Assembly (NCBI GenBank): GCA_947852905.1
Contig: CANTVF010000002.1
Location: forward strand, 124,001 to 188,000
Origin: an uncultured Tidjanibacter sp.
Lineage (GTDB): Bacteria; Bacteroidota; Bacteroidia; Bacteroidales; Rikenellaceae
Direction: 5' to 3'
Length of the DNA stretch: 64,000 bases
Shown: positions 1-64,000 of the stretch, piece by piece
Position numbering within the stretch: position 1 is the stretch's first letter
Layout: every line of letters begins with the position of its first letter
Program-made: the position numbers and the translations under genes
The notes under the pieces: model-generated
Seen by the model: only the letters and a program-made list of their open reading frames with translations
Databases searched by the model: none
What the model was told of the DNA's origin: nothing

Positions 1-1
1 A

Positions 2-1003
2 CCGAAACAGTTCCTCGACATACTCGGTACGGGCAAAACGTTCCTCCGCAGCACCTATGAACGGTTTGCGGGAATGATTCCTCCGGAACATTTTCTCGTA
101 GTCACAAACACGGCTTACCGGGAAACCGTCCTGCAACAGTTGCCCGAACTCAACGCCAACCAAGTACTGTGCGAGCCTCTGGGACGGAATACGGCGCCGT
201 GCATCACTTATGCCGCATTCCGCCTGCGCGCCACGGATCCCGACGCGGTGATGATTGTCACCCCGTCCGACCATTTCATACAGAACGAAACGGTATTCTG
301 CGATACGGTACGCAAGGCCGCGGTTTTCGCAGCAGACTCCGATGCACTCGTGACGATAGGCGTAAAGCCCACCCGTCCGGCCACCGGATACGGATACATA
401 CAGGTCGAACAACCAATATTGCATGACGGCATCAACAAGGTGAAAACCTTCACCGAGAAACCGAACGAGGAACTCGCGACGGCATTTATCCGTTCGGGTG
501 ACTTCTTCTGGAATTCCGGCATTTTCATCTGGAAAGCCGAAACGATCCTGCGCAAGATCGAAGAGCTCCTGCCGGACACCTATCAAATGTTCTCGTCCAT
601 AGAGCGCTACTACGCCTCCGACGAGGAGCAGCGACATATAGATGCGCTCTATCCCGAATGCCGCTCCATATCCATAGACTACGGCGTCATGGAAAAGACG
701 GACAACGTCTATGTTCTTTGCGGCGACTTCGGCTGGAGCGACATAGGAACTTGGGGATCGCTCTACGACTTCGCCTCCAAAGACGACCGAGGCAACGCTT
801 CCGGAGATAACGCCATGCTGTTCGACACGTCGGGCTGTCTCGTACGCATACACGAAGGCAAACTGGCCGTAATAGACGGGTTGACGGATTTCATCGTCGT
901 CAACACGGACGACGTGCTTCTCGTCTGTCCCAAAAGCCACGAACAAAACATAAAGAAATTCATCGACGCGGTGAAATTCACCGACCGGGAACGTTTCATC
1001 TGA
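2..1003 (+). CDS. manC: Mannose-1-phosphate guanylyltransferase, 5' end outside the window
   Basis: Makes GDP-mannose from mannose-1-phosphate and GTP in the cytoplasm, feeding fucose/mannose glycan synthesis. The reading frame is open from base 2, so the gene begins upstream of the window; the first in-frame ATG at 74 is internal, because the residues before it (PKQFLDILGTGKTFLRSTYE) are the usual conserved segment following the nucleotide-binding loop. Visible family features are the LCEPLGRNTAP segment, the FTEKPN strand and the GDFGWSDIGTWGSLYDF signature near the C-terminus. It is the short form, ending without the isomerase domain found in bifunctional enzymes. murF follows after 25 bp on the same strand, so the two are probably cotranscribed. 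The nucleotidyltransferase family is certain; mannose specificity is inferred from the signature. Confidence 0.9.
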   Translation, partial: PKQFLDILGTGKTFLRSTYERFAGMIPPEHFLVVTNTAYRETVLQQLPELNANQVLCEPLGRNTAPCITYAAFRLRATDPDAVMIVTPSDHFIQNETVFCDTVRKAAVFAADSDALVTIGVKPTRPATGYGYIQVEQPILHDGINKVKTFTEKPNEELATAFIRSGDFFWNSGIFIWKAETILRKIEELLPDTYQMFSSIERYYASDEEQRHIDALYPECRSISIDYGVMEKTDNVYVLCGDFGWSDIGTWGSLYDFASKDDRGNASGDNAMLFDTSGCLVRIHEGKLAVIDGLTDFIVVNTDDVLLVCPKSHEQNIKKFIDAVKFTDRERFI

Positions 1004-1028
1004 CGCCGATACGACACAATAGCAAGCC

Positions 1029-2351
1029 ATGATACAGCAAGAATCGCTGAACGAACTGTACGACATATTCACCAAATGCCGCAACGTGGTGACAGACAGT
1101 CGGCAGGTAACCGAAGGGGCCATATTTTTCGCCCTCCGTGGCCCATCTTTCAACGGGAACGACTTCGCACGCGCCGCACTCGACAAGGGCGCCGCACTCG
1201 CCGTTATAGACGATCCGCACGCAATTCCCGGCAACGAAAATGGTATCATGCCCCGCGAAGACGCGCTCGCAGCGGGATATTTCCTAACCGACGACTCGCT
1301 CGCGACACTTCAGGCGCTCGCCCGGATGCATCGCACGATGCTCGGCATTCCGATCATAGCCATAACAGGGACCAACGGCAAGACCACAACCAAAGAATTG
1401 ACAGCCGCCGTGCTTTCGAGCCAGTATCGGGTACACGCCACACAGGGCAACCTGAACAATCACATAGGCGTTCCGCTGACGTTATTATCCATACCGGACG
1501 ACACCCAGATAGGTATCATCGAAATGGGAGCCAGCGCACCGGGCGAAATAGACGCCCTATGCCGCATAGCCCGCCCCAACTACGGTATAATCACCAACAT
1601 AGGCAAAGCGCATCTGGCAGGATTCGGCAGCGAAGAAGGGGTACGGAAAACCAAAGGTGAGCTTTACGACTACCTGACGGCTACGAACGGCCACGCGTTC
1701 GTCAGAAAGGACGATCCGACACTTGTCGCAATGGCGTCCGAGCGCAAGGGCATGCATATAATATGGTATGAAAGCTCTGCAGGTGAAGGATTCCGCAGCC
1801 AGCTCGTAGGAGATTACAACAGGATGAACATAGCCGCCGCAGCCGCGATAGGCACCTATTTCGGCATTCTTCCGGATCCTATCGCAACAGCTATCATGGA
1901 CTACGTGCCTACCATGAACCGCTCGCAAGTCATCGTCACAGAACGCAACACCGTGATAGCCGACTGCTACAACGCCAATCCGTCGAGCATGAGTGCCGCG
2001 ATAGAATGGTTCAGCAGACAAACTTCCGGCACGAGAGGACGCAACAACATACTGATTCTCGGAGACATGCTCGAACTGGGCGAATGGAGCGCCGAAGAAC
2101 ACAGGAAAATACTGTCGCTGGCTCTCTCCACCAGACCGCAACGTCTTGTCGTGGTGGGACACGAGTTCTGCAACGTCCTTGCATCGTATCCACCGGAAGC
2201 CATTCCAAACTGTACCACCATGCTCTCCTTTCCGGACATAGACTCAATCATGGCCTACCTGCGCAACCGCAGTGCGCTGATACATGGCAAAACCATTCTG
2301 CTGAAAGGCTCTAGACGGACATCCCTCGAAAAACTTCTTAAATTTTTCTGA
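1029..2351 (+). CDS. murF: UDP-N-acetylmuramoyl-tripeptide--D-alanyl-D-alanine ligase
   Basis: Adds D-Ala-D-Ala to the UDP-MurNAc tripeptide, the last cytoplasmic step of peptidoglycan precursor synthesis. The 440 aa protein has the Mur ligase order: an N-terminal UDP-substrate domain ([16 protein letters not shown], residues 21-36), a central ATPase with [10 protein letters not shown] at about 114-123 and [11 protein letters not shown], then the C-terminal domain containing the YNANPSSM and LGDMLELG motifs typical of MurF. Length is normal for the family. It follows the guanylyltransferase gene by 25 bp. A hairpin downstream at 2387-2415 probably ends the transcript. Unlike the usual division-cell-wall cluster, no other mur/fts gene is adjacent here. 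Confidence 0.95.
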
Positions 2352-2386
2352 CCAGCAAAACAGTCAGACTCGGCAAACCGTACAAC

Positions 2387-2415
2387 GTCCCGGATACCTC
2401 TGAAGTATTCGGGAC
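2387..2415 (+). terminator. Probable terminator after murF
   Basis: An 11-bp stem (GTCCCGGATAC with GTATTCGGGAC, one G-U pair) and a 7-nt loop lies 35 bp past the murF stop. The following run is only weakly T-rich (GATTCGTTTG), so efficiency is uncertain. Confidence 0.5.
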
Positions 2416-2754
2416 GATTCGTTTGTGTACGCGACATACACATAAACAACATCGGCCGCACGTAAAATAACATCCCATCCAAGGCCGAGTGTTTTCGCCA
2501 CCGTTTTTCCTACATATATGACAAACAGACCTGCATAACCGAAACTCTCTCGCCGACATGTGAATTTTAGAACATATCCAAGAATGCAAACACCAAATAA
2601 CAGCATTAAGTTGAAAATATATTTAAAAAGAATTATTAAAAATCCGAAACAACTTTACACGCACGCAATCACACAGTTGCATCTTCAACTAACGCTAAAA
2701 ACGTTTTCATACCCCCATAAACCCCGCTCCGGGAGCCCGTTTTTATCGGATAAT
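2416..2754. other. Gene-free stretch upstream of the SusC locus
   Basis: About 340 bp between the murF hairpin and the susC-type promoter. It becomes AT-rich after 2560. The short open frames in both directions have no recognisable domain, start context or codon bias, and I see no RNA gene. Confidence 0.5.
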
Positions 2755-2785
2755 TTTGTTCATTTACAAAATATGCGTATCTTCG
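2755..2785 (+). promoter_or_regulatory. Promoter for the SusC/SusD locus
   Basis: A -33 TTTG (2755-2758) is followed after 19 bp by TATCTTCG (2778-2785), one mismatch from the Bacteroidetes -7 consensus TAnnTTTG. Transcription would begin near 2791 and give a leader of about 300 nt before the SusC-type start codon. The leader contains a 37-codon open frame at 2813-2926 and no obvious rho-independent terminator. Confidence 0.6.
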
Positions 2786-3091
2786 TTCCGGATTGCGTAT
2801 GTATCCTAAAAAATGGGTACAACACCTTTGGAGCCTTGTTTCGCAGGTTCCGGGAACGCAGGGAATCAAAACCAGCTTACTTTCGAATTGTCCGACGGTC
2901 GATTCGAAGTATTTTGTGATATATGACGTTCTTCGGCATATCGCAACGTATGTTCACAATACCGGACGATTATTTTTTAATTAACAAAATGATATAATCA
3001 ATTTCAGGGAGAATAAAGACCAGAAGAAAACAAAAGACACGACAAACAAGAAATCTATCACATTTAACAACACAAACTAAAATTAATTCGT

Positions 3092-6034
3092 ATGAGAAAA
3101 ATCGTACTATCAGTTTTTACTACGTTGTTACTGTGCTTCCAGCTGGCAGCCCAGACTCAACGAGTAACTGGTACTGTAACCGATGCAACGACAGGTGAAA
3201 CCCTCATGGGAGCTACTGTCTTCGTTACAGGTACAAACAACGCTACCATCACAGGCGCGAACGGAGATTACACAATCGATGTACCGGCCAATGCTACTCT
3301 GACTATCGAATACCTCGGTTATGCTTCGCAGGTTGTATCCGTCGCTCCCGGTCAGACCGTGATAGACGTGCAACTCGCGGAAGACAATGAAGAGATCGAG
3401 CAGATCGTCGTTATCGGTTACGGTACGGGTCGTGAAGTTGGTACGATTACCGGTTCCGTTTCGGTAGTAGACGCACAGATCATCAACGAACAGAGCGTTA
3501 TGAACGTAACCGACGCACTTGCAGGTCAGATCCCCGGCGCGTCTATCATGACCTCTTCGGGTGAGCCTTCCGCATCGTCTTCTATCCGTATCCACGGTTA
3601 CGGTTCGCTCAGCGCAGGTACCGAGCCTCTCTACGTGATCGACGGTATTCCCTCCTCGGGCAACCAGTTCCTCGCAATCAACTCGAACGATATCGAGAGC
3701 ATCGTTACACTGAAAGACGCATCGGCGACTTCTATCTACGGTTCGCGTGCAGCTAACGGCGTTATCTACGTGACAACCAAGAAAGGTCGCAAAAACCAGA
3801 ACGCATCGTTCTCGTTCAGAGGTTCGTACGGTCTTTCCGAGCCGGTGAACAACTATATGAGCAACATGAGCGCCAACGACCTTCTGTTGTGGGAAAGGTA
3901 TTTCGGCGAAATTTCCGCAGCCGACCTCGCCAACTATCAGGCTCTGTTGGAAGCATACGGTCCGACCGACTGGTTCCGCTACATCTACCAGACAGCTCCC
4001 GCATACAGCGGCGAATTCTCGGTAAGCGGCGGTAGCGAAAATATCAGCTATTACGTTTCCGGTAGCTACAACAATCAGGACGGTATGGCTCCCGGTTCGA
4101 GCATGGAACGTTACACCATGCGTACCAACCTCTCCGCCCAGGCTACTTCGTGGCTCCGTCTCGACCTCAGCCTCGCAGGCTCGGCCGACAAACGCGAAAC
4201 CACCCAGACAGCACAGACAAGTCAGGGTATCAACATCACGTCAGTAACCAACTTCCCGATATACATGCCGTCGTATATGACGAAATACGATGCGGACGGT
4301 AATAAATATATCGAATTCCCGAACCGTTTCTACGATCCTTACTACGTAATGTCGAAAGCTCCCGGTTACGGTCGCAATCACCTTCTCAACGGTAACGTCG
4401 CACTTACGATCACTCCCGTGAAAGGTCTGACCATCACCAGCCGCAACGGTCTCGACGGAGCATACTCGACAACCACGTTCAGCAACCTTCCGAGCCACTT
4501 CGCATACAAAGACGCAGGTAATCGCGTGCGCGCTTTCTCGCAGTACTATACGCTCACCACAAGTAACACGGCCGAATACAAATTCTCGCTTCCGAACCGC
4601 GATCACGATCTTTCGGTACTCGTAGGTCAGGAAGGTATCGATTACTACTCGGACGCATTCCAGGTTTCCACACAGAACCAGGTGGACGACCGTCTGATGT
4701 TGCTGAGCAACGGTACTACGGTACTTATCAACAACGTTGCGGAAAGTAATACAAGCTACAACATGCTTTCGTTCTTCGGACGTGTCAACTACGGCTACAA
4801 GAACAAATACGTATTCGACGTTACGTTGCGTAACGACGCATCGTCGAAATTCGGTCCCGACAACCGTAACGCCCTCTTCTATGCTATCGGCGGTATGTGG
4901 AATGCCAAGGAAGAGAAATTCCTTTACAACAGCAAGGTAGTTTCCGACTTGAAGGTTCGTTTGACTTACGGTACGCAGGGTAACTCCGATATCGGTCTGT
5001 ACGACCACCTCGCATTGGTAGGTGCCGACCTTAAATATGCTAACGGCATAGGTAAATATCTCGGATCCGTCGGCAACAACATGCTCGGCTGGGAGACTCA
5101 GGCTCTTTTGAACGCCAGCGTGGAAATCGGCTTCTGGAACTGGTTGGCAATATCGGCAGGTTATTACCACCGTGCAACCTCGAACATGTTGTTCAGCGTG
5201 CCTTACGCACCTTCGACCGGTATAACCGCCCGAATGGAAAACGTACTCAAAATGGTCAACCAGGGTGTAGACCTCGACATCAGTGCGACATTCTTCCATA
5301 ACAAAGATTGGAACGTAGGTGCCAGCTTGACTTTCAGCTACAACGACAATAAGATCACGAAGCTCTACGGTGAAACCACCGAAATTCCGTTGCCCGATTA
5401 CATGAAGATCTACAAAGAAGGTCATTCGGCCAACAACTATTACATGCCTATATTCATGGGTGTAGACCCGCTCGACGGACGTCCCATGTACGACGACGGT
5501 AACGGTAACCCCGTTAAGGATACCAACCTCGCAGCCAACATAATGCTCGACAAAGAGATATATGCTCCGATGTACGGTGGTTTCAATCTGTTCGCAAGTT
5601 GGAAAGGTCTCAGCCTTCAGGCTAACTTCACCTACCAGATCAATAAATGGTTGCTCAACGGTGACCGTTTCTTCAGGGAACACACCATCATGTCGTCGCA
5701 GATACAGCGTCCGGAATACATGAAGAACATCTGGCGTGAACCCGGTCAGATCACCGATATACCCCGCTACGGAGAAAATACCATCTACAGTACCCAGTAC
5801 CTCGAAGATGCATCGTACCTCCGTCTGAAAAACCTCACCATAGCTTACCAGCTGCCGGACAATCTTATGAAGAAGACCGGTTTCATAAAGGGCATCAAGG
5901 TATCGGCACAGTTCCGTAACCTCTGGACTCTCACCAAGTTCACCGGTACCGACCCGGAATACGACAGTAACATAGTTTACGGTATGTACCCGAATGCCCG
6001 TATGTATACTTTCGGTCTCGAAATAACATTCTAA
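3092..6034 (+). CDS. SusC/RagA-family TonB-dependent outer-membrane receptor
   Basis: Outer-membrane active transporter that works with the adjacent SusD-like lipoprotein to import a glycan or peptide, energised by TonB. The 980 aa protein has a signal peptide (MRKIVLSVFTTLLLCFQLAAQ), a carboxypeptidase-regulatory-like beta sandwich (about 24-100, VTGTVTDATTGETLMGATV), a plug domain from about residue 105 with the SusC-class hallmark LKDASATSIYGSRAANGVIY (about 210-230), and a long beta-barrel ending in an aromatic residue (TFGLEITF), as outer-membrane proteins do. The SusD partner begins 25 bp later. No glycoside hydrolase, sulfatase, sigma/anti-sigma pair or hybrid two-component regulator is nearby, so the substrate cannot be inferred. 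Confidence 0.95.
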   Translation: MRKIVLSVFTTLLLCFQLAAQTQRVTGTVTDATTGETLMGATVFVTGTNNATITGANGDYTIDVPANATLTIEYLGYASQVVSVAPGQTVIDVQLAEDNEEIEQIVVIGYGTGREVGTITGSVSVVDAQIINEQSVMNVTDALAGQIPGASIMTSSGEPSASSSIRIHGYGSLSAGTEPLYVIDGIPSSGNQFLAINSNDIESIVTLKDASATSIYGSRAANGVIYVTTKKGRKNQNASFSFRGSYGLSEPVNNYMSNMSANDLLLWERYFGEISAADLANYQALLEAYGPTDWFRYIYQTAPAYSGEFSVSGGSENISYYVSGSYNNQDGMAPGSSMERYTMRTNLSAQATSWLRLDLSLAGSADKRETTQTAQTSQGINITSVTNFPIYMPSYMTKYDADGNKYIEFPNRFYDPYYVMSKAPGYGRNHLLNGNVALTITPVKGLTITSRNGLDGAYSTTTFSNLPSHFAYKDAGNRVRAFSQYYTLTTSNTAEYKFSLPNRDHDLSVLVGQEGIDYYSDAFQVSTQNQVDDRLMLLSNGTTVLINNVAESNTSYNMLSFFGRVNYGYKNKYVFDVTLRNDASSKFGPDNRNALFYAIGGMWNAKEEKFLYNSKVVSDLKVRLTYGTQGNSDIGLYDHLALVGADLKYANGIGKYLGSVGNNMLGWETQALLNASVEIGFWNWLAISAGYYHRATSNMLFSVPYAPSTGITARMENVLKMVNQGVDLDISATFFHNKDWNVGASLTFSYNDNKITKLYGETTEIPLPDYMKIYKEGHSANNYYMPIFMGVDPLDGRPMYDDGNGNPVKDTNLAANIMLDKEIYAPMYGGFNLFASWKGLSLQANFTYQINKWLLNGDRFFREHTIMSSQIQRPEYMKNIWREPGQITDIPRYGENTIYSTQYLEDASYLRLKNLTIAYQLPDNLMKKTGFIKGIKVSAQFRNLWTLTKFTGTDPEYDSNIVYGMYPNARMYTFGLEITF

Positions 6035-6059
6035 TTCACATACATAACTTAGACAGTAT

Positions 6060-7583
6060 ATGAAAAACATAATAAAAGTTGCACTACTGCTGCTCATGGC
6101 CGTAGGAGCTGTGAGTTGCAACCTCAACAAATATCCGTCCTACGCAGTCTTAGCGGACGAGGGGTTCCTTACATATGACGATGCAACCAAATTCCGTAAC
6201 GGCATGTACTATTATGCACGCCAGTGTTTCTCCGGATACTCCATACTGCCGATAAACTTGCAGGCTGAGGGAGTCAACCCGACGCTGGATTACGGTAACA
6301 TGTACGGCTACTATTATTCATGGAATTTCCGCGACAGCGAAGGTGAAGTTGCCCAGTTGTGGACATACTGCTATGGAGCTATCGGACAGATCAACTACTT
6401 CATCGAGAACGCCACCAGAATTCTCGCGGAAAACGACGAGATTGTCGCTGCAGGCGAAACGGGCTTGACTGAAACCGAAATAGCCGATCTCAATCTCTTC
6501 ATAGGCGAAGCATATTGCCTGAGAGCCATGATCAACCACCAGCTTGCAATCAACTACTGCAAAGACTATGATCCTGCAACCGCTTCACAGGACTGGGGTA
6601 TAATCATCACCGAGAAGTTTGACTTCGAGAAAACGCTCGGCCGTGAGAAAATGGACAAAACCTATGAAAAGATCATGGAAGACATAGGTAATGCAGAAAC
6701 TGCCATCCAGACAGCTCTCGGAGAAACTCACAGGGAAAACTACGTCGATATCTGGACCGTAAGAGCGCTCAAAGCAAAAGTATTGCTCGAAATGCACGAG
6801 TATACCGATGCTGCAAATCTTGCCGTAACGCTGGTCAACAAATTCCCGCTTATCAGCGATCAGTCTTCGTTCAAAACCCTGTGGCAGAACGACCAGGGAA
6901 GTGAAGTCATCTTCCAGTTCTACGCAAGCAATCAGGAAGGACGTACCCAGATGGGTGAAATCTTCCTCCATGACCCGAACAACAACGGTGCAGTACTCAA
7001 TCCCTACTATCTGCCCACTCAGTGGATACTCGACCAGTATGTAAATACCGATATACGTTTCAAGACTTATTTCGAAAGAAGGAACATCCGTATCGGTAGC
7101 ACAGCTTACAACCTCTATGTCGTTTCCAAATATCCGGGTAATCCCGCATATAACACACAGACGGGTATCAACGAGCATTATCAGAGCGTAAGGCCGTTCC
7201 GTTCGGGAGATTTCGCTCTTATCGCTGCAGAAGGTTTCGCTATGGGCGGTGACGAAGGTCAGGCCAACACATGGCTCAAGAATCTCCGTACCGCACGTAT
7301 TCCGGATTATACGCATACCGACCTTTCCGGTGAGGAGCTTATGGATGCTATCAAAATGGAACGTCTGAAAGAACTCTACATGGAAGGCAACCGTATAGCT
7401 GACCTTAAGAGGTGGGGCGAACCGATGAGCCGTCTCGGTCACACTCCGCAGGATCCGGAAGCAGTAATCTCTGAAAGTGTCGACCTCGTAATCGAGCCTA
7501 CAGATTACCGTTTCGTATGGCCTATTCCGCAGTCGGAATACATGCAGAACCACAATCTCGACGGTCAGCTCAACTGGAAATAA
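6060..7583 (+). CDS. SusD/RagB-family nutrient-binding outer-membrane lipoprotein
   Basis: Surface lipoprotein that caps the SusC-type barrel and captures ligand. The 507 aa protein starts with a lipoprotein signal (LLLMAVGAVSC, lipidated Cys at residue 20). It keeps the helical TPR-like core, including LFIGEAYCLRAM and the family signature KMERLKELYMEGNRIADLKR (about 435-455), and ends with the common C-terminal pattern of an FVWPIPQSE segment followed by a short tail. It begins 25 bp after the SusC gene and is followed after 38 bp by a third lipoprotein gene, giving a three-gene operon. Confidence 0.95.
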   Translation: MKNIIKVALLLLMAVGAVSCNLNKYPSYAVLADEGFLTYDDATKFRNGMYYYARQCFSGYSILPINLQAEGVNPTLDYGNMYGYYYSWNFRDSEGEVAQLWTYCYGAIGQINYFIENATRILAENDEIVAAGETGLTETEIADLNLFIGEAYCLRAMINHQLAINYCKDYDPATASQDWGIIITEKFDFEKTLGREKMDKTYEKIMEDIGNAETAIQTALGETHRENYVDIWTVRALKAKVLLEMHEYTDAANLAVTLVNKFPLISDQSSFKTLWQNDQGSEVIFQFYASNQEGRTQMGEIFLHDPNNNGAVLNPYYLPTQWILDQYVNTDIRFKTYFERRNIRIGSTAYNLYVVSKYPGNPAYNTQTGINEHYQSVRPFRSGDFALIAAEGFAMGGDEGQANTWLKNLRTARIPDYTHTDLSGEELMDAIKMERLKELYMEGNRIADLKRWGEPMSRLGHTPQDPEAVISESVDLVIEPTDYRFVWPIPQSEYMQNHNLDGQLNWK

Positions 7584-7621
7584 GAGATTATTTTTGAACC
7601 GATAAGCTAATAGTTTAAATT

Positions 7622-8524
7622 ATGAAATATATTAAAATAGCGATTGCAAGCCTCTTGGGACTCGGTTTCCTGTATTCCTGCGAAACCAAGGAACCCCAGT
7701 TCGGTCCGGGTACGGGAGAAGTTGAGTTCCGCACTAACGCCATCACCGTTCTCGAAAACTCCGGATTGTTCACAATTCCGCTCGATCTCACGGGAGCACC
7801 CGGCGGTTATCCCGTAACGGTCAACATCAAAGCCGAAGGCATAGATGTTGACAATGTAGACGACTACCTGATAATCTCTTCGAGGACTATCAAAATAACC
7901 AGAGCAAACAATTCTTACGTCCAACTCATTCCGAGGTTCCAAGCTACTGACGACAGCGATCACCAGATCAAACTCACTATCGAAAGCATCAACGGCGCTT
8001 CCATAGGAGCCAAGAAAGAGTGTATCGTTACAATCACAAACGTAAATGCGATACAGTACGGCCAGTATGAATTTGCATCCACAACCAGCAATCCCGCCAC
8101 ATGGACGCTTATCCTCAGCGAAGGCCCGGAGAATACTTACATCGTAAGCAATATCTGCGATTCGGAGTATACTCCTGCCCTCATAGGTGAATTCGATCCT
8201 GAAACAAAGCAACTCGTATGCGACGGGCGTGTAAACGGCAAGACTATCTACGGCTCGTTGTTCAACAACCTCAACTACGGTGTCTATAACGGTAAAAATC
8301 CGTTGGCATTCCTCGGCGGCGGTAACGACGGTAAAGAACCCATCGTTTTCAATGTAAACGAAAACTGGGAACTTTCGGCTACCACATCGACATTCATAAT
8401 GCTCGAACTCGTATTGAACGAGGCAGGTACCGCTATCGTTGACCAGATCGAACTCTGCTCGTTCTCAGGCAACGCTACCCTCACCTACCTCGGTGAAACC
8501 GGCGGCGAAGTTTGGCCGTTCTAA
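7622..8524 (+). CDS. SusCD-associated lipoprotein with Calx-beta-like N-terminal region
   Basis: Third gene of the SusCD operon. The 300 aa product has a lipoprotein signal (ASLLGLGFLYSC, Cys at about 20), then a beta-rich region (about 28-140) resembling Calx-beta-type domains: VEFRTNAITVLENSG, a central sandwich with TDDSDHQIKLTIESINGA, and CIVTITN at its end. The remaining C-terminal half is beta-rich and unassigned. It is probably a surface-exposed accessory binding protein for the same substrate, a role inferred from position. A strong terminator follows 20 bp after the stop. The domain assignment is by eye and could be another immunoglobulin-like fold. Confidence 0.75.
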   Translation: MKYIKIAIASLLGLGFLYSCETKEPQFGPGTGEVEFRTNAITVLENSGLFTIPLDLTGAPGGYPVTVNIKAEGIDVDNVDDYLIISSRTIKITRANNSYVQLIPRFQATDDSDHQIKLTIESINGASIGAKKECIVTITNVNAIQYGQYEFASTTSNPATWTLILSEGPENTYIVSNICDSEYTPALIGEFDPETKQLVCDGRVNGKTIYGSLFNNLNYGVYNGKNPLAFLGGGNDGKEPIVFNVNENWELSATTSTFIMLELVLNEAGTAIVDQIELCSFSGNATLTYLGETGGEVWPF

Positions 8525-8543
8525 TCAATAGAGCGATTTTCCA

Positions 8544-8582
8544 AAATAGCGGCAGGAGAAAACTCCTGCCGCTATTTATTTT
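8544..8582 (+). terminator. Rho-independent terminator of the SusCD operon
   Basis: A perfect 15-bp stem (8544-8558 with 8563-8577, core GCGGCAGGAG) and an AAAA loop, followed by ATTTTC. It lies just past the last gene of the operon. Confidence 0.9.
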
Positions 8583-8626
8583 CCCAGCCCCGATATTCCA
8601 ACAACATGCCGACACGGGTATGTAAA

Positions 8627-8653
8627 TATAATCCCGTAAATTACGGGATTATA
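8627..8653. repeat. Perfect 13-bp inverted repeat around a single base
   Basis: TATAATCCCGTAA at 8627-8639 is mirrored exactly by TTACGGGATTATA at 8641-8653, with A8640 between. It sits in a gene-free stretch 50 bp past the SusCD terminator and about 600 bp before the transketolase promoter. The near-zero spacer fits a dimeric regulator site better than a terminator. No binding factor can be named. Confidence 0.6.
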
Positions 8654-9235
8654 AGCCTTACATCATATTCGCAGCGATCCTACTCCAAATTCGGCATCGT
8701 CTTTTCTCATCTCAGAGGACACATACAGCATCGGCGCCAATGCGACACATCGACCAGCCTACAACAACCGCATCATGTGACAGACAAAAAAGATAATCCG
8801 CACCCTTGCCACAAACGAGACACTCGCAGCAAACTACGTTATTCCTCATTACCTTACGCTTTGCGAAATACCAACAAATATTCTCACCTATTATATAACC
8901 GACGACCTCAACGACTATAAACACCCACCCCGTACCCATTGAAAAATAATGGCTGCCAATAAATCTCCGACCATAACACAAACTTCGCCCAGAAATCCTA
9001 TCCTCAGCGAAAAAGTCCGCCTGTATTAAGTACCGCATCAGCGCATACAGCCGAATATCCGACACCGTAAAAATCGATGTCCGGTACCGGACTGAAACTA
9101 TGTCCCGGACTGAAATCTTCAATCTGCACCATGTTCGCACTACCGTCCCCCGGCATATATACAGCGCCTGCGCCACCGAAACCGCGACGACATAATTAAT
9201 TATGAAGAAAGTCTGGGTTTGCCGGGGAAAATACA
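8654..9235. other. Gene-free stretch upstream of transketolase
   Basis: About 580 bp with no convincing gene on either strand. The longest open frames (on the minus strand) run into the transketolase gene and have no family resemblance. No structured RNA recognised. Confidence 0.5.
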
Positions 9236-9243
9236 TAATTTTG
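9236..9243 (+). promoter_or_regulatory. -7 promoter element for transketolase
   Basis: TAATTTTG is a perfect match to the Bacteroidetes -7 consensus. The nearest TTTG upstream (9218-9221) is only 14 bp away, so the -33 element is not convincing. Transcription from here would begin near 9250, giving a leader of about 80 nt. This supports the ATG at 9328 and argues against a start at 9202, which lies upstream of the promoter. Confidence 0.6.
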
Positions 9244-9327
9244 CAGTACGAACGATTCGCCGGTACGCTGGTCACGGCCGCCGGCATAAAACAAAATCCT
9301 AGCAGGCTTAATTTTACTACTGACATC

Positions 9328-11352
9328 ATGGACAACAAGATCACCAACAGAGCGGCGGACAACATCAGAATACTGTCGGCGGCAATGGTAGAAAAGGCCA
9401 AATCGGGACATCCCGGAGGCGCTATGGGAGGTGCGGATTTCATCAATATCCTCTACTCCGAATACCTTAACTACGATCCGGACAGGCTCGACTATCCGTT
9501 CCGCGACCGTTTCTTCCTCGACCCGGGACACATGTCGCCCATGCTCTACTCGGTTCTCGCCCTTGCAGGCATCATGCCGGTCGACGAACTGCGCAACTTC
9601 CGCCAGTGGGGAAGCCACACTCCCGGACACCCGGAGGCCGACCTCGCCCATGCTATAGAAAACACATCCGGTCCTCTCGGACAGGGACATGCCATGGCAC
9701 TCGGTGCAGCGATAGCCGAACGATTCTTCGCGGCACGCTTCGGCGAATGGCTCGCCCACAAGACATATGTATATATATCCGACGGAGGCATGCAGGAAGA
9801 AGTTTCCGCAGGTGTAGGCCGAATGGCAGGTCTTCTCGGTCTGAGCAACTACATAATGTTCTATGATGCCAACAACGTACAGCTCTCCACGACCGTCAAG
9901 GAAGTCATGGACGAAGATGTCGCCGCAAAATACCGCGCATGGAACTGGAACGTTATAACCATAGACGGTAACGATCCGGACGAGATACGCAAGGCTCTCA
10001 ACGCCGCCGGTCAGGAAACCGAACGCCCCACCCTCATAATCGGCAAGACCCTCATGGGCAAAGGTGCGAGAGGTGCGGCAGGCGAAAGCTACGAAAACAA
10101 AGTATCCACCCACGGCCAGCCGCTGTCGGCCGCAGGTGCAGATATCGCCGCAACGATAAGCAATCTGGGCGGCAATCCCGATGATCCGTTCGCCATTTTC
10201 GACGAAAGCAAAAAACTCTACGAAGCCCGCCGCAACGAACTCCGCGGTTGGGTCAAGTTCATGAACGAGGAAGAGGCCAAATGGCGCAAGGAAAGCCCCG
10301 AACGCGCAGCCAAACTCGACATGTTCCTCAGCGGCCGTCTGCCCGAAATAGATTTCGATTCGATAGATCCCGGCAAAGACGCCGCTACGCGTGCCGCTTC
10401 GGCCAAAACGCTCGGAGTATTCGCCGAAAAGATAGAAAACATGATCGTCGCTTCGGCCGACCTCAGCAACTCGGACAAGACCGACGGTTTCCTCAAGAAA
10501 ACCAAGGCATTCGCCAAAGGCGACTTCAGCGGTCAGTTCCTTCAAATGGGCGTAAGCGAGTTTACCATGGCGTGCATAATGAACGGTATGGCGCTCCACG
10601 GCGGTGTGATACCCGCCTGCGGTACGTTCTTCGTATTCTCCGACTACATGAAACCGGCCATACGTCTGTCGGCTCTCATGAGGCTTCATGTCATATATGT
10701 CTGGACACACGACTCGTTCCGCGTAGGCGAAGACGGTCCGACGCATCAGCCTATAGAACACGAATCCCAGATAAGACTCATGGAACATCTCCGCAACCAT
10801 CGCGGCGAACGTTCCATGGTAGTACTCCGTCCGGCCGACGGTATCGAAACCGTTGCCGCATGGAAATACGCAATAGAAGAACAGCGTCCCGTCGGGCTTA
10901 TATTCTCCCGTCAGAACATCAAGGACCTGCCCGGAGACCGCAAGAAAGCCGTCAAGGATCTGCACAAAGGCGCATATGTAGTGGCCGACGCCGCAAAACC
11001 GGACGTGCTTCTGATAGCCAACGGCTCGGAAGTATCCACGCTTGTCGATGCCGCAGAACTCCTCAAGGCCGACGGCATCTCGGCACGTATAGTATCGGTT
11101 CCGTCGGAAGGACTGTTCCGCGATCAGGGTACCGCATATTTCAACGAGATACTCCCCGCAGGCATTCCCCGTTACGGCCTCACCTCCGGTCTGCCCCTTG
11201 CTATGCAGGGTCTCGTCGGCGATAACGGATACGTACACGGTCTCGACCATTTCGGATATTCCGCTCCTTACAAAGTATTGGACGAGAAATTCGGCTATAA
11301 CGGTCCTGCCGTAGCCGTAGAGGTCAAAAAATTCCTCAACAGCCTGAAATAG
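9328..11352 (+). CDS. tkt: Transketolase
   Basis: Transfers two-carbon units between sugar phosphates in the non-oxidative pentose phosphate pathway, using thiamine diphosphate. From the ATG at 9328 the protein is 674 aa, the normal length. The conserved N-terminal KAKSGHPGGAMG segment lies about 20 residues in, then the HMSPMLYSVL segment, the ThDP-binding stretch YISDGGMQEEVS with NNVQLS following, the pyrimidine domain (WTHDSFRVGEDGPTHQPIEH) and the C-terminal domain (YVHGLDHFGYSAP). The frame is open 126 bp further upstream, but that extension precedes the -7 element. Monocistronic, with its own promoter and terminator. Confidence 0.95.
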   Translation: MDNKITNRAADNIRILSAAMVEKAKSGHPGGAMGGADFINILYSEYLNYDPDRLDYPFRDRFFLDPGHMSPMLYSVLALAGIMPVDELRNFRQWGSHTPGHPEADLAHAIENTSGPLGQGHAMALGAAIAERFFAARFGEWLAHKTYVYISDGGMQEEVSAGVGRMAGLLGLSNYIMFYDANNVQLSTTVKEVMDEDVAAKYRAWNWNVITIDGNDPDEIRKALNAAGQETERPTLIIGKTLMGKGARGAAGESYENKVSTHGQPLSAAGADIAATISNLGGNPDDPFAIFDESKKLYEARRNELRGWVKFMNEEEAKWRKESPERAAKLDMFLSGRLPEIDFDSIDPGKDAATRAASAKTLGVFAEKIENMIVASADLSNSDKTDGFLKKTKAFAKGDFSGQFLQMGVSEFTMACIMNGMALHGGVIPACGTFFVFSDYMKPAIRLSALMRLHVIYVWTHDSFRVGEDGPTHQPIEHESQIRLMEHLRNHRGERSMVVLRPADGIETVAAWKYAIEEQRPVGLIFSRQNIKDLPGDRKKAVKDLHKGAYVVADAAKPDVLLIANGSEVSTLVDAAELLKADGISARIVSVPSEGLFRDQGTAYFNEILPAGIPRYGLTSGLPLAMQGLVGDNGYVHGLDHFGYSAPYKVLDEKFGYNGPAVAVEVKKFLNSLK

Positions 11353-11373
11353 TCCTCAGACGATTCCCAATAA

Positions 11374-11412
11374 GACAAGCCAGCCCTATAAAGGGCTGGC
11401 TTGTCCGTTTCA
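11374..11412 (+). terminator. Rho-independent terminator of transketolase
   Basis: A perfect 14-bp stem (11374-11387 with 11392-11405, core CAGCCCT/AGGGCTG), loop ATAA, followed by CGTTTCAT. It lies 22 bp past the stop codon. Confidence 0.9.
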
Positions 11413-11586
11413 TATAAAGATGACAACGGCAACCCCACAGTACAGCTACCACCCTACCAACCCGATTCTCGTTCACACACGAAGACATAACCAAATCACA
11501 CCTCCCCATGCCGCACCGCTGCGCACCTATGATACAGTCTACGCCTTTATTGCCTTCGGCAAATCCTACCGGTCGATTACGAATAT
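11413..11586. other. Start of a 1.4 kb gene-poor region
   Basis: No credible gene. The plus-strand frame beginning at 11420 stays open mostly because the downstream 10-bp repeats lack stop codons in all frames. Confidence 0.5.
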
Positions 11587-11683
11587 GGGGAAACTCGGGG
11601 AAACTCGGGGAAACTCGGGGAAACTCGGGGAAACTCAGGGAAACTCGGGGAAACTCGGGGAAACTCAGGGAAACTCAGGGAAA
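11587..11683 (+). repeat. 10-bp G-rich minisatellite (9 full units plus a partial)
   Basis: Nine head-to-tail copies of GGGGAAACTC (units 6 and 9 begin AGGG) and a partial tenth. The first five units are identical and give five G4 tracts separated by six-base AAACTC spacers, which fits the usual rule for G-quadruplex formation. The unit length is not a multiple of three and all plus-strand frames are open, so apparent proteins here (GKLGET, GNSGKLGE) are by-products. Copy number is likely to vary between strains. Confidence 0.95.
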
Positions 11684-12775
11684 AGACACGTTCGATTTCC
11701 CGCACGGATACACCGGGATGCATTCGGCAGGCTCGGAAAATAATCTTCGAGACGAGACCGAAAAGACACGCAATATCCTTACTGCCTGAGCAGTCTCAAA
11801 AGGTATATGAACGGAAAAGTTAATAGAAGCGTGAATATATGTAACCGATATCAGATTCGCCGCAGTTCGGTGAACGACACAACTGTATCCGAACTCTTGC
11901 CGAACGAAAAACGGACTTTTACAAACATACCATATAGGCTCACCCCGTAAGAGAATAAGCACATTGCATCCGATTCGAATTACGTAATGTTTTAATAAGG
12001 GCGGAATACTGCTACTTGCCACGGCCACACGAAATGCATGTATCGAATCGGCTGCGGAATTAGCACATCACCGCACCGTCAACGCACTACAATCATATAT
12101 GACCGATTCCGAAGCTACGGGCACCCAATCTGTAATCAGACACATAGACGAATGCTTCCAGAGGATTTTCCAATGCCAGTCATCACGTAATCCGTTCGCT
12201 TGCAGACAAGTTCTTGACTCACTACTTTTGAAGCCTAAGACAGCATAAGATTCAACGCATATCGCAGCCACACACTCAAGACAATCGCAGTCTGGTACTT
12301 AAGAAAAGATACGGTATACCGGAGAAACCAAATAATATAACCGACGACGAACACCGGGTGCTCGATCTAAAAACGACTTCCCATCTTAAAATCACTGCTA
12401 CAATATATGAATGTTAAGGCACAAATGTTCGCAGATATTATACTCCCTACCCGGCCGTCGACATCGCAATAATATACTCAATAAACAGACTTCGCACCTA
12501 CCCAAAGCTCCCTCGATAAGGTTACCTACATGCCGCACTCCCGAAAAGAATGCCGGCTTTGGTTTAGATCGCCCTTATACGCGCATAATGCGACCGAAGC
12601 CCCCGTTTTTCCGAGGTTGCCATACCACGGCTACAAGCCACATTCGCAAGAAACCTGCAAATACAGGAACAATATTCCACGATACAAATGACAACGCCGC
12701 TCCGCACCATGCCACCCGCACCCCGATAACCCGGCGTAACGACCGCTGTGAAATAAAGATACCGGAAAGGAAAAT
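11684..12775. other. Gene-free stretch between the minisatellite and nadE
   Basis: About 1.1 kb with only short open frames that lack recognisable motifs and consistent codon use on either strand. No tRNA, repeat array or clear terminator seen. It separates the convergent transketolase and nadE units and may hold decayed sequence, but I cannot identify any parent gene. Confidence 0.5.
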
Positions 12776-13585
12776 TTATCGTTTGAGATGTGCCGGAATA
12801 CGACACACCGGTACAGGCTCCATTTTATGACGGTTGGCACGGTTCCGCCGCACGAATATCTCGAACACCTCGCGCTCACGCTGCGGCAATGTCTCCGGCT
12901 CAACTCCTCGCTCCGCCTGCTCCATGGCACGTTCCAACTCCGGATACGACGCCCCTATCTGCTGTTCGTCTGTACGGTCGTCCCCGAACAGTCCGTCGGT
13001 AGGAGCGGCCTCCAGAATAGAGGCCGGCACTCCGAGCCAACGCCCTATTTCGTACACTTCCGTTTTGGTAAGATCGGCTATGGGACTTATATCCACGCCG
13101 CCGTCGCCGTACTTGGTAAAGAAGCCGACGCCGAAATCCTCTATTTTGTTTCCGGTCCCCGCCACGAGCATATTGCCCAATCCGGCGAAATAATACAGCG
13201 CCGTCATTCTCAGCCGAGAACGGGCGTTAGCACCTGCCAACTCCACCGTTCCTACAGGGACCTCGTCCCTGTATGCGTCGTCGAACGCCTTTACGAACGT
13301 GTCGTAAACGGCCGTCAGATCGGCATCGGCCGAACTAACGTTGTCGTACCTCTCCGACAACGACCTCACGAGTTCATCGGCACGGTTTACCTGAGCCGCC
13401 GCCTGATGTATTGGAAGCGTCACGCACAACGTCGGACAACCAGAATACGCCGCGAGCGACGCAACCACAGCCGAGTCTATGCCGCCCGAAACGCCTACCA
13501 CGAAACCGCGGGCACCCGTACCGGCAAGATAGTCGGCCAGCCAACCAGAAATATGTTTTACGACTGCTTCTGCATTCATACTCAT
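12776..13585 (-). CDS. nadE: NH3-dependent NAD+ synthetase
   Basis: Amidates nicotinate adenine dinucleotide to NAD+ with ATP and ammonia. From the ATG at 13585 (MSMNAEAVV) the protein is 269 aa, typical of the short ammonia-dependent form; there is no glutaminase domain. The PP-loop SGGIDSA is at about 33-39, and the substrate and metal region GTGNKIEDFGVGFFTKYGDG and DISPIADLTKTEVYEIGRW are intact, followed by EAAPTDGL. The frame stays open upstream to 13666 but those residues are unlike the family. It lies 166 bp downstream of the beta-barrel gene on the same strand. Confidence 0.93.
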   Translation of the reverse strand: MSMNAEAVVKHISGWLADYLAGTGARGFVVGVSGGIDSAVVASLAAYSGCPTLCVTLPIHQAAAQVNRADELVRSLSERYDNVSSADADLTAVYDTFVKAFDDAYRDEVPVGTVELAGANARSRLRMTALYYFAGLGNMLVAGTGNKIEDFGVGFFTKYGDGGVDISPIADLTKTEVYEIGRWLGVPASILEAAPTDGLFGDDRTDEQQIGASYPELERAMEQAERGVEPETLPQREREVFEIFVRRNRANRHKMEPVPVCRIPAHLKR

Positions 13586-13751
13586 CTTATATTTACATAC
13601 ACCACTAACATGCCTCATCCTCGAAGCACCGACCTCTCGGACAAAGCGACACTGTTTCCGGAGCATCGCTCCACATTCCGCCCCTATTCCGTTACCAAGT
13701 TTATCATCAAGTCACCTGCCGAACTACATGAAGCCCGTCGCGACCTACTCA

Positions 13752-15434
13752 TCAGAACACGGCCTTTATACCCACCATAAAATTCATTCCGAGTTCCGGA
13801 TAATAGAGATAACGGTATATCTTCTGATTCAACAGATTGTCGCCGACGAGAAAAACCGCCAACTTGCCGTTAACCTTGAATTGCGCATCGGCATGCAGAT
13901 TCACATAAGGATTCACAGTCTCCAAAACACCCGAAGACATAAACATACGGCTTCCTACATAATCAGCCCCCACACGTATCTGGAACTTGTCCTCTAAACA
14001 ATATCCTATCGTACCGCCAATCTCGAAATCGGGTATGCCTGTCCCCATATGTTCATTTACCGTTCCGCTCCAGAACATGCTGCCGGAAGAGAGGCTGTTA
14101 TACTTTCCCCCCGCCTCGATGCTCAATCCGAACGGGAACGCCAACATGAAATCCGCCCCGGCACTGAACCACCCTACAGGCAATAAATCGGGTCGGAAAT
14201 TGTTTCCCGTAAGTTCGAAAACAGGCAACTGGGCATCCTTGTATCCCACATGAACATCATACGAGAAACGTTGCGCAGCATCGCCGCGAAAACCGCCCGA
14301 AAGACTCGCAGATTTGGGTCTGTTCACGGACATTCCGCTGATTACATAAGGATTTATCCTGCTCAACGCCCCGAAACCGCCGTCGGCCATATCTCCGTCG
14401 AGCAAAACATAAGGTACGAATGCATCGGCCACGGAATAGGAAATGCCCACTTCAGGCAATACGAAAACGTTGCCTTCCGACTTCCCGTCAGCGTTTCGAT
14501 CGTAATAATAATTGTCGTAATAAAGTTTCAGCCCCGCATTTATGCACAGCTTACCCAGCGTCACGCCGTATTCCGGATGCAAACCGACATACCAGTCGTG
14601 CTTCGCTCCGGCAAACCAACCTTCAAAGGCCGCCCCCAAGGTCATTACGCCGGGTCCGAGCCGCCACCCCGTATCCACCGTAATACGCGGCAGGCTTTCA
14701 AAAGCTCCGTCTATACCGGCCGTAATACCGCCCTGCAATCCTATCCTGTAATTGAATCGGGAGAAGTCCGTGAACGTATCACCGTATGCCAATTCCACCG
14801 ATGCGTCATGATACATCAGAGGCTCGGACAAGAATACATCCCCGACTAATTTACCAAACGGTACGTAATATCTGAAACCGTAATCCAACGCCGCGTCGAG
14901 ACGGCGGCCGCCCAATGCAAAAGCCCCGTGAACGCCCGCTCGGTTTTCCGTCCACTGAGTGACCATACCGGCACGGTCTCTATAAAAATTCCTGTCGGAA
15001 CTGTCCCATTGCAGCTCGTGGTTCAGATAGAATCCTATACGTCCGTCCCTCCCGGCACGGGCGTCGGCATAAAAATCGGCTACAGACTGTAACGGATAGC
15101 CGAGACCTATGCGCAGATAGGCCGGACGTTCCGGCACATATTCAGCCGTACTGATACCCACCGCCTCTATAGGTTTAGTACCGAAGAACGACTTCCACGG
15201 CGTAGGCGTTATGGAATAACGTATATCAGGCTTCAGGGTGACGGTATCGCCCATACGCGGCTCGAAATCCAGCTTACGCGCCCCTTCTACCTCCGGGACA
15301 TACTGCTTCGTCACTTCGATCTGCTGCGATATGCCGCCCGTCGGCTCCTGTGCCGACACCGTGCCGCATGCTGCCGCCGACAATGCCGCCAATGCCGCCG
15401 CTCTTATCCAACCATGCATAGATTCGTATTTCAT
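13752..15434 (-). CDS. Outer-membrane beta-barrel protein, TonB-receptor-like
   Basis: The 560 aa product starts with MKYESMHGW and a signal peptide ending near VSAQEPTGG. A short N-terminal region (QQIEVTKQYVPEVEGARKL) is followed by about 470 residues of alternating aromatic/glycine-rich strands typical of an outer-membrane barrel, ending in a terminal aromatic (FMVGIKAVF). The plug domain of a true TonB-dependent receptor is missing. It follows the large TPR gene by 67 bp on the same strand, and the pairing suggests a functional link such as a TPR partner for an outer-membrane complex. Substrate unknown. An in-frame ATG at 15464 would add ten uncharacteristic residues. Confidence 0.75.
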   Translation of the reverse strand: MKYESMHGWIRAAALAALSAAACGTVSAQEPTGGISQQIEVTKQYVPEVEGARKLDFEPRMGDTVTLKPDIRYSITPTPWKSFFGTKPIEAVGISTAEYVPERPAYLRIGLGYPLQSVADFYADARAGRDGRIGFYLNHELQWDSSDRNFYRDRAGMVTQWTENRAGVHGAFALGGRRLDAALDYGFRYYVPFGKLVGDVFLSEPLMYHDASVELAYGDTFTDFSRFNYRIGLQGGITAGIDGAFESLPRITVDTGWRLGPGVMTLGAAFEGWFAGAKHDWYVGLHPEYGVTLGKLCINAGLKLYYDNYYYDRNADGKSEGNVFVLPEVGISYSVADAFVPYVLLDGDMADGGFGALSRINPYVISGMSVNRPKSASLSGGFRGDAAQRFSYDVHVGYKDAQLPVFELTGNNFRPDLLPVGWFSAGADFMLAFPFGLSIEAGGKYNSLSSGSMFWSGTVNEHMGTGIPDFEIGGTIGYCLEDKFQIRVGADYVGSRMFMSSGVLETVNPYVNLHADAQFKVNGKLAVFLVGDNLLNQKIYRYLYYPELGMNFMVGIKAVF

Positions 15435-15501
15435 CTGTCTCGATACATTTTCCGTATTACACAACCCGTCCGACCGGCAGCCCGCCAGCTCCGAACGGCA
15501 A

Positions 15502-18489
15502 CTACAATTCGGCTATTCTGCCGCGCGCCTCCTCTACTATTCCGTCCGTCTGGTTAGGATAACCATCCACCACACTCTGGTAAGTAGCACGAGCCTGGAA
15601 CGTGTCCCCCTGCGAGAGATAGACGTCGCCGAGTATTATGAACGCCTTTCCGAGCCAGTAGGAATGGGGGGTATTCCGGTCTGCGAAATCGTAAACCAAT
15701 TGTTCCACCCTCGCATTGTTACCTTCGTCGTACACGGCTTTGATAACCCTGTATGCACTCTCGGCGCCTTCGGCCGAGGACACGTCCCCGCTGAGCAGCT
15801 TATATATAGGCAATGCCTCGTCGTTCCGGCCGAGATTGCGCAACGAAGTGGCTTTGGCGTACTGCGCACTGCGACGCACATTCTCCGCCGTAGCTCCGGC
15901 CAGCACCTTGTCGGCCGCAGATATGATATCGCCGTCCACGCCACCTGCCGCCACGGCTTTCATATATCCGCCAAGCGCATCGTCACGTTTCGCGGCGGTA
16001 GTCGCCATTCCTCCGAGACGCTCGTAAGCCGCGGCCGATTCGCCGTAACGACCGAGTTCCATACCCAATGCGGCATAACGTTCCAATCCTCTGGCAGTAT
16101 AATCGCCGACAGGCATTCCGACCAGACGTCCGTAATAACCGTAAGCCTTCTCCGTATTCTTTTCGGCCAATGCGTTCTCGCCCGCGAAATACAGGGCTTC
16201 GCCCACATACGCGCCTTTCGGATAACCGGCTATGTAACCGTCCAACGCCGACGCCGCCTTGTCTCGGTCGCCGGACAGATAAACCCTCTGGGCGGCCACG
16301 AAAGCGAGCGAATCGCGCTGCATCTGCCCCAGATCGGTCTCTATGCCCATCTTTTCGGCATAATCGAAGTAGGCGTTCACATCGTTACGTTCGACATAAA
16401 TGGTACGGATACCGTCCATGGCGCTGCGCGACGCATCGGAATGTTTCTCGCGCTCCATGACCTTCTTGTAATATTCCAACGCTTTGGAATCGTTTTTAAG
16501 ATTCTGGTATGCGAGCCCCAGTTCGTTGAGCGCTGCCGTATAGCGCGGCGATGAAGGATACGTTTCTATGAACTTCTCAAGCGTTTTGGTCGCATCGGAG
16601 TAACGCTGCATTCCCATATAAGAGCGTCCGAGCTCATACATGGCAGCAGCCACGTAAGGACCTTCCTGCTTTCTCACTATGTCGCGCAGGCTTTCGATCT
16701 TCCTCTCCGGACGCTGCACCATGCCGAGCATCATGGCACGCTGATAGGCCGAATAGTAGCGTTCGTCGGTACCCATAGCCGCAGCCTTGTCGTAAAACTC
16801 TATGGCCCTCCAGAAAGCGCGGTTGCTGTACTCTATGTCTCCTCGACGGTTCAACGCATCGGCGGCATAGCTGTCTTTCGCCCTGTAATCGAGCAGGAAC
16901 TCGTCGAACCACTCCTTCGCGGCGTCCCAGTTCTTTTCGTTGAAATATACGTACCCGAGATTGTACCGTGCGGCCATATTTTCTGCCTCACGACGCGGCG
17001 ACAGGCGCACATAAGTACGGAATCCCGCGGCCGCCGATTCCATATCGTTCTCCCGGTAGTCCAGTTCCGCGAGCCAGTATCCAGCCAAAGCGGTATACTT
17101 GGCATTGAAACGATTGCCGAGCGACTGTTCGAGCAGACGGCGGGCATTTTCGTAATCGCCGGCCTTGTAATATTCCAATCCGCGGAAATAGGTTATTTTC
17201 TGCAATGCGGCCTTCATGTCGTTATCCGGATCAGGTACCTGCATTATGGCCTGATAAGCGGCATCGTAATTATTGGAATTGTAATACGCCGCAGCGAGGT
17301 ACTCCTTGACCTGCGACGTCCGCGACGACGACGGGTACAGCGTCAGGTAACGGTTCAGCACGTTTATGGCCTCGTTGAAATATCCTCCGCCGAGCTCGTA
17401 TTGCAACTTGCCGTAGTTGAACAGCGCATCTTCGCTTATGGCATCGTCATATCCCTGCGTAGAGGCTATGGCGAACGACTGCATGGCCCTCTGACGGTCG
17501 CCGGCACGCAAGTAACAGTCGGCCAAATGATAGCTCGCATTCTGCGACAATTTGTCGTCCGGACCGGCTGCACGGTTCAGATAGCCTATAGCCTCGTCGT
17601 AATCGCCCACCATGTAGGACGCGAATCCTATCATGTAATATACCTCGCGCTGCATTGGACCGCCCAACTCCTCGTAACGTTTCAGATACTGCACGGCCTC
17701 GCTCCAGCCTCCCGTATGGAACCAGCTCTCTCCGACTATGCGATTCAGTTCCAACAGACGGTCGCCGGTCGCCATACGCAGCACCGCACCGCCGTTCTCG
17801 CGCACATAATGGAAATTACCCTCGTTGAACTCTATCTGTATGATATAGAACGGCAGCACATCGCGATAGGCCGGCTCGTCGGCTATGACGGTAAAATGCC
17901 GTTTGGCAGCGGCATACTCTCCGCGACGATACTCAGAATAGCCCATGATATACTGCGCATGGGGATAATACCGGCTCGTAAAATCCACTTCGCCCATACG
18001 CGACACGGCCTCCGCATAACGTCCCTCGCGAAACAGCGAATATCCCGACTTGAAATTATATTCGTCGACGCGTCTCTTGCCGAGATCTTTCCGATTCACG
18101 GCCTCGAACCGCACAGAAGCTGCACCGAAATCCCCGCGGCCGAAATAGAGCTTCGCCAATTCAAAACAGACGTCGTTCCACGCCGGCGACGAAGGGTAAT
18201 CCTCCAGATAGGCTTCCAGCAACTCTTCGGCATACATGTCCTCGGCTCCCGCCGCACTCAATGCCGTCAGGGCCGCCAACTTCTCCCTCTCGATCGGCGA
18301 CGCCGACTCCACGCCTGCCGCCGCACGCCTGAACTCACGGTATGCATCGGCATATTTGCCCATACCGTACAACTGTTCGCCCAATGCATAATGCCGCTCG
18401 AAAGGCGGCGTATCCTGCGCCGCTCCGGCCATAGGCGCAAACGCCATTCCCGCAGCCAGAACCGCGGCTATCAATAACCTTCTATGCAT
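15502..18489 (-). CDS. Large periplasmic tetratricopeptide-repeat protein
   Basis: The 995 aa product has a signal peptide (LIAAVLAAGMAFAPMAGAAQ) followed by TPR units along its whole length. Repeated helix pairs are visible, for example YALGEQLYGMGKYADAYREF, AAAMYELGRSYMGMQRYSDA, ALNELGLAYQNLKNDSKALE and AFIILGDVYLSQGDTFQARA. No enzymatic domain is seen. It is probably a periplasmic scaffold. It lies 35 bp downstream of the BT_3928-type gene and 67 bp upstream of the beta-barrel gene on the same strand, so the three are likely cotranscribed. Confidence 0.85.
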   Translation of the reverse strand: MHRRLLIAAVLAAGMAFAPMAGAAQDTPPFERHYALGEQLYGMGKYADAYREFRRAAAGVESASPIEREKLAALTALSAAGAEDMYAEELLEAYLEDYPSSPAWNDVCFELAKLYFGRGDFGAASVRFEAVNRKDLGKRRVDEYNFKSGYSLFREGRYAEAVSRMGEVDFTSRYYPHAQYIMGYSEYRRGEYAAAKRHFTVIADEPAYRDVLPFYIIQIEFNEGNFHYVRENGGAVLRMATGDRLLELNRIVGESWFHTGGWSEAVQYLKRYEELGGPMQREVYYMIGFASYMVGDYDEAIGYLNRAAGPDDKLSQNASYHLADCYLRAGDRQRAMQSFAIASTQGYDDAISEDALFNYGKLQYELGGGYFNEAINVLNRYLTLYPSSSRTSQVKEYLAAAYYNSNNYDAAYQAIMQVPDPDNDMKAALQKITYFRGLEYYKAGDYENARRLLEQSLGNRFNAKYTALAGYWLAELDYRENDMESAAAGFRTYVRLSPRREAENMAARYNLGYVYFNEKNWDAAKEWFDEFLLDYRAKDSYAADALNRRGDIEYSNRAFWRAIEFYDKAAAMGTDERYYSAYQRAMMLGMVQRPERKIESLRDIVRKQEGPYVAAAMYELGRSYMGMQRYSDATKTLEKFIETYPSSPRYTAALNELGLAYQNLKNDSKALEYYKKVMEREKHSDASRSAMDGIRTIYVERNDVNAYFDYAEKMGIETDLGQMQRDSLAFVAAQRVYLSGDRDKAASALDGYIAGYPKGAYVGEALYFAGENALAEKNTEKAYGYYGRLVGMPVGDYTARGLERYAALGMELGRYGESAAAYERLGGMATTAAKRDDALGGYMKAVAAGGVDGDIISAADKVLAGATAENVRRSAQYAKATSLRNLGRNDEALPIYKLLSGDVSSAEGAESAYRVIKAVYDEGNNARVEQLVYDFADRNTPHSYWLGKAFIILGDVYLSQGDTFQARATYQSVVDGYPNQTDGIVEEARGRIAEL

Positions 18490-18524
18490 ATATCATATAT
18501 AAAAAACATTACGGACAACGCTCG

Positions 18525-19682
18525 TCACTCGGCCGCCTTCCGTAACTTTCCAACAATCTCGTCCAGATCCGTACAGGACCGCTTATCGACTATGATTCCG
18601 TCCGTCACCACCACGACGCCCATATCGGCACGCATCATGGCCTGCAACGTTTTCCCGTCCATAACTCCGTGCCTCAGACTATATCCGCCAACCTGCACTA
18701 TACCGTCATCGGCCGCATCGCCGGCAGTAACATATACGACATGTTCCCTGCCAGTAGTACCCAACGCATCGAGCAAACCGTTTATGCCGTCGTTACACTT
18801 CGACGATGCCCTCAACGGACGGTTGGCAGCTATAATGTAAGTCGTTCCCTGCGAAAACGTTATCTTCTCACCCATATCGCCCTGCGGCGTCATGATCGCA
18901 AAATCGTACTCGGCCACCTTTTCCGGCAAAGCATCGTACGGACTCTCCGTATCCACATAACGCCAACGTGTGGTGTCGTACCATGTGGTATCGGACAGAT
19001 CGAACCGTTCCAGACGACCGGTCTGTATATCTTCATAAACCAGCGTCACAGCCCTCGAAGCGCAACTCGAACACATCACATCGCGACGCAGGTCGGCACC
19101 TACCGCAAACGGAAACGATTCCACAGGCGGCAACTTGTGCCAGCACCACACATTTAACGCAACTGCTACGACGGCAAACGATACGGTAAAGGCCGCATCG
19201 CGCCACCGGAACATACGCCCGACATTACGTGCCGCACACCATACGACGACCGATACGGGCAACAGCACAAGATTCTTGGCGAATGTCGCCCAGTTGCTGA
19301 TCTTAAGCGCAGGTCCGAAACAACCGCAGTCGTCCAACGGATTCCAAACGGCAATGACAAGTGTCAACAAAGTAAAGAAAGCCATGAAAAGCATGACAAG
19401 AAAAGATGCCGCCGCTTTCCATATACCGCACACGAGCATCAGTCCGAGGACGGTTTCGAGGACGCTTTGCCCCACGGCGATGAAACCGGAAGCTCCGACA
19501 AGAGCGTCCATGCCGAAAGCCGTCAGGTACTCTTCCACCTTTATGGCCGCACCCCACGGATCGAAACTTTTGGCCACCCCGGAAAACACGAATACCGCGC
19601 CGAGTACGATGCGCAATATAACCGCCCACCTGCCCGACATGGCATGTTTCACCGTATTTGCTTCAGAAACCATTCCCGACAT
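18525..19682 (-). CDS. BT_3928-type membrane protein with DoxX-like N-terminal domain
   Basis: The 385 aa product begins with a DoxX-like membrane domain: RIVLGAVFVFSGVAKSFDPW, then several hydrophobic helices and the motif NPLDDCGCFG (about 115) with paired cysteines. Further helices follow, then a soluble region from about 190 with a CSSC pair (DVMCSSCASRAV) and a thioredoxin-fold-like tail. This arrangement matches a family conserved in Bacteroidota and known as BT_3928, of unproven function; the cysteine pairs suggest a redox role (inference). It ends 35 bp before the large TPR gene and starts 46 bp after tmk. Confidence 0.8.
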   Translation of the reverse strand: MSGMVSEANTVKHAMSGRWAVILRIVLGAVFVFSGVAKSFDPWGAAIKVEEYLTAFGMDALVGASGFIAVGQSVLETVLGLMLVCGIWKAAASFLVMLFMAFFTLLTLVIAVWNPLDDCGCFGPALKISNWATFAKNLVLLPVSVVVWCAARNVGRMFRWRDAAFTVSFAVVAVALNVWCWHKLPPVESFPFAVGADLRRDVMCSSCASRAVTLVYEDIQTGRLERFDLSDTTWYDTTRWRYVDTESPYDALPEKVAEYDFAIMTPQGDMGEKITFSQGTTYIIAANRPLRASSKCNDGINGLLDALGTTGREHVVYVTAGDAADDGIVQVGGYSLRHGVMDGKTLQAMMRADMGVVVVTDGIIVDKRSCTDLDEIVGKLRKAAE

Positions 19683-19728
19683 TTTTTTAATTCGTCCAAC
19701 TGTTAGACCGAACGACCTAATCCGACGG

Positions 19729-20418
19729 TCAAGCCTTACGCAGCAAACCGTCGATCTCGGCCGTTATTTTCACAAATGTATCCTCCGGCTTCCCCATAAA
19801 GCCGTCACTGTCGGCACAGTTCACTACACAGAACGACTCGTCCGCTTCCGCTATACGGAGGTACATATCCCTTACACGCAACTGGAAATCGAGCGACGAC
19901 TCGTGTATGTCGCGCCCACCTTTCAGATACTCGCGGTCATCCCCGTCACGCGAAGATGCCAGATTCCGCACCGTAAACTCGAACGGAACATCCATGAAAA
20001 TGGAAATATCCGGACGGGGAATATCGTTATGACCGTATTCCAGATCGAGTATCCATTTCATCAGCGCATCCTGTTTGGCTCGTCCCGCTATCTTGGCACA
20101 TTGGTAAGCGATGTTGGAATTGACATATCTGTCGAGAATGACATACTTGCCCGAATCGAGCCACTCACGCAACAACGGAGCGGCCTCCGCCCTGTCTCCG
20201 GCGAAAAGCAATGCCACGAGATAAGGATCCACGCCGTCTATATCGCCCATTTCACCGCGTAGAAACCGCGCGATCAATTCGCCGTACACCGGAGAGTCGA
20301 AACGCGGAAAATGCAGCTGTTCGCGACCGTAGCCGCGACTGTCGAACAACTCTTCCAACAATCTCAGTTGTGTCGATTTACCGGCTCCGTCGAGCCCTTC
20401 GAGAACTATCAATGGCAT
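19729..20418 (-). CDS. tmk: Thymidylate kinase
   Basis: Phosphorylates dTMP to dTDP for DNA precursor synthesis. The 229 aa protein has the P-loop GLDGAGKST at 8-16, the dTMP-binding region (LHFPRFDSPVYG), the RDR-like stretch around VILDRYVNSNIAYQ, and a LID region with clustered charged residues (SSRDGDDREYLKGG). Length is slightly above the usual 205-215 aa. It sits between sufS (107 bp upstream) and the BT_3928-type gene on the same strand. Confidence 0.92.
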   Translation of the reverse strand: MPLIVLEGLDGAGKSTQLRLLEELFDSRGYGREQLHFPRFDSPVYGELIARFLRGEMGDIDGVDPYLVALLFAGDRAEAAPLLREWLDSGKYVILDRYVNSNIAYQCAKIAGRAKQDALMKWILDLEYGHNDIPRPDISIFMDVPFEFTVRNLASSRDGDDREYLKGGRDIHESSLDFQLRVRDMYLRIAEADESFCVVNCADSDGFMGKPEDTFVKITAEIDGLLRKA

Positions 20419-20525
20419 ATCGTTTCAGATTTTCGGATCGTCCGCTTGCAATCGCAGACCGCAGCCTCGGCGCCATGTACGGCGGAAAAATTCCGCCAGC
20501 ACCCTCCGGCCGCAAATGTAACTCA

Positions 20526-21752
20526 TCAGGCACGCAACATGGCTGCGGCACGACGGACACCCTCGGCAAGGGTCTTCGCCTCCTGCTCGGTATTGTAGAA
20601 AGCGAACGACGCTCTCGCCATACCGCCGACACCGTAATGCGCCATTACCGGGTCGGCGCAATGCGCCCCGGTGCGGATAGCTATTCCGAGCTTGTCGAGA
20701 ATCATACCCATATCGTAGGCGTGTACCCCTTCTACGTTAAACGAAATTATACTGCATTTATTCCCTGCATTGCCGTAAATGCGCAAGCCCTCGATTTGCG
20801 AAAGCTCCGCCGTCGCATACTCCAGCAACTTCCGCTCATAGGCCGCAATCTCGGCAACTCCTACCGAACGGACGTAACGTATGGCCTCGGCAAGACATAT
20901 AGCCCCTATGAAGTTGGCCGTACCGGCTTCGAACTTAAGCGGCAGATCGGCATACGTCGTACCGTCGAATCCGACATGACGCACCATATCGCCTCCACCC
21001 ATGAAAGGCGGCATCCGTTCCAGAAGTTCCCGACGACCGTACAGCACACCGATACCGGTAGGTGCATACAGCTTATGCCCGGAAAATGCATAGAAATCGC
21101 AGCCGAGCGACGAAACGTCCACTCCGCCGTGTACCACGCCCTGACAGCCGTCCACCAAAACCGCAGCTCCTACGGCATGGGCTATGTCTATTACCCTTTT
21201 CAGGTCCGGTGCCGTTCCCAATACGTTGGAAGCCTGCGTGACGGCTACCAGCCGCGTTCTCGCGTCCACCAGTCCGGAAAGGTCGGCTATCCTCAACTCC
21301 CCGTCGTCATCGAACGGCAGCACCCTTATATCCACACCTTTGCGGCCGCACACTATCTGCCACGGCACTATGTTGGAATGGTGTTCCATTTCGGAAACCA
21401 CTATGTTGTCTCCGGGTTTGAAGAACGCTTCGCCGTAACTGTAGGCGACAGCATTGATCGCAGCCGTAGCACCGGACGTGAATATGACCTCCGAAACAGC
21501 ACCGGCACCGATGAACTCGCGCACCGTTTCACGGGCAGCCTCGAAAAGATCGGTAGCCTTCCCCGAAAGATAATGTACTCCGCGATGTACATTGGCATTC
21601 GTCTCCTCGTACAGTCTCTTGCCGCACTCGATAACGCATCGCGGCTTCTGGGCTGTAGCACCGCTGTCGAGATACACGAGCGGCTTGCCGTATACCTTTT
21701 CCGAAAGTATGGGAAAATCTTCCCTTATCCTGTTTACATCGAACATCGTCAA
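20526..21752 (-). CDS. sufS: Cysteine desulfurase, SufS type
   Basis: PLP enzyme that takes sulfur from cysteine for Fe-S cluster assembly by the Suf scaffold. The 408 aa protein has the PLP-binding lysine in FSGHKLYAPTG (K227), the conserved ANVHRGVHYLS segment, HHSNIVPWQ, and the catalytic cysteine in TGAHCADPVM (C365). This placement is that of group II (SufS/CsdA) enzymes. It is the last suf gene of the operon, 150 bp after sufD. No sufE or sufU sulfur-transfer partner is present in the window. An in-frame ATG two codons in is an equally likely start. Confidence 0.93.
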   Translation of the reverse strand: MTMFDVNRIREDFPILSEKVYGKPLVYLDSGATAQKPRCVIECGKRLYEETNANVHRGVHYLSGKATDLFEAARETVREFIGAGAVSEVIFTSGATAAINAVAYSYGEAFFKPGDNIVVSEMEHHSNIVPWQIVCGRKGVDIRVLPFDDDGELRIADLSGLVDARTRLVAVTQASNVLGTAPDLKRVIDIAHAVGAAVLVDGCQGVVHGGVDVSSLGCDFYAFSGHKLYAPTGIGVLYGRRELLERMPPFMGGGDMVRHVGFDGTTYADLPLKFEAGTANFIGAICLAEAIRYVRSVGVAEIAAYERKLLEYATAELSQIEGLRIYGNAGNKCSIISFNVEGVHAYDMGMILDKLGIAIRTGAHCADPVMAHYGVGGMARASFAFYNTEQEAKTLAEGVRRAAAMLRA

Positions 21753-21905
21753 GTCAATCTAATACCGAAACAAGCCGGAATATCCGGCCTGTCAGAATAT
21801 CCGGAAATGCACAGTCGCAATTTACGAAATTTTCCGGGAATACGGCCTACCGCAGTCCAGCGACCGCCTCGGCCGATACGTTAATCTCCACACGCAGTCC
21901 GCCCG

Positions 21906-22916
21906 CTACTGGACAGAAAACCTGCTCGCGGCCTGTTCCATGACGCACTCCACAGTTTTCTCGTCGCCGAGAAGCCTGACAATATCGTTCACGAACCCCT
22001 CGAGGCGCAACCCCTTGGCTTCCGACTCGCTCAACCCCCTCTGACGCATATAGAATATCGCCTCATCGTCCATCTGGCCTACCGTAGCGCCATGACTGCA
22101 CTTGACATCGTCGGCATATATCTCCAACTGCGGCGAAGTCTGTACACGGGCCTTATCCCCTATAAGCAGATTCCGGCTCTGCTGATAAGCCTCCGTATGC
22201 TGAGCATCGGGGGCAACATACACCATACCGCTGAACTCTCCGTAACCTGTGCCGGCAGCGACACCTTTCACGGTCACTTCACTACGGCAATCCGGTACCA
22301 TATGTTCCACGCGCACATCCATTTTCTTAGTCTCCCCGTCGGCAGCCATAAAAAGACCGTAATGCCTCGACGACGCTCGACGTCCCAAAAGCGACGTCCG
22401 GAACGACGATCGGACATCTCCGCTACCTACTGCTATCGAAACTATGCCTATCGTGGCATAAGCCGCAAGCTCTATTTCGCTGTCGATCTCCGTCATTCCG
22501 CCCGTTTCCGACTCGAACACGCCTTTCAGACGCAACGCAGCTCCACGACCGAGCCTTACCACTCGTTTCGTCCTGCATCCGGCCTTGACGATGAATATTA
22601 TCTCGGCGCTGTTCTCCGGTTCAACGTCTATGACAACTACCGATTCACCGGCACCCTCGGCATCGTTGCCGCTGACTATCGCCAACGGATGTTTGGACTT
22701 ATTGGCATTCTTTACTGAAACGAATACCCCCGTACCGCCTGTATCCACACGCGACGAGAAATACTCGGGCAGAGAGTCCCTGCAATCGCGCAACGGAGTT
22801 ACCTTCAGACCGGTATCGTCCGCACTGTGCCTGTGGATAGATACCGTATGCCCCGATACCTCCACCACATCGGCTATATCTCTTATCAATTCTGACGCAC
22901 ACTTCATAACGTCCAT
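21906..22916 (-). CDS. sufD: Fe-S cluster assembly protein SufD
   Basis: Partner of SufB in the SufBC2D scaffold. At 336 aa it is shorter than the 420 aa E. coli protein, mainly at the N-terminus, as is common in Bacteroidota. The beta-helix core and C-terminal region match SufB/SufD: YQQSRNLLIGDKARVQTSPQ, LEIYADDVKCSHGATVGQMD with its conserved cysteine and histidine, and IFYMRQRGLSESEAKGL. It follows sufC by 88 bp. Confidence 0.92.
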   Translation of the reverse strand: MDVMKCASELIRDIADVVEVSGHTVSIHRHSADDTGLKVTPLRDCRDSLPEYFSSRVDTGGTGVFVSVKNANKSKHPLAIVSGNDAEGAGESVVVIDVEPENSAEIIFIVKAGCRTKRVVRLGRGAALRLKGVFESETGGMTEIDSEIELAAYATIGIVSIAVGSGDVRSSFRTSLLGRRASSRHYGLFMAADGETKKMDVRVEHMVPDCRSEVTVKGVAAGTGYGEFSGMVYVAPDAQHTEAYQQSRNLLIGDKARVQTSPQLEIYADDVKCSHGATVGQMDDEAIFYMRQRGLSESEAKGLRLEGFVNDIVRLLGDEKTVECVMEQAASRFSVQ

Positions 22917-23004
22917 ATATCAATCTTTGTCAGGCATGCGCCACCACCGCCCATGCCATAATTCAACATATACGACCGTCCTCGCAGACGTGCCGATACG
23001 ACTA

Positions 23005-23763
23005 CTACTTGTACTTGCCGATAAGCCAGTCGTATCCCTCCTTTTCGAGTTTAAGGGCGAGTTCCTTGCCTCCGGAAGTGATTATCTGTCCCTTATAGAG
23101 TACATGCACGAAATCGGGGACTATATAATCCAACAAACGTTGATAGTGCGTTATCACCACCGTAGCGTTATCCGGAGTCTTTAGCTTGTTCACGCCTTCG
23201 GCCACTATGCGCAGAGCGTCTATGTCCAATCCGCTGTCGGTTTCGTCCAGAATGGCGAGTTCCGGCTCCAACATGGCCATCTGGAATATCTCGTTCTTCT
23301 TCTTCTCGCCGCCGGAGAATCCCTCGTTCACGGCACGCCCCGTCAATTTGCTGTCGAGCTCCACGACCTTGCCTTTCTCGCGCATCAGTTTCAGGAAGTC
23401 GCCTGCTCCGAGAGGCTCCTTGCCGAGATACTCCCTGCGCCGGGCTACGGCTATCTTCATGAAATTGGCCATGCTGACACCCGGTATTTCTACCGGGTAC
23501 TGGAATCCGAGAAATATACCCGCACGCGCCCTCTCTTCGATGCTCATCCCAAGCAGATCGAGCCCGTTGTATGTAACCTCTCCGGCAGTAACCTCGAACC
23601 GCGGACTGCCGGCGAGCACGGAAGCGAAAGTACTCTTGCCCGAACCGTTCGGACCCATTATGGCATGTACCTCACCGGCATTGACCGTGAAATCTATCCC
23701 GCGCAATATCTCCTTACCGTCTATCGAGGCGTGGAGACCCTTTACCGTAAGTATGTTTTTCAT
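23005..23763 (-). CDS. sufC: Fe-S cluster assembly ATPase SufC
   Basis: ABC-type ATPase that drives the SufBCD scaffold. The 252 aa protein has Walker A GPNGSGKS at 37-44, the SufC-specific IFLGFQYPVEIPGV Q-loop region, the signature FSGGEKKKNE at about 149 and Walker B LAILDETDSGLDIDAL. It sits in the suf operon between the inserted barrel gene (51 bp upstream) and sufD. Confidence 0.97.
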   Translation of the reverse strand: MKNILTVKGLHASIDGKEILRGIDFTVNAGEVHAIMGPNGSGKSTFASVLAGSPRFEVTAGEVTYNGLDLLGMSIEERARAGIFLGFQYPVEIPGVSMANFMKIAVARRREYLGKEPLGAGDFLKLMREKGKVVELDSKLTGRAVNEGFSGGEKKKNEIFQMAMLEPELAILDETDSGLDIDALRIVAEGVNKLKTPDNATVVITHYQRLLDYIVPDFVHVLYKGQIITSGGKELALKLEKEGYDWLIGKYK

Positions 23764-23814
23764 CGTTCTTTGAATTGTTCCCCTTTATGTTATCCGGCCA
23801 CTTGCGCCTCCGCG

Positions 23815-24426
23815 TCAGAACCGGACGTAATATCCTATATGCAGGAAAAAATCTATCTTGGCAATATTTTCACGCCTGCCATACTCAGTTACTGGTGCCA
23901 ACGACGACCATTCCAACTGAGAGGTAGCCAATGGTCCGATCAATAGCGGAGCAAAGGTCAAACCGCAATGCTCGGTCATATGCCATACCCATTCAGCCCT
24001 CAACAAAAAATAAGGCGCCGCACCTAAATCTTTTACCTGCGATCCGAAATGCAGTCCCAAACCGACACCACCGCCCGCACGAAAAGACAACCATGTTTTC
24101 GTCACCGGCCACTCCCAATACCCTATTCCATACGCAGACGTCAACCAATACTCATCTATCCAATACGTCGGTGCGCACGTCGCCATATATTTATTATACT
24201 GTGCATTGAATCGCCCGCCTACCCAAAATCGCCCTTTAACGTTACGGGCATATTCCAAATAGCAGTACGGCCCGCACATGGCGTTATCCGCTATTCCCAA
24301 AGACATCCCTCCGGATAAACCGATGACATTCCTACCCGCGCGGCGGTCTGCCACAATATCCGGTTGCGCTCCGGCAGTAACTACTGCGGCACAAGCCGCA
24401 GCCAAAAGAAGCAAACATCTCTTCAT
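23815..24426 (-). CDS. Small outer-membrane beta-barrel protein inside the suf operon
   Basis: The 203 aa product has a signal peptide (LLLLAAACAAVVTAGAQ) and a pattern of alternating short strands rich in Gly, Tyr and Trp (VIGLSGGMSLGI, CYLEYARNV, WVGGRFNAQYNKY, LSFRAGGGVGLGLHFGS) with a C-terminal aromatic (IGYYVRF), typical of small 8-stranded barrels. It lies between sufB (108 bp upstream) and sufC (51 bp downstream) on the same strand, so it is probably cotranscribed. I see no known link to Fe-S biogenesis; it may be a recent insertion into the operon. Confidence 0.7.
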   Translation of the reverse strand: MKRCLLLLAAACAAVVTAGAQPDIVADRRAGRNVIGLSGGMSLGIADNAMCGPYCYLEYARNVKGRFWVGGRFNAQYNKYMATCAPTYWIDEYWLTSAYGIGYWEWPVTKTWLSFRAGGGVGLGLHFGSQVKDLGAAPYFLLRAEWVWHMTEHCGLTFAPLLIGPLATSQLEWSSLAPVTEYGRRENIAKIDFFLHIGYYVRF

Positions 24427-24534
24427 GGTAAAAACAGTTTCAGGTTAAACATTACCGACAGATCTTTCAGACATGCCGATTTACCATAAAGACGTCCGCC
24501 GCACACACTACATTGCACGGCAACAGTTGTTTTT

Positions 24535-25992
24535 CTAACCTACGCTCCCCTCGAGACTTATGGATAACAGTTTCTGCGCCTCTACGGCGAACTCCATGGG
24601 CAGTTTGTTCAAAACCTCCTTGGCGTAACCGTTCACTATCAACCCGACGGCCTCTTCCATATCCAGACCGCGCTGCGAACAGTAGAACAGCTGGTCGTCG
24701 CTGATCTTGGATGTCGTCGCCTCGTGTTCCACCACTCCGCTGCTGTTGCGCACGTCTATCACGGGGAAGGTGTGTGCACCGCACTTATCCCCTATCAGCA
24801 ACGAATCGCACTGGGAAAAGTTACGTGCGTTTTCCGCCTTCGGCGAAACCCTGACGAGTCCCCTGTAACTGTTTTGGCTCATACCGGCCGATATGCCTTT
24901 CGACACTATCCGGCTACGGGTATTGCGCCCTATATGTATCATTTTCGTCCCCGTATCGGCCTGCTGGTAATTGTTGGTCAGGGCTACAGAATAAAACTCG
25001 GCCGTGCTGTTGTCCCCGGCAAGAATACAACTCGGATACTTCCACGTAATGGCCGATCCGGTCTCGACCTGCGTCCACGACAGGCGGGCATTCTCTCCGC
25101 GGCATATTCCGCGTTTGGTAACGAAATTGTAAATTCCTCCACGGCCGTCCTTGTCGCCCGGATACCAGTTCTGAACGGTGGAATACTTCACCTCGGCATC
25201 TTTCATGACTACGATCTCCACCACTGCGGCATGCAACTGGTTCTCGTCCCTCCGCGGCGCGGTACACCCTTCCAGATAGCTGACGTAAGCCCCCTCGTCG
25301 GCTACTATGAGCGTCCTCTCGAACTGCCCGGTACCGGCTGCATTGATCCGGAAATAGGTACTCAGTTCCATAGGGCAACGCACGCCGCTGGGTATGTAAC
25401 AGAACGATCCGTCGGAAAATACCGCCGCATTCAGCGCCGCATAGAAGTTATCCGTATACGGCACGACGCTGCCGAGATACTTGCGTACCAGTTCCGGGTA
25501 ATCCCGTATGGCTTCGCTCATGGAACAAAATACTATACCGAGTCCGGCGAGCGTCTCCTTGAACGTCGTCTTCACCGAAACGGAATCCATAACCGCATCG
25601 ACGGCCACACCGCTTAGTGCCAACTGTTCCTCCAACGGAATACCGAGCTTGTCGAACGTCTTTTTCAGCTCAGGATCTATATCTTCAACCGTACCGTTCT
25701 TTTTACCCGTCGAAGTCTTGGGCGCCGCATAATATATTATATCCTGAAAATCTATTTCAGGAATATCCAGATGCGCCCACGTAGGCAGCGTCATGGTCAG
25801 CCAGTGACGGTAAGCCTGCAAACGGTATTCGGTCATCCACTCCGGTTCGCCCTTTTTAAGCGATATGAGCCGGACGATATCCTCGCTCAAACCTTTCGGT
25901 ATGGTTTCGGTATCTATATCGGTCGTGAAACCGTACTTGTACTCCTGGTCCGTTATGTCCCGTATGATTTTGTTGCTATCCTTCTCCTCCAT
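24535..25992 (-). CDS. sufB: Fe-S cluster assembly scaffold SufB
   Basis: Main scaffold subunit of the SufBC2D complex. The 485 aa protein is of normal length and highly conserved: [20 protein letters not shown] near the start, [59 protein letters not shown], and the C-terminal [29 protein letters not shown] segment holding the conserved cysteine and glutamate involved in cluster assembly. First gene of the operon, about 30 nt downstream of the predicted transcription start. Confidence 0.97.
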
Positions 25993-26028
25993 AAGTCACG
26001 TATTTACGATCTTCAATCGTAGAATTGG

Positions 26029-26059
26029 CAAAATTAGCCAACTTAGGCAAGTGTACAAA
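26029..26059 (-). promoter_or_regulatory. suf operon promoter
   Basis: On the minus strand, TTTG (26059-26056), 19 bp, then TAATTTTG (26036-26029): perfect matches to the Bacteroidetes -33 and -7 elements at the preferred spacing. Predicted start near 26022, about 30 nt before the sufB ATG. No IscR-like site recognised. Confidence 0.85.
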
Positions 26060-26168
26060 ATTTATGCAAAAAAATCTGCCTGTCAAATATTTTTGAAATT
26101 TCAGAGCGGCCGACGAAGGTCTTATGAAGCTATAATCTACCCGACATCCCGTCACAAATACCTAAGCA

Positions 26169-26214
26169 TAAACGGAGGAGTGGTGTCCTGTAAAGGATAC
26201 CACTCCTCCGTTTA
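26169..26214 (-). terminator. Terminator of the TPR gene
   Basis: A 21-bp stem with one G-U pair (26169-26189 with 26194-26214, core GGAGGAGTGG) and a GTAA loop, 16 bp past the stop of the upstream TPR gene and before the suf promoter. Strong hairpin; the T-run on the minus strand is short. Confidence 0.8.
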
Positions 26215-26230
26215 TCGCAATCCGCCTCTA

Positions 26231-27565
26231 CTATTTATTGAGAGCTTTCAATTCGGCATCGTATTTCTCATACTTAGCCTGCATTCCGTCCATTTCGCGT
26301 ATACGGAACGTTACGTTTTTCAATATCTCCAATGTCGCCGCATTACTCGGATCTATCGAATGGGCCTTTTCGAGATAAGGCACGGCCTGGGCATATACCG
26401 CGAACGCTTTCATTTTCTCGGCATCGTATTCGGCCTGTGTGGAGAATTTGGCAGCCTGGGCATTCAGTTCATCCAATATCACCTCCGCCTTCTTGATATA
26501 CGACAATCCGAGATTGTTGTTGGCGATATAGCTGTCAGGAATGAGTTCCACCATATGTTCGAACGCATCTATAGCCTTGTCGTAATCGCCGCCATTGGAA
26601 TACAATACGCCGAGCGCGCTCCACATATCGGGATTCTTCGGATCCTCGTTGACAGCCGCTTCCACCTTTGAGAGCACCTCGCCCGGATCCTCGCCCAGAA
26701 GCACATAAGCCTCCGAAATGCTTTCGAGTATCTGAGCATCGGTCGGATACTGAGCCAGTCCCTTCTCAAGGTATGCTTTTGCCGTTTCCAATGCGTCTCG
26801 GCCACCGAGATCGCGATACGCATGATAAATCAGATAATATATGTCCGCATCGTGATATCCGATCTCCTCAGCCATGGTCAGATATTTCACGCTGTTCTGC
26901 GCATCGCCCGCAAAGAAGAACGATATGCCGGCATCATGAAGCAAAGTCTGCACGTCGGTATCCGGAATGGTTACACCCGGCAGTTTGGAAATTTCATAAG
27001 CGTTTATGAAAGATGCGGCCGCCTTATCATATTTTGCGAGCATATAATACGAAGCTCCCGTTTTGGAATAGGCATCATAGATATTCTTCAGACCTTCCTG
27101 CACTTTCTGAGCCGTTTTCGCATTCTGACCGTCTATCTCATAGGCCTTGCTGTAAGCCTCGGCCGCCTTCGCGAGGGCTCCGGGATAGATCTCTTTGGTA
27201 ACCTCCCACGACACCGGAATGTTAAGTTCATCGAGATATACGTCGGCATATTCGAATACGCCCTTATTCAACCTTCGGTCTCCTATCGTTACGACTTCAG
27301 CTGCGGTCGGCTGACCTAAGGACATGATAACCTCCTCGGCCGACACCCCTTCGTAAAGGTATTTAGAGATTTCCGTAGCGGCACCGTAAAACGTTTCGCC
27401 GCGATTGATCCACGTGGACGCCTTTCCCGACTTCTTGGGATTGGCGATATCGCTATCCGAACGCTCTATTTTTCTCAGCCATACGTTCTCATTTATCAAA
27501 GACTGGGAAAACAATGACGGCGCGGCGAACAGCATCGCGCATGCCAATATCAATATTTTCTTCAT
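26231..27565 (-). CDS. Secreted tetratricopeptide-repeat protein
   Basis: The 444 aa product has a signal peptide (ILILACAMLFAAPSLFSQ) and a central region (about 140-380) of TPR units: ASYYMLAKYDKAAASFINAY, ISFFFAGDAQNSVKYLTMA, DAQILESISEAYVLLGEDPG, DMWSALGVLYSNGGDYDKAI and SYIANNNLGLSYIKKAEVI. No catalytic domain. It lies downstream of gyrA on the same strand but 460 bp away, with its own terminator, so it is likely an independent periplasmic scaffold gene. Confidence 0.85.
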   Translation of the reverse strand: MKKILILACAMLFAAPSLFSQSLINENVWLRKIERSDSDIANPKKSGKASTWINRGETFYGAATEISKYLYEGVSAEEVIMSLGQPTAAEVVTIGDRRLNKGVFEYADVYLDELNIPVSWEVTKEIYPGALAKAAEAYSKAYEIDGQNAKTAQKVQEGLKNIYDAYSKTGASYYMLAKYDKAAASFINAYEISKLPGVTIPDTDVQTLLHDAGISFFFAGDAQNSVKYLTMAEEIGYHDADIYYLIYHAYRDLGGRDALETAKAYLEKGLAQYPTDAQILESISEAYVLLGEDPGEVLSKVEAAVNEDPKNPDMWSALGVLYSNGGDYDKAIDAFEHMVELIPDSYIANNNLGLSYIKKAEVILDELNAQAAKFSTQAEYDAEKMKAFAVYAQAVPYLEKAHSIDPSNAATLEILKNVTFRIREMDGMQAKYEKYDAELKALNK

Positions 27566-28025
27566 AACTAAAAAATATTAAATTACTATATAAAATTATA
27601 CTTTCTTTTCACAATCTTCCTCCCATAACCGACCGCCGACACACCGCGGTTCCGCCACATAATTATGTATCCGACAGGCCATTCACATGCATAATGCATA
27701 TCCTTGAATCCGCAAACGACTACAGTAATAACCGACAGTATCATGCGTCTGAAACGCCAACACTTCCGAATCATTGCCATGCGTTACCACCAGCCGTAGC
27801 GGCACCTAAAACATCGCATCTGCCATTCACGCCCACAACGCCTTCGAACTGCGACCTGCGGCAACTTTCCTGCCACCGGAAGCAAATCCGTCACTATCGA
27901 CAGTCCCGATAACAGGCTCTGACATATCCGCTTCTTAGGCCTGCAAATGCATCCGCCAAACCGGCTGAAGCACTATCCGTTCATCGCAAAAGGCATGCCG
28001 ACGGTTCCTATCGAAGCGACGACGA
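27566..28025. other. Intergenic stretch between gyrA and the TPR gene
   Basis: 460 bp without a credible gene. The bases nearest the TPR start are AT-rich and contain TAATTTTA on the minus strand, a possible weak -7 element without a matching -33. No terminator hairpin was found directly after gyrA. Confidence 0.4.
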
Positions 28026-30584
28026 CTACTCCTCGCTTCCCGTCGCAACAGCAGCTTCCTTTTCGGATGCAGCAGCGTCGCCTACAGGCACGTCTTCCGG
28101 CTCGTCGCTCTTGGGTACTGCCATTACTGAAGCTATCTCGTCACCCTGACGCAGATTAATGATCTTGACGCCCTGAGTAGCCCTCCCGGCCAAACGTATA
28201 TCGGATGCGGCGGTACGTATGGTCGTACCGTTGCGGGTAATTATCATAAGGTCGTAATCGTCCGATACCGACTGTATGGATACGAGCTGCCCCGTCTTTT
28301 CCGTAATCATCATGGTCTTGACGCCCTTACCGCCGCGGTTGGTCGTGCGGTACGCCTCCAGATCGGTACGTTTTCCGTAACCGTTTTCGCTGAGCACCAG
28401 AATATCGTTTCCGCAATCGGGTTCCATGCACACCATGCCGACTACACGGTCGTCGCCTTCGAGCGTCATGGCACGCACGCCCGCACCGGTACGTCCTATC
28501 GGGCGTACCCTGTCCTCATTGAAACGTATGGCCTTACCGTCGCGGCCGGCAATGATTATGTCGGCTTTTCCGCTCGTAAGGTCGGCTCCTATGAGCTGGT
28601 CGCCCTCCTTTATCGTTATGGCGTTCACGCCGCTCTGACGCGGACGCGAATATGCTTCGAGTTTCGTCTTCTTGATGATTCCTTCACGGGTACACATGAC
28701 GATATAGTTGTTATCGACATATTCCCTGTCGTCGAGTCTGCGCACATTCAGGTATGCACGCACCTTGTCGTCCGGCTCTATCTGAATCACATTCTGGATC
28801 GCGCGGCCTTTGGAAGAACGCGACCCCTCCGGTATATCGTACACCTTCAACCAGTAGCAACGCCCCTTCTCCGTAAAGAACATCATCGTATTGTGCATGG
28901 AGGCCACGTATATGTGTTCTATAAAATCCTCCTCGCGCGTTGCGCTGCCCTTGATGCCGACGCCGCCGCGATGCTGGGTACGATATTCGGAAAGCGACGT
29001 ACGTTTGATATATCCCATATGCGATATGGTTATTACCATATCCTCGTCGGCATAGAAGTCTTCCGGATTGAACTCCTCGGCACTCATCACGATTTCCGTG
29101 CGCCGTTCGTCCCCGTACTTCTCCTTTATCTCCATCGTTTCGTCCTTCACGATGCCAAGCCTCATCTCACGGCTCGCCAGAACCTGATTGTAATACTCTA
29201 TCCTCTTGACCAGTTCAGCGTATTCGTCCTCCAGTTTGTGACGTTCCAGACCTGTGAGCGCCCTCAGCCTCATATCTATGATGGCCTGCGCCTGAGCATC
29301 GGACAATCCGAAACGCTCCATGAGGGACTGTTTTGCGGCATCGGGCGTCTGCGATCCGCGGATTATGGATATTATCTCGTCTATATGGTCGAGCGCAATG
29401 AGCAGACCGCTGAGTATATGCGCCCTCTTTTCGGCCTGATCCAGATCGTAACGCGTCCTGCGTTCCACGACGTCGTGACGGTGATCCACGAAATGACGGA
29501 TAAGGTCTTTCAGGTTGAGCAATACCGGCCGGCCGTTAACGAGGGCGATATTATTCACCGCGAAACTCGTCTGGAGCGGAGTATGTTTGTACAGCGTATT
29601 GAGAACTACGCTCGCAACGGCATCCGTTTTAAGTATGATCACTATGCGCAATCCCCTGCGGTCGCTTTCGTCGTTTATGTAGGATATGCCTTCTATCTTC
29701 TTCTCGTTGATCATGCCGGCGATCTTCTGTATCATCTCGGCCTTGTTGACCTGATACGGTATCTCCGTGACCACTATGCATTCCCTGCCGCTCGGCGTAT
29801 GCTCTATCTCCGTTCTGGCGCGCATCACCACACGTCCGCGACCGGTTTCGAGCGCCTCGCGCACGCCGTCGTAACCGTAAATTATACCGCCTGTCGGAAA
29901 ATCGGGTCCCTTAACATAATGCGACAATTCGGTTATGTCTATATCCGGATTGTCTATATACGCCGCGATAGCGTCGCAAACCTCCGAAAGGTTGTGCGGC
30001 GCCATATTTGTCGCCATGCCGACAGCGATACCCGACGCTCCGTTGACGAGCAGCAACGGTATCTTGGTCGGCAACACCGACGGCTCCTGCGTCGTATCGT
30101 CGAAGTTGTTGACGAAATCGACCGTATTCTTGCCTATATCGGCCATCACCTCGTCGGTAATCTTGCGCATTCGCGCCTCGGTATAACGCATGGCGGCAGC
30201 GCTATCGCCGTCCATCGAGCCGAAGTTACCCTGACCGTCCACAAGCGGATAGCGCAAGCTCCACGGCTGCGCCATTCGCACCATGGCATCGTATACGGCC
30301 GTATCGCCGTGCGGGTGGAACTTACCGAGCACGTCGCCCACTATACGCGCACTCTTACGGTGAGGCTTGTCCGAATAAAGGTTCAGTTCGTTGCTCATGT
30401 CATAAAGGATACGTCTGTGCACCGGCTTCATACCGTCGCGCACATCCGGCAAGGCGCGGGAAACTATCACCGACATAGAATAGTCTATGTAGGCGGTTTT
30501 CATCTCCTCCTCTATGTTTATCCTTATGATACGCTCCTGTTGCGGATTCTCCTCCTGCGGAGTATCTTTAATTTCTTCCGACAT
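28026..30584 (-). CDS. gyrA: DNA gyrase subunit A
   Basis: Breaks and rejoins DNA in the gyrase heterotetramer that introduces negative supercoils. The 852 aa protein has the winged-helix region with [17 protein letters not shown], the active-site tyrosine in [11 protein letters not shown] (Y134), the tower and coiled-coil domains, and a six-bladed C-terminal beta-pinwheel from about 515. The position equivalent to E. coli Ser83 is Thr95 and the Asp87 equivalent is Asp99. The first GyrA-box reads QHRGGVG (537-543) rather than QRRGGKG. The last 30 residues form an acidic, alanine-rich tail. gyrB is not in the window. Confidence 0.97.
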
Positions 30585-30625
30585 ATCTGTGTTTTCCGTT
30601 CAAAAACTCTCTTGCAATAATCGTG

Positions 30626-30657
30626 TAAAGATACGATTATTTTAAGTTCCGGCCAAA
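30626..30657 (-). promoter_or_regulatory. gyrA promoter
   Basis: On the minus strand, TTTG (30657-30654), 20 bp, then TATCTTTA (30633-30626), one mismatch from TAnnTTTG. Predicted start near 30619 and a leader of about 35 nt. A perfect 8-bp inverted repeat (AATAATCG at 30616-30623, CGATTATT at 30634-30641) exactly brackets the -7 element, suggesting an operator. Confidence 0.7.
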
Positions 30658-30826
30658 ACAGCAGACCGCTTTTTACGCCTTTAAAAATACGCTCCCGATG
30701 CGTTACCGTCCACTCCCGCCGCTCTCCGCGACAGCGACCTAAACATCTTGACAGCACTCCGCCCACACTGCTACGGATACATTATAAAAATACCCTCGCA
30801 GCTAAACAGCGGTATGCCAAAATACC

Positions 30827-30834
30827 TACATTTG
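30827..30834 (+). promoter_or_regulatory. -7 promoter element of the small secreted protein gene
   Basis: TACATTTG, a perfect -7 match, about 40 bp before the ATG at 30874. No good -33 TTTG at the expected distance. It lies downstream of the in-frame ATG at 30748 and so favours the 30874 start. Confidence 0.55.
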
Positions 30835-30873
30835 CCTGACATTCCACATAAACATCGAACAAAACCTACAGAC

Positions 30874-31383
30874 ATGAAACAGGCAATCTACAAACTGGCG
30901 GCATCCATTGTCTTCATCGCATTCGCATGCGGCGTAGCTTCCGCAAAAGGATTCGACGAATACGGCATTTCGTTCTCATACCCGACGGACTGGCACATAA
31001 CCGAAAACTCAGATGCGGACGACACCCAGTTCATTTCTGTAGAGAAAGAAGGAATCGAATCGAGCGGCATGGTAGCGATGCAGACTCTTAATAAAATATA
31101 CGACATCGATTCCTTCGTCGACGCTTACCGCGACAGCATGGCGAATAACGACGTATTCGACGATCTCGAATTTTCCTCCGTTACATCCGGGGCATACGGC
31201 CATTACTCCTGTGACACGTTTTCCTATTCCATGTCCGTAATGGGCATACCGCATCACGGACGCATATATATCATAGACGACTCGGACCGATACGTCATAA
31301 TAATGGAACAGGAGGCCGACGAAGACCGTGCCGTGAACGCCACCGGCTTCGATGCCATACGCACGAGCCTAACACTGCAATGA
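30874..31383 (+). CDS. Small secreted protein with PsbP/DcrB-like fold
   Basis: From the ATG at 30874 the product is 169 aa with a signal peptide (AASIVFIAFACGVASAKG). The mature part (YGISFSYPTDWHITENSDAD near its start, a run of beta strands, then VIIMEQEADEDRAVNATGFD and a final IRTSLTL) resembles the Mog1/PsbP/DUF1795 fold, in which such small proteins often carry a YPxxW motif. Function unknown. Monocistronic; it converges on lolA with a strong shared hairpin between them. Confidence 0.7.
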   Translation: MKQAIYKLAASIVFIAFACGVASAKGFDEYGISFSYPTDWHITENSDADDTQFISVEKEGIESSGMVAMQTLNKIYDIDSFVDAYRDSMANNDVFDDLEFSSVTSGAYGHYSCDTFSYSMSVMGIPHHGRIYIIDDSDRYVIIMEQEADEDRAVNATGFDAIRTSLTLQ

Positions 31384-31410
31384 CCGCCCCTATATATCGA
31401 CAGACATGCG

Positions 31411-31461
31411 GATTATAATACGACAGGCAGACGAGTTTCGTCTGCCTGTCGTATTATAATC
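31411..31461. terminator. Bidirectional terminator between convergent genes
   Basis: A perfect 24-bp stem (31411-31434 with 31438-31461; core CGACAGGCAGACGA) with a 3-nt loop. It lies 27 bp past the plus-strand gene and 12 bp past the lolA stop, so it can serve both. AT-rich stem ends supply the T-tract in each direction. Confidence 0.9.
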
Positions 31462-31473
31462 GCGAACTCTCCA

Positions 31474-32100
31474 TCATCTGAAATCTATTACTTCGTAATT
31501 TTTATAGCGCATGGGGTCGAAGATGAAAAGGGACTTGTCAACGTTGTCCAACTTTTCGATACGGTCGATCTTCACGGAAACCTTCTCGCCCTGATAGTCG
31601 TAATCGAGAGCTGCGGGCAGGCCGCTCACGGCATCTACATAAAGAGTGATTATGCCGGCAGTGCCGCCTCCCTGCCGCGGCGTCAGCTCCACGGTCCGCA
31701 CCCCTCTGCCGCCATTGACCGACACATCCGTCAGACGGCTCTCAAACTCCGACGGAGCGAATTCGAACGCTTTGGTCGGATTGCTGAAAATATCGTGAGA
31801 AGAGGTATCCACCGCATCTATGACTATCTCCTTGTCGGACGGATACACCTCGTAACGGTTACGCCCGTCGCTGAACTGCTCCTGTTTCTGCAACCGGATA
31901 CGATACTTGTCACCGCTCACGACATAACTGCCGCCGACAGTCCCCATGTCCTTTGCTGTCACCGAAAACTCCACCTTATAATCGCCGTATGCCGCCAATT
32001 TTTCGGCCACGCCTTTAAGCACGGCATCGCCCGGCTCATCGGCAGATGCTACGCCTACTATGGCCAGCAACGGCACCAATATCATCAGAATCCTTTTCAT
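31474..32100 (-). CDS. lolA: LolA-like outer-membrane lipoprotein carrier
   Basis: Periplasmic chaperone that ferries lipoproteins from the LolCDE complex to the outer membrane. The 208 aa protein has a signal peptide (ILMILVPLLAIVGVASA) and the LolA fold of an open beta-barrel: YKVEFSVTAKD, GSYVVSGDKYRIRL, KEIVIDAVDTSSHDIF, GIITLYVDAVSGLPAALDYD and SVKIDRIEKLDNVDKSLFIF. It lies 187 bp downstream of ftsK on the same strand, the usual Bacteroidota arrangement. A LolC/E-type permease gene occurs at 61.5 kb. Confidence 0.85.
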   Translation of the reverse strand: MKRILMILVPLLAIVGVASADEPGDAVLKGVAEKLAAYGDYKVEFSVTAKDMGTVGGSYVVSGDKYRIRLQKQEQFSDGRNRYEVYPSDKEIVIDAVDTSSHDIFSNPTKAFEFAPSEFESRLTDVSVNGGRGVRTVELTPRQGGGTAGIITLYVDAVSGLPAALDYDYQGEKVSVKIDRIEKLDNVDKSLFIFDPMRYKNYEVIDFR

Positions 32101-32287
32101 ATCTAATGTTCACATTAACTTTCCACACATGAAACGAGTCCGGCCGACACCGACACCGGTCCCGACCGCATCGCCTATAACGCAACATGTCGCACGACAG
32201 TTTCCCCACCGCATCACCGGCTCGGTCGTACCGCACACATTACCACCGTAACTCCATCGAACACGGTCTCCGGAGTACGTTCAAAAA

Positions 32288-35008
32288 TCAAGCCTCGAGT
32301 TCGTCGTCGTCATAAGACAACAATATATCCTCCAGCTGACGCGGATCGGAAACAAGCACTTCACGCGGTTTGGCACCGTCCTGACGCCCTACCACACCCA
32401 TCTTCTCGAGCTTGTCCATTATTCGGCCGGCACGGTTGTACCCCAACCGGAAGTTACGCTGTATGGCCGAGGTAGATCCCTGCTGATTCTGAACTACGAA
32501 ATGAGCCACCTGTATGAAAATATTGCCCGAATCGGTCTGTTCCTCGCCTGTCGAAGCGCCGCTGCCGCTCCCCTTCTGCTCCACATACGGCAACATGAAA
32601 GGACCTTCGTATCCCTCCTGCTGACTGATGAACGATGTCAGATTCTCTATCTCCGGAGTATCGAGGAACGCGCACTGCATTCGTGTCAACTCTCCGTTGA
32701 GATACAACAGCATATCGCCCATACCTATGAGGTTGTTGGCTCCCGGCTGGTCTATGATAGTGCGCGAATCGACCATGGAAACGACCTTGAAAGCTATACG
32801 TGCCGGAATGTTGGACTTTATAAGCCCCGTGATGACCTTCACGTCAGGACGCTGCGTCGCCACTATCAGGTGAATGCCCACGGCACGCGCCTTGGCTGCC
32901 AGACGGGTGATCGGTATCTCCACTTCGCGCCCCGCAGTCATGATCATGTCGGCGAACTCGTCTATGACGACCACGATATACGGCATGAAAGCATGTCCGT
33001 CGCGTTTCTTCAGTTTTCCGGACTGTATCATACCGTTATAGTCGGCAATGTTGCGTTCGCCAGCCCGATTGAGCAGCGTATACCTCTCCTCCATGACCTG
33101 CACCAGAGAATTGAGCGTACTCACCGCCTTGGACGTGTCGGTTATTATAGCGTTCTCCTCACCCTCCATTTTGGCGAGGAAATGACGGTCGAGTTTGGCG
33201 TATGCCGACAATTCCACCTGTTTCGGGTCGATAAGCACGAACTTAAGTTCGGCCGGGTGTTTTTTGTAAAGCAAAGACGCGATGATGGCGTTCAACCCTA
33301 CGGACTTACCCTGCCCCGTAGCTCCGGCGACCAACAGGTGAGGCATTTTCGCCAGATCGCCGATATATATCTCATTGTATATGGTCTTGCCGAGCACGAT
33401 AGGCAGACGGTACTGGCACTCCTGAAACTTGACCGACTTGATGACGGACAACATGGAGACTATCTCACGCGTACTGTTCGGTACCTCGATGCCGACCGTA
33501 CCGCGCCCCTGACCGAGCGTCACGATACGTATGCTCTGCACCTTCAGGGCGAGAGCTATGTCCTCTTCGAGGTTGCGTATCCGCGATACCTTCACACCCT
33601 GCGCAGGCTCTATCTCGTACAACGTCACCGTAGGCCCTATCGTAGCCTTTATCCTGTCGGTTATCCGTATGCCGAAATCCTCCAGTTTTTCGCGGATTAT
33701 GTTCTTGTTTTCCCTTATCTCGTCCTCGGAAATGCGGATGCCTACGCTATGGTCCTTCAGAATCACCCATGACGGTCTCTGGTAGCGTGGCAACGTCCGC
33801 GTCGGATCGCGGAAATCGTCCGGCTCCTCGTCGGCTTCGTCGTCCGCGAAATCGGTCTTCACGACCTCCATACCCTCCTCGTCGGTCACAACCACACCGC
33901 CCGCGCCGAGCGTTACGGGAGATTGCGCAGGTCTGAACGACGACGCCTTAACGCGCCGTCCCGCATCGTCCACCACTTCGAAATCGTCGTCCCCAAAGAA
34001 AGGCGCCTCTTCCGTCTCTGCCTCCGCCTCCGCATTGACATCGCCGGCCTCGGCAACGCTCTTCGCATCGTCCGAATCGCCCTCTATAGAAAAACCGTAC
34101 TCATCCTCATCCGTAGTCTGCACCGGCCGCATATCCGATACTATCTCCGCATCCGCCGCCGTACCGACAATTTCCGTATCGGGTACTACGGATTCTTCCG
34201 ACGCATCGTAACCGCGTCTGTCGCCTCCCCCGGAAACATCGTCAGAGTCGTCGCCTTGATAATAGTAGTTGGCAGCGGCCATATCCTCCTGCAAACGGCG
34301 TTCATGCTCCTCGTCTCCATTCACGGCAGCACGGTTTCCGGATACATGTACCGAAGGTATCCTGCCCAACAAATCGGTAGCGCCACGACTCACGGCCGAA
34401 CCTACACGGTTGACGACGCCTATTGTACTCTTATTGATATACACGGCGACGAGTATCCACCCCACGACGAGCAACAACCCTTCCCCTACGGTACCTATCA
34501 TGGCCCTCAACCAGTCTGCCGCCGCTATGCCGGCCTGTCCGCCGAGCCCCGTTCCGAACACGCCCCACCGCGTACCGAAAAGATAACCCATGCTGAGCGA
34601 GCCGATTATCATAACTATGAAAGTGATGCGTACCGAACGGTTGAGGAACAGCTTCCGTACCCTCATTATACGCAACGAAAGGATAAGCAGAACTATAGGT
34701 ATGCACAACGCGAAAACGCCGAACCAGTCGCCAACGAGCCACGATCCGAGCATGGCGCCGAACTTGCCGGCATGGTTTGCCACGCTGTCCACCGCCGACC
34801 AGCCGAGCCCCTCGCGCAGCGCGGCCTGATCTTCGCTCCACGTGAAATAGTAACTGAAAACGGACACGAGCGTAAAGAGCGCGACGAAAAGCAACAGAAA
34901 ACCGTATATCCACCTCTCCGTGTCCCCGATCTTCCTGCCCCAGTGCAGTTTGCCTTTTACCGCCGAATGGCGGGGCGTATTATTTTTCGCCGTCTCTTTC
35001 CTTACCAT
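32288..35008 (-). CDS. ftsK: DNA translocase FtsK
   Basis: Septum-anchored ATP-driven DNA pump that clears and resolves the chromosome terminus. The 906 aa protein has four or five N-terminal membrane helices (about 33-195), an acidic linker (about 230-410, rich in D and E), the alpha/beta motor with Walker A GATGQGKS at 562-569 and FVLIDPKQVELSAY plus VVIDEFADMI, and a C-terminal winged-helix gamma domain (IQRNFRLGYNRAGRIMDKLE) that reads KOPS-type guide sequences. The linker is far shorter than in E. coli, which is normal in this phylum. Confidence 0.96.
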   Translation of the reverse strand: MVRKETAKNNTPRHSAVKGKLHWGRKIGDTERWIYGFLLLFVALFTLVSVFSYYFTWSEDQAALREGLGWSAVDSVANHAGKFGAMLGSWLVGDWFGVFALCIPIVLLILSLRIMRVRKLFLNRSVRITFIVMIIGSLSMGYLFGTRWGVFGTGLGGQAGIAAADWLRAMIGTVGEGLLLVVGWILVAVYINKSTIGVVNRVGSAVSRGATDLLGRIPSVHVSGNRAAVNGDEEHERRLQEDMAAANYYYQGDDSDDVSGGGDRRGYDASEESVVPDTEIVGTAADAEIVSDMRPVQTTDEDEYGFSIEGDSDDAKSVAEAGDVNAEAEAETEEAPFFGDDDFEVVDDAGRRVKASSFRPAQSPVTLGAGGVVVTDEEGMEVVKTDFADDEADEEPDDFRDPTRTLPRYQRPSWVILKDHSVGIRISEDEIRENKNIIREKLEDFGIRITDRIKATIGPTVTLYEIEPAQGVKVSRIRNLEEDIALALKVQSIRIVTLGQGRGTVGIEVPNSTREIVSMLSVIKSVKFQECQYRLPIVLGKTIYNEIYIGDLAKMPHLLVAGATGQGKSVGLNAIIASLLYKKHPAELKFVLIDPKQVELSAYAKLDRHFLAKMEGEENAIITDTSKAVSTLNSLVQVMEERYTLLNRAGERNIADYNGMIQSGKLKKRDGHAFMPYIVVVIDEFADMIMTAGREVEIPITRLAAKARAVGIHLIVATQRPDVKVITGLIKSNIPARIAFKVVSMVDSRTIIDQPGANNLIGMGDMLLYLNGELTRMQCAFLDTPEIENLTSFISQQEGYEGPFMLPYVEQKGSGSGASTGEEQTDSGNIFIQVAHFVVQNQQGSTSAIQRNFRLGYNRAGRIMDKLEKMGVVGRQDGAKPREVLVSDPRQLEDILLSYDDDELEA

Positions 35009-35104
35009 ATCCGATTGTCGCGGGTACGGTCGCCTGTGACGACCTACCCGATAATATTACCCTGAAATCCTTACAGCTTTTACCGAACGAATGCCTCTCG
35101 AGTG

Positions 35105-35136
35105 CAAAGATACGAATAAGCCGAGAGCAAAAGCAA
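35105..35136 (-). promoter_or_regulatory. ftsK promoter
   Basis: On the minus strand TATCTTTG (35112-35105) is a perfect -7 match; a TTG at 35136-35134 lies 21 bp upstream. The predicted start is near 35098, giving a leader of about 90 nt. The -33 triplet lies inside the palindrome at 35127-35153. Confidence 0.6.
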
Positions 35137-35153
35137 GTTTACTTGCATTTTGC
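35127..35153. repeat. Inverted repeat over the ftsK -33 region
   Basis: GCAAAAGCAAGT and ACTTGC(A)TTTTGC form a 12-bp inverted repeat with one bulged A and a TT centre. It is 41 bp past the murI stop, so it could act as an operator for ftsK or as a hairpin ending murI transcription; no T-run follows on the minus strand. Confidence 0.6.
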
Positions 35154-35193
35154 CGAGCGGGAGTATCTTGGGCAAAGCCAACGATACTAAAAT

Positions 35194-35964
35194 TCACAGC
35201 AACGTCCCGGCCTTGCCTCGCAGCCTCCGAGCATATTCTTCACCGGCAGCGGACAGAAAACCGTATTCCGCCGCGTGACCACGCTCAGCCCTGATTCCGT
35301 ACTCGTCCAACAGGAATTCCACTCTGCGTGCTATCGCCGGCGCAGGATCTATTATCTCCACCTTTCCGTCTCCTACCGCCTCAGCTATGCGATGGGCCAG
35401 AAAAGGATAATGTGTACATCCGAGTACTATGCGATCGGCGCCGGCATCCATCAACGGCCGCACCGCTCGGCGGACTACCTCTCCGGCCTGCGGCGAATCC
35501 TCCTCTCCCGCCTCCACGATCTCCACGAATCCGTCGCCGGCGGCGGACACTACCTCGACGTCAGCCGAATACCTGTCCCTAAGTTCGGCAAACCACTCGC
35601 TGCAGAGAGACGTATGCGTGGCGAGTACGCCGACGACACCGCTTTCAGTAGATTCCACAGCCGGTTTTATAGCCGGCTCCATACCGACGAACGGCACTGC
35701 ATAACGGCTGCGCAGATATTTGACTGCCGTCATGGTCGCCGTATTGCATGCGAGTACTATCAATTTGGCATCTCTGTCCAGCAACTCGCGCACGGCAGCG
35801 TCTATATATCCCAGCACCTGGCGGGCAGGCTTCTCCCCGTAGGGACAATGCAGTCCGTCGCCGTAATACAACAGCGACTCTTCGGGCAATCCGCGACGCA
35901 ACTCGCGCCAAACGGACAACCCGCCCATACCTGAATCGAATACGCCTATCGGGGAATTATTCAT
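35194..35964 (-). CDS. murI: Glutamate racemase
   Basis: Supplies D-glutamate for peptidoglycan. The 256 aa protein has both catalytic cysteines, in IVLACNTATM and in VLGCTHYPFL, and the N-terminal PIGVFDSGMGGLSVWREL. Length is normal. The ATG at 35964 is preferred over the GTG at 35970, because the -7 element ends at 35970 and transcription would start at about 35963-35966, which makes the message nearly leaderless. It precedes ftsK on the same strand but with a separate ftsK promoter. Confidence 0.95.
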   Translation of the reverse strand: MNNSPIGVFDSGMGGLSVWRELRRGLPEESLLYYGDGLHCPYGEKPARQVLGYIDAAVRELLDRDAKLIVLACNTATMTAVKYLRSRYAVPFVGMEPAIKPAVESTESGVVGVLATHTSLCSEWFAELRDRYSADVEVVSAAGDGFVEIVEAGEEDSPQAGEVVRRAVRPLMDAGADRIVLGCTHYPFLAHRIAEAVGDGKVEIIDPAPAIARRVEFLLDEYGIRAERGHAAEYGFLSAAGEEYARRLRGKAGTLL

Positions 35965-35969
35965 AGACA

Positions 35970-35977
35970 CAAAAGTA
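35970..35977 (-). promoter_or_regulatory. -7 promoter element of murI abutting the start codon
   Basis: TACTTTTG on the minus strand (35977-35970) is a perfect match to TAnnTTTG and lies only 6 bp upstream of the ATG at 35964-35962. No convincing -33 TTTG at 19-21 bp. Confidence 0.55.
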
Positions 35978-36276
35978 GGAATTTTACCGTGCCGGTACTA
36001 CGCCGCACCGAATAAAAAACGACCGCACGGTACAGGGCTATCTCCCGCCCGCCGGGCTAACGGCAACTATACGAACGGTTAACGGCATCGCCCGCAACAG
36101 CTATACGAACTTCACCATTTAACAGTATCCGCAAACTCGTCCATCCAGCTAACCGTTACGGCACTACCTCCGTCATATTACAATAAAGATGCGCCATGCA
36201 GTGAAGCATGGCGCACCGAATTATTACAATATATCTAATCATAAAGAATTCTAAAACTCTACTCAGCAACCCGTTA
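35978..36276. other. Left edge of the restriction-modification island
   Basis: About 300 bp without a gene between murI and the endonuclease gene. Base composition shifts from GC-rich to visibly AT-rich around 36175-36280, which marks the probable island boundary. It contains the terminator at 36190-36215. I could not find flanking direct repeats. Confidence 0.5.
36190..36215 (-). terminator. Terminator of the restriction-modification operon
   Basis: A perfect 10-bp stem (TGCGCCATGC with GCATGGCGCA) and a six-base loop, followed on the minus strand by TCTTTATTG. It lies about 60 bp past the endonuclease stop codon. Confidence 0.8.
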
Positions 36277-37860
36277 TTATTGATACAATGACATTGATGA
36301 TTCAAGATACCCCACAAACTCTGTAATTTTATACGGTCTAATTGTAAGTCCATCTTCAGCCTTTACCCATTTAATCTGTCTATGTGTATCTGCAAATATT
36401 GATGGAGCCACAAAAATACCTTGACAATCATTTGTTGCGTATTTATCTTTAAACTCTTCCAAATGACGAGTAATTGGCCATACTTCCATCATAGTTTGAG
36501 TACGTCCTTCAGACATTGTTACCTCAACCAATATCGCGTTCTGATGTTCTACACATTCTATATCTCCTTTATTGCCACTAGCAGTAGATGTAGGCAAGCC
36601 AGTATCATCACACGCATAATTTGGGACAACTCTCACTGCCGGTAATTTAGACTTTACGGCTAATGCCGTAAGAAACTCTAATCGTACTGAACTTGGCAAT
36701 AATTTCAATATTTCGTCTTTTGACAATTTCCTTTCAGCTAAATTATACAACTCGTGTTTTATGGATTCCCAGTCATATATATTCAGCCAATTCATTAATA
36801 ATGCTTCACTCTGATTTGGTGAAATAGCCTCTGTATGTATATCGAATAGGTTACTATCAATCGTAGCCATATAGTCAAAGTATGTCCGCTCAGTTTCATA
36901 CTTGCGATATTTAACATAATGGGCTAATACATATTCGATCTTTCCATCTTCCATATGGTTGATGTCAATGAAGCGTCCCGCACCTCGTAGAGAAATCAAT
37001 CCTGTCAAACGCATTTTACGAATAAACTCGTCGGGATATTCACTTACAATGGATTTAGGCTTAAACTTTTTAAATTCGCCCCCCATTATTTCTTTAGTGC
37101 AAATATCTATAATTACTTCGTCACTCGGATTGTAACCGTATTGCCGTCTTAACAATTTTATTCTCTGATAAAGTGCCTCTGCATCATTATCTTTCCAAAA
37201 AATCAACAATGGAAGCTCCTGTCGAGATATTCCTGTTCCATTATATTCAGGATCTGCATTAAGTTTCAGTATTGTTTGAAGCAATAATATTAAAGGTACA
37301 TTATCATTCAGTACACGTATAAACGGATTGTTCCTTTGATATTTACACATAGCCTGCAAAAAGGCCTGTTGCTCATATTCCGGATATTTCTCTTGAGCTA
37401 TTATAGAATCGCCTTCAATTTTTACTGAATATATTGACGCAAACTTGGTTCCCAATTCAGAAAAGAAAATAGGCTCATTCGGAGCATAGTAAACAAATCC
37501 TAATTCTTTGGGAAAGTCGTAAAATGTAGCAAATCGAGAAGGAAATCCTTTTGCAAATCCAGCTTCTTTGTGATTCTGCGGATTGTGTTCTAAAATATAT
37601 TGTACCTCTTCATCATTCAAAATATAATCGGCAAACTCTCCTTGAGGAGACGATTTCCATTTCCATTTTATAGCCGCTGTTGTATTCATTGGTCTATATA
37701 ATCCATAGCGAATTATCTCAGCAACTATATTTGTCGCCAAATCATCGGACAAAATTTGCCTATCAAATTTTTTGAGTACCCACAACAAAGCTTTTAACCG
37801 TTGGGGATTACGCACCGTCGTAGTAAACAGCAACGGTTTATATTCTGCACTTCTCGACAT
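36277..37860 (-). CDS. AlwI-family type IIS restriction endonuclease
   Basis: The 527 aa protein matches the AlwI-family pattern: an N-terminal region starting KPLLFTTTVRNPQRLKALLW, the central FWKDNDAEALYQRIKLLRRQ, and a C-terminal PD-(D/E)XK-like nuclease core with D433 in GNKGDIECVE and E446-V-T448 in ILVEVTMSEGRTQ. Family members cut at a fixed distance from GGATC or related sites; the exact site here is inferred only. It starts 2 bp after the second methyltransferase gene, the third gene of a tight operon, so it is made last, consistent with protection preceding cutting. AT-rich codon use unlike the flanking genes indicates horizontal acquisition. No frameshift or truncation is evident. 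Confidence 0.75.
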   Translation of the reverse strand: MSRSAEYKPLLFTTTVRNPQRLKALLWVLKKFDRQILSDDLATNIVAEIIRYGLYRPMNTTAAIKWKWKSSPQGEFADYILNDEEVQYILEHNPQNHKEAGFAKGFPSRFATFYDFPKELGFVYYAPNEPIFFSELGTKFASIYSVKIEGDSIIAQEKYPEYEQQAFLQAMCKYQRNNPFIRVLNDNVPLILLLQTILKLNADPEYNGTGISRQELPLLIFWKDNDAEALYQRIKLLRRQYGYNPSDEVIIDICTKEIMGGEFKKFKPKSIVSEYPDEFIRKMRLTGLISLRGAGRFIDINHMEDGKIEYVLAHYVKYRKYETERTYFDYMATIDSNLFDIHTEAISPNQSEALLMNWLNIYDWESIKHELYNLAERKLSKDEILKLLPSSVRLEFLTALAVKSKLPAVRVVPNYACDDTGLPTSTASGNKGDIECVEHQNAILVEVTMSEGRTQTMMEVWPITRHLEEFKDKYATNDCQGIFVAPSIFADTHRQIKWVKAEDGLTIRPYKITEFVGYLESSMSLYQ

Positions 37861-37862
37861 GA

Positions 37863-38768
37863 TCAGTAGTTGGTTACTAATACTTCGTTAAACTCTTTAA
37901 TCGTATTGTCGTGATAACTAATATAATTACTTTTTATCGGATAAACATTATATCTGGCACACCACTTTATAAAGATAGTATTCTCTCGCTCTTTATAATG
38001 CGTTACGTTAGAAATTGCAAAACGAATTCTTTTATCATTCAACTTATCCAGTAAAGCAAGCAACTCTTTTTCGTTCTTTTCATTCCATAATTTATTGTAT
38101 TCACTGAATGTTATCAGATATGGTGGGTCTAAATAAATTAAGTCTCGCTCAGACAACTTCAATCCTTTTATAAATGCTTTATAGTCCTTATTATACCAAG
38201 TAGGATGTTTTAATACAATCTGTTCAAAATACTCATTAAGCGTGGCAACAACATTTGCATTGAAGTCCACATTTCCAACAGGCAGATTGAAATCTCCGTT
38301 TTTATTGAACCGCAACATCCGATTAAAACCATATATAATTAACAGATATAAAAGTGTCATATTTTTTCGAGACGATTGGTTAAAATCAGCTCTCATTTTT
38401 ATATAAGCCTCCTTATTGAATTGCGCGAAATATGTCTTCTTAAAAACTCGTTTTAATTCATGGGGAATAATATCCTCTTTGTATGAGCGTGATAACCCAT
38501 AATAATACACTAATTCATCAATTAAGGCAAACAACTTATCTGGATTGTTGGCGTATTTACTTAGATGACGATGTAGCTTAATAACATAAGAATCAATATC
38601 ATTAAGATAATATTCATTGGCTCTTACATTCATAAAAACAGAGCCACCTCCAACAAAAGGCTCTATAAACGCATCTATCTCTTGTGGAAAATATTGCCTT
38701 ATCTCTTTGATTAATTTATATTTATCTCCAATATAAAAGAACGGAGACCTCAATATTTTTTCACTCAT
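37863..38768 (-). CDS. Dam-like DNA adenine-N6 methyltransferase
   Basis: The 301 aa protein belongs to the D12 class (Dam/DpnM): motif X RSPFFYIGDKYKLI (7-20), SAM-binding motif I FIEPFVGGGSVF (34-45), the Dam-type MLRFNKNGDFNLPVGN stretch (151-166), and catalytic DPPY (214-217). The Dam-like features imply methylation of adenine in a GATC-containing site, consistent with an AlwI-type GGATC/GATCC target. It overlaps the upstream methyltransferase by 4 bp (ATGA) and ends 2 bp before the endonuclease start. AT-rich, part of the transferred island. Confidence 0.88.
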   Translation of the reverse strand: MSEKILRSPFFYIGDKYKLIKEIRQYFPQEIDAFIEPFVGGGSVFMNVRANEYYLNDIDSYVIKLHRHLSKYANNPDKLFALIDELVYYYGLSRSYKEDIIPHELKRVFKKTYFAQFNKEAYIKMRADFNQSSRKNMTLLYLLIIYGFNRMLRFNKNGDFNLPVGNVDFNANVVATLNEYFEQIVLKHPTWYNKDYKAFIKGLKLSERDLIYLDPPYLITFSEYNKLWNEKNEKELLALLDKLNDKRIRFAISNVTHYKERENTIFIKWCARYNVYPIKSNYISYHDNTIKEFNEVLVTNY

Positions 38769-40102
38769 TGCAGCACTTCTGTAATAAACAAAAGTTCTTT
38801 ATGGTCTATAAATTCTGTTTTGCCAGTATTAAAACATTTATGGGCACAATCATAAATCGTAGTTTTTCCCCTTTGCTCCAAAATACTACGAATTTCTTCT
38901 AACGTAATCTTATTTTTAGAAGAATTGCTTTTAGAATTATATGTATTATTATATGATACAACAATATATTTGACTCGTAATTTCATAATGAGATCCTTAA
39001 ATGTTGCTCTCGCACTCGTTGTACAATATGCACTCATATTTTGAGGCCTCGGTTTCATCGCGACACCATATAATTCAGGTTTTTCCCATGTTGTCAGATT
39101 TTCATAAATATGATAGAATCTGCTATATTGACGAGAATTATATGGTGGATCTATATAAGCTACATCTGCGCTCACTCGTTCCGCCAACACATTGGAATCC
39201 TCACGATAAATTTCTACTGATTTTGGCGCTAATGGTTTAATTAACTTAAATGTTAACGGATGATACTCTATTGCCTTCTTAATATAAGCATCAAAATGCC
39301 CTACTGTATTTGCAATCTTGTCAATACTGTATATCAACGAAGCCAATAATATTGCATATTCCTTTTCAGTCAATGACTCTCTGCGCATTTCTATATCTTC
39401 CCTAATCCAACCAATAAGTTTTGCATTCTTATAATCAAAAAACTTATTACCAAAATTATCAGAAAAATAATTTGTTGATATGTTATCTGGATCTATGCTG
39501 TTGTATTGTACTAACAGATTTGATAAATTTGTAATTTCATATTCACCTTTACCAAAAAAAGCTTTGTATATAATATTATTAGAAAATAGGAAATCATTCA
39601 TAATAATATTATCTACATATGGTATCACAGCCTTTGATACGGCTGCAGTACCAGCGAATACATCAAAGAAACTATGAAAACCACCCGTATGTTCTTGAAT
39701 GATATTAATAATCCATTGCGTTAGTTTTGCCTTACTCCCAATATACCGCCTACTTTCTAGCTCAAATCGTTTGACAGAATCAGTAGATAGTTTTGGAAAT
39801 AAAGAAGGTATTTCACCTAATCTTATTTTCTCGGCAGCTAGTTTTATTGCCTCCAGTTTATATTCATTATCTCCATCAAGAGTAAATAATATCTTCTCAG
39901 AGCCAAGTAACACCAAAGAATTATGTTCATCACAACCATACAAACGAGCTAAATGCATTACTTGATCTTTTGTAGGTAATCGTCTGCCGTTCTCAATCCG
40001 ACTAAGCAATGTAATATCTATGTTTGTACGCCTATAAACTTCTTGTAAAGGCATATTAAGTTTTTCTCTGACGTCTTTAAGGTATTGTCCTATTGAGTTC
40101 AT
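38765..40102 (-). CDS. DNA adenine methyltransferase with N-terminal XRE-type HTH domain
   Basis: From the ATG at 40102 the product is 445 aa. Residues about 2-60 form an XRE/Cro-type helix-turn-helix (IGQYLKDVREKLNMPLQEVY, then LLSRIENGRRLPTKDQVMHL), a domain usually found in separate controller proteins. A methyltransferase follows: motif X RRYIGSKAKL (about 119-128), motif I FFDVFAGTAAVS (about 145-156) and DPPY (318-321). I infer that it methylates one strand of an asymmetric target and represses its own promoter through the HTH. An in-frame ATG at 40129 is rejected, because it lies inside the -7 region. First gene of the operon. Confidence 0.82.
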   Translation of the reverse strand: MNSIGQYLKDVREKLNMPLQEVYRRTNIDITLLSRIENGRRLPTKDQVMHLARLYGCDEHNSLVLLGSEKILFTLDGDNEYKLEAIKLAAEKIRLGEIPSLFPKLSTDSVKRFELESRRYIGSKAKLTQWIINIIQEHTGGFHSFFDVFAGTAAVSKAVIPYVDNIIMNDFLFSNNIIYKAFFGKGEYEITNLSNLLVQYNSIDPDNISTNYFSDNFGNKFFDYKNAKLIGWIREDIEMRRESLTEKEYAILLASLIYSIDKIANTVGHFDAYIKKAIEYHPLTFKLIKPLAPKSVEIYREDSNVLAERVSADVAYIDPPYNSRQYSRFYHIYENLTTWEKPELYGVAMKPRPQNMSAYCTTSARATFKDLIMKLRVKYIVVSYNNTYNSKSNSSKNKITLEEIRSILEQRGKTTIYDCAHKCFNTGKTEFIDHKELLFITEVLQ

Positions 40103-40112
40103 GCATACACGC

Positions 40113-40129
40113 TTGACATTTTTTGTCAA
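40113..40129. promoter_or_regulatory. Putative operator of the restriction-modification operon
   Basis: TTGACA (40113-40118), five T, TGTCAA (40124-40129) is a perfect 6-bp inverted repeat. It overlaps three bases of the -7 element and the predicted transcription start, where a bound HTH dimer would block polymerase. Confidence 0.6.
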
Positions 40130-40158
40130 AATTAGAAGTAAAATACCTTATATGCAAA
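40127..40158 (-). promoter_or_regulatory. Promoter of the restriction-modification operon
   Basis: On the minus strand TTTG (40158-40155), 20 bp, TAATTTTG (40134-40127): perfect matches to both Bacteroidetes elements. Predicted start near 40121 leaves about 19 nt before the ATG at 40102. A transferred island thus carries a promoter native to the phylum. Confidence 0.85.
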
Positions 40159-40661
40159 CCAAATAATAATAAAAGATTATTAAAACACCCTCAGAAAATT
40201 TAAACACAAAGTACAATCAGCAAACATATCGCCATATTTAATAAATATATCATATTATTTTATGAAAACAATTATTATCAGAAGATGAATTTATCGCGCA
40301 TAAATTATTTGACAGCAATACTCTGCATATTTCATAATTTATGATCGTCTGACCCGGACGGTCATTCTGCCATGTCCCGTTTTCCTGTTCCATAAAAACT
40401 CGCTTTTCACAGCCGGACGTCTCTCGACCGCAACACCCGGCAAACTATCGAGTCAAAGTTACGACAATTCCCGATTCATACGCACCATATCTCCGGGAAA
40501 CAACAAGATTTTCAACCGTATAACCGAATCAATATTCCAATCCCGTCGGAAACCTAACGCACAATATCGGCACACGTACAATTCCGAAAACCAATACGCA
40601 ATTACCTGCCCCGACAGCGCCATGCGAAATCGACTCTAAATAAAGGAATACCCGGCACAGC
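40159..40661. other. Right edge of the restriction-modification island
   Basis: 500 bp without a gene. The first 180 bp are very AT-rich and the sequence becomes GC-balanced from about 40345, marking the likely right boundary. It contains a 10-bp inverted repeat (CATAAATTAT 40299-40308, ATAATTTATG 40334-40343). No integrase, tRNA or clear attachment site. Confidence 0.45.
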
Positions 40662-41186
40662 CTATCGGCCGCATGCGTTCTCGATGTAGAATCTGATATA
40701 TGAAGCTATTGCTTCGTCGCTAATTCCGTCGCAGTCTATCGTCATGGAGGCTTGCGAATAGAAACGCTCTCTCTCGGAAAGGGCACGTTCTATGTAATTC
40801 ATAAGCTGTCTGTCATCAAGAGCAGCTATCTTAGGTCTTCTGCGGCGTCCCTTGTCGAGACGCGAAAAAAGATTGGCGGGAGACATTCTGAAATATACCA
40901 CTTTCCCGCGCTCTTTCATAAGGGATATGTTACGGTCGGAACACGGCGCACCGCCCCCTGTAGCGATTATCATATCGTCCGCCGGATCGAACTTTGCGAG
41001 CAAAGCCGTTTCCATTTCACGGAAAACCGCTTCACCGCTCCGGGCGAATATACCGGCTATATCCGTACCGGCCTCGGCTTCGATCATCGAATCCATATCG
41101 GCAAAGGCATACCCTATGCGACCGGCGACCCGCCTGCCTATGGTACTCTTGCCACACCCCATAAATCCGACCAGAAATATCAGCAT
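40662..41186 (-). CDS. aroK: Shikimate kinase
   Basis: Phosphorylates shikimate for aromatic amino acid and chorismate synthesis. The 174 aa protein has P-loop GFMGCGKST (7-15), the shikimate-binding DMDSMIE, the REMETALL arginine region, the TGGGAPC motif and a LID with RRRRPK. Length is normal. On the same strand as parC but separated from it by 340 bp. Confidence 0.95.
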   Translation of the reverse strand: MLIFLVGFMGCGKSTIGRRVAGRIGYAFADMDSMIEAEAGTDIAGIFARSGEAVFREMETALLAKFDPADDMIIATGGGAPCSDRNISLMKERGKVVYFRMSPANLFSRLDKGRRRRPKIAALDDRQLMNYIERALSERERFYSQASMTIDCDGISDEAIASYIRFYIENACGR

Positions 41187-41340
41187 TCCAAATATTTTTA
41201 TGCTTTCGCACGGTGCGGTAACGTTATCGACTCGGACTTCGTCGCACCTTCAGTTCCGTGTCTGAAAACCTGCGCAGCGGTATAACGGCTTCGACTTGTC
41301 ATACCTGACATACGCACTTAGGTTACCCCTGCAACGGCAC
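41187..41340. other. Intergenic stretch upstream of aroK
   Basis: About 150 bp adjoining the parC-tail duplicate; no gene recognised. A short minus-strand frame (41250-41459) crosses the duplicate in a different frame and is not convincing. Confidence 0.4.
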
Positions 41341-41398
41341 ACGGCTGTCGCCCGCCCTTTCACGCACGGCACCGGCACGTTCCGCTCCGGAATCACTT
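41341..41398 (-). pseudogene. Diverged duplicate of the parC 3' coding end
   Basis: These 58 bp match parC codons at 41631-41688 with six differences, 290 bp further downstream and past the parC stop. Read in the parC-equivalent frame it gives SDSGAERAGAVRERAGDSRV versus SDSEAERTGAVRERAGDSRV in parC. Four of the six changes are at third codon positions, suggesting it was once coding. It lacks the parC C-terminal pentapeptide. Confidence 0.75.
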
Positions 41399-41525
41399 CT
41401 GAAAACAACCGCCGCATTATGGCGCAATGCACTTTCCGTACTTTACATCGCAATACCACCGACTACAGCAAGATGCCTTTCATATGCCTTATCCACAAGG
41501 ACATAGCCTCAACGATAGGTACGCA

Positions 41526-44438
41526 TCAGAACAGATCGAGCTGCGGCGACTGGGACACACGCTCATCGTCGTCTTCCTCCGGCACCTCGCGTTCTATTAT
41601 CAGATCGTCATCGGCAACTGTCACCGATACACGGCTGTCGCCAGCCCTCTCGCGCACAGCACCGGTACGTTCCGCTTCGGAATCACTTTCCTCAACCGAA
41701 ACGGCCGCCGTTTCGCCGCCTATATTTTCCCGCTCGTCCGCGTCCCGGATTTCCTCCGCATCCTCTCCGTCGCCGGTATCGGCGGCGTCATCTTCCGGAT
41801 CGGGTCTGAGCGGCTCGACAAAACGCAGCGTCTCGACATCGAATGTCGTGATACGCTTGCCTTTCGCCTTGACACCCTTGACTCCTATAAACTGTTCTAC
41901 ATCTATGATATCGACCGGACGCGTCTTGTGTGCACCGCCGTAAGTTACCTCCAGTTGAGGATAACGGTCGGCACTCATAGCCTCCATTCGCGACGATTTG
42001 TTCTCGTCGTCCACGAACTGCATCATCTTGTTGTCGCTCTGCTCGGCCACGAATCTTTTCAGATAGTGATAACGGCTCGCCCCGTCGTAGTAAGCCACGC
42101 TGTACACCCTGCCGGGAACATATTTTTCCACACGAATGGTATCTTCCGGGAAATGATGCGTCACATCGTACCCCGTAGTATAATAACGACCCTGCAACGT
42201 GAAGACGATAATCTTGTCGTCCCCCTCGAACTCGCCCAGCAACCTTCCGCGACCGTCGGTATTGAGCCTCATGACATCCTCGTCGAGCCATATGTTCTGT
42301 CCTGCCAATGTGGAGGCGCCGCGCTCCTTGACCTGTATCTTGTGGATAGCGTAACGCGAGAACAGGTTGCCCTGCGAACTGCGTCCCTTGATGGCGAGTT
42401 TGCTGAAATCCAGATCCACGATAGCCTTTTTCAGACGGGTGCGCTGCTTGAACATTATCTTCAGCACTTCGGCCTCCCCGTTAGGATTGACGCTCATATA
42501 GAGTATGCGGCTCGAAGGCGTCCCCTTGGTGATATTGTATTCCTTGTCGCGCGTGACGCCCTTGATCGCGCACCGCTTCATCATGATAGGCCCCTTCTCG
42601 CCGTCGCGATACAACACATTGTATATCGTACGCTCGTCGTTGCGTTTGAATACGCCTATATACTGTATCCCCGGTGCGAAGAAAGCCTTGTCGCTCACTT
42701 TGGTTATCATGTAGCGGCCGTCCTGCAGGAACACGATGACATCGTCTATGTCGGAACAGTCGCACACGAATTCGTCCTTCTTCATGGCGCCGCCTATTCC
42801 GAAGAATCCGCCGGCACGGTCCACATACAGTTTTGCATTGGCCACGACCACCTTGGCAGCCTCGATATTGTCGAATGCACGTATCTCCGTCCTGCGTTCG
42901 CGCCCCTTGCCGTACTTGTCGCCGATACGCCTGTACCATGCGACGGCATAATCCGTCAGGTGCGCCAGATCGTATTTCACCTGTTCCATATCGGCCTCTA
43001 TACCCTTGATCTGGTTGTCGGCCTTGACGGAATCGTATTTGGAAATGCGGATAAAGCGCAGTTCCGTTAGCTTCACCACATCGTCCCGTGTGACCTCCCT
43101 ACGCAATCGCGACTTGAAAGGTTCCAATCCGGCATCCACGGCATCGTAAGCCTCCTCGCGCGAACGCTTTCCCTCTATGGCCTGATATATCTTGTTCTCG
43201 ATGAATATACGTTCCAGCGACGCCATATGCCACTCCTCCGCGAGTTCTCCGAGACGTATGTTCAGTTCCTTTTCGAGCAACGACTTGGTACGCTCCGCAC
43301 TGCGGCGCAAGATTTCGCTCACGCCAATGAAATGCGGCTTATCGTCGCGTATCACGCATGCGTTGGGAGATATGGACACTTCGCAGTCGGTGAAAGCATA
43401 CAGCGCGTCGATAGTCTTGTCTGCCGACTCGTCGCCGCTGACATGTACTATGATCTCCACCTTTTCGGCGGTATTGTCGTCCACCTTGCGTATCTTGATC
43501 TTGCCCTTTTCGTTCGCCTTGATTATGGACTCCTTGATAGATTCGGTCGTAGTGCCGAAAGGGATCTCCGTAATGGCGAGAGTACGCTTGTCTATCTTGG
43601 ATATACGCGCACGCACCTTCACCACGCCTCCGCGCAGACCGTCGTTGTAACGTGTCACGTCGGCCATACCGCCCGTCTGGAAATCGGGATACAGAACGAA
43701 CTCCTCCCCCTTAAGACAGGCGATCGAAGCATCGATCAGTTCATTGAAGTTGTGCGGGAGTATTTTCGAGGCGAGCCCCACAGCTATACCCTCGACACCC
43801 TGCGCGAGCAACAACGGAAATTTCACGGGAAGCGTCACAGGCTCCTGATTGCGGCCGTCGTAGGATAGCATCCACTCCGTGGTTTTCGGGTTGAACAGCA
43901 CCTCCATGGCGAATTTGCTCAACCTCGCCTCTATGTATCGTGGTGCCGCAGCGACATCGCCTGTGAGTATGTTTCCCCAATTCCCCTGCGTATCTATGAG
44001 CAGATCCTTCTGACCGAGCTGTACGAGCGCATCGCCTATCGAGGCGTCTCCGTGCGGGTGATACTGCATGGTCTGGCCGATGATATTCGCCACTTTGTTG
44101 TAACGCCCGTCGTCTATGCGCCTCATGGCATGGAGTATCCGCCTGTGTACCGGTTTCAACCCGTCCTCTATATGCGGAACGGCACGCTCAAGAATGACAT
44201 ACGAAGCATAATCGAGGAACCAGTCCTTGTACATGCCCGTCAGACGGTGCCGCGCAGTACCCGCCTCGGTCAGACGGGCGAATTTGTCCGACATGCGGCG
44301 CCCCTCTTCCGGAGCATCTTCTTCAGCGCCTGCCGTTTCCACGGCATCGTCCGTTTCGGTATATTCCAAATTTTCATTTCCCGCATCGTCCGTCAATCCG
44401 GCGATGCCGTTTTCACTGTTCAGTCGCTCTCTGCTCAT
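41526..44438 (-). CDS. parC: DNA topoisomerase IV subunit A
   Basis: Cleavage/rejoining subunit of the decatenating topoisomerase. The 970 aa protein has a 50-residue acidic N-terminal extension, then the winged-helix domain with HPHGDASIGDALVQLGQ (Ala132 at the quinolone-contact serine position), catalytic Tyr168 in AAAPRYIEARL and a C-terminal beta-pinwheel. A long acidic tail (about 885-965) ends exactly in QLDLF, matching the sliding-clamp-binding consensus QL(S/D)LF. The partner gene parE lies upstream on the same strand, separated by a small gene. The distinction from GyrA is based on HPHGDASIGD and on the parE neighbour; gyrA is elsewhere in the window. Confidence 0.95.
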   Translation of the reverse strand: MSRERLNSENGIAGLTDDAGNENLEYTETDDAVETAGAEEDAPEEGRRMSDKFARLTEAGTARHRLTGMYKDWFLDYASYVILERAVPHIEDGLKPVHRRILHAMRRIDDGRYNKVANIIGQTMQYHPHGDASIGDALVQLGQKDLLIDTQGNWGNILTGDVAAAPRYIEARLSKFAMEVLFNPKTTEWMLSYDGRNQEPVTLPVKFPLLLAQGVEGIAVGLASKILPHNFNELIDASIACLKGEEFVLYPDFQTGGMADVTRYNDGLRGGVVKVRARISKIDKRTLAITEIPFGTTTESIKESIIKANEKGKIKIRKVDDNTAEKVEIIVHVSGDESADKTIDALYAFTDCEVSISPNACVIRDDKPHFIGVSEILRRSAERTKSLLEKELNIRLGELAEEWHMASLERIFIENKIYQAIEGKRSREEAYDAVDAGLEPFKSRLRREVTRDDVVKLTELRFIRISKYDSVKADNQIKGIEADMEQVKYDLAHLTDYAVAWYRRIGDKYGKGRERRTEIRAFDNIEAAKVVVANAKLYVDRAGGFFGIGGAMKKDEFVCDCSDIDDVIVFLQDGRYMITKVSDKAFFAPGIQYIGVFKRNDERTIYNVLYRDGEKGPIMMKRCAIKGVTRDKEYNITKGTPSSRILYMSVNPNGEAEVLKIMFKQRTRLKKAIVDLDFSKLAIKGRSSQGNLFSRYAIHKIQVKERGASTLAGQNIWLDEDVMRLNTDGRGRLLGEFEGDDKIIVFTLQGRYYTTGYDVTHHFPEDTIRVEKYVPGRVYSVAYYDGASRYHYLKRFVAEQSDNKMMQFVDDENKSSRMEAMSADRYPQLEVTYGGAHKTRPVDIIDVEQFIGVKGVKAKGKRITTFDVETLRFVEPLRPDPEDDAADTGDGEDAEEIRDADERENIGGETAAVSVEESDSEAERTGAVRERAGDSRVSVTVADDDLIIEREVPEEDDDERVSQSPQLDLF

Positions 44439-44451
44439 CTTATTTCACCGA

Positions 44452-44484
44452 CTTTCGGCGGCCCCTTCGAGGAGCCGCCGAAAG
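44452..44484. promoter_or_regulatory. Hairpin between the small gene and parC
   Basis: A perfect 11-bp stem (CTTTCGGCGGC with GCCGCCGAAAG) and an 11-base loop, 14 bp before the parC start and 32 bp past the small gene's stop. No T-run on the minus strand, so it may regulate parC translation or processing rather than end transcription. Confidence 0.6.
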
Positions 44485-44515
44485 CAATCCATTATTTTTC
44501 ATTCACGGAATGACC

Positions 44516-44731
44516 TTACCGGCCATTCTTTCCGGGAATGCACTTCTTACCCGGTCCGAGACTTTCGAGTCCGTTCTCATCGCGACGGAACCCCTCTTCG
44601 GCACATTTCGTCCCGTCGAGCGTTCCTTCGGCATTCATCAGACGTCTTCTATCGGACCTCGCACCCGGTTTGTCCTTTTTCGAATAAGCCTCTTCGTTGC
44701 TGTGTTTTTTCTCTTCGCTTTTCATAATCAT
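44516..44731 (-). CDS. Small hydrophilic protein between parE and parC
   Basis: A 71 aa open frame (or 69 aa from the second ATG at 44725), very rich in K, E, R and G: MKSEEKKHSNEEAYSKKDKP near its start and CIPGKNGR at its end, with two cysteines. No known domain or signal peptide. Codon use resembles the flanking genes and the spacing (168 bp after parE, 78 bp before parC) would fit an operon member. I do not recognise the family. It could be non-coding; conservation across relatives would settle it. Confidence 0.5.
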   Translation of the reverse strand: MIMKSEEKKHSNEEAYSKKDKPGARSDRRRLMNAEGTLDGTKCAEEGFRRDENGLESLGPGKKCIPGKNGR

Positions 44732-44898
44732 AAGTGTTTTAAATCGGTTAATGTTTCTCGCGGCATATCCTGCCGCCCGTATACCGTCCGTCGGGACGAT
44801 AACATACCCTTAACCATTCAAACACCTTGCCGAAAAGCCATACCACGGCAACTTTATTACATCGCAATCGCCGGCATCCGGCATCGCCGCCGACCGCG

Positions 44899-46776
44899 TC
44901 AGATCAGTTCGTCCACATAATCGGCCTCTATGCGGAGGTTGTCTATGATGAAGCTCTGCCGGTCGAACGTATTCTTGCCCATGTAGAACTCCAGCATATC
45001 GTGGATCGGATCGTCCTTGGTCAATCTCACGGGCTCCAAACGCATATTCTCGCCTATGAACTCCTTGAATTCGTCCGCCGATATTTCTCCGAGACCCTTG
45101 AATCGCGTTATCTCCGGATTGGGGCCGAGATCGTTCACAGCCTTTTGCCGCTCGTCCTCGCTGTAACAGTATCGAGTCTCCTTCTTGTTACGTACCCTGA
45201 ACAGCGGGGTTTGCAGCACGAACAGGTGATTGTTGCGTATGACGTCCGGGAAGAACTGCAAGAAGAATGTCATTATCAACATCCTGATATGCATGCCGTC
45301 GACATCGGCATCGGTAGCTATTATCACCTTGTTATAGCGCAGATTGCCTATATCGTCCTCTATGTTGAGCGCCGCCTGCAACAGATTGAACTCCTCGTTC
45401 TCGTAAACCACTCTCTTGGTCAATCCGAAACTGTTCAACGGCTTGCCTCGTAACGAAAATACGGCCTGTGTCTGCACATCGCGACTCGCGGTTATCGATC
45501 CGCTCGCAGAATTACCCTCCGTGATGAATATCATGGTATCGAAACGACGGTCGTTCTTCTCGTCGCTAAGATGTATCTTGCAGTCCCGCAACTTTTTATT
45601 GTTGAGACTCACCTTTTTGGCCATTTCACGCGCCTTCTTCTGCACGCCAGATATGGCTTTACGCTCCTTTTCGTTGGCGGCCACCTTCTTGCCGAGCGCA
45701 TCGGCAGTCTCCGGATTCATGTGCAGATAATCGTCCAGCCGTTCCTTGACGAAATCCATTATGAAATTGCGTACCGAAGGGCCCTCCGGTCCCATATCTT
45801 TCGAGCCGAATCGCGTCTTGGGCTGATTCTCGAACTTGGGGTCCTGCACCTTTATGCTTATCGCCGCAATAATGGACCCGCGCACATCCTCCGGATCGTA
45901 GTCCTTTTTGAGGAACTCCTTGACCGTCTTGGCCACCGCCTCGCGGAAAGCCGCCTGATGCGTACCGCCGAGAGTGGTATATTGGCCGTTAACGAACGAA
46001 TAGTAAGTCTCGCCGTAGGAATTGCCGTGAGTGATGACCACTTCTATATCCTTACCGACCAGATGTATGGGCGGATACAACGGCTCTTCAGAAATACTGT
46101 CGTTCAGCAGGTCCAGAAGGCCGTTCTTCGAGAGGAACGTCTTGCCGTTGAACTTGACAGTAAGTCCCGGATTCAGATACGAATACCGCCGGAACATAGG
46201 TTCCACGAAATCGTAGTTATACGAATAGTCGCCGAATATGGCCGGATCGTCGTCAGGCACGAAGCTGACCCAAAGGCCGTTCTTCTCCTGCACGTTCTCC
46301 TCCCACCTGTCCGATATCTCGTAGCCGCGGGCGAAACTGACCGTGCGCGCTTGACCGTCGCGTATGCTGCGTGCCGTAAACTCGCTCGACAAAGCATTTA
46401 CCGCCTTGGTACCGACACCGTTCAACCCCACGGATTTATGGAAAGACGTACTGTCGCGGAACTTACCGCCCGTATTCATCTTGGAAACTGCATCGGCGAG
46501 TTTGTTGAGCGGAATGCCGCGGCCGTAGTCGCGTATAGTGACACGCTTGCCCTCGATAGTCACCTCGATGGTTTTCCCAGCCCCGGCCATATATTCGTCG
46601 ATAGAGTTATCGACGATCTCCTTTATCAGGACGTACATGCCGTCGTCGGGCTGACTACCGTCACCGAAACGCCCGACATACATGCCCGGCCTCTGGCGTA
46701 TATGCTCGTTCCACGACAGCGTCTGAATACTGTCGTCGTTATAATTGGAATCCACCGCAAATATCTCCGTTTCCAT
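44899..46776 (-). CDS. parE: DNA topoisomerase IV subunit B
   Basis: ATPase subunit that partners ParC. The 625 aa protein has the GHKL ATPase elements [24 protein letters not shown] and [14 protein letters not shown], the transducer domain with [15 protein letters not shown], and the TOPRIM domain with [12 protein letters not shown] and [10 protein letters not shown] (metal-binding acidic cluster). The length, without the insertion of GyrB from proteobacteria, fits ParE. It is followed on the same strand by the small gene and parC. Confidence 0.95.
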
Positions 46777-46875
46777 TCGCTACTTACCTCTCTGTTCTTT
46801 CGCCGCCCGCACAAGGCAGCCTTCGTTTAAATACCTATCCCCGCTACATACACGGCGGCGGACACGACACCCCGA

Positions 46876-47631
46876 TCAACCGCGTTCTCTGATCTGCGCA
46901 AGCGTCGCTACGGTACGCTCCCTGACTTCCGTCATCAGCTCCCGCGTACCCGCGTCCCGGACACGTTCGGCCGACACCGGCTCGGTTATCCTCACGGTAA
47001 ACCGATTACACTGCACGCGCCAACCCTTTATGAAAGTCTTGGCGCCGTCTATAACGCAGGGCAATATCGGGACACCGGCTTCCTTGGCCAATAGGAACGC
47101 CCCCTCCTTGAAATTATGCACCTCGCCGTCACGCGAGCGAGTACCTTCCGGAAATATTATAACCGACGTACCCCGTCCCAAATGTTCGAGACCTTTGGCC
47201 ATGAATCCGAGAGTGCGACGTACCGACCCGCGGTCGTCGACGGTTATATCCCCGTGCAGCCACAGGACGACGCCGAATATAGGCCATTTGTATACGCCAC
47301 GTTTGGCCACCCATTTGAAATTGATACCCGGCAACACATACATCAAAGGTATATCCACCATGGACTGGTGGTTGACTGTAACGACATAGCGCCCTTTCGG
47401 GTCTATATTTTCCGTTCCCTCCACCTTAAGACGCCACAAAGGATTGAGCATGAATATACTGCGCGCCCACACTCTGGATGCGGCGTGCAATGCCACCCTC
47501 TCGCGGTCGAAAGCGACGGTCACGACGAAAAGCAGAAGCATGAATACGAAATAGGCCAGCGACCATACCAGCACTACGGCATAATACAAAACGGAAACTA
47601 TGGCTGTCCACATAAAACAAGAAGATGTCAT
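46876..47631 (-). CDS. plsC: 1-acyl-sn-glycerol-3-phosphate acyltransferase
   Basis: Membrane enzyme adding the second acyl chain in phosphatidic acid synthesis. The 251 aa protein has an N-terminal membrane helix (VLYYAVVLVWSLAYFVFMLL), the catalytic NHQSMVD motif (HX4D) at about 87, and the substrate motifs IIFPEGTRS and ILPCVIDGAK. Length is normal. It lies 100 bp upstream of parE on the same strand and is divergent from fabD, another lipid gene. Start uncertain between 47631 and the ATG at 47613. Confidence 0.92.
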   Translation of the reverse strand: MTSSCFMWTAIVSVLYYAVVLVWSLAYFVFMLLLFVVTVAFDRERVALHAASRVWARSIFMLNPLWRLKVEGTENIDPKGRYVVTVNHQSMVDIPLMYVLPGINFKWVAKRGVYKWPIFGVVLWLHGDITVDDRGSVRRTLGFMAKGLEHLGRGTSVIIFPEGTRSRDGEVHNFKEGAFLLAKEAGVPILPCVIDGAKTFIKGWRVQCNRFTVRITEPVSAERVRDAGTRELMTEVRERTVATLAQIRERG

Positions 47632-47796
47632 CCCGGCCTTCCGGCCGTGTCAAAATACCGCGAGGCCTCCGCCGTGCGGTACCGGAAAACCGGCTTGCAA
47701 TTTTAGCAATTTTTCGTGGCAATTCCTAATCGGCTCCGCAATTCACCCAGCAAACGCATACATATCAACATCTTAGCCCAAGAAGCCGATACCGTG

Positions 47797-47828
47797 TTTT
47801 ATCTTACGCCATTTTTTTAGTAGATTTG
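47797..47828 (+). promoter_or_regulatory. fabD promoter
   Basis: TAGATTTG (47821-47828) is a perfect -7 match. A T-rich TTTT at 47797-47800 is at the right distance (20 bp) but lacks the G of TTTG. Predicted start near 47834, leader about 30 nt. Confidence 0.65.
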
Positions 47829-47862
47829 CGACAATGCATCGGTTATCCAATAACAAAAAAAT

Positions 47863-48750
47863 ATGAAAAAAGCATTCGTTTTTCCGGGGCAAGGCGCCCA
47901 GTTCTCCGGCATGGGCAAAGACCTCTACGACAACGTCCCCGAAGCTAAGGAAATGTTCGAACGGGCGAACGAAATTCTCGGTTTCCGCATCACCGACATA
48001 ATGTTCTCAGGCACGGACGAAGAGTTGAAACAGACCAAGGTAACGCAACCGGCCATATTCCTCCACTCGGTAATACTGGCCAAGGCACTCGGCGACGCTT
48101 TCGCTCCCGACATGGCTGCCGGACACTCGCTCGGAGAGTTCAGTGCACTCGTTTCCACCGGTGCGCTCAGTTTCGAAGAAGGTCTCAAGCTCGTTTCCAA
48201 ACGTGCCATGGCCATGCAACGCGCGTGCGAACTCAATCCCTCGACAATGGCCGCAGTATTGGCGCTCGACGACGAAACCGTGGAACGCATATGCGCCGAA
48301 ACCGAAGGCGTCGTAGTGGCAGCCAACTACAACTGTCCCGGCCAGCTCGTCATATCGGGCTCCATAGAGAGCGTAGACAAAGCCTGCGAGAAACTGAAAG
48401 CCGCAGGAGCCAAACGCGCCATGCGTCTGGCCGTAGGCGGAGCATTCCACTCCCCACTCATGGAGCCGGCACGCGAAGAACTCCAGAAGGCTATCGAAGA
48501 GGCTGTCATCACCGCACCGCGCTGCCCCGTATACCAGAATGTGGACGCGCTGCCTCACACCGATCCGGCCGAAATAAAACGCAACCTCATAGCCCAACTC
48601 ACGGCTCCGGTACGTTGGACGCAGAGCGTACGGAACATGGTAGCCGACGGCGCGATCTCGTTCACGGAACTCGGCCCCGGTAAGGTACTTCAAGGTCTCG
48701 TAGGGAAAATAGCCCCCGGCATCGAAGCTACCTCCATCCAGTCGCTCTAA
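47863..48750 (+). CDS. fabD: Malonyl-CoA:ACP transacylase
   Basis: Loads malonyl groups onto acyl carrier protein for fatty-acid elongation. The 295 aa protein has GQGAQFSGMG at 9-18, the nucleophile in GHSLGEFSAL (S89), the oxyanion region and catalytic histidine in GGAFHSPLM, and the NVDALPHTD motif. Length is normal. Monocistronic with its own promoter and terminator. Confidence 0.96.
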   Translation: MKKAFVFPGQGAQFSGMGKDLYDNVPEAKEMFERANEILGFRITDIMFSGTDEELKQTKVTQPAIFLHSVILAKALGDAFAPDMAAGHSLGEFSALVSTGALSFEEGLKLVSKRAMAMQRACELNPSTMAAVLALDDETVERICAETEGVVVAANYNCPGQLVISGSIESVDKACEKLKAAGAKRAMRLAVGGAFHSPLMEPAREELQKAIEEAVITAPRCPVYQNVDALPHTDPAEIKRNLIAQLTAPVRWTQSVRNMVADGAISFTELGPGKVLQGLVGKIAPGIEATSIQSL

Positions 48751-48770
48751 TCTAAAACAATACGCATAAA

Positions 48771-48810
48771 ACAAGTATAGCGAGTCGTGAACGACTCGCT
48801 ATACTTGTTT
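48771..48810 (+). terminator. Terminator of fabD
   Basis: An 18-bp perfect stem (48771-48788 with 48791-48808, core AGCGAGTCGT) with only two bases between the arms, so the tip pairs cannot close and the real loop is larger. Followed by TTTATT, 20 bp past the stop. Confidence 0.9.
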
Positions 48811-49195
48811 ATTGCAGACCGGATAATACATTACATTTAAGCAAGGTAACCCGCCAATAATCTTTTGCCCATTTTCAAAAACATACAGATTTCAGAACGA
48901 GTAAAAACGGCAGCAAATAAACTTACCGGCATATATATTTCCCATACAGCCTAACTCGGCAAACGCGAGAGAACGGACTACTATTTTATCGTTTCCCTAA
49001 TGAGTTTATTACCGGTTATACATTTATGGTTGTCTGAAATGACGAAACCGAGTGGAAAACAGCACCGGACATTATAAGTTCCTTCGCTGAAACTCGATAC
49101 AAATTACGTCTCATATATTATAAGGTATACGCCAAAGCCGGCCGTCACGTATACGAGCCGCCTCCGCCGCTACGCAGCCTCAAGAACAGTCCCGG
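48811..49195. other. Gene-free stretch between convergent fabD and radA
   Basis: 385 bp with no credible gene on either strand, AT-rich in its first half. No terminator was found on the radA side. Confidence 0.5.
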
Positions 49196-50575
49196 CTAAT
49201 CTTCGGCTCCGGAGCCGAACACGGCACGCGGCAACTGGTCTATGCGCCCGATACGCACCACCTCTATACCCTTCGGCAATGCGGAAGCATCCTTATAATA
49301 AGCCGAAACAACTATACGACGGAAACCGTGCCGCGCCGCCTCCACTATGCGCTGATAGGTACGCGGAGCCGGCCGTACCTCTCCGGACAAACCTATCTCA
49401 CCGGCACAACATACCCCGTCCATGAGCGGACGGTCGAAATACGAAGATATGACGGCCGACACCACAGCCAGATCGAGTCCCGTATCGGCAACCTTGAATC
49501 CGCCCGCAAAATTCAGAAAAACGTCTTTCTGGAACAGTTTCAACCCGACGCGTTTTTCCAGCACGGCCAACAACATGTTCATGCGCTTTATATCGTAACC
49601 GGTCGCCGACCGCTGTGCCGTACCGTATGCCGCCGTACCTACCAACGACTGCACTTCGATAAGATACGGCCTGATACCGTCGGCTGCCGCCCCAACCGCT
49701 ATACCGCTCAGAGGCTCGTCGTAATGCGTAAGAAGAATGTCCGAAGGATTGGCCACCTCCACGAGCCCTTCTCCGCGCATCTCGAAGACCCCGATTTCGA
49801 ACGTCGCGCCGAAACGGTTTTTGATGCCGCGCAATATCCTGTATACGTTGTTTCCGTCCCCCTCGAACTGCAAGACGACATCCACGATATGCTCCAGCAC
49901 CTTGGGACCCGCTATGGTACCGTCTTTCGTGATATGGCCTATCAGTATGACCGACGTTCCGGTACTCTTTGCGAACTTCAGCAGCATGGCTGCGCATTCG
50001 CGTATCTGCGACACGCTGCCCGCGGACGATTCTATCGCGCGGCTGTATATGGTCTGTATGGAGTCTATCACCACCAGATCGGGACGCACCGCCTCTGCCT
50101 GCGTCAGAATATTCTCCAACAGCGTTTCCGCATACACGAGACATTCGCCGTCGCCGCTACGGAGCCTGTTCGCCCTCATCTTGATCTGCTGCGGCGACTC
50201 CTCGCCCGACACGTAAAGCGTCTTTATACCCGTACTGGAAATGGCCAGCTGCAACGACAGCGTCGATTTGCCTATTCCCGGCTCGCCGCCCAACAGCACC
50301 AGCGACCCCTGCACCATGCCTCCGCCGAGTACCCTGTCTACTTCCGCGCTGCCGAGGCGCATGCGACTGTAATTCGTCTCCTCGATCTCGCCTACGGGCA
50401 CGGGACGCACGGACGCCTGTGCGGACGCAAACGAGGGCTGGCGCGAATCTTCGCCGCGGCTTACCACCTCTTCGGCGAACGTGTTCCACTCGCCGCACGA
50501 AGGGCATTTACCGAGCCATTTGGGGGCTTCGTATCCGCATGCCGTACAGAAATACGCTTTCTTTATCTTTGCCAT
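49196..50575 (-). CDS. radA: DNA repair protein RadA
   Basis: DnaB-like, RecA-fold helicase that helps branch migration in recombinational repair. From the ATG at 50575 the protein is 459 aa: a C4 zinc finger at C10, C13, C24 and C27, Walker A GGEPGIGKST at 96-105, Walker B VVIDSIQ at about 168-174, the RadA-specific KNRFG at 252-256, and a C-terminal Lon-like domain. The frame stays open upstream to 50989 but those 138 residues overlap rseP and show no homology, so the later start is used. It follows rseP by 41 bp. Confidence 0.96.
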   Translation of the reverse strand: MAKIKKAYFCTACGYEAPKWLGKCPSCGEWNTFAEEVVSRGEDSRQPSFASAQASVRPVPVGEIEETNYSRMRLGSAEVDRVLGGGMVQGSLVLLGGEPGIGKSTLSLQLAISSTGIKTLYVSGEESPQQIKMRANRLRSGDGECLVYAETLLENILTQAEAVRPDLVVIDSIQTIYSRAIESSAGSVSQIRECAAMLLKFAKSTGTSVILIGHITKDGTIAGPKVLEHIVDVVLQFEGDGNNVYRILRGIKNRFGATFEIGVFEMRGEGLVEVANPSDILLTHYDEPLSGIAVGAAADGIRPYLIEVQSLVGTAAYGTAQRSATGYDIKRMNMLLAVLEKRVGLKLFQKDVFLNFAGGFKVADTGLDLAVVSAVISSYFDRPLMDGVCCAGEIGLSGEVRPAPRTYQRIVEAARHGFRRIVVSAYYKDASALPKGIEVVRIGRIDQLPRAVFGSGAED

Positions 50576-50616
50576 TTCGAGTAATTTTCGAGCCGCCGCA
50601 GCGTGGCCTGCGCAAA

Positions 50617-51942
50617 TCAGAAACCTGTCAACAGACGCGCTATGTCGTTCCACGTCGCATATATCATCAATGCGAACAACAGCGTCATACCGACCACCTG
50701 AGCATACATCAGGAATTTGTCGCCCGGCTTCCGGCCAGTGACGACCTCGACGAGCAGGAACAGCACGTGTCCGCCGTCGAGCGCAGGAATAGGCAATATG
50801 TTCATCACGGCAAGTATCACCGACAACAGCGCCGTGATCTCCCAAAACGAATACCAGTTCCATTTTTCCGGGAATATGTTGCCTATCGAGATAGGACCGC
50901 CGAGCGACTTGTACGCCTCGGTCTTCGGCGTGAAGACCAGCTTCAGCTGTTTCCAATAGCTGCCTATCTCCTCCCCGATCCGTTTCCACCCGGCCGGGAA
51001 CGATTGCCAGAACGTATATTTGCGCGTGTGTACCGGAGTGACGGCCATCATATCCGCCACCGCGCCTATCTTGCCGTCCGCCGACACGCCGACGGCGAAA
51101 TGCCTGACCGTATCGACACCGGCGCTATCGCGCCGCACGGCTATATCCACAGTCTGTCCCGACAGATCGGGCAGACGTTCCACATACTCGTCGAAAAATT
51201 CCAACGGCTCGCCCTGAAGCTCCACAAGACGGTCGCCCGCCTCGATACCCGCACGGGCGGCACCGCCGTCCTCCAACACCATACCTACGATGAACGGATA
51301 GCGCGGCGACATGAATTCCGCATCTTCGGCCAACTCCAGCACCGAAGCGTCGGGAGCCGTAAACGTCACCGTATCGCCGCCGCGCAACACGGCGACTTCA
51401 TAATTCTGTTCCAGAAGCATGGCTATGCGCAACTGGCGGAAATCCTCATATTGCCGGCCGTTTACCGACAGTATGCGGTCGCCGTCGCGGAATCCCATAT
51501 CCTCGGCCTGCGGACTGAACACGTAGCCGTATTTCATATCTTCGGTAGAAAGATACGCGTCGCCCCAATGGTAACTGATACCTACATAAATCAGAAATGC
51601 CAGCACTACGTTCATGAACACGCCGCCGACCATTATTATGAGTCGCTGCCACGCCGGTTTGGAGCGGAACTCGTCCGGCCGGGGCTCGCTTTTCATCTGT
51701 TCTGTATCCATGCTTTCGTCTATCATTCCGGCCAGCTTCACATAACCGCCGAACGGAATCCAGCCGACACCGTAACGCGTTCCGCGGCGAACGAACGAAA
51801 ATACCGGCTTCCCGAAAAACAGCTGGAACTGCTCCACACGCACCCCGAAAATACGGGCGAACATGAAATGCCCCAGCTCATGCACTATCACGAGCAGCGA
51901 AAAGCTGAGTACAAACTGCAATATTTTGATAAGTATATCCAT
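50617..51942 (-). CDS. rseP: Site-2 intramembrane protease RseP
   Basis: Zinc metalloprotease that cuts anti-sigma factors and signal remnants within the inner membrane. From the ATG at 51942 the protein is 441 aa with HELGH at 21-25 in the first membrane helix, a PDZ region in the middle (VFSPQAEDMGFRDGDRILSV; GMVLEDGGAARAGIEAGDRL), and the second active-site segment NILPIPALDGGH at about 380-391. It sits between dxr (232 bp upstream) and radA (41 bp downstream) on one strand; rseP next to dxr is common. Confidence 0.95.
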   Translation of the reverse strand: MDILIKILQFVLSFSLLVIVHELGHFMFARIFGVRVEQFQLFFGKPVFSFVRRGTRYGVGWIPFGGYVKLAGMIDESMDTEQMKSEPRPDEFRSKPAWQRLIIMVGGVFMNVVLAFLIYVGISYHWGDAYLSTEDMKYGYVFSPQAEDMGFRDGDRILSVNGRQYEDFRQLRIAMLLEQNYEVAVLRGGDTVTFTAPDASVLELAEDAEFMSPRYPFIVGMVLEDGGAARAGIEAGDRLVELQGEPLEFFDEYVERLPDLSGQTVDIAVRRDSAGVDTVRHFAVGVSADGKIGAVADMMAVTPVHTRKYTFWQSFPAGWKRIGEEIGSYWKQLKLVFTPKTEAYKSLGGPISIGNIFPEKWNWYSFWEITALLSVILAVMNILPIPALDGGHVLFLLVEVVTGRKPGDKFLMYAQVVGMTLLFALMIYATWNDIARLLTGF

Positions 51943-52174
51943 TACGAACTCTATTTCGATCCCTGATTTTCCGCCGGACTTCTCCGGGCAATGCAAATAT
52001 AACGCACGCTCCTGAAATTAATTATACTCCGGACAGCCGTCGCAGACGAATTTTCTATCATCAGCGCACCCCATACCGCTCACATAACCGTAGTATGCGT
52101 AACGGCACACAATGCTTACACTACCGCCGCACGTCCCGCGCCACCGCACCTTTCCCCGCCTCACGGAAAGGCCG

Positions 52175-53320
52175 TCATATCCATGCCTCTACCATGCGGC
52201 GCACCTCTCCGTCGAGCCGCGCATAATCCTCCACCGACGGATCGGACACGAACGGCGCACGTTCCAACGCCCTCTCTATCATGCGCACTATATCCTTATA
52301 TCCTATGCGTCCGCCGAGAAAAGCCGCTACGGCCGCTTCGTTGGCCGCATTCATAACACAAGGCGCAGTCCCGCCGCGGCGCAGACACTCGTAAGCTATG
52401 CCGAGAGCCGGAAACCTGTCCCCGTCCACCTCCTCGAAAGTAAACGTCGGCACCTTGCCAAAATCGAATCGTTCGCCGCCAAGCTCCATTCTGACCGGGA
52501 AAGTCAGCGCATACTGTATAGGCAGACGCATGTCGGGCGTTCCGAGCTGCGCCTTGATAGCCCCGTCCTCGAACTCCACCATGGAATGTACGACGGACTG
52601 AGGGTGTACCAACACGTCTATGCGGTCTGCCGGAATGCCGAACAGCCAATGTGCCTCTATCACCTCGAACCCCTTGTTCACCAACGTCGAGGAGTCTACG
52701 GTTATCTTCGCGCCCATGCTCCAATTAGGATGCCGGAGAGCCTGCTCGACGGTAACATGTTCGAGCTCTTCGGCCGAAGTACGCAGGAACGGTCCTCCCG
52801 ATGCCGTAAGAATCAGACGTCTCACTGGCGAAGGCTCTCCTACCATGGATTGGAACACGGCCGAATGCTCGGAATCTATCGGCAGTATAGACGCTCCGTT
52901 GCGCGTGGCCGACTCTATGATCTGGCGGCCGGCTATGACGAGACTCTCCTTGTTGGCCAGAGCCAGTTTCTTGCCGCTGCCTACGGCGGCCAAAGACGGC
53001 ATCATACCCGCATATCCCACGAGCGCATTCACCACCACGTCGCTGCTCCCGCCGCGGGCTACCTGCTCTATAGCCGCGGCCCCGGCATACACCTTCACGG
53101 GATACCCCGCAAGGGCATCGCGCAACTCCCCGTAACGACCCTCGTCGGCAATGACCACGGCATCGGGACCGAATTCGACGGCCTGTTCGGCCAACCTTCG
53201 CCAGTTGCGTCCGGCAGTCAGTACGGCCACCTCGAACATGTCGCTCCGGCGACGTACCACATCGAGCGTCTGCTCCCCTATCGACCCCGTAGAGCCCAAC
53301 AACGCGACCCTCTGTTTCAT
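52175..53320 (-). CDS. dxr: 1-deoxy-D-xylulose-5-phosphate reductoisomerase
   Basis: Makes MEP from DXP, the committed step of non-mevalonate isoprenoid synthesis. The 381 aa protein has the NADPH loop LLGSTGSIGEQT (7-18), the metal-binding PIDSEHSAVFQ segment, LTASGGPF and the C-terminal NAANEAAVAAFL. Length normal. First gene of the dxr-rseP-radA run. Confidence 0.97.
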   Translation of the reverse strand: MKQRVALLGSTGSIGEQTLDVVRRRSDMFEVAVLTAGRNWRRLAEQAVEFGPDAVVIADEGRYGELRDALAGYPVKVYAGAAAIEQVARGGSSDVVVNALVGYAGMMPSLAAVGSGKKLALANKESLVIAGRQIIESATRNGASILPIDSEHSAVFQSMVGEPSPVRRLILTASGGPFLRTSAEELEHVTVEQALRHPNWSMGAKITVDSSTLVNKGFEVIEAHWLFGIPADRIDVLVHPQSVVHSMVEFEDGAIKAQLGTPDMRLPIQYALTFPVRMELGGERFDFGKVPTFTFEEVDGDRFPALGIAYECLRRGGTAPCVMNAANEAAVAAFLGGRIGYKDIVRMIERALERAPFVSDPSVEDYARLDGEVRRMVEAWI

Positions 53321-53543
53321 ACTATATACTATAATATATATCCCCCATACTATCCGCTCTGCAGCGGCATATGTGTTTACTTACAGCCCACGCACATATC
53401 TCCGGACTTTGCGGCTACCACGACCGGCAGTCGAGCGACACGCCGCCACACATTACTTACCGGCTAATCGTAGAATCTCCCACGCCGCCGCAAACCGCCC
53501 CTGCGAAAATGCGCAGGACACCGGCATCAAGACACGCACACCG

Positions 53544-54446
53544 CTAACGGAACACTACATACCGTCGCGGATCGACCGGCACACCGTCTTCCCAGAGTTC
53601 GAATATGAACTCCCCGTCAGGCCGTGTGGCGTTATCCACCACACCGGGTTCCACGTATCCGATGACCTCGCCGGCCTCCACCCTGTCGCCTACCATTTTC
53701 AGCAACTGGGCATTGTGCTTATAAAAAGATATGTAATTGTCGCCGTGCTGTATCTGTATCGTATTTCCGTCCTCCGGTGTCCACTGGCTCATGACCACCG
53801 TACCGCTCCTCGCGGCCACCACCTCCTGCGGTCCGGCAGGTACGATGCCGATACCGAAACGTCCCGCACCCGGATCGAATCCGGAAATTATCTCGCCCTT
53901 GACGGGCACGAAAAACTCGTTGCGTTTCACCACCGCACCGGAAGGGGTCACCACACCGTCCACCAGTGCATACCGTCCAGTCCCCTCCAACTCGCTGCGC
54001 AAGGTCATTTCGGCCTGCGAAGGCACAGTTACGCCGCGAGAAGTGTCTGCGCCGCGCACGGAATCGGCAGCCGGCGCCAGCACGCTCTCCAAAGCAATGC
54101 GTCCGTCCAATATGGCGCCTATATTGCCCTCGTATGCCTGCAAAACCTGTAAACGCCTTTCGAGGGAATCGAGCCTGTATATATTCTCCGTCAGCATCGC
54201 ACGCGCCTGCCTGCCCGGATAGCCGGGCAACGAATCGAGTACGGGCGTATAGACCACCGCCGTAACCACCACGGCGAACATGACCAGCAACACCCCGACC
54301 ACTGCGAGTGTAATGCGCAACGGACTTATGTACATATACCACACCTCCGTCTCCTGATTGCGGTCGAAGAGACTTACGCGGTGCTTCTTGGCGAAGTTCC
54401 GGATCACATATCCGAATCCGGAGCCGCCCGTTCCGTTCTTTTCCAT
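53544..54446 (-). CDS. Degenerate M23/LytM-domain membrane protein
   Basis: From the ATG at 54446 the product is 300 aa: cytoplasmic N-terminus, one membrane helix (LRITLAVVGVLLVMFAVVVT), a coiled region (about 90-130, YRLDSLERRLQVLQAYEG), and a C-terminal LytM domain from about 190. The domain keeps the beta-sheet pattern and one histidine (IQIQHGDNYISFYKHNAQ) but lacks the three zinc ligands: the HxxxD site reads RFGIGI and HxH reads FIFEL. It is therefore probably a non-catalytic regulator of cell-wall hydrolases, like EnvC or NlpD (inference). A -7 element 19 bp upstream supports this start over the more distant 54593. Confidence 0.85.
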   Translation of the reverse strand: MEKNGTGGSGFGYVIRNFAKKHRVSLFDRNQETEVWYMYISPLRITLAVVGVLLVMFAVVVTAVVYTPVLDSLPGYPGRQARAMLTENIYRLDSLERRLQVLQAYEGNIGAILDGRIALESVLAPAADSVRGADTSRGVTVPSQAEMTLRSELEGTGRYALVDGVVTPSGAVVKRNEFFVPVKGEIISGFDPGAGRFGIGIVPAGPQEVVAARSGTVVMSQWTPEDGNTIQIQHGDNYISFYKHNAQLLKMVGDRVEAGEVIGYVEPGVVDNATRPDGEFIFELWEDGVPVDPRRYVVFR

Positions 54447-54464
54447 ACACAAAGAATAACCACA

Positions 54465-54472
54465 CAAAAATA
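54465..54472 (-). promoter_or_regulatory. -7 element of the LytM-domain gene
   Basis: TATTTTTG on the minus strand (54472-54465), a perfect -7 match, with the ATG at 54446 about 12 nt past the predicted start. No clear -33 TTTG. Confidence 0.5.
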
Positions 54473-54786
54473 GTAAATAAACGCAAGTCTCACTGAGGAT
54501 CGAATATTTATAATTCCTGCCCTCGCCGGAATCCGGATCGGTAGGCCGCCACACCGCCGGGACAGGAGAATGTTTCCGCATATCGTCCGACATACGGCTG
54601 CAACATCAAAAAGCATAATTTTTGCATTAATATGCAAACACCTGATATACTATTGTTTAGCATAATAAACAGTATTTCCTATTTATATTTTTTGCAAATC
54701 GACTATGTTCGGACATATAAATTTCATATCTTTAACCCCGAAAGGTTTATAAAACCAATTTTACACCTCAAATAAAAACAAAGTTC
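54473..54786. other. Divergent intergenic region
   Basis: About 310 bp between the LytM gene and the first BACON gene, AT-rich in the right half. TATCTTTA at 54727-54734 (one mismatch from -7 consensus, with TATG at the -33 position) may drive the BACON gene. No small gene seen. Confidence 0.4.
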
Positions 54787-56217
54787 ATGAAACGAAGCTT
54801 ATCAACAGTTATTTTGTTATGTGCAGCAGTATTCGCATTCAGCTGCAAGACAAATGAAGTACATGAGTATGTAAAAGTAGACCAGCTCTATCTCAACTTC
54901 CTCGCCGATGGTAACGACGCACAAGAAATCAAGGTGACCGCCTCCAGCGATTACACCGTGGACGTAGACGCCTCATGGGTTAAAATAGACACCCAGACGC
55001 CGGGTATCGTGAAAGTATCCGTAGAAAATTATGACGGTCAGGAAGAACGTACCACACGCATCAGCCTCACGGCAGGCGGAGCTACCGCTTATGTACACGT
55101 CGTACAGCTCGCACCCGACGGTGCCGATTACAGATTCCGCAATCTGATGGGATTCAGCGGCGCCAGCATTTCGGTAGGCGGCAAATACGCTGCATGCTAT
55201 GACGGCGAAGAGAGCGCTGAGGCCGGGGAAATGGTATATAATGTATATCTTATCGACCTCGCAACGGACAAATGGACCACTCTCGGCACTTTCCCCGAAT
55301 CGCAGTATTTCATGACGAGCGTACAGACCGTTTCCGACGACGGTAAAGTATTCGTCGTATGTGACCAGGGTACCCTCATGGTAGACATAGACGGCAACCA
55401 CGGTCTCGTATCGGGCGTTCCGGCAGGTTTCAACACTGCAGCGTCTCCCGCAGTATCGCAGATCTCCGCAGACTCCAAAATCATGGTAGGCTGGGGCAAT
55501 TACGAGAACGGCGACTATCGTCCGATCAAATGGGTGGACGGAGTTCCCGAAGCCATGCCGCTTCCTGAATACAACTTCCGCAAAGAACCCGTAGGAAACG
55601 TTATGGCACGAGGCATCTCGGCCAACGGCGAAATCATCTACGGTACTACGTGGGACAACCGTGATTATGGTATGATCTACTGGGACAAGAACGACGACGT
55701 AAAATACGTAGGCGAAGACGTACGCAAGGAAGAAATCGTACAGATGGATAAGGGCAACGGTCTGGAAGACTACATGCTTGTCAACGGCGTCATCAGTTGG
55801 AGCGGCAACTTCCAGATAAGCCCCAACGGCAAATGGATTTGCGGTACCTACCGTACTGAAAAGAAAGAATCCGACACCTCTATTTCCGAAACAAACCAGC
55901 CTTGCTTCTTCAACACCGAAACCGAAACGACATATATATTCGACGGCGACGGTTCAGGTATGGCTGCAACTGACGACGGTATAGGCTTTATCGGTACGCC
56001 GAGTTTCAGCACCTCGTCCTGCACGGTAGTAGACATAGAAAACCAGACAGAACTCGGCTCACTGACCGAGTGGGTACAGGAGAAATACGGTATAACCATC
56101 CCCGGCGGATATATGCTCTGCATGTGTACCAATCCCGACGTATTCATGGGCATACAGCTGATCGCTCCGAGCGGACTTCCGTACGACCTGCACTATTATG
56201 TCGCTCCCTCTATCTGA
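54787..56217 (+). CDS. BACON-domain lipoprotein with propeller-like C-terminal region
   Basis: The 476 aa product has a lipoprotein signal (LLCAAVFAFSC, Cys at 20) then one BACON domain (about 28-110, LYLNFLADGNDAQEIKVTAS, ASWVKIDTQ, RTTRISLTAGGATAYVHVVQ), a fold frequent in surface lipoproteins of this phylum and often carbohydrate- or mucin-binding. The remaining 360 residues are repetitive beta strands with SADSKIMVGWGNYENGDY and SPNGKWICGTYRTEK, similar to a beta-propeller. No catalytic motif recognised. Followed by its own terminator and then a second BACON lipoprotein on the same strand. Confidence 0.8.
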   Translation: MKRSLSTVILLCAAVFAFSCKTNEVHEYVKVDQLYLNFLADGNDAQEIKVTASSDYTVDVDASWVKIDTQTPGIVKVSVENYDGQEERTTRISLTAGGATAYVHVVQLAPDGADYRFRNLMGFSGASISVGGKYAACYDGEESAEAGEMVYNVYLIDLATDKWTTLGTFPESQYFMTSVQTVSDDGKVFVVCDQGTLMVDIDGNHGLVSGVPAGFNTAASPAVSQISADSKIMVGWGNYENGDYRPIKWVDGVPEAMPLPEYNFRKEPVGNVMARGISANGEIIYGTTWDNRDYGMIYWDKNDDVKYVGEDVRKEEIVQMDKGNGLEDYMLVNGVISWSGNFQISPNGKWICGTYRTEKKESDTSISETNQPCFFNTETETTYIFDGDGSGMAATDDGIGFIGTPSFSTSSCTVVDIENQTELGSLTEWVQEKYGITIPGGYMLCMCTNPDVFMGIQLIAPSGLPYDLHYYVAPSI

Positions 56218-56270
56218 TAATACCGTGTACGGTGCCCGGATACGGAATAAACGACATATTTAAAGAATCC

Positions 56271-56305
56271 ATTCTGGCGGGCTTTTGAAGCCCGCCAGAA
56301 TTTTC
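56271..56305 (+). terminator. Terminator of the first BACON gene
   Basis: A 14-bp stem (outer part ATTCTGGCGGGC with GCCCGCCAGAAT) and a short loop, followed by TTTTC, 53 bp past the stop. Confidence 0.9.
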
Positions 56306-56536
56306 TGAAACGGCTTTTGCTCTATGGGAAAGGGTACGAATATTTTAGCAATACCCCGATTCCTCACAACATCCGATTCCGGACACGATCAAACGGACGC
56401 AGACAGACAAACCACCTCGGACGTCTGCTATACGAAACAGAGCATACATGACGTGAACTTAGATTACAACATATATTTATCGTATCTAAAACACGTTAGA
56501 TTAAGAAAAACTTACCATTAAACAAACAATAACAGT
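56306..56536. other. Intergenic region before the second BACON gene
   Basis: About 230 bp, AT-rich towards the gene. No perfect -7 element; TATCTAAA near 56483 is a poor candidate. Confidence 0.4.
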
Positions 56537-58033
56537 ATGAAAAAAATCATGTTATTATCGGCATTGGCGGCAACAATGATGCTGGCAATGTCATGCGGAA
56601 AAGACGATCCCAAGCAATCGCTGGATCTTTCACCTAAAACGCTGACTTTCGCAGCCGACGCCACAGAGGCGCAGACTGTAACAGTCGACGCGAAAAACGT
56701 CGATTGGGAATTTGCGGTAGACACCCAAGCCTCGGACTGGCTTTCCGCCGAAAGACAGGACAACACCCTTAAAATTTCGGTAGCTTCCGACTATACCGGC
56801 GCCGACAGCCGTATCGGAAAAGTATTCGTACAGGCCAAAGGCAAGACCGATCTCCAGCGTCAGGAAATCACGGTAACGCAAAACGGTATAGGTACCAACG
56901 AGTTCACCCTTTCCGCCACAACGTTGACTTTTGCTGGCGAGGCCGCTCCGGCTCAGGATGTGACCGTTACCGTAACTGGCGACAAACTCACTTGGACGGC
57001 CGCAGCCGAAGAAGCATCCAAATCATGGATCACGGTACAGACTGCCGAAGGCAAAATAACCGTTTCGGTTTCAGACAACGATACGGAAACCATACGTACC
57101 GGCAATGTGATAGTAACCCCAAATATCGGCGAGCCGCAGGAGATATTCGTAAAACAGGAAGGTATCGTTCTCCCTCCGTCGCTTTCGGTTGACGAAGAAT
57201 CGCTCAAAGGTTTCAACTTCAAATCATCCGATATCAATGCATACGTAATAACCGTTACGGCTGTCAACTGCGAATGGACCACATCGACGGTGGACAAAGA
57301 CAACAATCCGGTAGACTGGATAACGCTTTATGAAAATCAGGAAGTAAAACCCCAGACAATTACCGTAACTGTGAAGACCAACGCCCAGCTCGAAGCCCGC
57401 GAAGGATTCGTTGTAATCACTCCCAAGGCCGAAGGCGTCGATGCAATAAGGATACCCGTAAATCAGGAAGCCGGTCGCGACCACGACAGTACGCTTACCG
57501 AAGACATAAAAATAACCGACCTCACCCATACACGCACGGAGTTGTATTTGACAACAGAAAACGAAAAGAATTACGCATCATGGAATATCAACATGATGTC
57601 CGAAGGCGTAGACTACAACCCTGAGTCCGGTTGGATCGAAGGCACAGGTAACAGTCTAACAGTTTCATTGATAGCGGAATACGAAAAAGAAGGCGAGACC
57701 TACTACATCTCGGAAGGCGATTATACCATGGATCCGAACTGGGAAACCGACTTGAAAGCCATGACTATAAAACCGGGAGAAAAAGGTATGAACCAAGGCC
57801 AGTATTTCTTCTCGTATTATATGGAATACAATGCCAACAATCCTGAAGAAGAGGCTCCATTAATGTCCGGTACCGCCAATGTTAAACGCGACGGCGATAC
57901 CTACACCATCACCATGAATCTCGTGGACGACGGTGGCATCAAGGTGACTGCTACATATACAGGTCCCATAACCGCCGACTTCATATCAGACTTAACAGAT
58001 ATGGGCGGCGATATAGGCGACGGTTCCAACTAA
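56537..58033 (+). CDS. Multi-BACON lipoprotein
   Basis: The 498 aa product starts with a lipoprotein signal (LAATMMLAMSC) and has three successive BACON-like repeats: about 28-115 (LDLSPKTLTFAADATEAQTV, SDWLSAERQ, RQEITVTQNG), about 118-215 (FTLSATTLTFAGEAAPAQDV, KSWITVQT, QEIFVKQEG) and about 220-315 (LSVDEESLKGFNFKSS, DWITLYEN, IRIPVNQEAG). The C-terminal 180 residues (about 320-498) are an unassigned beta-rich domain with YFFSYYMEYNANNPEEEAP and GTANVKRDGDTYTITMNL. Probably a surface-exposed binding protein. Tandem neighbour of another BACON lipoprotein. Confidence 0.85.
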   Translation: MKKIMLLSALAATMMLAMSCGKDDPKQSLDLSPKTLTFAADATEAQTVTVDAKNVDWEFAVDTQASDWLSAERQDNTLKISVASDYTGADSRIGKVFVQAKGKTDLQRQEITVTQNGIGTNEFTLSATTLTFAGEAAPAQDVTVTVTGDKLTWTAAAEEASKSWITVQTAEGKITVSVSDNDTETIRTGNVIVTPNIGEPQEIFVKQEGIVLPPSLSVDEESLKGFNFKSSDINAYVITVTAVNCEWTTSTVDKDNNPVDWITLYENQEVKPQTITVTVKTNAQLEAREGFVVITPKAEGVDAIRIPVNQEAGRDHDSTLTEDIKITDLTHTRTELYLTTENEKNYASWNINMMSEGVDYNPESGWIEGTGNSLTVSLIAEYEKEGETYYISEGDYTMDPNWETDLKAMTIKPGEKGMNQGQYFFSYYMEYNANNPEEEAPLMSGTANVKRDGDTYTITMNLVDDGGIKVTATYTGPITADFISDLTDMGGDIGDGSN

Positions 58034-58050
58034 AGGTAACCGATCGAAAT

Positions 58051-58090
58051 AAAAAAGGGTATCGCTCGCGGAGCGATACCCTTTTTTATT
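58051..58090 (+). terminator. Terminator of the second BACON gene
   Basis: A perfect 17-bp stem including A6/T6 ends (core GGGTATCGCTC), GCG loop and a six-T tail. It lies 18 bp past the stop. Confidence 0.95.
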
Positions 58091-58864
58091 CTCACTTCCA
58101 GCCTATCCGCCCATGCAACACCTGCAACACCAGCGACACCGGCCTCTCCCGAATAATACAGGCATTCGGCATCCGTTTTATCCGCAATACCGCATGCGTC
58201 GTACAACCTTATACCGGAACGGTAACCATTACGCCGACATGCCTTTCGGTAAATCTCTCTGAGCGGCCAAAAATGCAATCCGGTTCCGACAACATATAAA
58301 TGCCCGTCTGCCATAGGATCGCATACGTTCCGGGTATATAAATCCCAACGCACGGAGACAGGCCTCACGTACCGATAATACCCGCAATTATCCCTCTGCG
58401 TACCGCTCCGCTCCTCACACATGTCCCGGCACTCCCAGAACCAATCCACGGCTAACAGATAACCATATATTCTTCCGCGAAACGAATCGCGGTCATCGCA
58501 CATGTCGTTAAAACAGCCGCCCGCCGCAACTATTCAGCCACTGCACGACGCATATCATTCAAGACCGCAAATCAATTATCTCTTCCAATAAACATCCAGT
58601 CCACAGACCGCATATAAAATACTGTGGCCGAAACATTACGGTAATGCGATATAAAACAGGCCGCGATACACATGTACCACAGCCTTGTTGTCAATCAAAT
58701 CCCATTTCGACATTAAGGAACGCCAAAAACCGGAACGATAATAAAAACCGTTTGTCGTTATTCCGAATCCCGACAGTATGTATATCCTGAACTCCGGATA
58801 TATCCGCATAAGCCGTCCTCCCGGCATAGGTACATGCATAAGCGGCGACATATGCCGGACGGCC
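58091..58864. other. Gene-poor stretch between the BACON gene and folE
   Basis: 770 bp. Two minus-strand frames exist (58030-58503, 157 aa, cysteine- and tyrosine-rich; 58636-58851, 71 aa) but neither has a recognisable domain, and the longer one runs through the terminator stem at 58051-58090. No promoter or RNA gene assigned. Confidence 0.45.
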
Positions 58865-59470
58865 TTATCGCAGATCGCTGCCGATTATCTGCATGAACTC
58901 CTGCCGCGTGTTCTGCTGACGTATGAACGCACCGGTAAACGCCGAAGTGGTGGTAACGGAGTTCTGCTTCTGAATGCCGCGCATCTGCATGCACGTATGC
59001 GCAGCCTCTATAACCACTGCCACGCCCATGGGGTCGAGGGCTTCCTGTATACAGTCGCGGATCTGCACCGTCAGACGCTCCTGCACCTGAAACCGGCGAG
59101 CGAACGCCTCCACGACTCTCGCCACCTTGGACAAGCCCGTAATATACCCGTTCGGAATATAAGCCACATGAGCCTTGCCGTAGAACGGCATCATGTGATG
59201 TTCGCACATGGAATATACCTCTATATCCTTCACCACGACCATATGACGGTAATCCTCGCTGAACTTGGCCGAGAGCAATATTTCCTTCGGATCCTCGTCG
59301 TACCCCTTGGTAAGGAAAGCCATGGCTTTGGCCACCCGTTCCGGAGTCTTCAACAACCCCTCGCGCGAGGTGTCCTCTCCGAGCAGTTCGAGTATTCTCT
59401 TATAGTGTTCCTGCAATTCGGATATTACGCCTTCGTCATAAATATCCTCTCTAGTATATATCTTACCCAT
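58865..59470 (-). CDS. folE: GTP cyclohydrolase I
   Basis: First enzyme of folate/pterin synthesis, GTP to dihydroneopterin triphosphate. The 201 aa protein has the zinc and active-site segment [20 protein letters not shown] (about 110-129), [20 protein letters not shown], and the C-terminal [12 protein letters not shown] with the second zinc cysteine. Length is normal. Promoter element 80 bp upstream. Confidence 0.97.
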
Positions 59471-59548
59471 TATGATATTCGGTTTTATTTACGTCCTTCG
59501 CACCGGCCGCAGTCCCGCACCTCTGTCGTCCGCCGCCGAACGCAACTG

Positions 59549-59556
59549 CAAAGGTA
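59549..59556 (-). promoter_or_regulatory. -7 promoter element of folE
   Basis: TACCTTTG on the minus strand (59556-59549), a perfect match between the amidohydrolase stop and folE; leader about 75 nt. Confidence 0.55.
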
Positions 59557-59571
59557 GGACATTTTCGGTTG

Positions 59572-60738
59572 CTATAAAATACGACGGGTACGTGAATTTG
59601 CCGTAAGTTCCATATGTTCCATATCCACGCCTTCGAGCAGTACCGCACCGCTACGACGCCCCGGCTCGAAAACGCCGATACGGTCGTCGATGCCGAGCGA
59701 CGCCGCACCGCCTTCGGTAACCCACGTCAACGCCTCTTCGAGAGGCACCCCGCGCAATGCCTTCAGTTCATCTATCATCGAAAGCGATTCGTTGGACGCC
59801 AACGAATCGGTACCTATGGCTATATTAACCCCCTTGCCGCGCAACAGTTCAACCGGCGGTACGAGACCTGATATATAACGGTTCGATCGCGGGCAAAGCA
59901 CCCATGTAACGCGTCCGGTAAAATGGCGCATGACAGTATCCACATCCTCCTCTGTAACGCAGCAATCATGGACGAGCAGTATATCCCTGGCCGCCGGAAC
60001 GCATGCCGCAATCCTGCCTGCCGGAGTACGGTAACGGCCGAAATCTATCGGCGTACCGCGCTCGACGTACCATTCGTGCATCTCCCCGCGTCCCTCGAAC
60101 AACTCCTTTTCCGACGGGCTTTCCATGAAATGCACCGACAGAGGCACCGAGTCCGTTCCGGTACGCACGGCCGACACGAAAGCTCCGTCGCGTAGCGAAT
60201 ATGTGGAATGGGGCGTTATTCCGGCACGCAACCCCATGCCGGCAGCTTCGCGTTCCAATTCCGAAAGCGTGTCCGCCGAAACGGTGTTCATACCGAAAAG
60301 CTCAAGGAAATTAGTATATCCGATGCGACTGCGCCTCTTCAGAGCGAACGTACTGTCGCCGTTGCAAACGTCTCCGACAGCTCCGACGCCCTGACACCAC
60401 AGCGCCGCATCGGCATCTTCGGCAGCCGCGACACGCTGCTCGGGTGTTACTCCCGTGCGTGCCGTTCCCATACCCTTGGCGAATGCCGTGAATCCTCCGC
60501 CCGGCGGTATGCGCCCTTTCATGTAAGACAACTCCAGATGGCAATGCGCATTCACCATGTCGGGCAGAAGTATCCCGCTATAGAACTCGACGCCCGCCTG
60601 CGAATCCATATCGTCACACACGGAAACGTCCGTAACAGTCCCGTCACTCGACAGCGAGACTATCGCATTGCGTATCAACGAGCGGCGGAACAATACGTAA
60701 TGCGCAGCTATCCGTCGCGAGGTGTTCGTACTCATCAT
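59572..60738 (-). CDS. Amidohydrolase-family deaminase-like protein
   Basis: The 388 aa protein is a metal-dependent hydrolase of the TRZ/ATZ (chlorohydrolase, SAH/adenosine deaminase) group: LLPDMVNAHCHLEL (metal-binding H65 and H67), LSVHFMESPSEKELF, LVHDCC and the GTDSLASNESLSM motif near 315. The substrate is not determinable; aminofutalosine deaminase or a guanine/SAH deaminase are candidates. Its start overlaps the end of the DUF4296 gene by 95 bp in another frame; a later start would remove the small beta domain (YVLFRRSLIRNAIVSL) that this family needs, so the overlap is probably real. Confidence 0.8.
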   Translation of the reverse strand: MMSTNTSRRIAAHYVLFRRSLIRNAIVSLSSDGTVTDVSVCDDMDSQAGVEFYSGILLPDMVNAHCHLELSYMKGRIPPGGGFTAFAKGMGTARTGVTPEQRVAAAEDADAALWCQGVGAVGDVCNGDSTFALKRRSRIGYTNFLELFGMNTVSADTLSELEREAAGMGLRAGITPHSTYSLRDGAFVSAVRTGTDSVPLSVHFMESPSEKELFEGRGEMHEWYVERGTPIDFGRYRTPAGRIAACVPAARDILLVHDCCVTEEDVDTVMRHFTGRVTWVLCPRSNRYISGLVPPVELLRGKGVNIAIGTDSLASNESLSMIDELKALRGVPLEEALTWVTEGGAASLGIDDRIGVFEPGRRSGAVLLEGVDMEHMELTANSRTRRIL

Positions 60739-61558
60739 ATTCCCTGCCGTCTATCATAAGGCGGTAATCTATAAACTGGCGCAAAAGCGTCTCGTGCGCC
60801 TCTTCGAGATCGGGCTGACGCACCACGACGAGCGAATCTATCGTCAGGTGCATGCGTTTCGGATTTTCCGGATAATTGCCGAACAGAATCTCGAGCGTCT
60901 CCACATCCTTCGCACCCGTAAGCGTTATATCGTATTTCACCCTGCCTCGCGGACGGAGCGCCAACGTCGACGAGGCACGCGACACACCGTCTCCGTTACG
61001 TAGATAATGTTTGTTTTCGAGGTCCTTGTTACGGTCGAGCGAATCGAGCGTATAATAGTACGTTACGTCGAAACGTCCCGATCCGTTCTCAAGCGGAACA
61101 ACGAGTTTCATGGCCGACGAATCGGCCATGCTGCGTATCTCTATCAGAGAATCGCGGAAAACCTCATGACGGCTCACGGCATAGGCCATACTGTCCACCA
61201 TGTTGATTATTCTCACCTGCTCTGCAATAGCGGCACTCTCGGCCTCCATTTTCGCTACCGCCACTTCCACGACATCGCCCAAGCGGAAACTCTTACGACG
61301 CGACGCCTCCATGATAGTCCGTCGGAAATCCTCCGTCGTGTATCCGTGTTTCTCCAATACCGGAGCATACACATCCACACTGTCGGCCTGCCTCAACGGA
61401 TGTGTCTCGATGTAGGCGTTCAGCAGGTACATATCCTTGAATATGTCAGCCAGTTCGTCCTCCGGTATCTGTTTGTATCCCTTGCAGCACACGCACACGA
61501 CTACGGCCGCCACTACGGCCGCCACCCGCGATACATATTTCAACACTCTCAATGCCAT
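60644..61558 (-). CDS. DUF4296-domain lipoprotein
   Basis: The 304 aa product has a signal sequence (AAVVAAVVVCVCC) with cysteines suggesting lipidation, then a DUF4296-type helical region (about 30-115: IPEDELADIFKDMYLLNAYI, VLEKHGYTTEDFRRTIMEAS). The rest is a beta-rich domain (FDVTYYYTLDSLDRNKDLE, TLALRPRGRVKYDITLTGAK). Function unknown; in Bacteroidota it often lies near amidohydrolase or dihydroorotase-like genes. It overlaps the permease gene by 10 bp at its start and the amidohydrolase by 95 bp at its end. Confidence 0.8.
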   Translation of the reverse strand: MALRVLKYVSRVAAVVAAVVVCVCCKGYKQIPEDELADIFKDMYLLNAYIETHPLRQADSVDVYAPVLEKHGYTTEDFRRTIMEASRRKSFRLGDVVEVAVAKMEAESAAIAEQVRIINMVDSMAYAVSRHEVFRDSLIEIRSMADSSAMKLVVPLENGSGRFDVTYYYTLDSLDRNKDLENKHYLRNGDGVSRASSTLALRPRGRVKYDITLTGAKDVETLEILFGNYPENPKRMHLTIDSLVVVRQPDLEEAHETLLRQFIDYRLMIDGREYDEYEHLATDSCALRIVPPLVDTQCDSLAVE

Positions 61559-62772
61559 GATCTTACCGACGATTTCGGTATCATTTTAGACACCGTAAAT
61601 TTATTGATTATCCACACTACGGCCAACGCCGCAACCGCTATGGCCACTATATCTGTCGCCTGCACCCGAACAGGATACGCATCCACCAAAAACGATGCGG
61701 CGCCTATCTTTATCAACCCGAAATATTGCTGCACGAGAGCCAGCGTCAGACCCACGACTATGCCGCCCGCCGTGCCGATTCCTCCGATAAGCATGCCCTC
61801 GTCCACGAATATGCGTCTGACGAACGCCGTGTCGGCTCCCATGGTGAACATTATACCGATATCCGGCTTCTTGTCCAATATCAGCATCACGAGCGATCCC
61901 ACTATCGAGAACGACGCTATCAGCAACACAAGCATACTGATAAAAAATATTCCGAGTTTTTCCAATTCCAGTATACGGTACATGTCGGCTTTCTGCTCGT
62001 AACGCGTCAATACCCTGAATCCGTCGCCGAGAGATTCGGCGAGTCGTCTCTTCACCGCCTGCACCCTCTCGCCGTCGTTCACGCGCACAGCCACAGCCGA
62101 AGCCCTGCCGCGATAATCGAGCAATTCCTCCGCGAACTCTATCGTGCTGAATATGTAACGGCTGTCGGTTTCGGCATCCAACGAGAACACACCACCGGTA
62201 AACAGTCCGTCCGCACTGTAACCGTTTATGGGCAGCAACGGAGAATAATCGCCCCTGCGGGCGGCATATACCTCTATCTGATCGGCAAAACCTACTCGGA
62301 TCCCCATGTCGTAAGCGATCCCCTGCCCTACAACAGCCTGCTCCATATCTCCGAAACGGAGTTCGTAATCGCCGCGCGTTACGGTAGTTCTGACTGGCAC
62401 CACATACTCGTAACTCGAATCCACGCCACGCAGCACCGCCGCAGTCTGCCGCCCCCGATACTCCAGCAATACGTTCTCTTCAAGGATATACGAGAACGCG
62501 CCTACCCCTTCCACCATGACGTGCGCGCTGTCAGCCGCCGATCTGTCGAACACCTTCCCCTGAGCCGGCAATATCATTATGTCCGGATCGAACACCCCGT
62601 ACATCTGGCGCACCAGCCCGTTGAATCCGTTGAATACCGAAAGCAGAATCACCATAGCGGCCACAGGGACCCCCACGGCGAAAATGCTGACGCGCGATAT
62701 TACGTTTATCACCGACAGCGAATTACGCGAGGAAAGGTATCTGCGTGCGAAAAGCGATGACAGGCGTCCCAC
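61549..62772 (-). CDS. LolC/LolE-type lipoprotein-releasing permease
   Basis: Inner-membrane subunit of an ABC transporter that extracts lipoproteins (LolCDE family). The 407 aa protein has an N-terminal membrane helix (VINVISRVSIFAVGVPVAAMVILL), a large periplasmic domain (about 50-265), and a C-terminal FtsX-like module with three helices (IFFISMLVLLIASFSIVGSLVMLIL and on), including DKKPDIGIMFTMGADTAFVRRIF, the typical cytoplasmic coupling loop. A LolA-like gene is at 31.5 kb. It is followed by DUF4296 with a 10 bp overlap. Confidence 0.88.
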   Translation of the reverse strand: MGRLSSLFARRYLSSRNSLSVINVISRVSIFAVGVPVAAMVILLSVFNGFNGLVRQMYGVFDPDIMILPAQGKVFDRSAADSAHVMVEGVGAFSYILEENVLLEYRGRQTAAVLRGVDSSYEYVVPVRTTVTRGDYELRFGDMEQAVVGQGIAYDMGIRVGFADQIEVYAARRGDYSPLLPINGYSADGLFTGGVFSLDAETDSRYIFSTIEFAEELLDYRGRASAVAVRVNDGERVQAVKRRLAESLGDGFRVLTRYEQKADMYRILELEKLGIFFISMLVLLIASFSIVGSLVMLILDKKPDIGIMFTMGADTAFVRRIFVDEGMLIGGIGTAGGIVVGLTLALVQQYFGLIKIGAASFLVDAYPVRVQATDIVAIAVAALAVVWIINKFTVSKMIPKSSVRSWH

Positions 62773-62782
62773 CGTTAAGGTA

Positions 62783-63118
62783 CTATTTCAGAAGATTCTC
62801 TATATTCTCGATATACTCCAGCGAGTCGTCCAGAAAGAACGACAACTCCGGCACCACCCTGAGCTGGTTGCGGATTCTCTGACCGAGCGCCTTGCGTATC
62901 CGCCACTCGTTATCCGTCACGGCCTTCATGACCTGTCCGCTACGGTCGAACGGGAAAACGCTCAGGTACACCTTGGCATACCCCAAATCGGGACTCATAC
63001 GCACCGAGGTCACCGACACCATGGTCCCCTTGACCACATCCGCCGCCTCACGGGTGAATATGTCACTGATGTCCTTCTGTATCTGTTTCGCTACTTTGTT
63101 CTGTCGTGTCGATTCCAT
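62783..63118 (-). CDS. rbfA: Ribosome-binding factor A
   Basis: Assists 16S rRNA 5'-end maturation and late 30S assembly. From the ATG at 63118 the protein is 111 aa with the KH-type fold: ESTRQNKVAKQIQKDISDIF, VSVTSVRMSPDLGYAKVYLS, and RNQLRVVPELSFFLDDSLEY. Length is normal. The frame is open upstream to 63190 but the extra residues are unlike the family. Its start lies inside the end of the barrel gene, a 56 bp out-of-frame overlap. Confidence 0.9.
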   Translation of the reverse strand: MESTRQNKVAKQIQKDISDIFTREAADVVKGTMVSVTSVRMSPDLGYAKVYLSVFPFDRSGQVMKAVTDNEWRIRKALGQRIRNQLRVVPELSFFLDDSLEYIENIENLLK

Positions 63119-63893
63119 TATCGTTGTTTTCTCTGTTTTTATTCTTTTTAGCCTCCTTCTCCTGCAAACGGCGCATCTGACGCTCGGCACGACGCTTTAT
63201 GGCTTCAGCCGAGAACGACGGTTTGTGCGGCTCCTTGCCGAGACAGTAGAAAAATCCGAGCGATACGCTCACGTTATCGAGCGGCGAACGCGTAGGATTC
63301 CCGCTGTAGACGGCCTGATTGCGCAGTATGTCGCCATAACTGAAATAGTACCGCGCCTCGAGCATCAACTCCCAGCGGCCTATCATGTAGTTGAAACCTA
63401 TACCGCCGAGAAGACCGTATCCGAGAGGATTGTCCCTCACGAGTTTCATACGATAAACCCCCGACGTAATATCGTCGCCGCGTTTCTGAATATAATAAGA
63501 GTCTATATTATAAGACGCCCATACTCCCAGGTTGAGAAACACTCTCGAACGGTTTTCATTGAAGTTCATATGTATATGCCATATGAACGGAACGTTTATC
63601 GAATTCACCACACGCCTGTAGTAATCTTCCGAATCGAGTCCGGCCTGATTCTGGTAGGCCCTCTGGATAAACTCTATTTCGCCGCCGACGGCACCCACGT
63701 AATTCGTTTCGCCGTAATATTTCCATTGCAGGCCGCCCGACCACATGCCCCACACCATGCGCATGTTGTACCATGACGTAGGTGCGAAACGGCCGTAGCC
63801 GAGTCCCCAGCCGCCGCGAAGACCTATATAATGTTGTGCGCCTGCCGTAAACACGGCCGACGAAAACAACAGAGCTATCAGAAACTTCTTCAT
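63063..63893 (-). CDS. Outer-membrane beta-barrel protein, PorT-like
   Basis: The 276 aa product has a signal peptide (KFLIALLFSSAVFTAGAQ) and a barrel of aromatic, glycine-rich strands (YIGLRGGWGLGYGRF, MWSGGLQWKYYGETNYVGAV, GYGLLGGIGFNYMIGRWELM, VSVSLGFFYCLGKE) to about residue 220, then a charged tail (IKRRAERQMRRLQEKEAKKN) that is unusual for a barrel and may face the periplasm. The tail region overlaps rbfA by 56 bp. Function unknown, PorT-like at best. Confidence 0.75.
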   Translation of the reverse strand: MKKFLIALLFSSAVFTAGAQHYIGLRGGWGLGYGRFAPTSWYNMRMVWGMWSGGLQWKYYGETNYVGAVGGEIEFIQRAYQNQAGLDSEDYYRRVVNSINVPFIWHIHMNFNENRSRVFLNLGVWASYNIDSYYIQKRGDDITSGVYRMKLVRDNPLGYGLLGGIGFNYMIGRWELMLEARYYFSYGDILRNQAVYSGNPTRSPLDNVSVSLGFFYCLGKEPHKPSFSAEAIKRRAERQMRRLQEKEAKKNKNRENNDNGIDTTEQSSETDTEGHQ

Positions 63894-64000
63894 CCAATAC
63901 TATTTTTCTCCCTCGCAGAAATTACCTTCCACTCCTCGCGCTACGGTCCCAAATAACGGAACTTCCCGCCCTGACGAAAACCGTATGCCTCAGACTTACG

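Follow-up and report, generated by a model that had tools for sequence, protein, structure and literature searches.

An AlwI-family restriction-modification operon with a predicted autorepressor module built into its adenine methyltransferase

The window, a 64-kb stretch of DNA analyzed as a whole, carries an AlwI-family restriction-modification (RM) operon, M1-M2-R, in which the HTH controller built into the first methyltransferase probably represses the operon's own transcript through a palindromic operator, TTGACA-N5-TGTCAA. This operator is a new element of the present analysis, and its predicted role is probably the true one, judging by its position and conservation.

Gene content of the operon and its recognition target

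The three genes lie on the minus strand between positions 36277 and 40102 of the window. M1 (38765..40102; 445 aa) joins an XRE-HTH module (aa ~1 to 105) to an N6-adenine DNA methyltransferase of the D12 class (aa ~111 to 445), as delimited by Pfam and alignments. M2 (37863..38768; 301 aa) is a Dam-like D12 N6-adenine DNA methyltransferase, and R (36277..37860; 527 aa) is a restriction endonuclease of the AlwI family. M1 and M2 overlap by 4 bp, and M2 and R are separated by a 2-bp gap. The tight operon of an HTH-M1 fusion, a Dam-like M2, and an AlwI-family R proposed in the sequence-only reading of this DNA was thus borne out by the coordinates and by the profile matches. Its claim of an XRE-HTH on M1 also held in an HMM search, in which aa 4 to 60 matched Pfam HTH_31 (E = 8.6e-10), HTH_3 (1.6e-8), and HTH_19 (1.6e-8), all above the curated cut-offs. 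Pfam MethyltransfD12 matched aa 120 to 354 of M1 (2.4e-29) as well as M2 (2.9e-33), which also scored above the cut-off with TIGR00571 dam (4.4e-42); a DPPY motif is present in both proteins. R matched Pfam RE_AlwI (PF09491) at 1.4e-38, with 133.5 bits against a cut-off of 23.1, and its aa 1 to 526 matched the PADLOC REase_II model (5.6e-130).

As the start codon of M1, the ATG at 40102 is preferable, since the TTG of the mechanical ORF (40129) falls within the predicted operator. A hairpin scan detected a terminator-like hairpin of 12 pairs with a T-rich tail 3' of R (36188..36217, minus strand), for which length and place are what speaks, since the scan found two such sites in the region and shuffled sequences gave 2.2. 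The GC content of the operon is 33%, that of the window 51%, and in one genome of the same genus the flanking genes are 660 bp apart and the operon is absent; the operon was probably acquired horizontally. A chance artefact or misassembly as the origin of the fusion was considered and ruled out by genome G109, which has the same three genes, an HTH-M1 75% identical, and an operator matching at 12 of 12 positions.

AlwI itself recognizes GGATC, with cleavage at 4/5. The GGATC/GATCC target put forward in the sequence-only reading found no support, as GGATC shows no avoidance across 264 kb of the host genome (O/E 0.92 under a Markov model) or in 120- to 200-kb samples of four other genomes with an HTH-M1 operon (0.94 to 1.41). 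A depletion of GGATC within the window under a plain shuffle (87 versus 155.6) was discarded as evidence of the target, since it vanishes with the Markov model. Several specificities are described for AlwI-family enzymes in PMC9799307. It is possible, if somewhat short of probable, that the target is another asymmetric site, e.g., CCATC/GATGG, which would be compatible with the autorepressor explanation. CCATC is strongly depleted in the host genome (O/E 0.45, z = -11.2, against 0.92 for GGATC), the same source (PMC9799307) reports GATGC/GCATC sites for a system resembling the AlwI family, and the two strand-specific adenine methyltransferase activities of MhoVII are described as protecting GATG/CATC (PMC12898733). 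The host genome has, however, three or more further matches to methyltransferase families of the N6/N4 type, and these could explain the depletion. The depletion is absent from genome G109 (CCATC O/E 1.02), whose R is 60% identical, and milder (0.75 to 0.93) in 7 of 8 other genomes sampled; the Dam-like character of M2 also argues against CCATC.

The HTH module and the predicted operator

The HTH-M1 arrangement recurs but is sparse. Of the 80 top-ranking relatives retained in the genome scan, 33 are such fusions, and none of the 394 other genomes in the phylum draw gave a full-length match. The set is not unique. An operon of an HTH-adenine methyltransferase with AlwI was not found in the titles and abstract openings of the open-licence papers searched. 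Nothing in the phage collection, IMG/VR, or the plasmid records points to the fusion being carried by phages or plasmids. Of the 11 matching phage records, 10 of them listed, only one spans the HTH, and among all 11 only one covers at least 80%; the HTH-covering record is titled 'UNVERIFIED: Bacteriophage sp.', and its adjacent ORFs, judged by eye, look like bacterial housekeeping genes. The single matching locus in IMG/VR has no HTH match. For plasmids (100 records), none of the 60 matches listed starts before residue 78, and the three records covering at least 80% all match from residue 78 in the matches listed.

The same HTH module also exists free, in proteins of ~100 aa (n = 17, from 17 different genera) encoded mostly beside RM genes. 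By Pfam, 9 of the 17 adjoin a DNA methyltransferase gene (one of these by phmmer to M2), and in another 3 the neighbor is a restriction helicase or an AlwI endonuclease; 1 has a methyltransferase at a distance of two genes, 2 have an AAA/OLD-like ATPase, and for the remaining 2 nothing was recognized. In one genus the module is fused to Fic (n = 15), and elsewhere a different N-terminal module, RadC, is attached. Fused, free, and absent controllers on homologous RM genes offer a natural comparison for why RM control circuits differ.

A motif scan located the predicted operator, a perfect inverted repeat with no strand assigned, 10 nt before the ATG of M1 (40113..40129). A match to the Bacteroidota promoter consensus, used for the window as given in PMC7366714, predicts a promoter on the minus strand (40127..40158) consisting of TTTG (40158-40155), 20 nt, and the -7 box TAATTTTG (40134-40127), whose last 3 bases are common to the predicted operator. 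The palindrome would in this way overlap the promoter of M1 itself. TAnnTTTG, the one promoter type searched for, is absent from the 150 nt preceding M2 and from those preceding R in the window, and the 64 kb hold no second operator site even at 2 mismatches. Since 1.7 sites with up to 2 mismatches are expected by chance in a window of this length, the evidence for the operator lies in where it stands and in how it is conserved rather than in its occurrence as such.

With the window's motif as the query and a threshold of at least 10 of 12 matches, a site was found before 32 of 39 HTH-M1 genes, window included, or 31 of 38 once the window, the source of the motif, was left out. None of the 51 M1 genes without this HTH had a site, and other ORFs at the same loci had one in 3 of 224 cases. 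One of these three ORFs heads an operon containing a free HTH of the family. The spacing was specific: N5 accounted for 32 of the HTH-M1 genes, and every other spacer from 1 to 10 for 0 to 5. Sites also precede 14 of the 17 free HTH genes and 14 of the 15 HTH-Fic genes, the latter counting as about one case because all come from one genus. The seven HTH-M1 loci below the threshold (L062, L082, L099, L107, L116, L117, and L118) scored 7 to 9; inspection by eye showed a degenerate site at the usual position in L082 and L107, half a site in L116 and L117, and none in L062, L099, and L118. The TAnnTTTG box is fused to the left arm in 30 of the 32 HTH-M1 sites, and part of this arm would be conserved as promoter anyway. 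The 32-versus-0 contrast is, moreover, inflated by kinship. On the tree of 90 M1 genes the HTH label needs 8 changes, at least 4 of them on starred branches, and in the just 4 independent contrasts resting on these branches the operator tracks the HTH in 2.7 (mean) and never runs against it (p = 0.25).

Proposed regulation

Most likely, the HTH makes M1 the autorepressor of a single M1-M2-R transcript. The N-terminal ~105 residues of M1 are a complete HTH controller module, one found elsewhere as a protein in its own right. M1 and M2 would each methylate adenine on one strand of an asymmetric site, and R would cut beside unmodified sites. The HTH module would probably dimerize on TTGACA-N5-TGTCAA, a site overlapping both the -7 box and the probable point at which transcription begins, and would thereby block RNA polymerase. 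Free M1 would set the level of the operon, which would be high on entering a naive cell and throttled after M1 builds up. As R is on the same predicted transcript, the fusion can govern the expression of all three genes together but, in contrast to a classical C protein or M.SsoII, would have no separate R promoter to delay. The earlier suggestion that the fusion replaces a separate controller is qualified on this last point; that the HTH module is a controller fused to the enzyme is supported by the occurrence of the same module, with the same operator, free beside RM genes.

It is improbable that M1 is instead a C-protein-like activator-repressor, activating at low level, repressing at high level, and delaying the expression of R. 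The free relatives of the module do adjoin RM genes, and an N5-spaced repeat is likewise described for C.Csp231I-type controllers (PMC3115060), but the one site seen lies across the -7/start region, a position unsuited to an activator, the window lacks a second site even at 2 mismatches, and no promoter of R's own was seen. A non-regulatory HTH that gives the methyltransferase additional affinity for DNA or additional specificity, with the palindrome reflecting promoter conservation, would agree with the 51 of 90 M1 genes in the tree that lack this HTH and with the attachment of RadC elsewhere, but is very improbable, given that the right arm TGTCAA is outside the promoter consensus and yet occurs at fixed spacing and, as counted here, exclusively with the HTH, and that the same site precedes the free HTH and HTH-Fic genes.

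Since the module is found both free beside RM genes and fused to Fic, with the same operator, it is, as far as sequence tells, a portable controller. Less likely, and offered tentatively, is a shared operator code, GACA-N5-TGTC, through which one portable Bacteroidota controller would be plugged into RM and other defense operons (as the free protein), adenine methyltransferases, and Fic, with cross-repression and titration of M1. A resident system could then repress an incoming one through the operators common to both. Where the module is part of M1, genomic sites lacking methylation could draw M1 away from its operator by titration, so that transcription of the operon would read the methylation state of the genome. 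The predicted operator provides a concrete sequence for a binding test, and a common operator would make cross-regulation between defense operons directly testable.

Comparison with known systems

The operon appears to represent the M.SsoII-type regulatory methyltransferase principle in an adenine/type IIS setting. If true, the principle of the self-regulating methyltransferase would widen from C5-cytosine enzymes to adenine/type IIS systems. M.SsoII, M.Ecl18kI, and M.EcoRII share with M1 an HTH N-terminal to the methyltransferase domain and a palindromic operator over their own promoter, the latter predicted from sequence in M1. M.Ecl18kI and M.EcoRII belong to the C5-cytosine class. M.SsoII is likewise described as a C5-cytosine enzyme (PMC3978073), whereas M1 is of the D12 N6-adenine class. 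The site reported for M.SsoII, AGGACAAATTGTCCT, has the half-site GACA/TGTC in common with the M1 operator (PMC6100179), but with N3 instead of N5 between the halves. M.SsoII stimulates a separate R promoter, whereas R here lies downstream on the same strand after a 2-bp gap, and the second methyltransferase of M1-M2-R also sets the operon apart from M.SsoII. The AlwI system resembles M1-M2-R in combining an AlwI-family R with two adenine methyltransferases; these are, however, described as parts of one chain, and the portion of the source drawn on here mentions no HTH (PMC4081073), in contrast to the separate M1 and M2 and the HTH on M1.

In CR.NsoJS138I a controller is also fused to an RM enzyme, with both roles reported as active (PMC3850674), but there a C.PvuII-type controller is joined to a type IIP endonuclease and here the fusion is to a methyltransferase. 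C proteins of the C.Csp231I/C.EcoO109I class are likewise small HTH proteins controlling RM genes. A C protein is free and has a C-box of the GACT..AGTC type with two operators, whereas the window has a fused module, with free homologues elsewhere, and a single TTGACA-N5-TGTCAA. C.Csp231I is described as having two extra C-terminal helices and the N5-spaced repeat CTAAG-N5-CTTAG (PMC3115060), so that its class differs from M1 in the half-site as well as in the two operators and the unfused controller. No chain named C.Csp231I is among the 60 of 73 matches listed from a PDB profile search, which returned generic XRE repressors and weak matches to C.BclI (7.8e-4) and C.AhdI (0.081).

The operon and its setting

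M1 (a fusion of an XRE-HTH with a D12 adenine methyltransferase), M2 (a Dam-like methyltransferase), and R (an AlwI-family endonuclease) had been read from the sequence as one operon with a 4-bp overlap and a 2-bp gap; a recheck of the gene coordinates bore out the positions (36277-40102, reverse strand) and the spacing, and profile matches, all over the curated cut-offs, upheld the HTH, D12, and AlwI assignments. Residues 105 to 296 of M2 aligned with PDB 1yfj, a Dam methylase, and residues 364 to 515 of R were common to the nicking enzyme N.BspD6I. A terminator-like hairpin, of a kind no more frequent than in shuffled sequences, was found 3' of R.

The operon is flanked on one side by shikimate kinase and topoisomerase subunit A and on the other by Asp/Glu racemase and FtsK (Pfam). 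We determined the kinase-racemase spacing in four related genomes, two of the same genus (G113 and G213) and two of the same family (G295 and G359). The genes were separated by 660 bp in G113 and about 3.9 kb in G295, and lay on separate contigs in G213 and G359. This spacing, the GC contrast (33% in the operon versus 51% in the window), and the lack of a profile match to RE_AlwI in G113 or G213 indicate that the operon is probably an insertion, the tight empty arrangement being seen in one genome only (G113).

The HTH module and its predicted operator

The conserved N-terminal part of M1 (residues 1 to 105) exceeds an HTH in length, and its tail (consensus SDKI...GLE.L.VAE.K) is common to M1 and free proteins of about 100 aa. 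The module was matched at E 1e-6 in 42 of 395 genomes drawn from the phylum, including G000, the genome of the window. We examined 17 free copies, each from a different genus; the module and M1 phylum draws supplied 14 of them and AlwI stretches 3. The adjoining gene was a DNA methyltransferase in nine, assigned by Pfam in L046, L168, L169, L177, L182, L184, L186, and L187 and by similarity to M2 in L072. Three others (L044, L185, and L064) adjoined a restriction helicase or an AlwI endonuclease, and two (L058 and L173) an AAA/OLD-like ATPase; in L051 an Eco57I-type methyltransferase lay one gene beyond the neighbor, and in two (L175 and L188) the neighbors were not recognized by Pfam. Fifteen HTH-Fic loci from the single genus g211 (L163-L167, L170-L172, L174, L176, L178-L181, and L183), identified by Pfam in all seven tested and by the HPFIDGNGR motif in the other eight, apparently represent a further use of the same controller. 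Since the module also exists free and Fic-fused, M1, judged by its sequence, is a complete controller joined to a methyltransferase.

The sole operator template was the window's perfect repeat TTGACA-N5-TGTCAA (40113-40129). Regions from -120 to +25 around starts were scored at a threshold of 10 of 12, with starts set by alignment to the HTH for HTH genes and, for the others, placed at the ORF's first start codon; the duplicates L101 and L135 were removed, while near-identical loci such as L080/L081 were retained. The predicted operator was found at 32 of 39 HTH-M1 genes (31 of 38 without the window, the source of the template), 14 of 17 free HTH genes, 14 of 15 HTH-Fic genes, and none of 51 M1 genes without this HTH. 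Other spacers from 1 to 10 gave at most 5/39, 6/17, 0/15, and 1/51, respectively. In a dinucleotide-shuffle test (300 shuffles per region, window and L118 left out, duplicates included), p was 0.02 or less for 29 of 37 HTH-M1 regions versus 1 of 53 without the HTH. HTH-M1 loci contain 224 other ORFs of 150 aa or more; 3 had the predicted operator, and one of these is the lead gene of an operon in which it is followed directly by the free HTH of L058, scored earlier as a miss. With up to two mismatches, the motif occurs once in the window versus 1.7 times expected by chance.

The tree of 90 M1 domains has several long end branches and its bootstrap had not settled; the HTH label requires eight changes on it, at least four of them on starred branches. 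Because these give only four independent contrasts, in which the operator tracked the HTH in 2.7 on average and never went the opposite way (p 0.25), the raw 32 versus 0 was not taken as a basis. Support comes from the spacing and from repeated occurrence in different settings: M1 fusions, free controllers spanning 17 genera, and Fic, roughly one more case.

The left arm coincides with the -7 box TAnnTTTG at 30 of 32 HTH-M1 sites, 9 of 14 sites of free HTH genes, and none of the 14 Fic sites; TGACTAAATTTGTCAAGAC was the most frequent upstream form of HTH-Fic. The predicted window promoter, TTTG-N20-TAATTTTG, fits the consensus quoted in an excerpt of PMC7366714. As this is the one promoter predicted there and TAnnTTTG has no internal copy near M2 or R, HTH-M1 would control all three genes jointly, and autorepression is the most economical reading. 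Unmethylated sites in a naive chromosome might hold M1 off the operator until modification is complete.

Occurrence and variants of HTH-M1 operons

Within the order, 23 of 393 genomes, G000 included, had RE_AlwI. Twenty stretches sampled from 18 of the other 22 contained HTH-M1 in five cases, M1 without the HTH in five, and no recognizable M1 in ten. Among 395 genomes drawn across the phylum, G000 alone had a full-length M1 match at E 1e-10, and R was matched partially in one other. A scan of genome contigs gave at least 577 M1 relatives, and 33 of the best 80, a ranking that favors HTH carriers, had the HTH (phmmer detected it in 32; that of L118 is diverged). Carriers in the tree were Bacteroidota except for two Spirochaetota and one Ignavibacteriota. 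Of 37 HTH-M1 loci (5 from the order and 32 from the scan), 32 have M2 and 33 have an AlwI-family R; the set is complete in 30. L098, one of the seven without the full set, reaches a contig end; in the other six, M2 or R was not recognizable despite further flanking sequence.

Methyltransferase-HTH repressors, among them those of Ecl18kI, SsoII, and EcoRII, are described in excerpts of PMC12707154 and PMC3874152; according to one of PMC4081073, the AlwI double methyltransferase is a single chain. No account of an HTH-adenine-methyltransferase/AlwI operon was found in titles and abstract beginnings of the open-licence literature; genes of this kind may well be annotated in databases already.

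In 4 of 13 pairs compared (L080/L081, L089/L090, L092/L095, and L100/L102), M1 and M2 were 85 to 98% identical while R was only 32 to 33% identical, which suggests exchange of R behind one methyltransferase pair, between divergent AlwI-family enzymes with compatible specificities. In L094, L106, and L111, R lies in two open frames behind M1, which would fit loss of restriction with modification retained. L197 (MT836408.1, titled unverified bacteriophage) carries an HTH-M1 operon close to that of L069, and its ORFs resemble a bacterial chromosome fragment.

Thirteen of the best 80 of at least 577 relatives, mostly from candidate phyla, encode an M1 of about 600 aa with an N-terminal extension of about 270 aa (L130, L131, L136, L137, L143, L145, L147, L148, L153, and L156-L159). 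The extension was UPF0758_N plus RadC in all three tested (Pfam), two more were similar, and the other eight were assigned by length. A separate 68-aa HTH gene lies immediately upstream in L148 and L156. In this arrangement a RadC-methyltransferase fusion heads a restriction-modification operon.

Recognition target

GGATC was not avoided in 264 kb of G000, nor in sampled sequence from four further genomes with HTH-M1. Depletion of CCATC was strongest in G000 (O/E 0.45 versus 0.75 to 1.02 in eight other sampled genomes) and that of GGATG in G356 (0.39 versus 0.78 to 1.09 elsewhere). No target was read from these depletions, since G000 has further methyltransferase-family matches (two PF01555 and one PF07669); PF00145 (C5 methyltransferase) had no match there. 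CCAGG/CCTGG is nearly missing from G000 (O/E 0.12) though the genome lacks a PF00145 match. In G113 (L208-L217), the O/E of GATC was 0.02 (36 counts, both strands, 200 kb).
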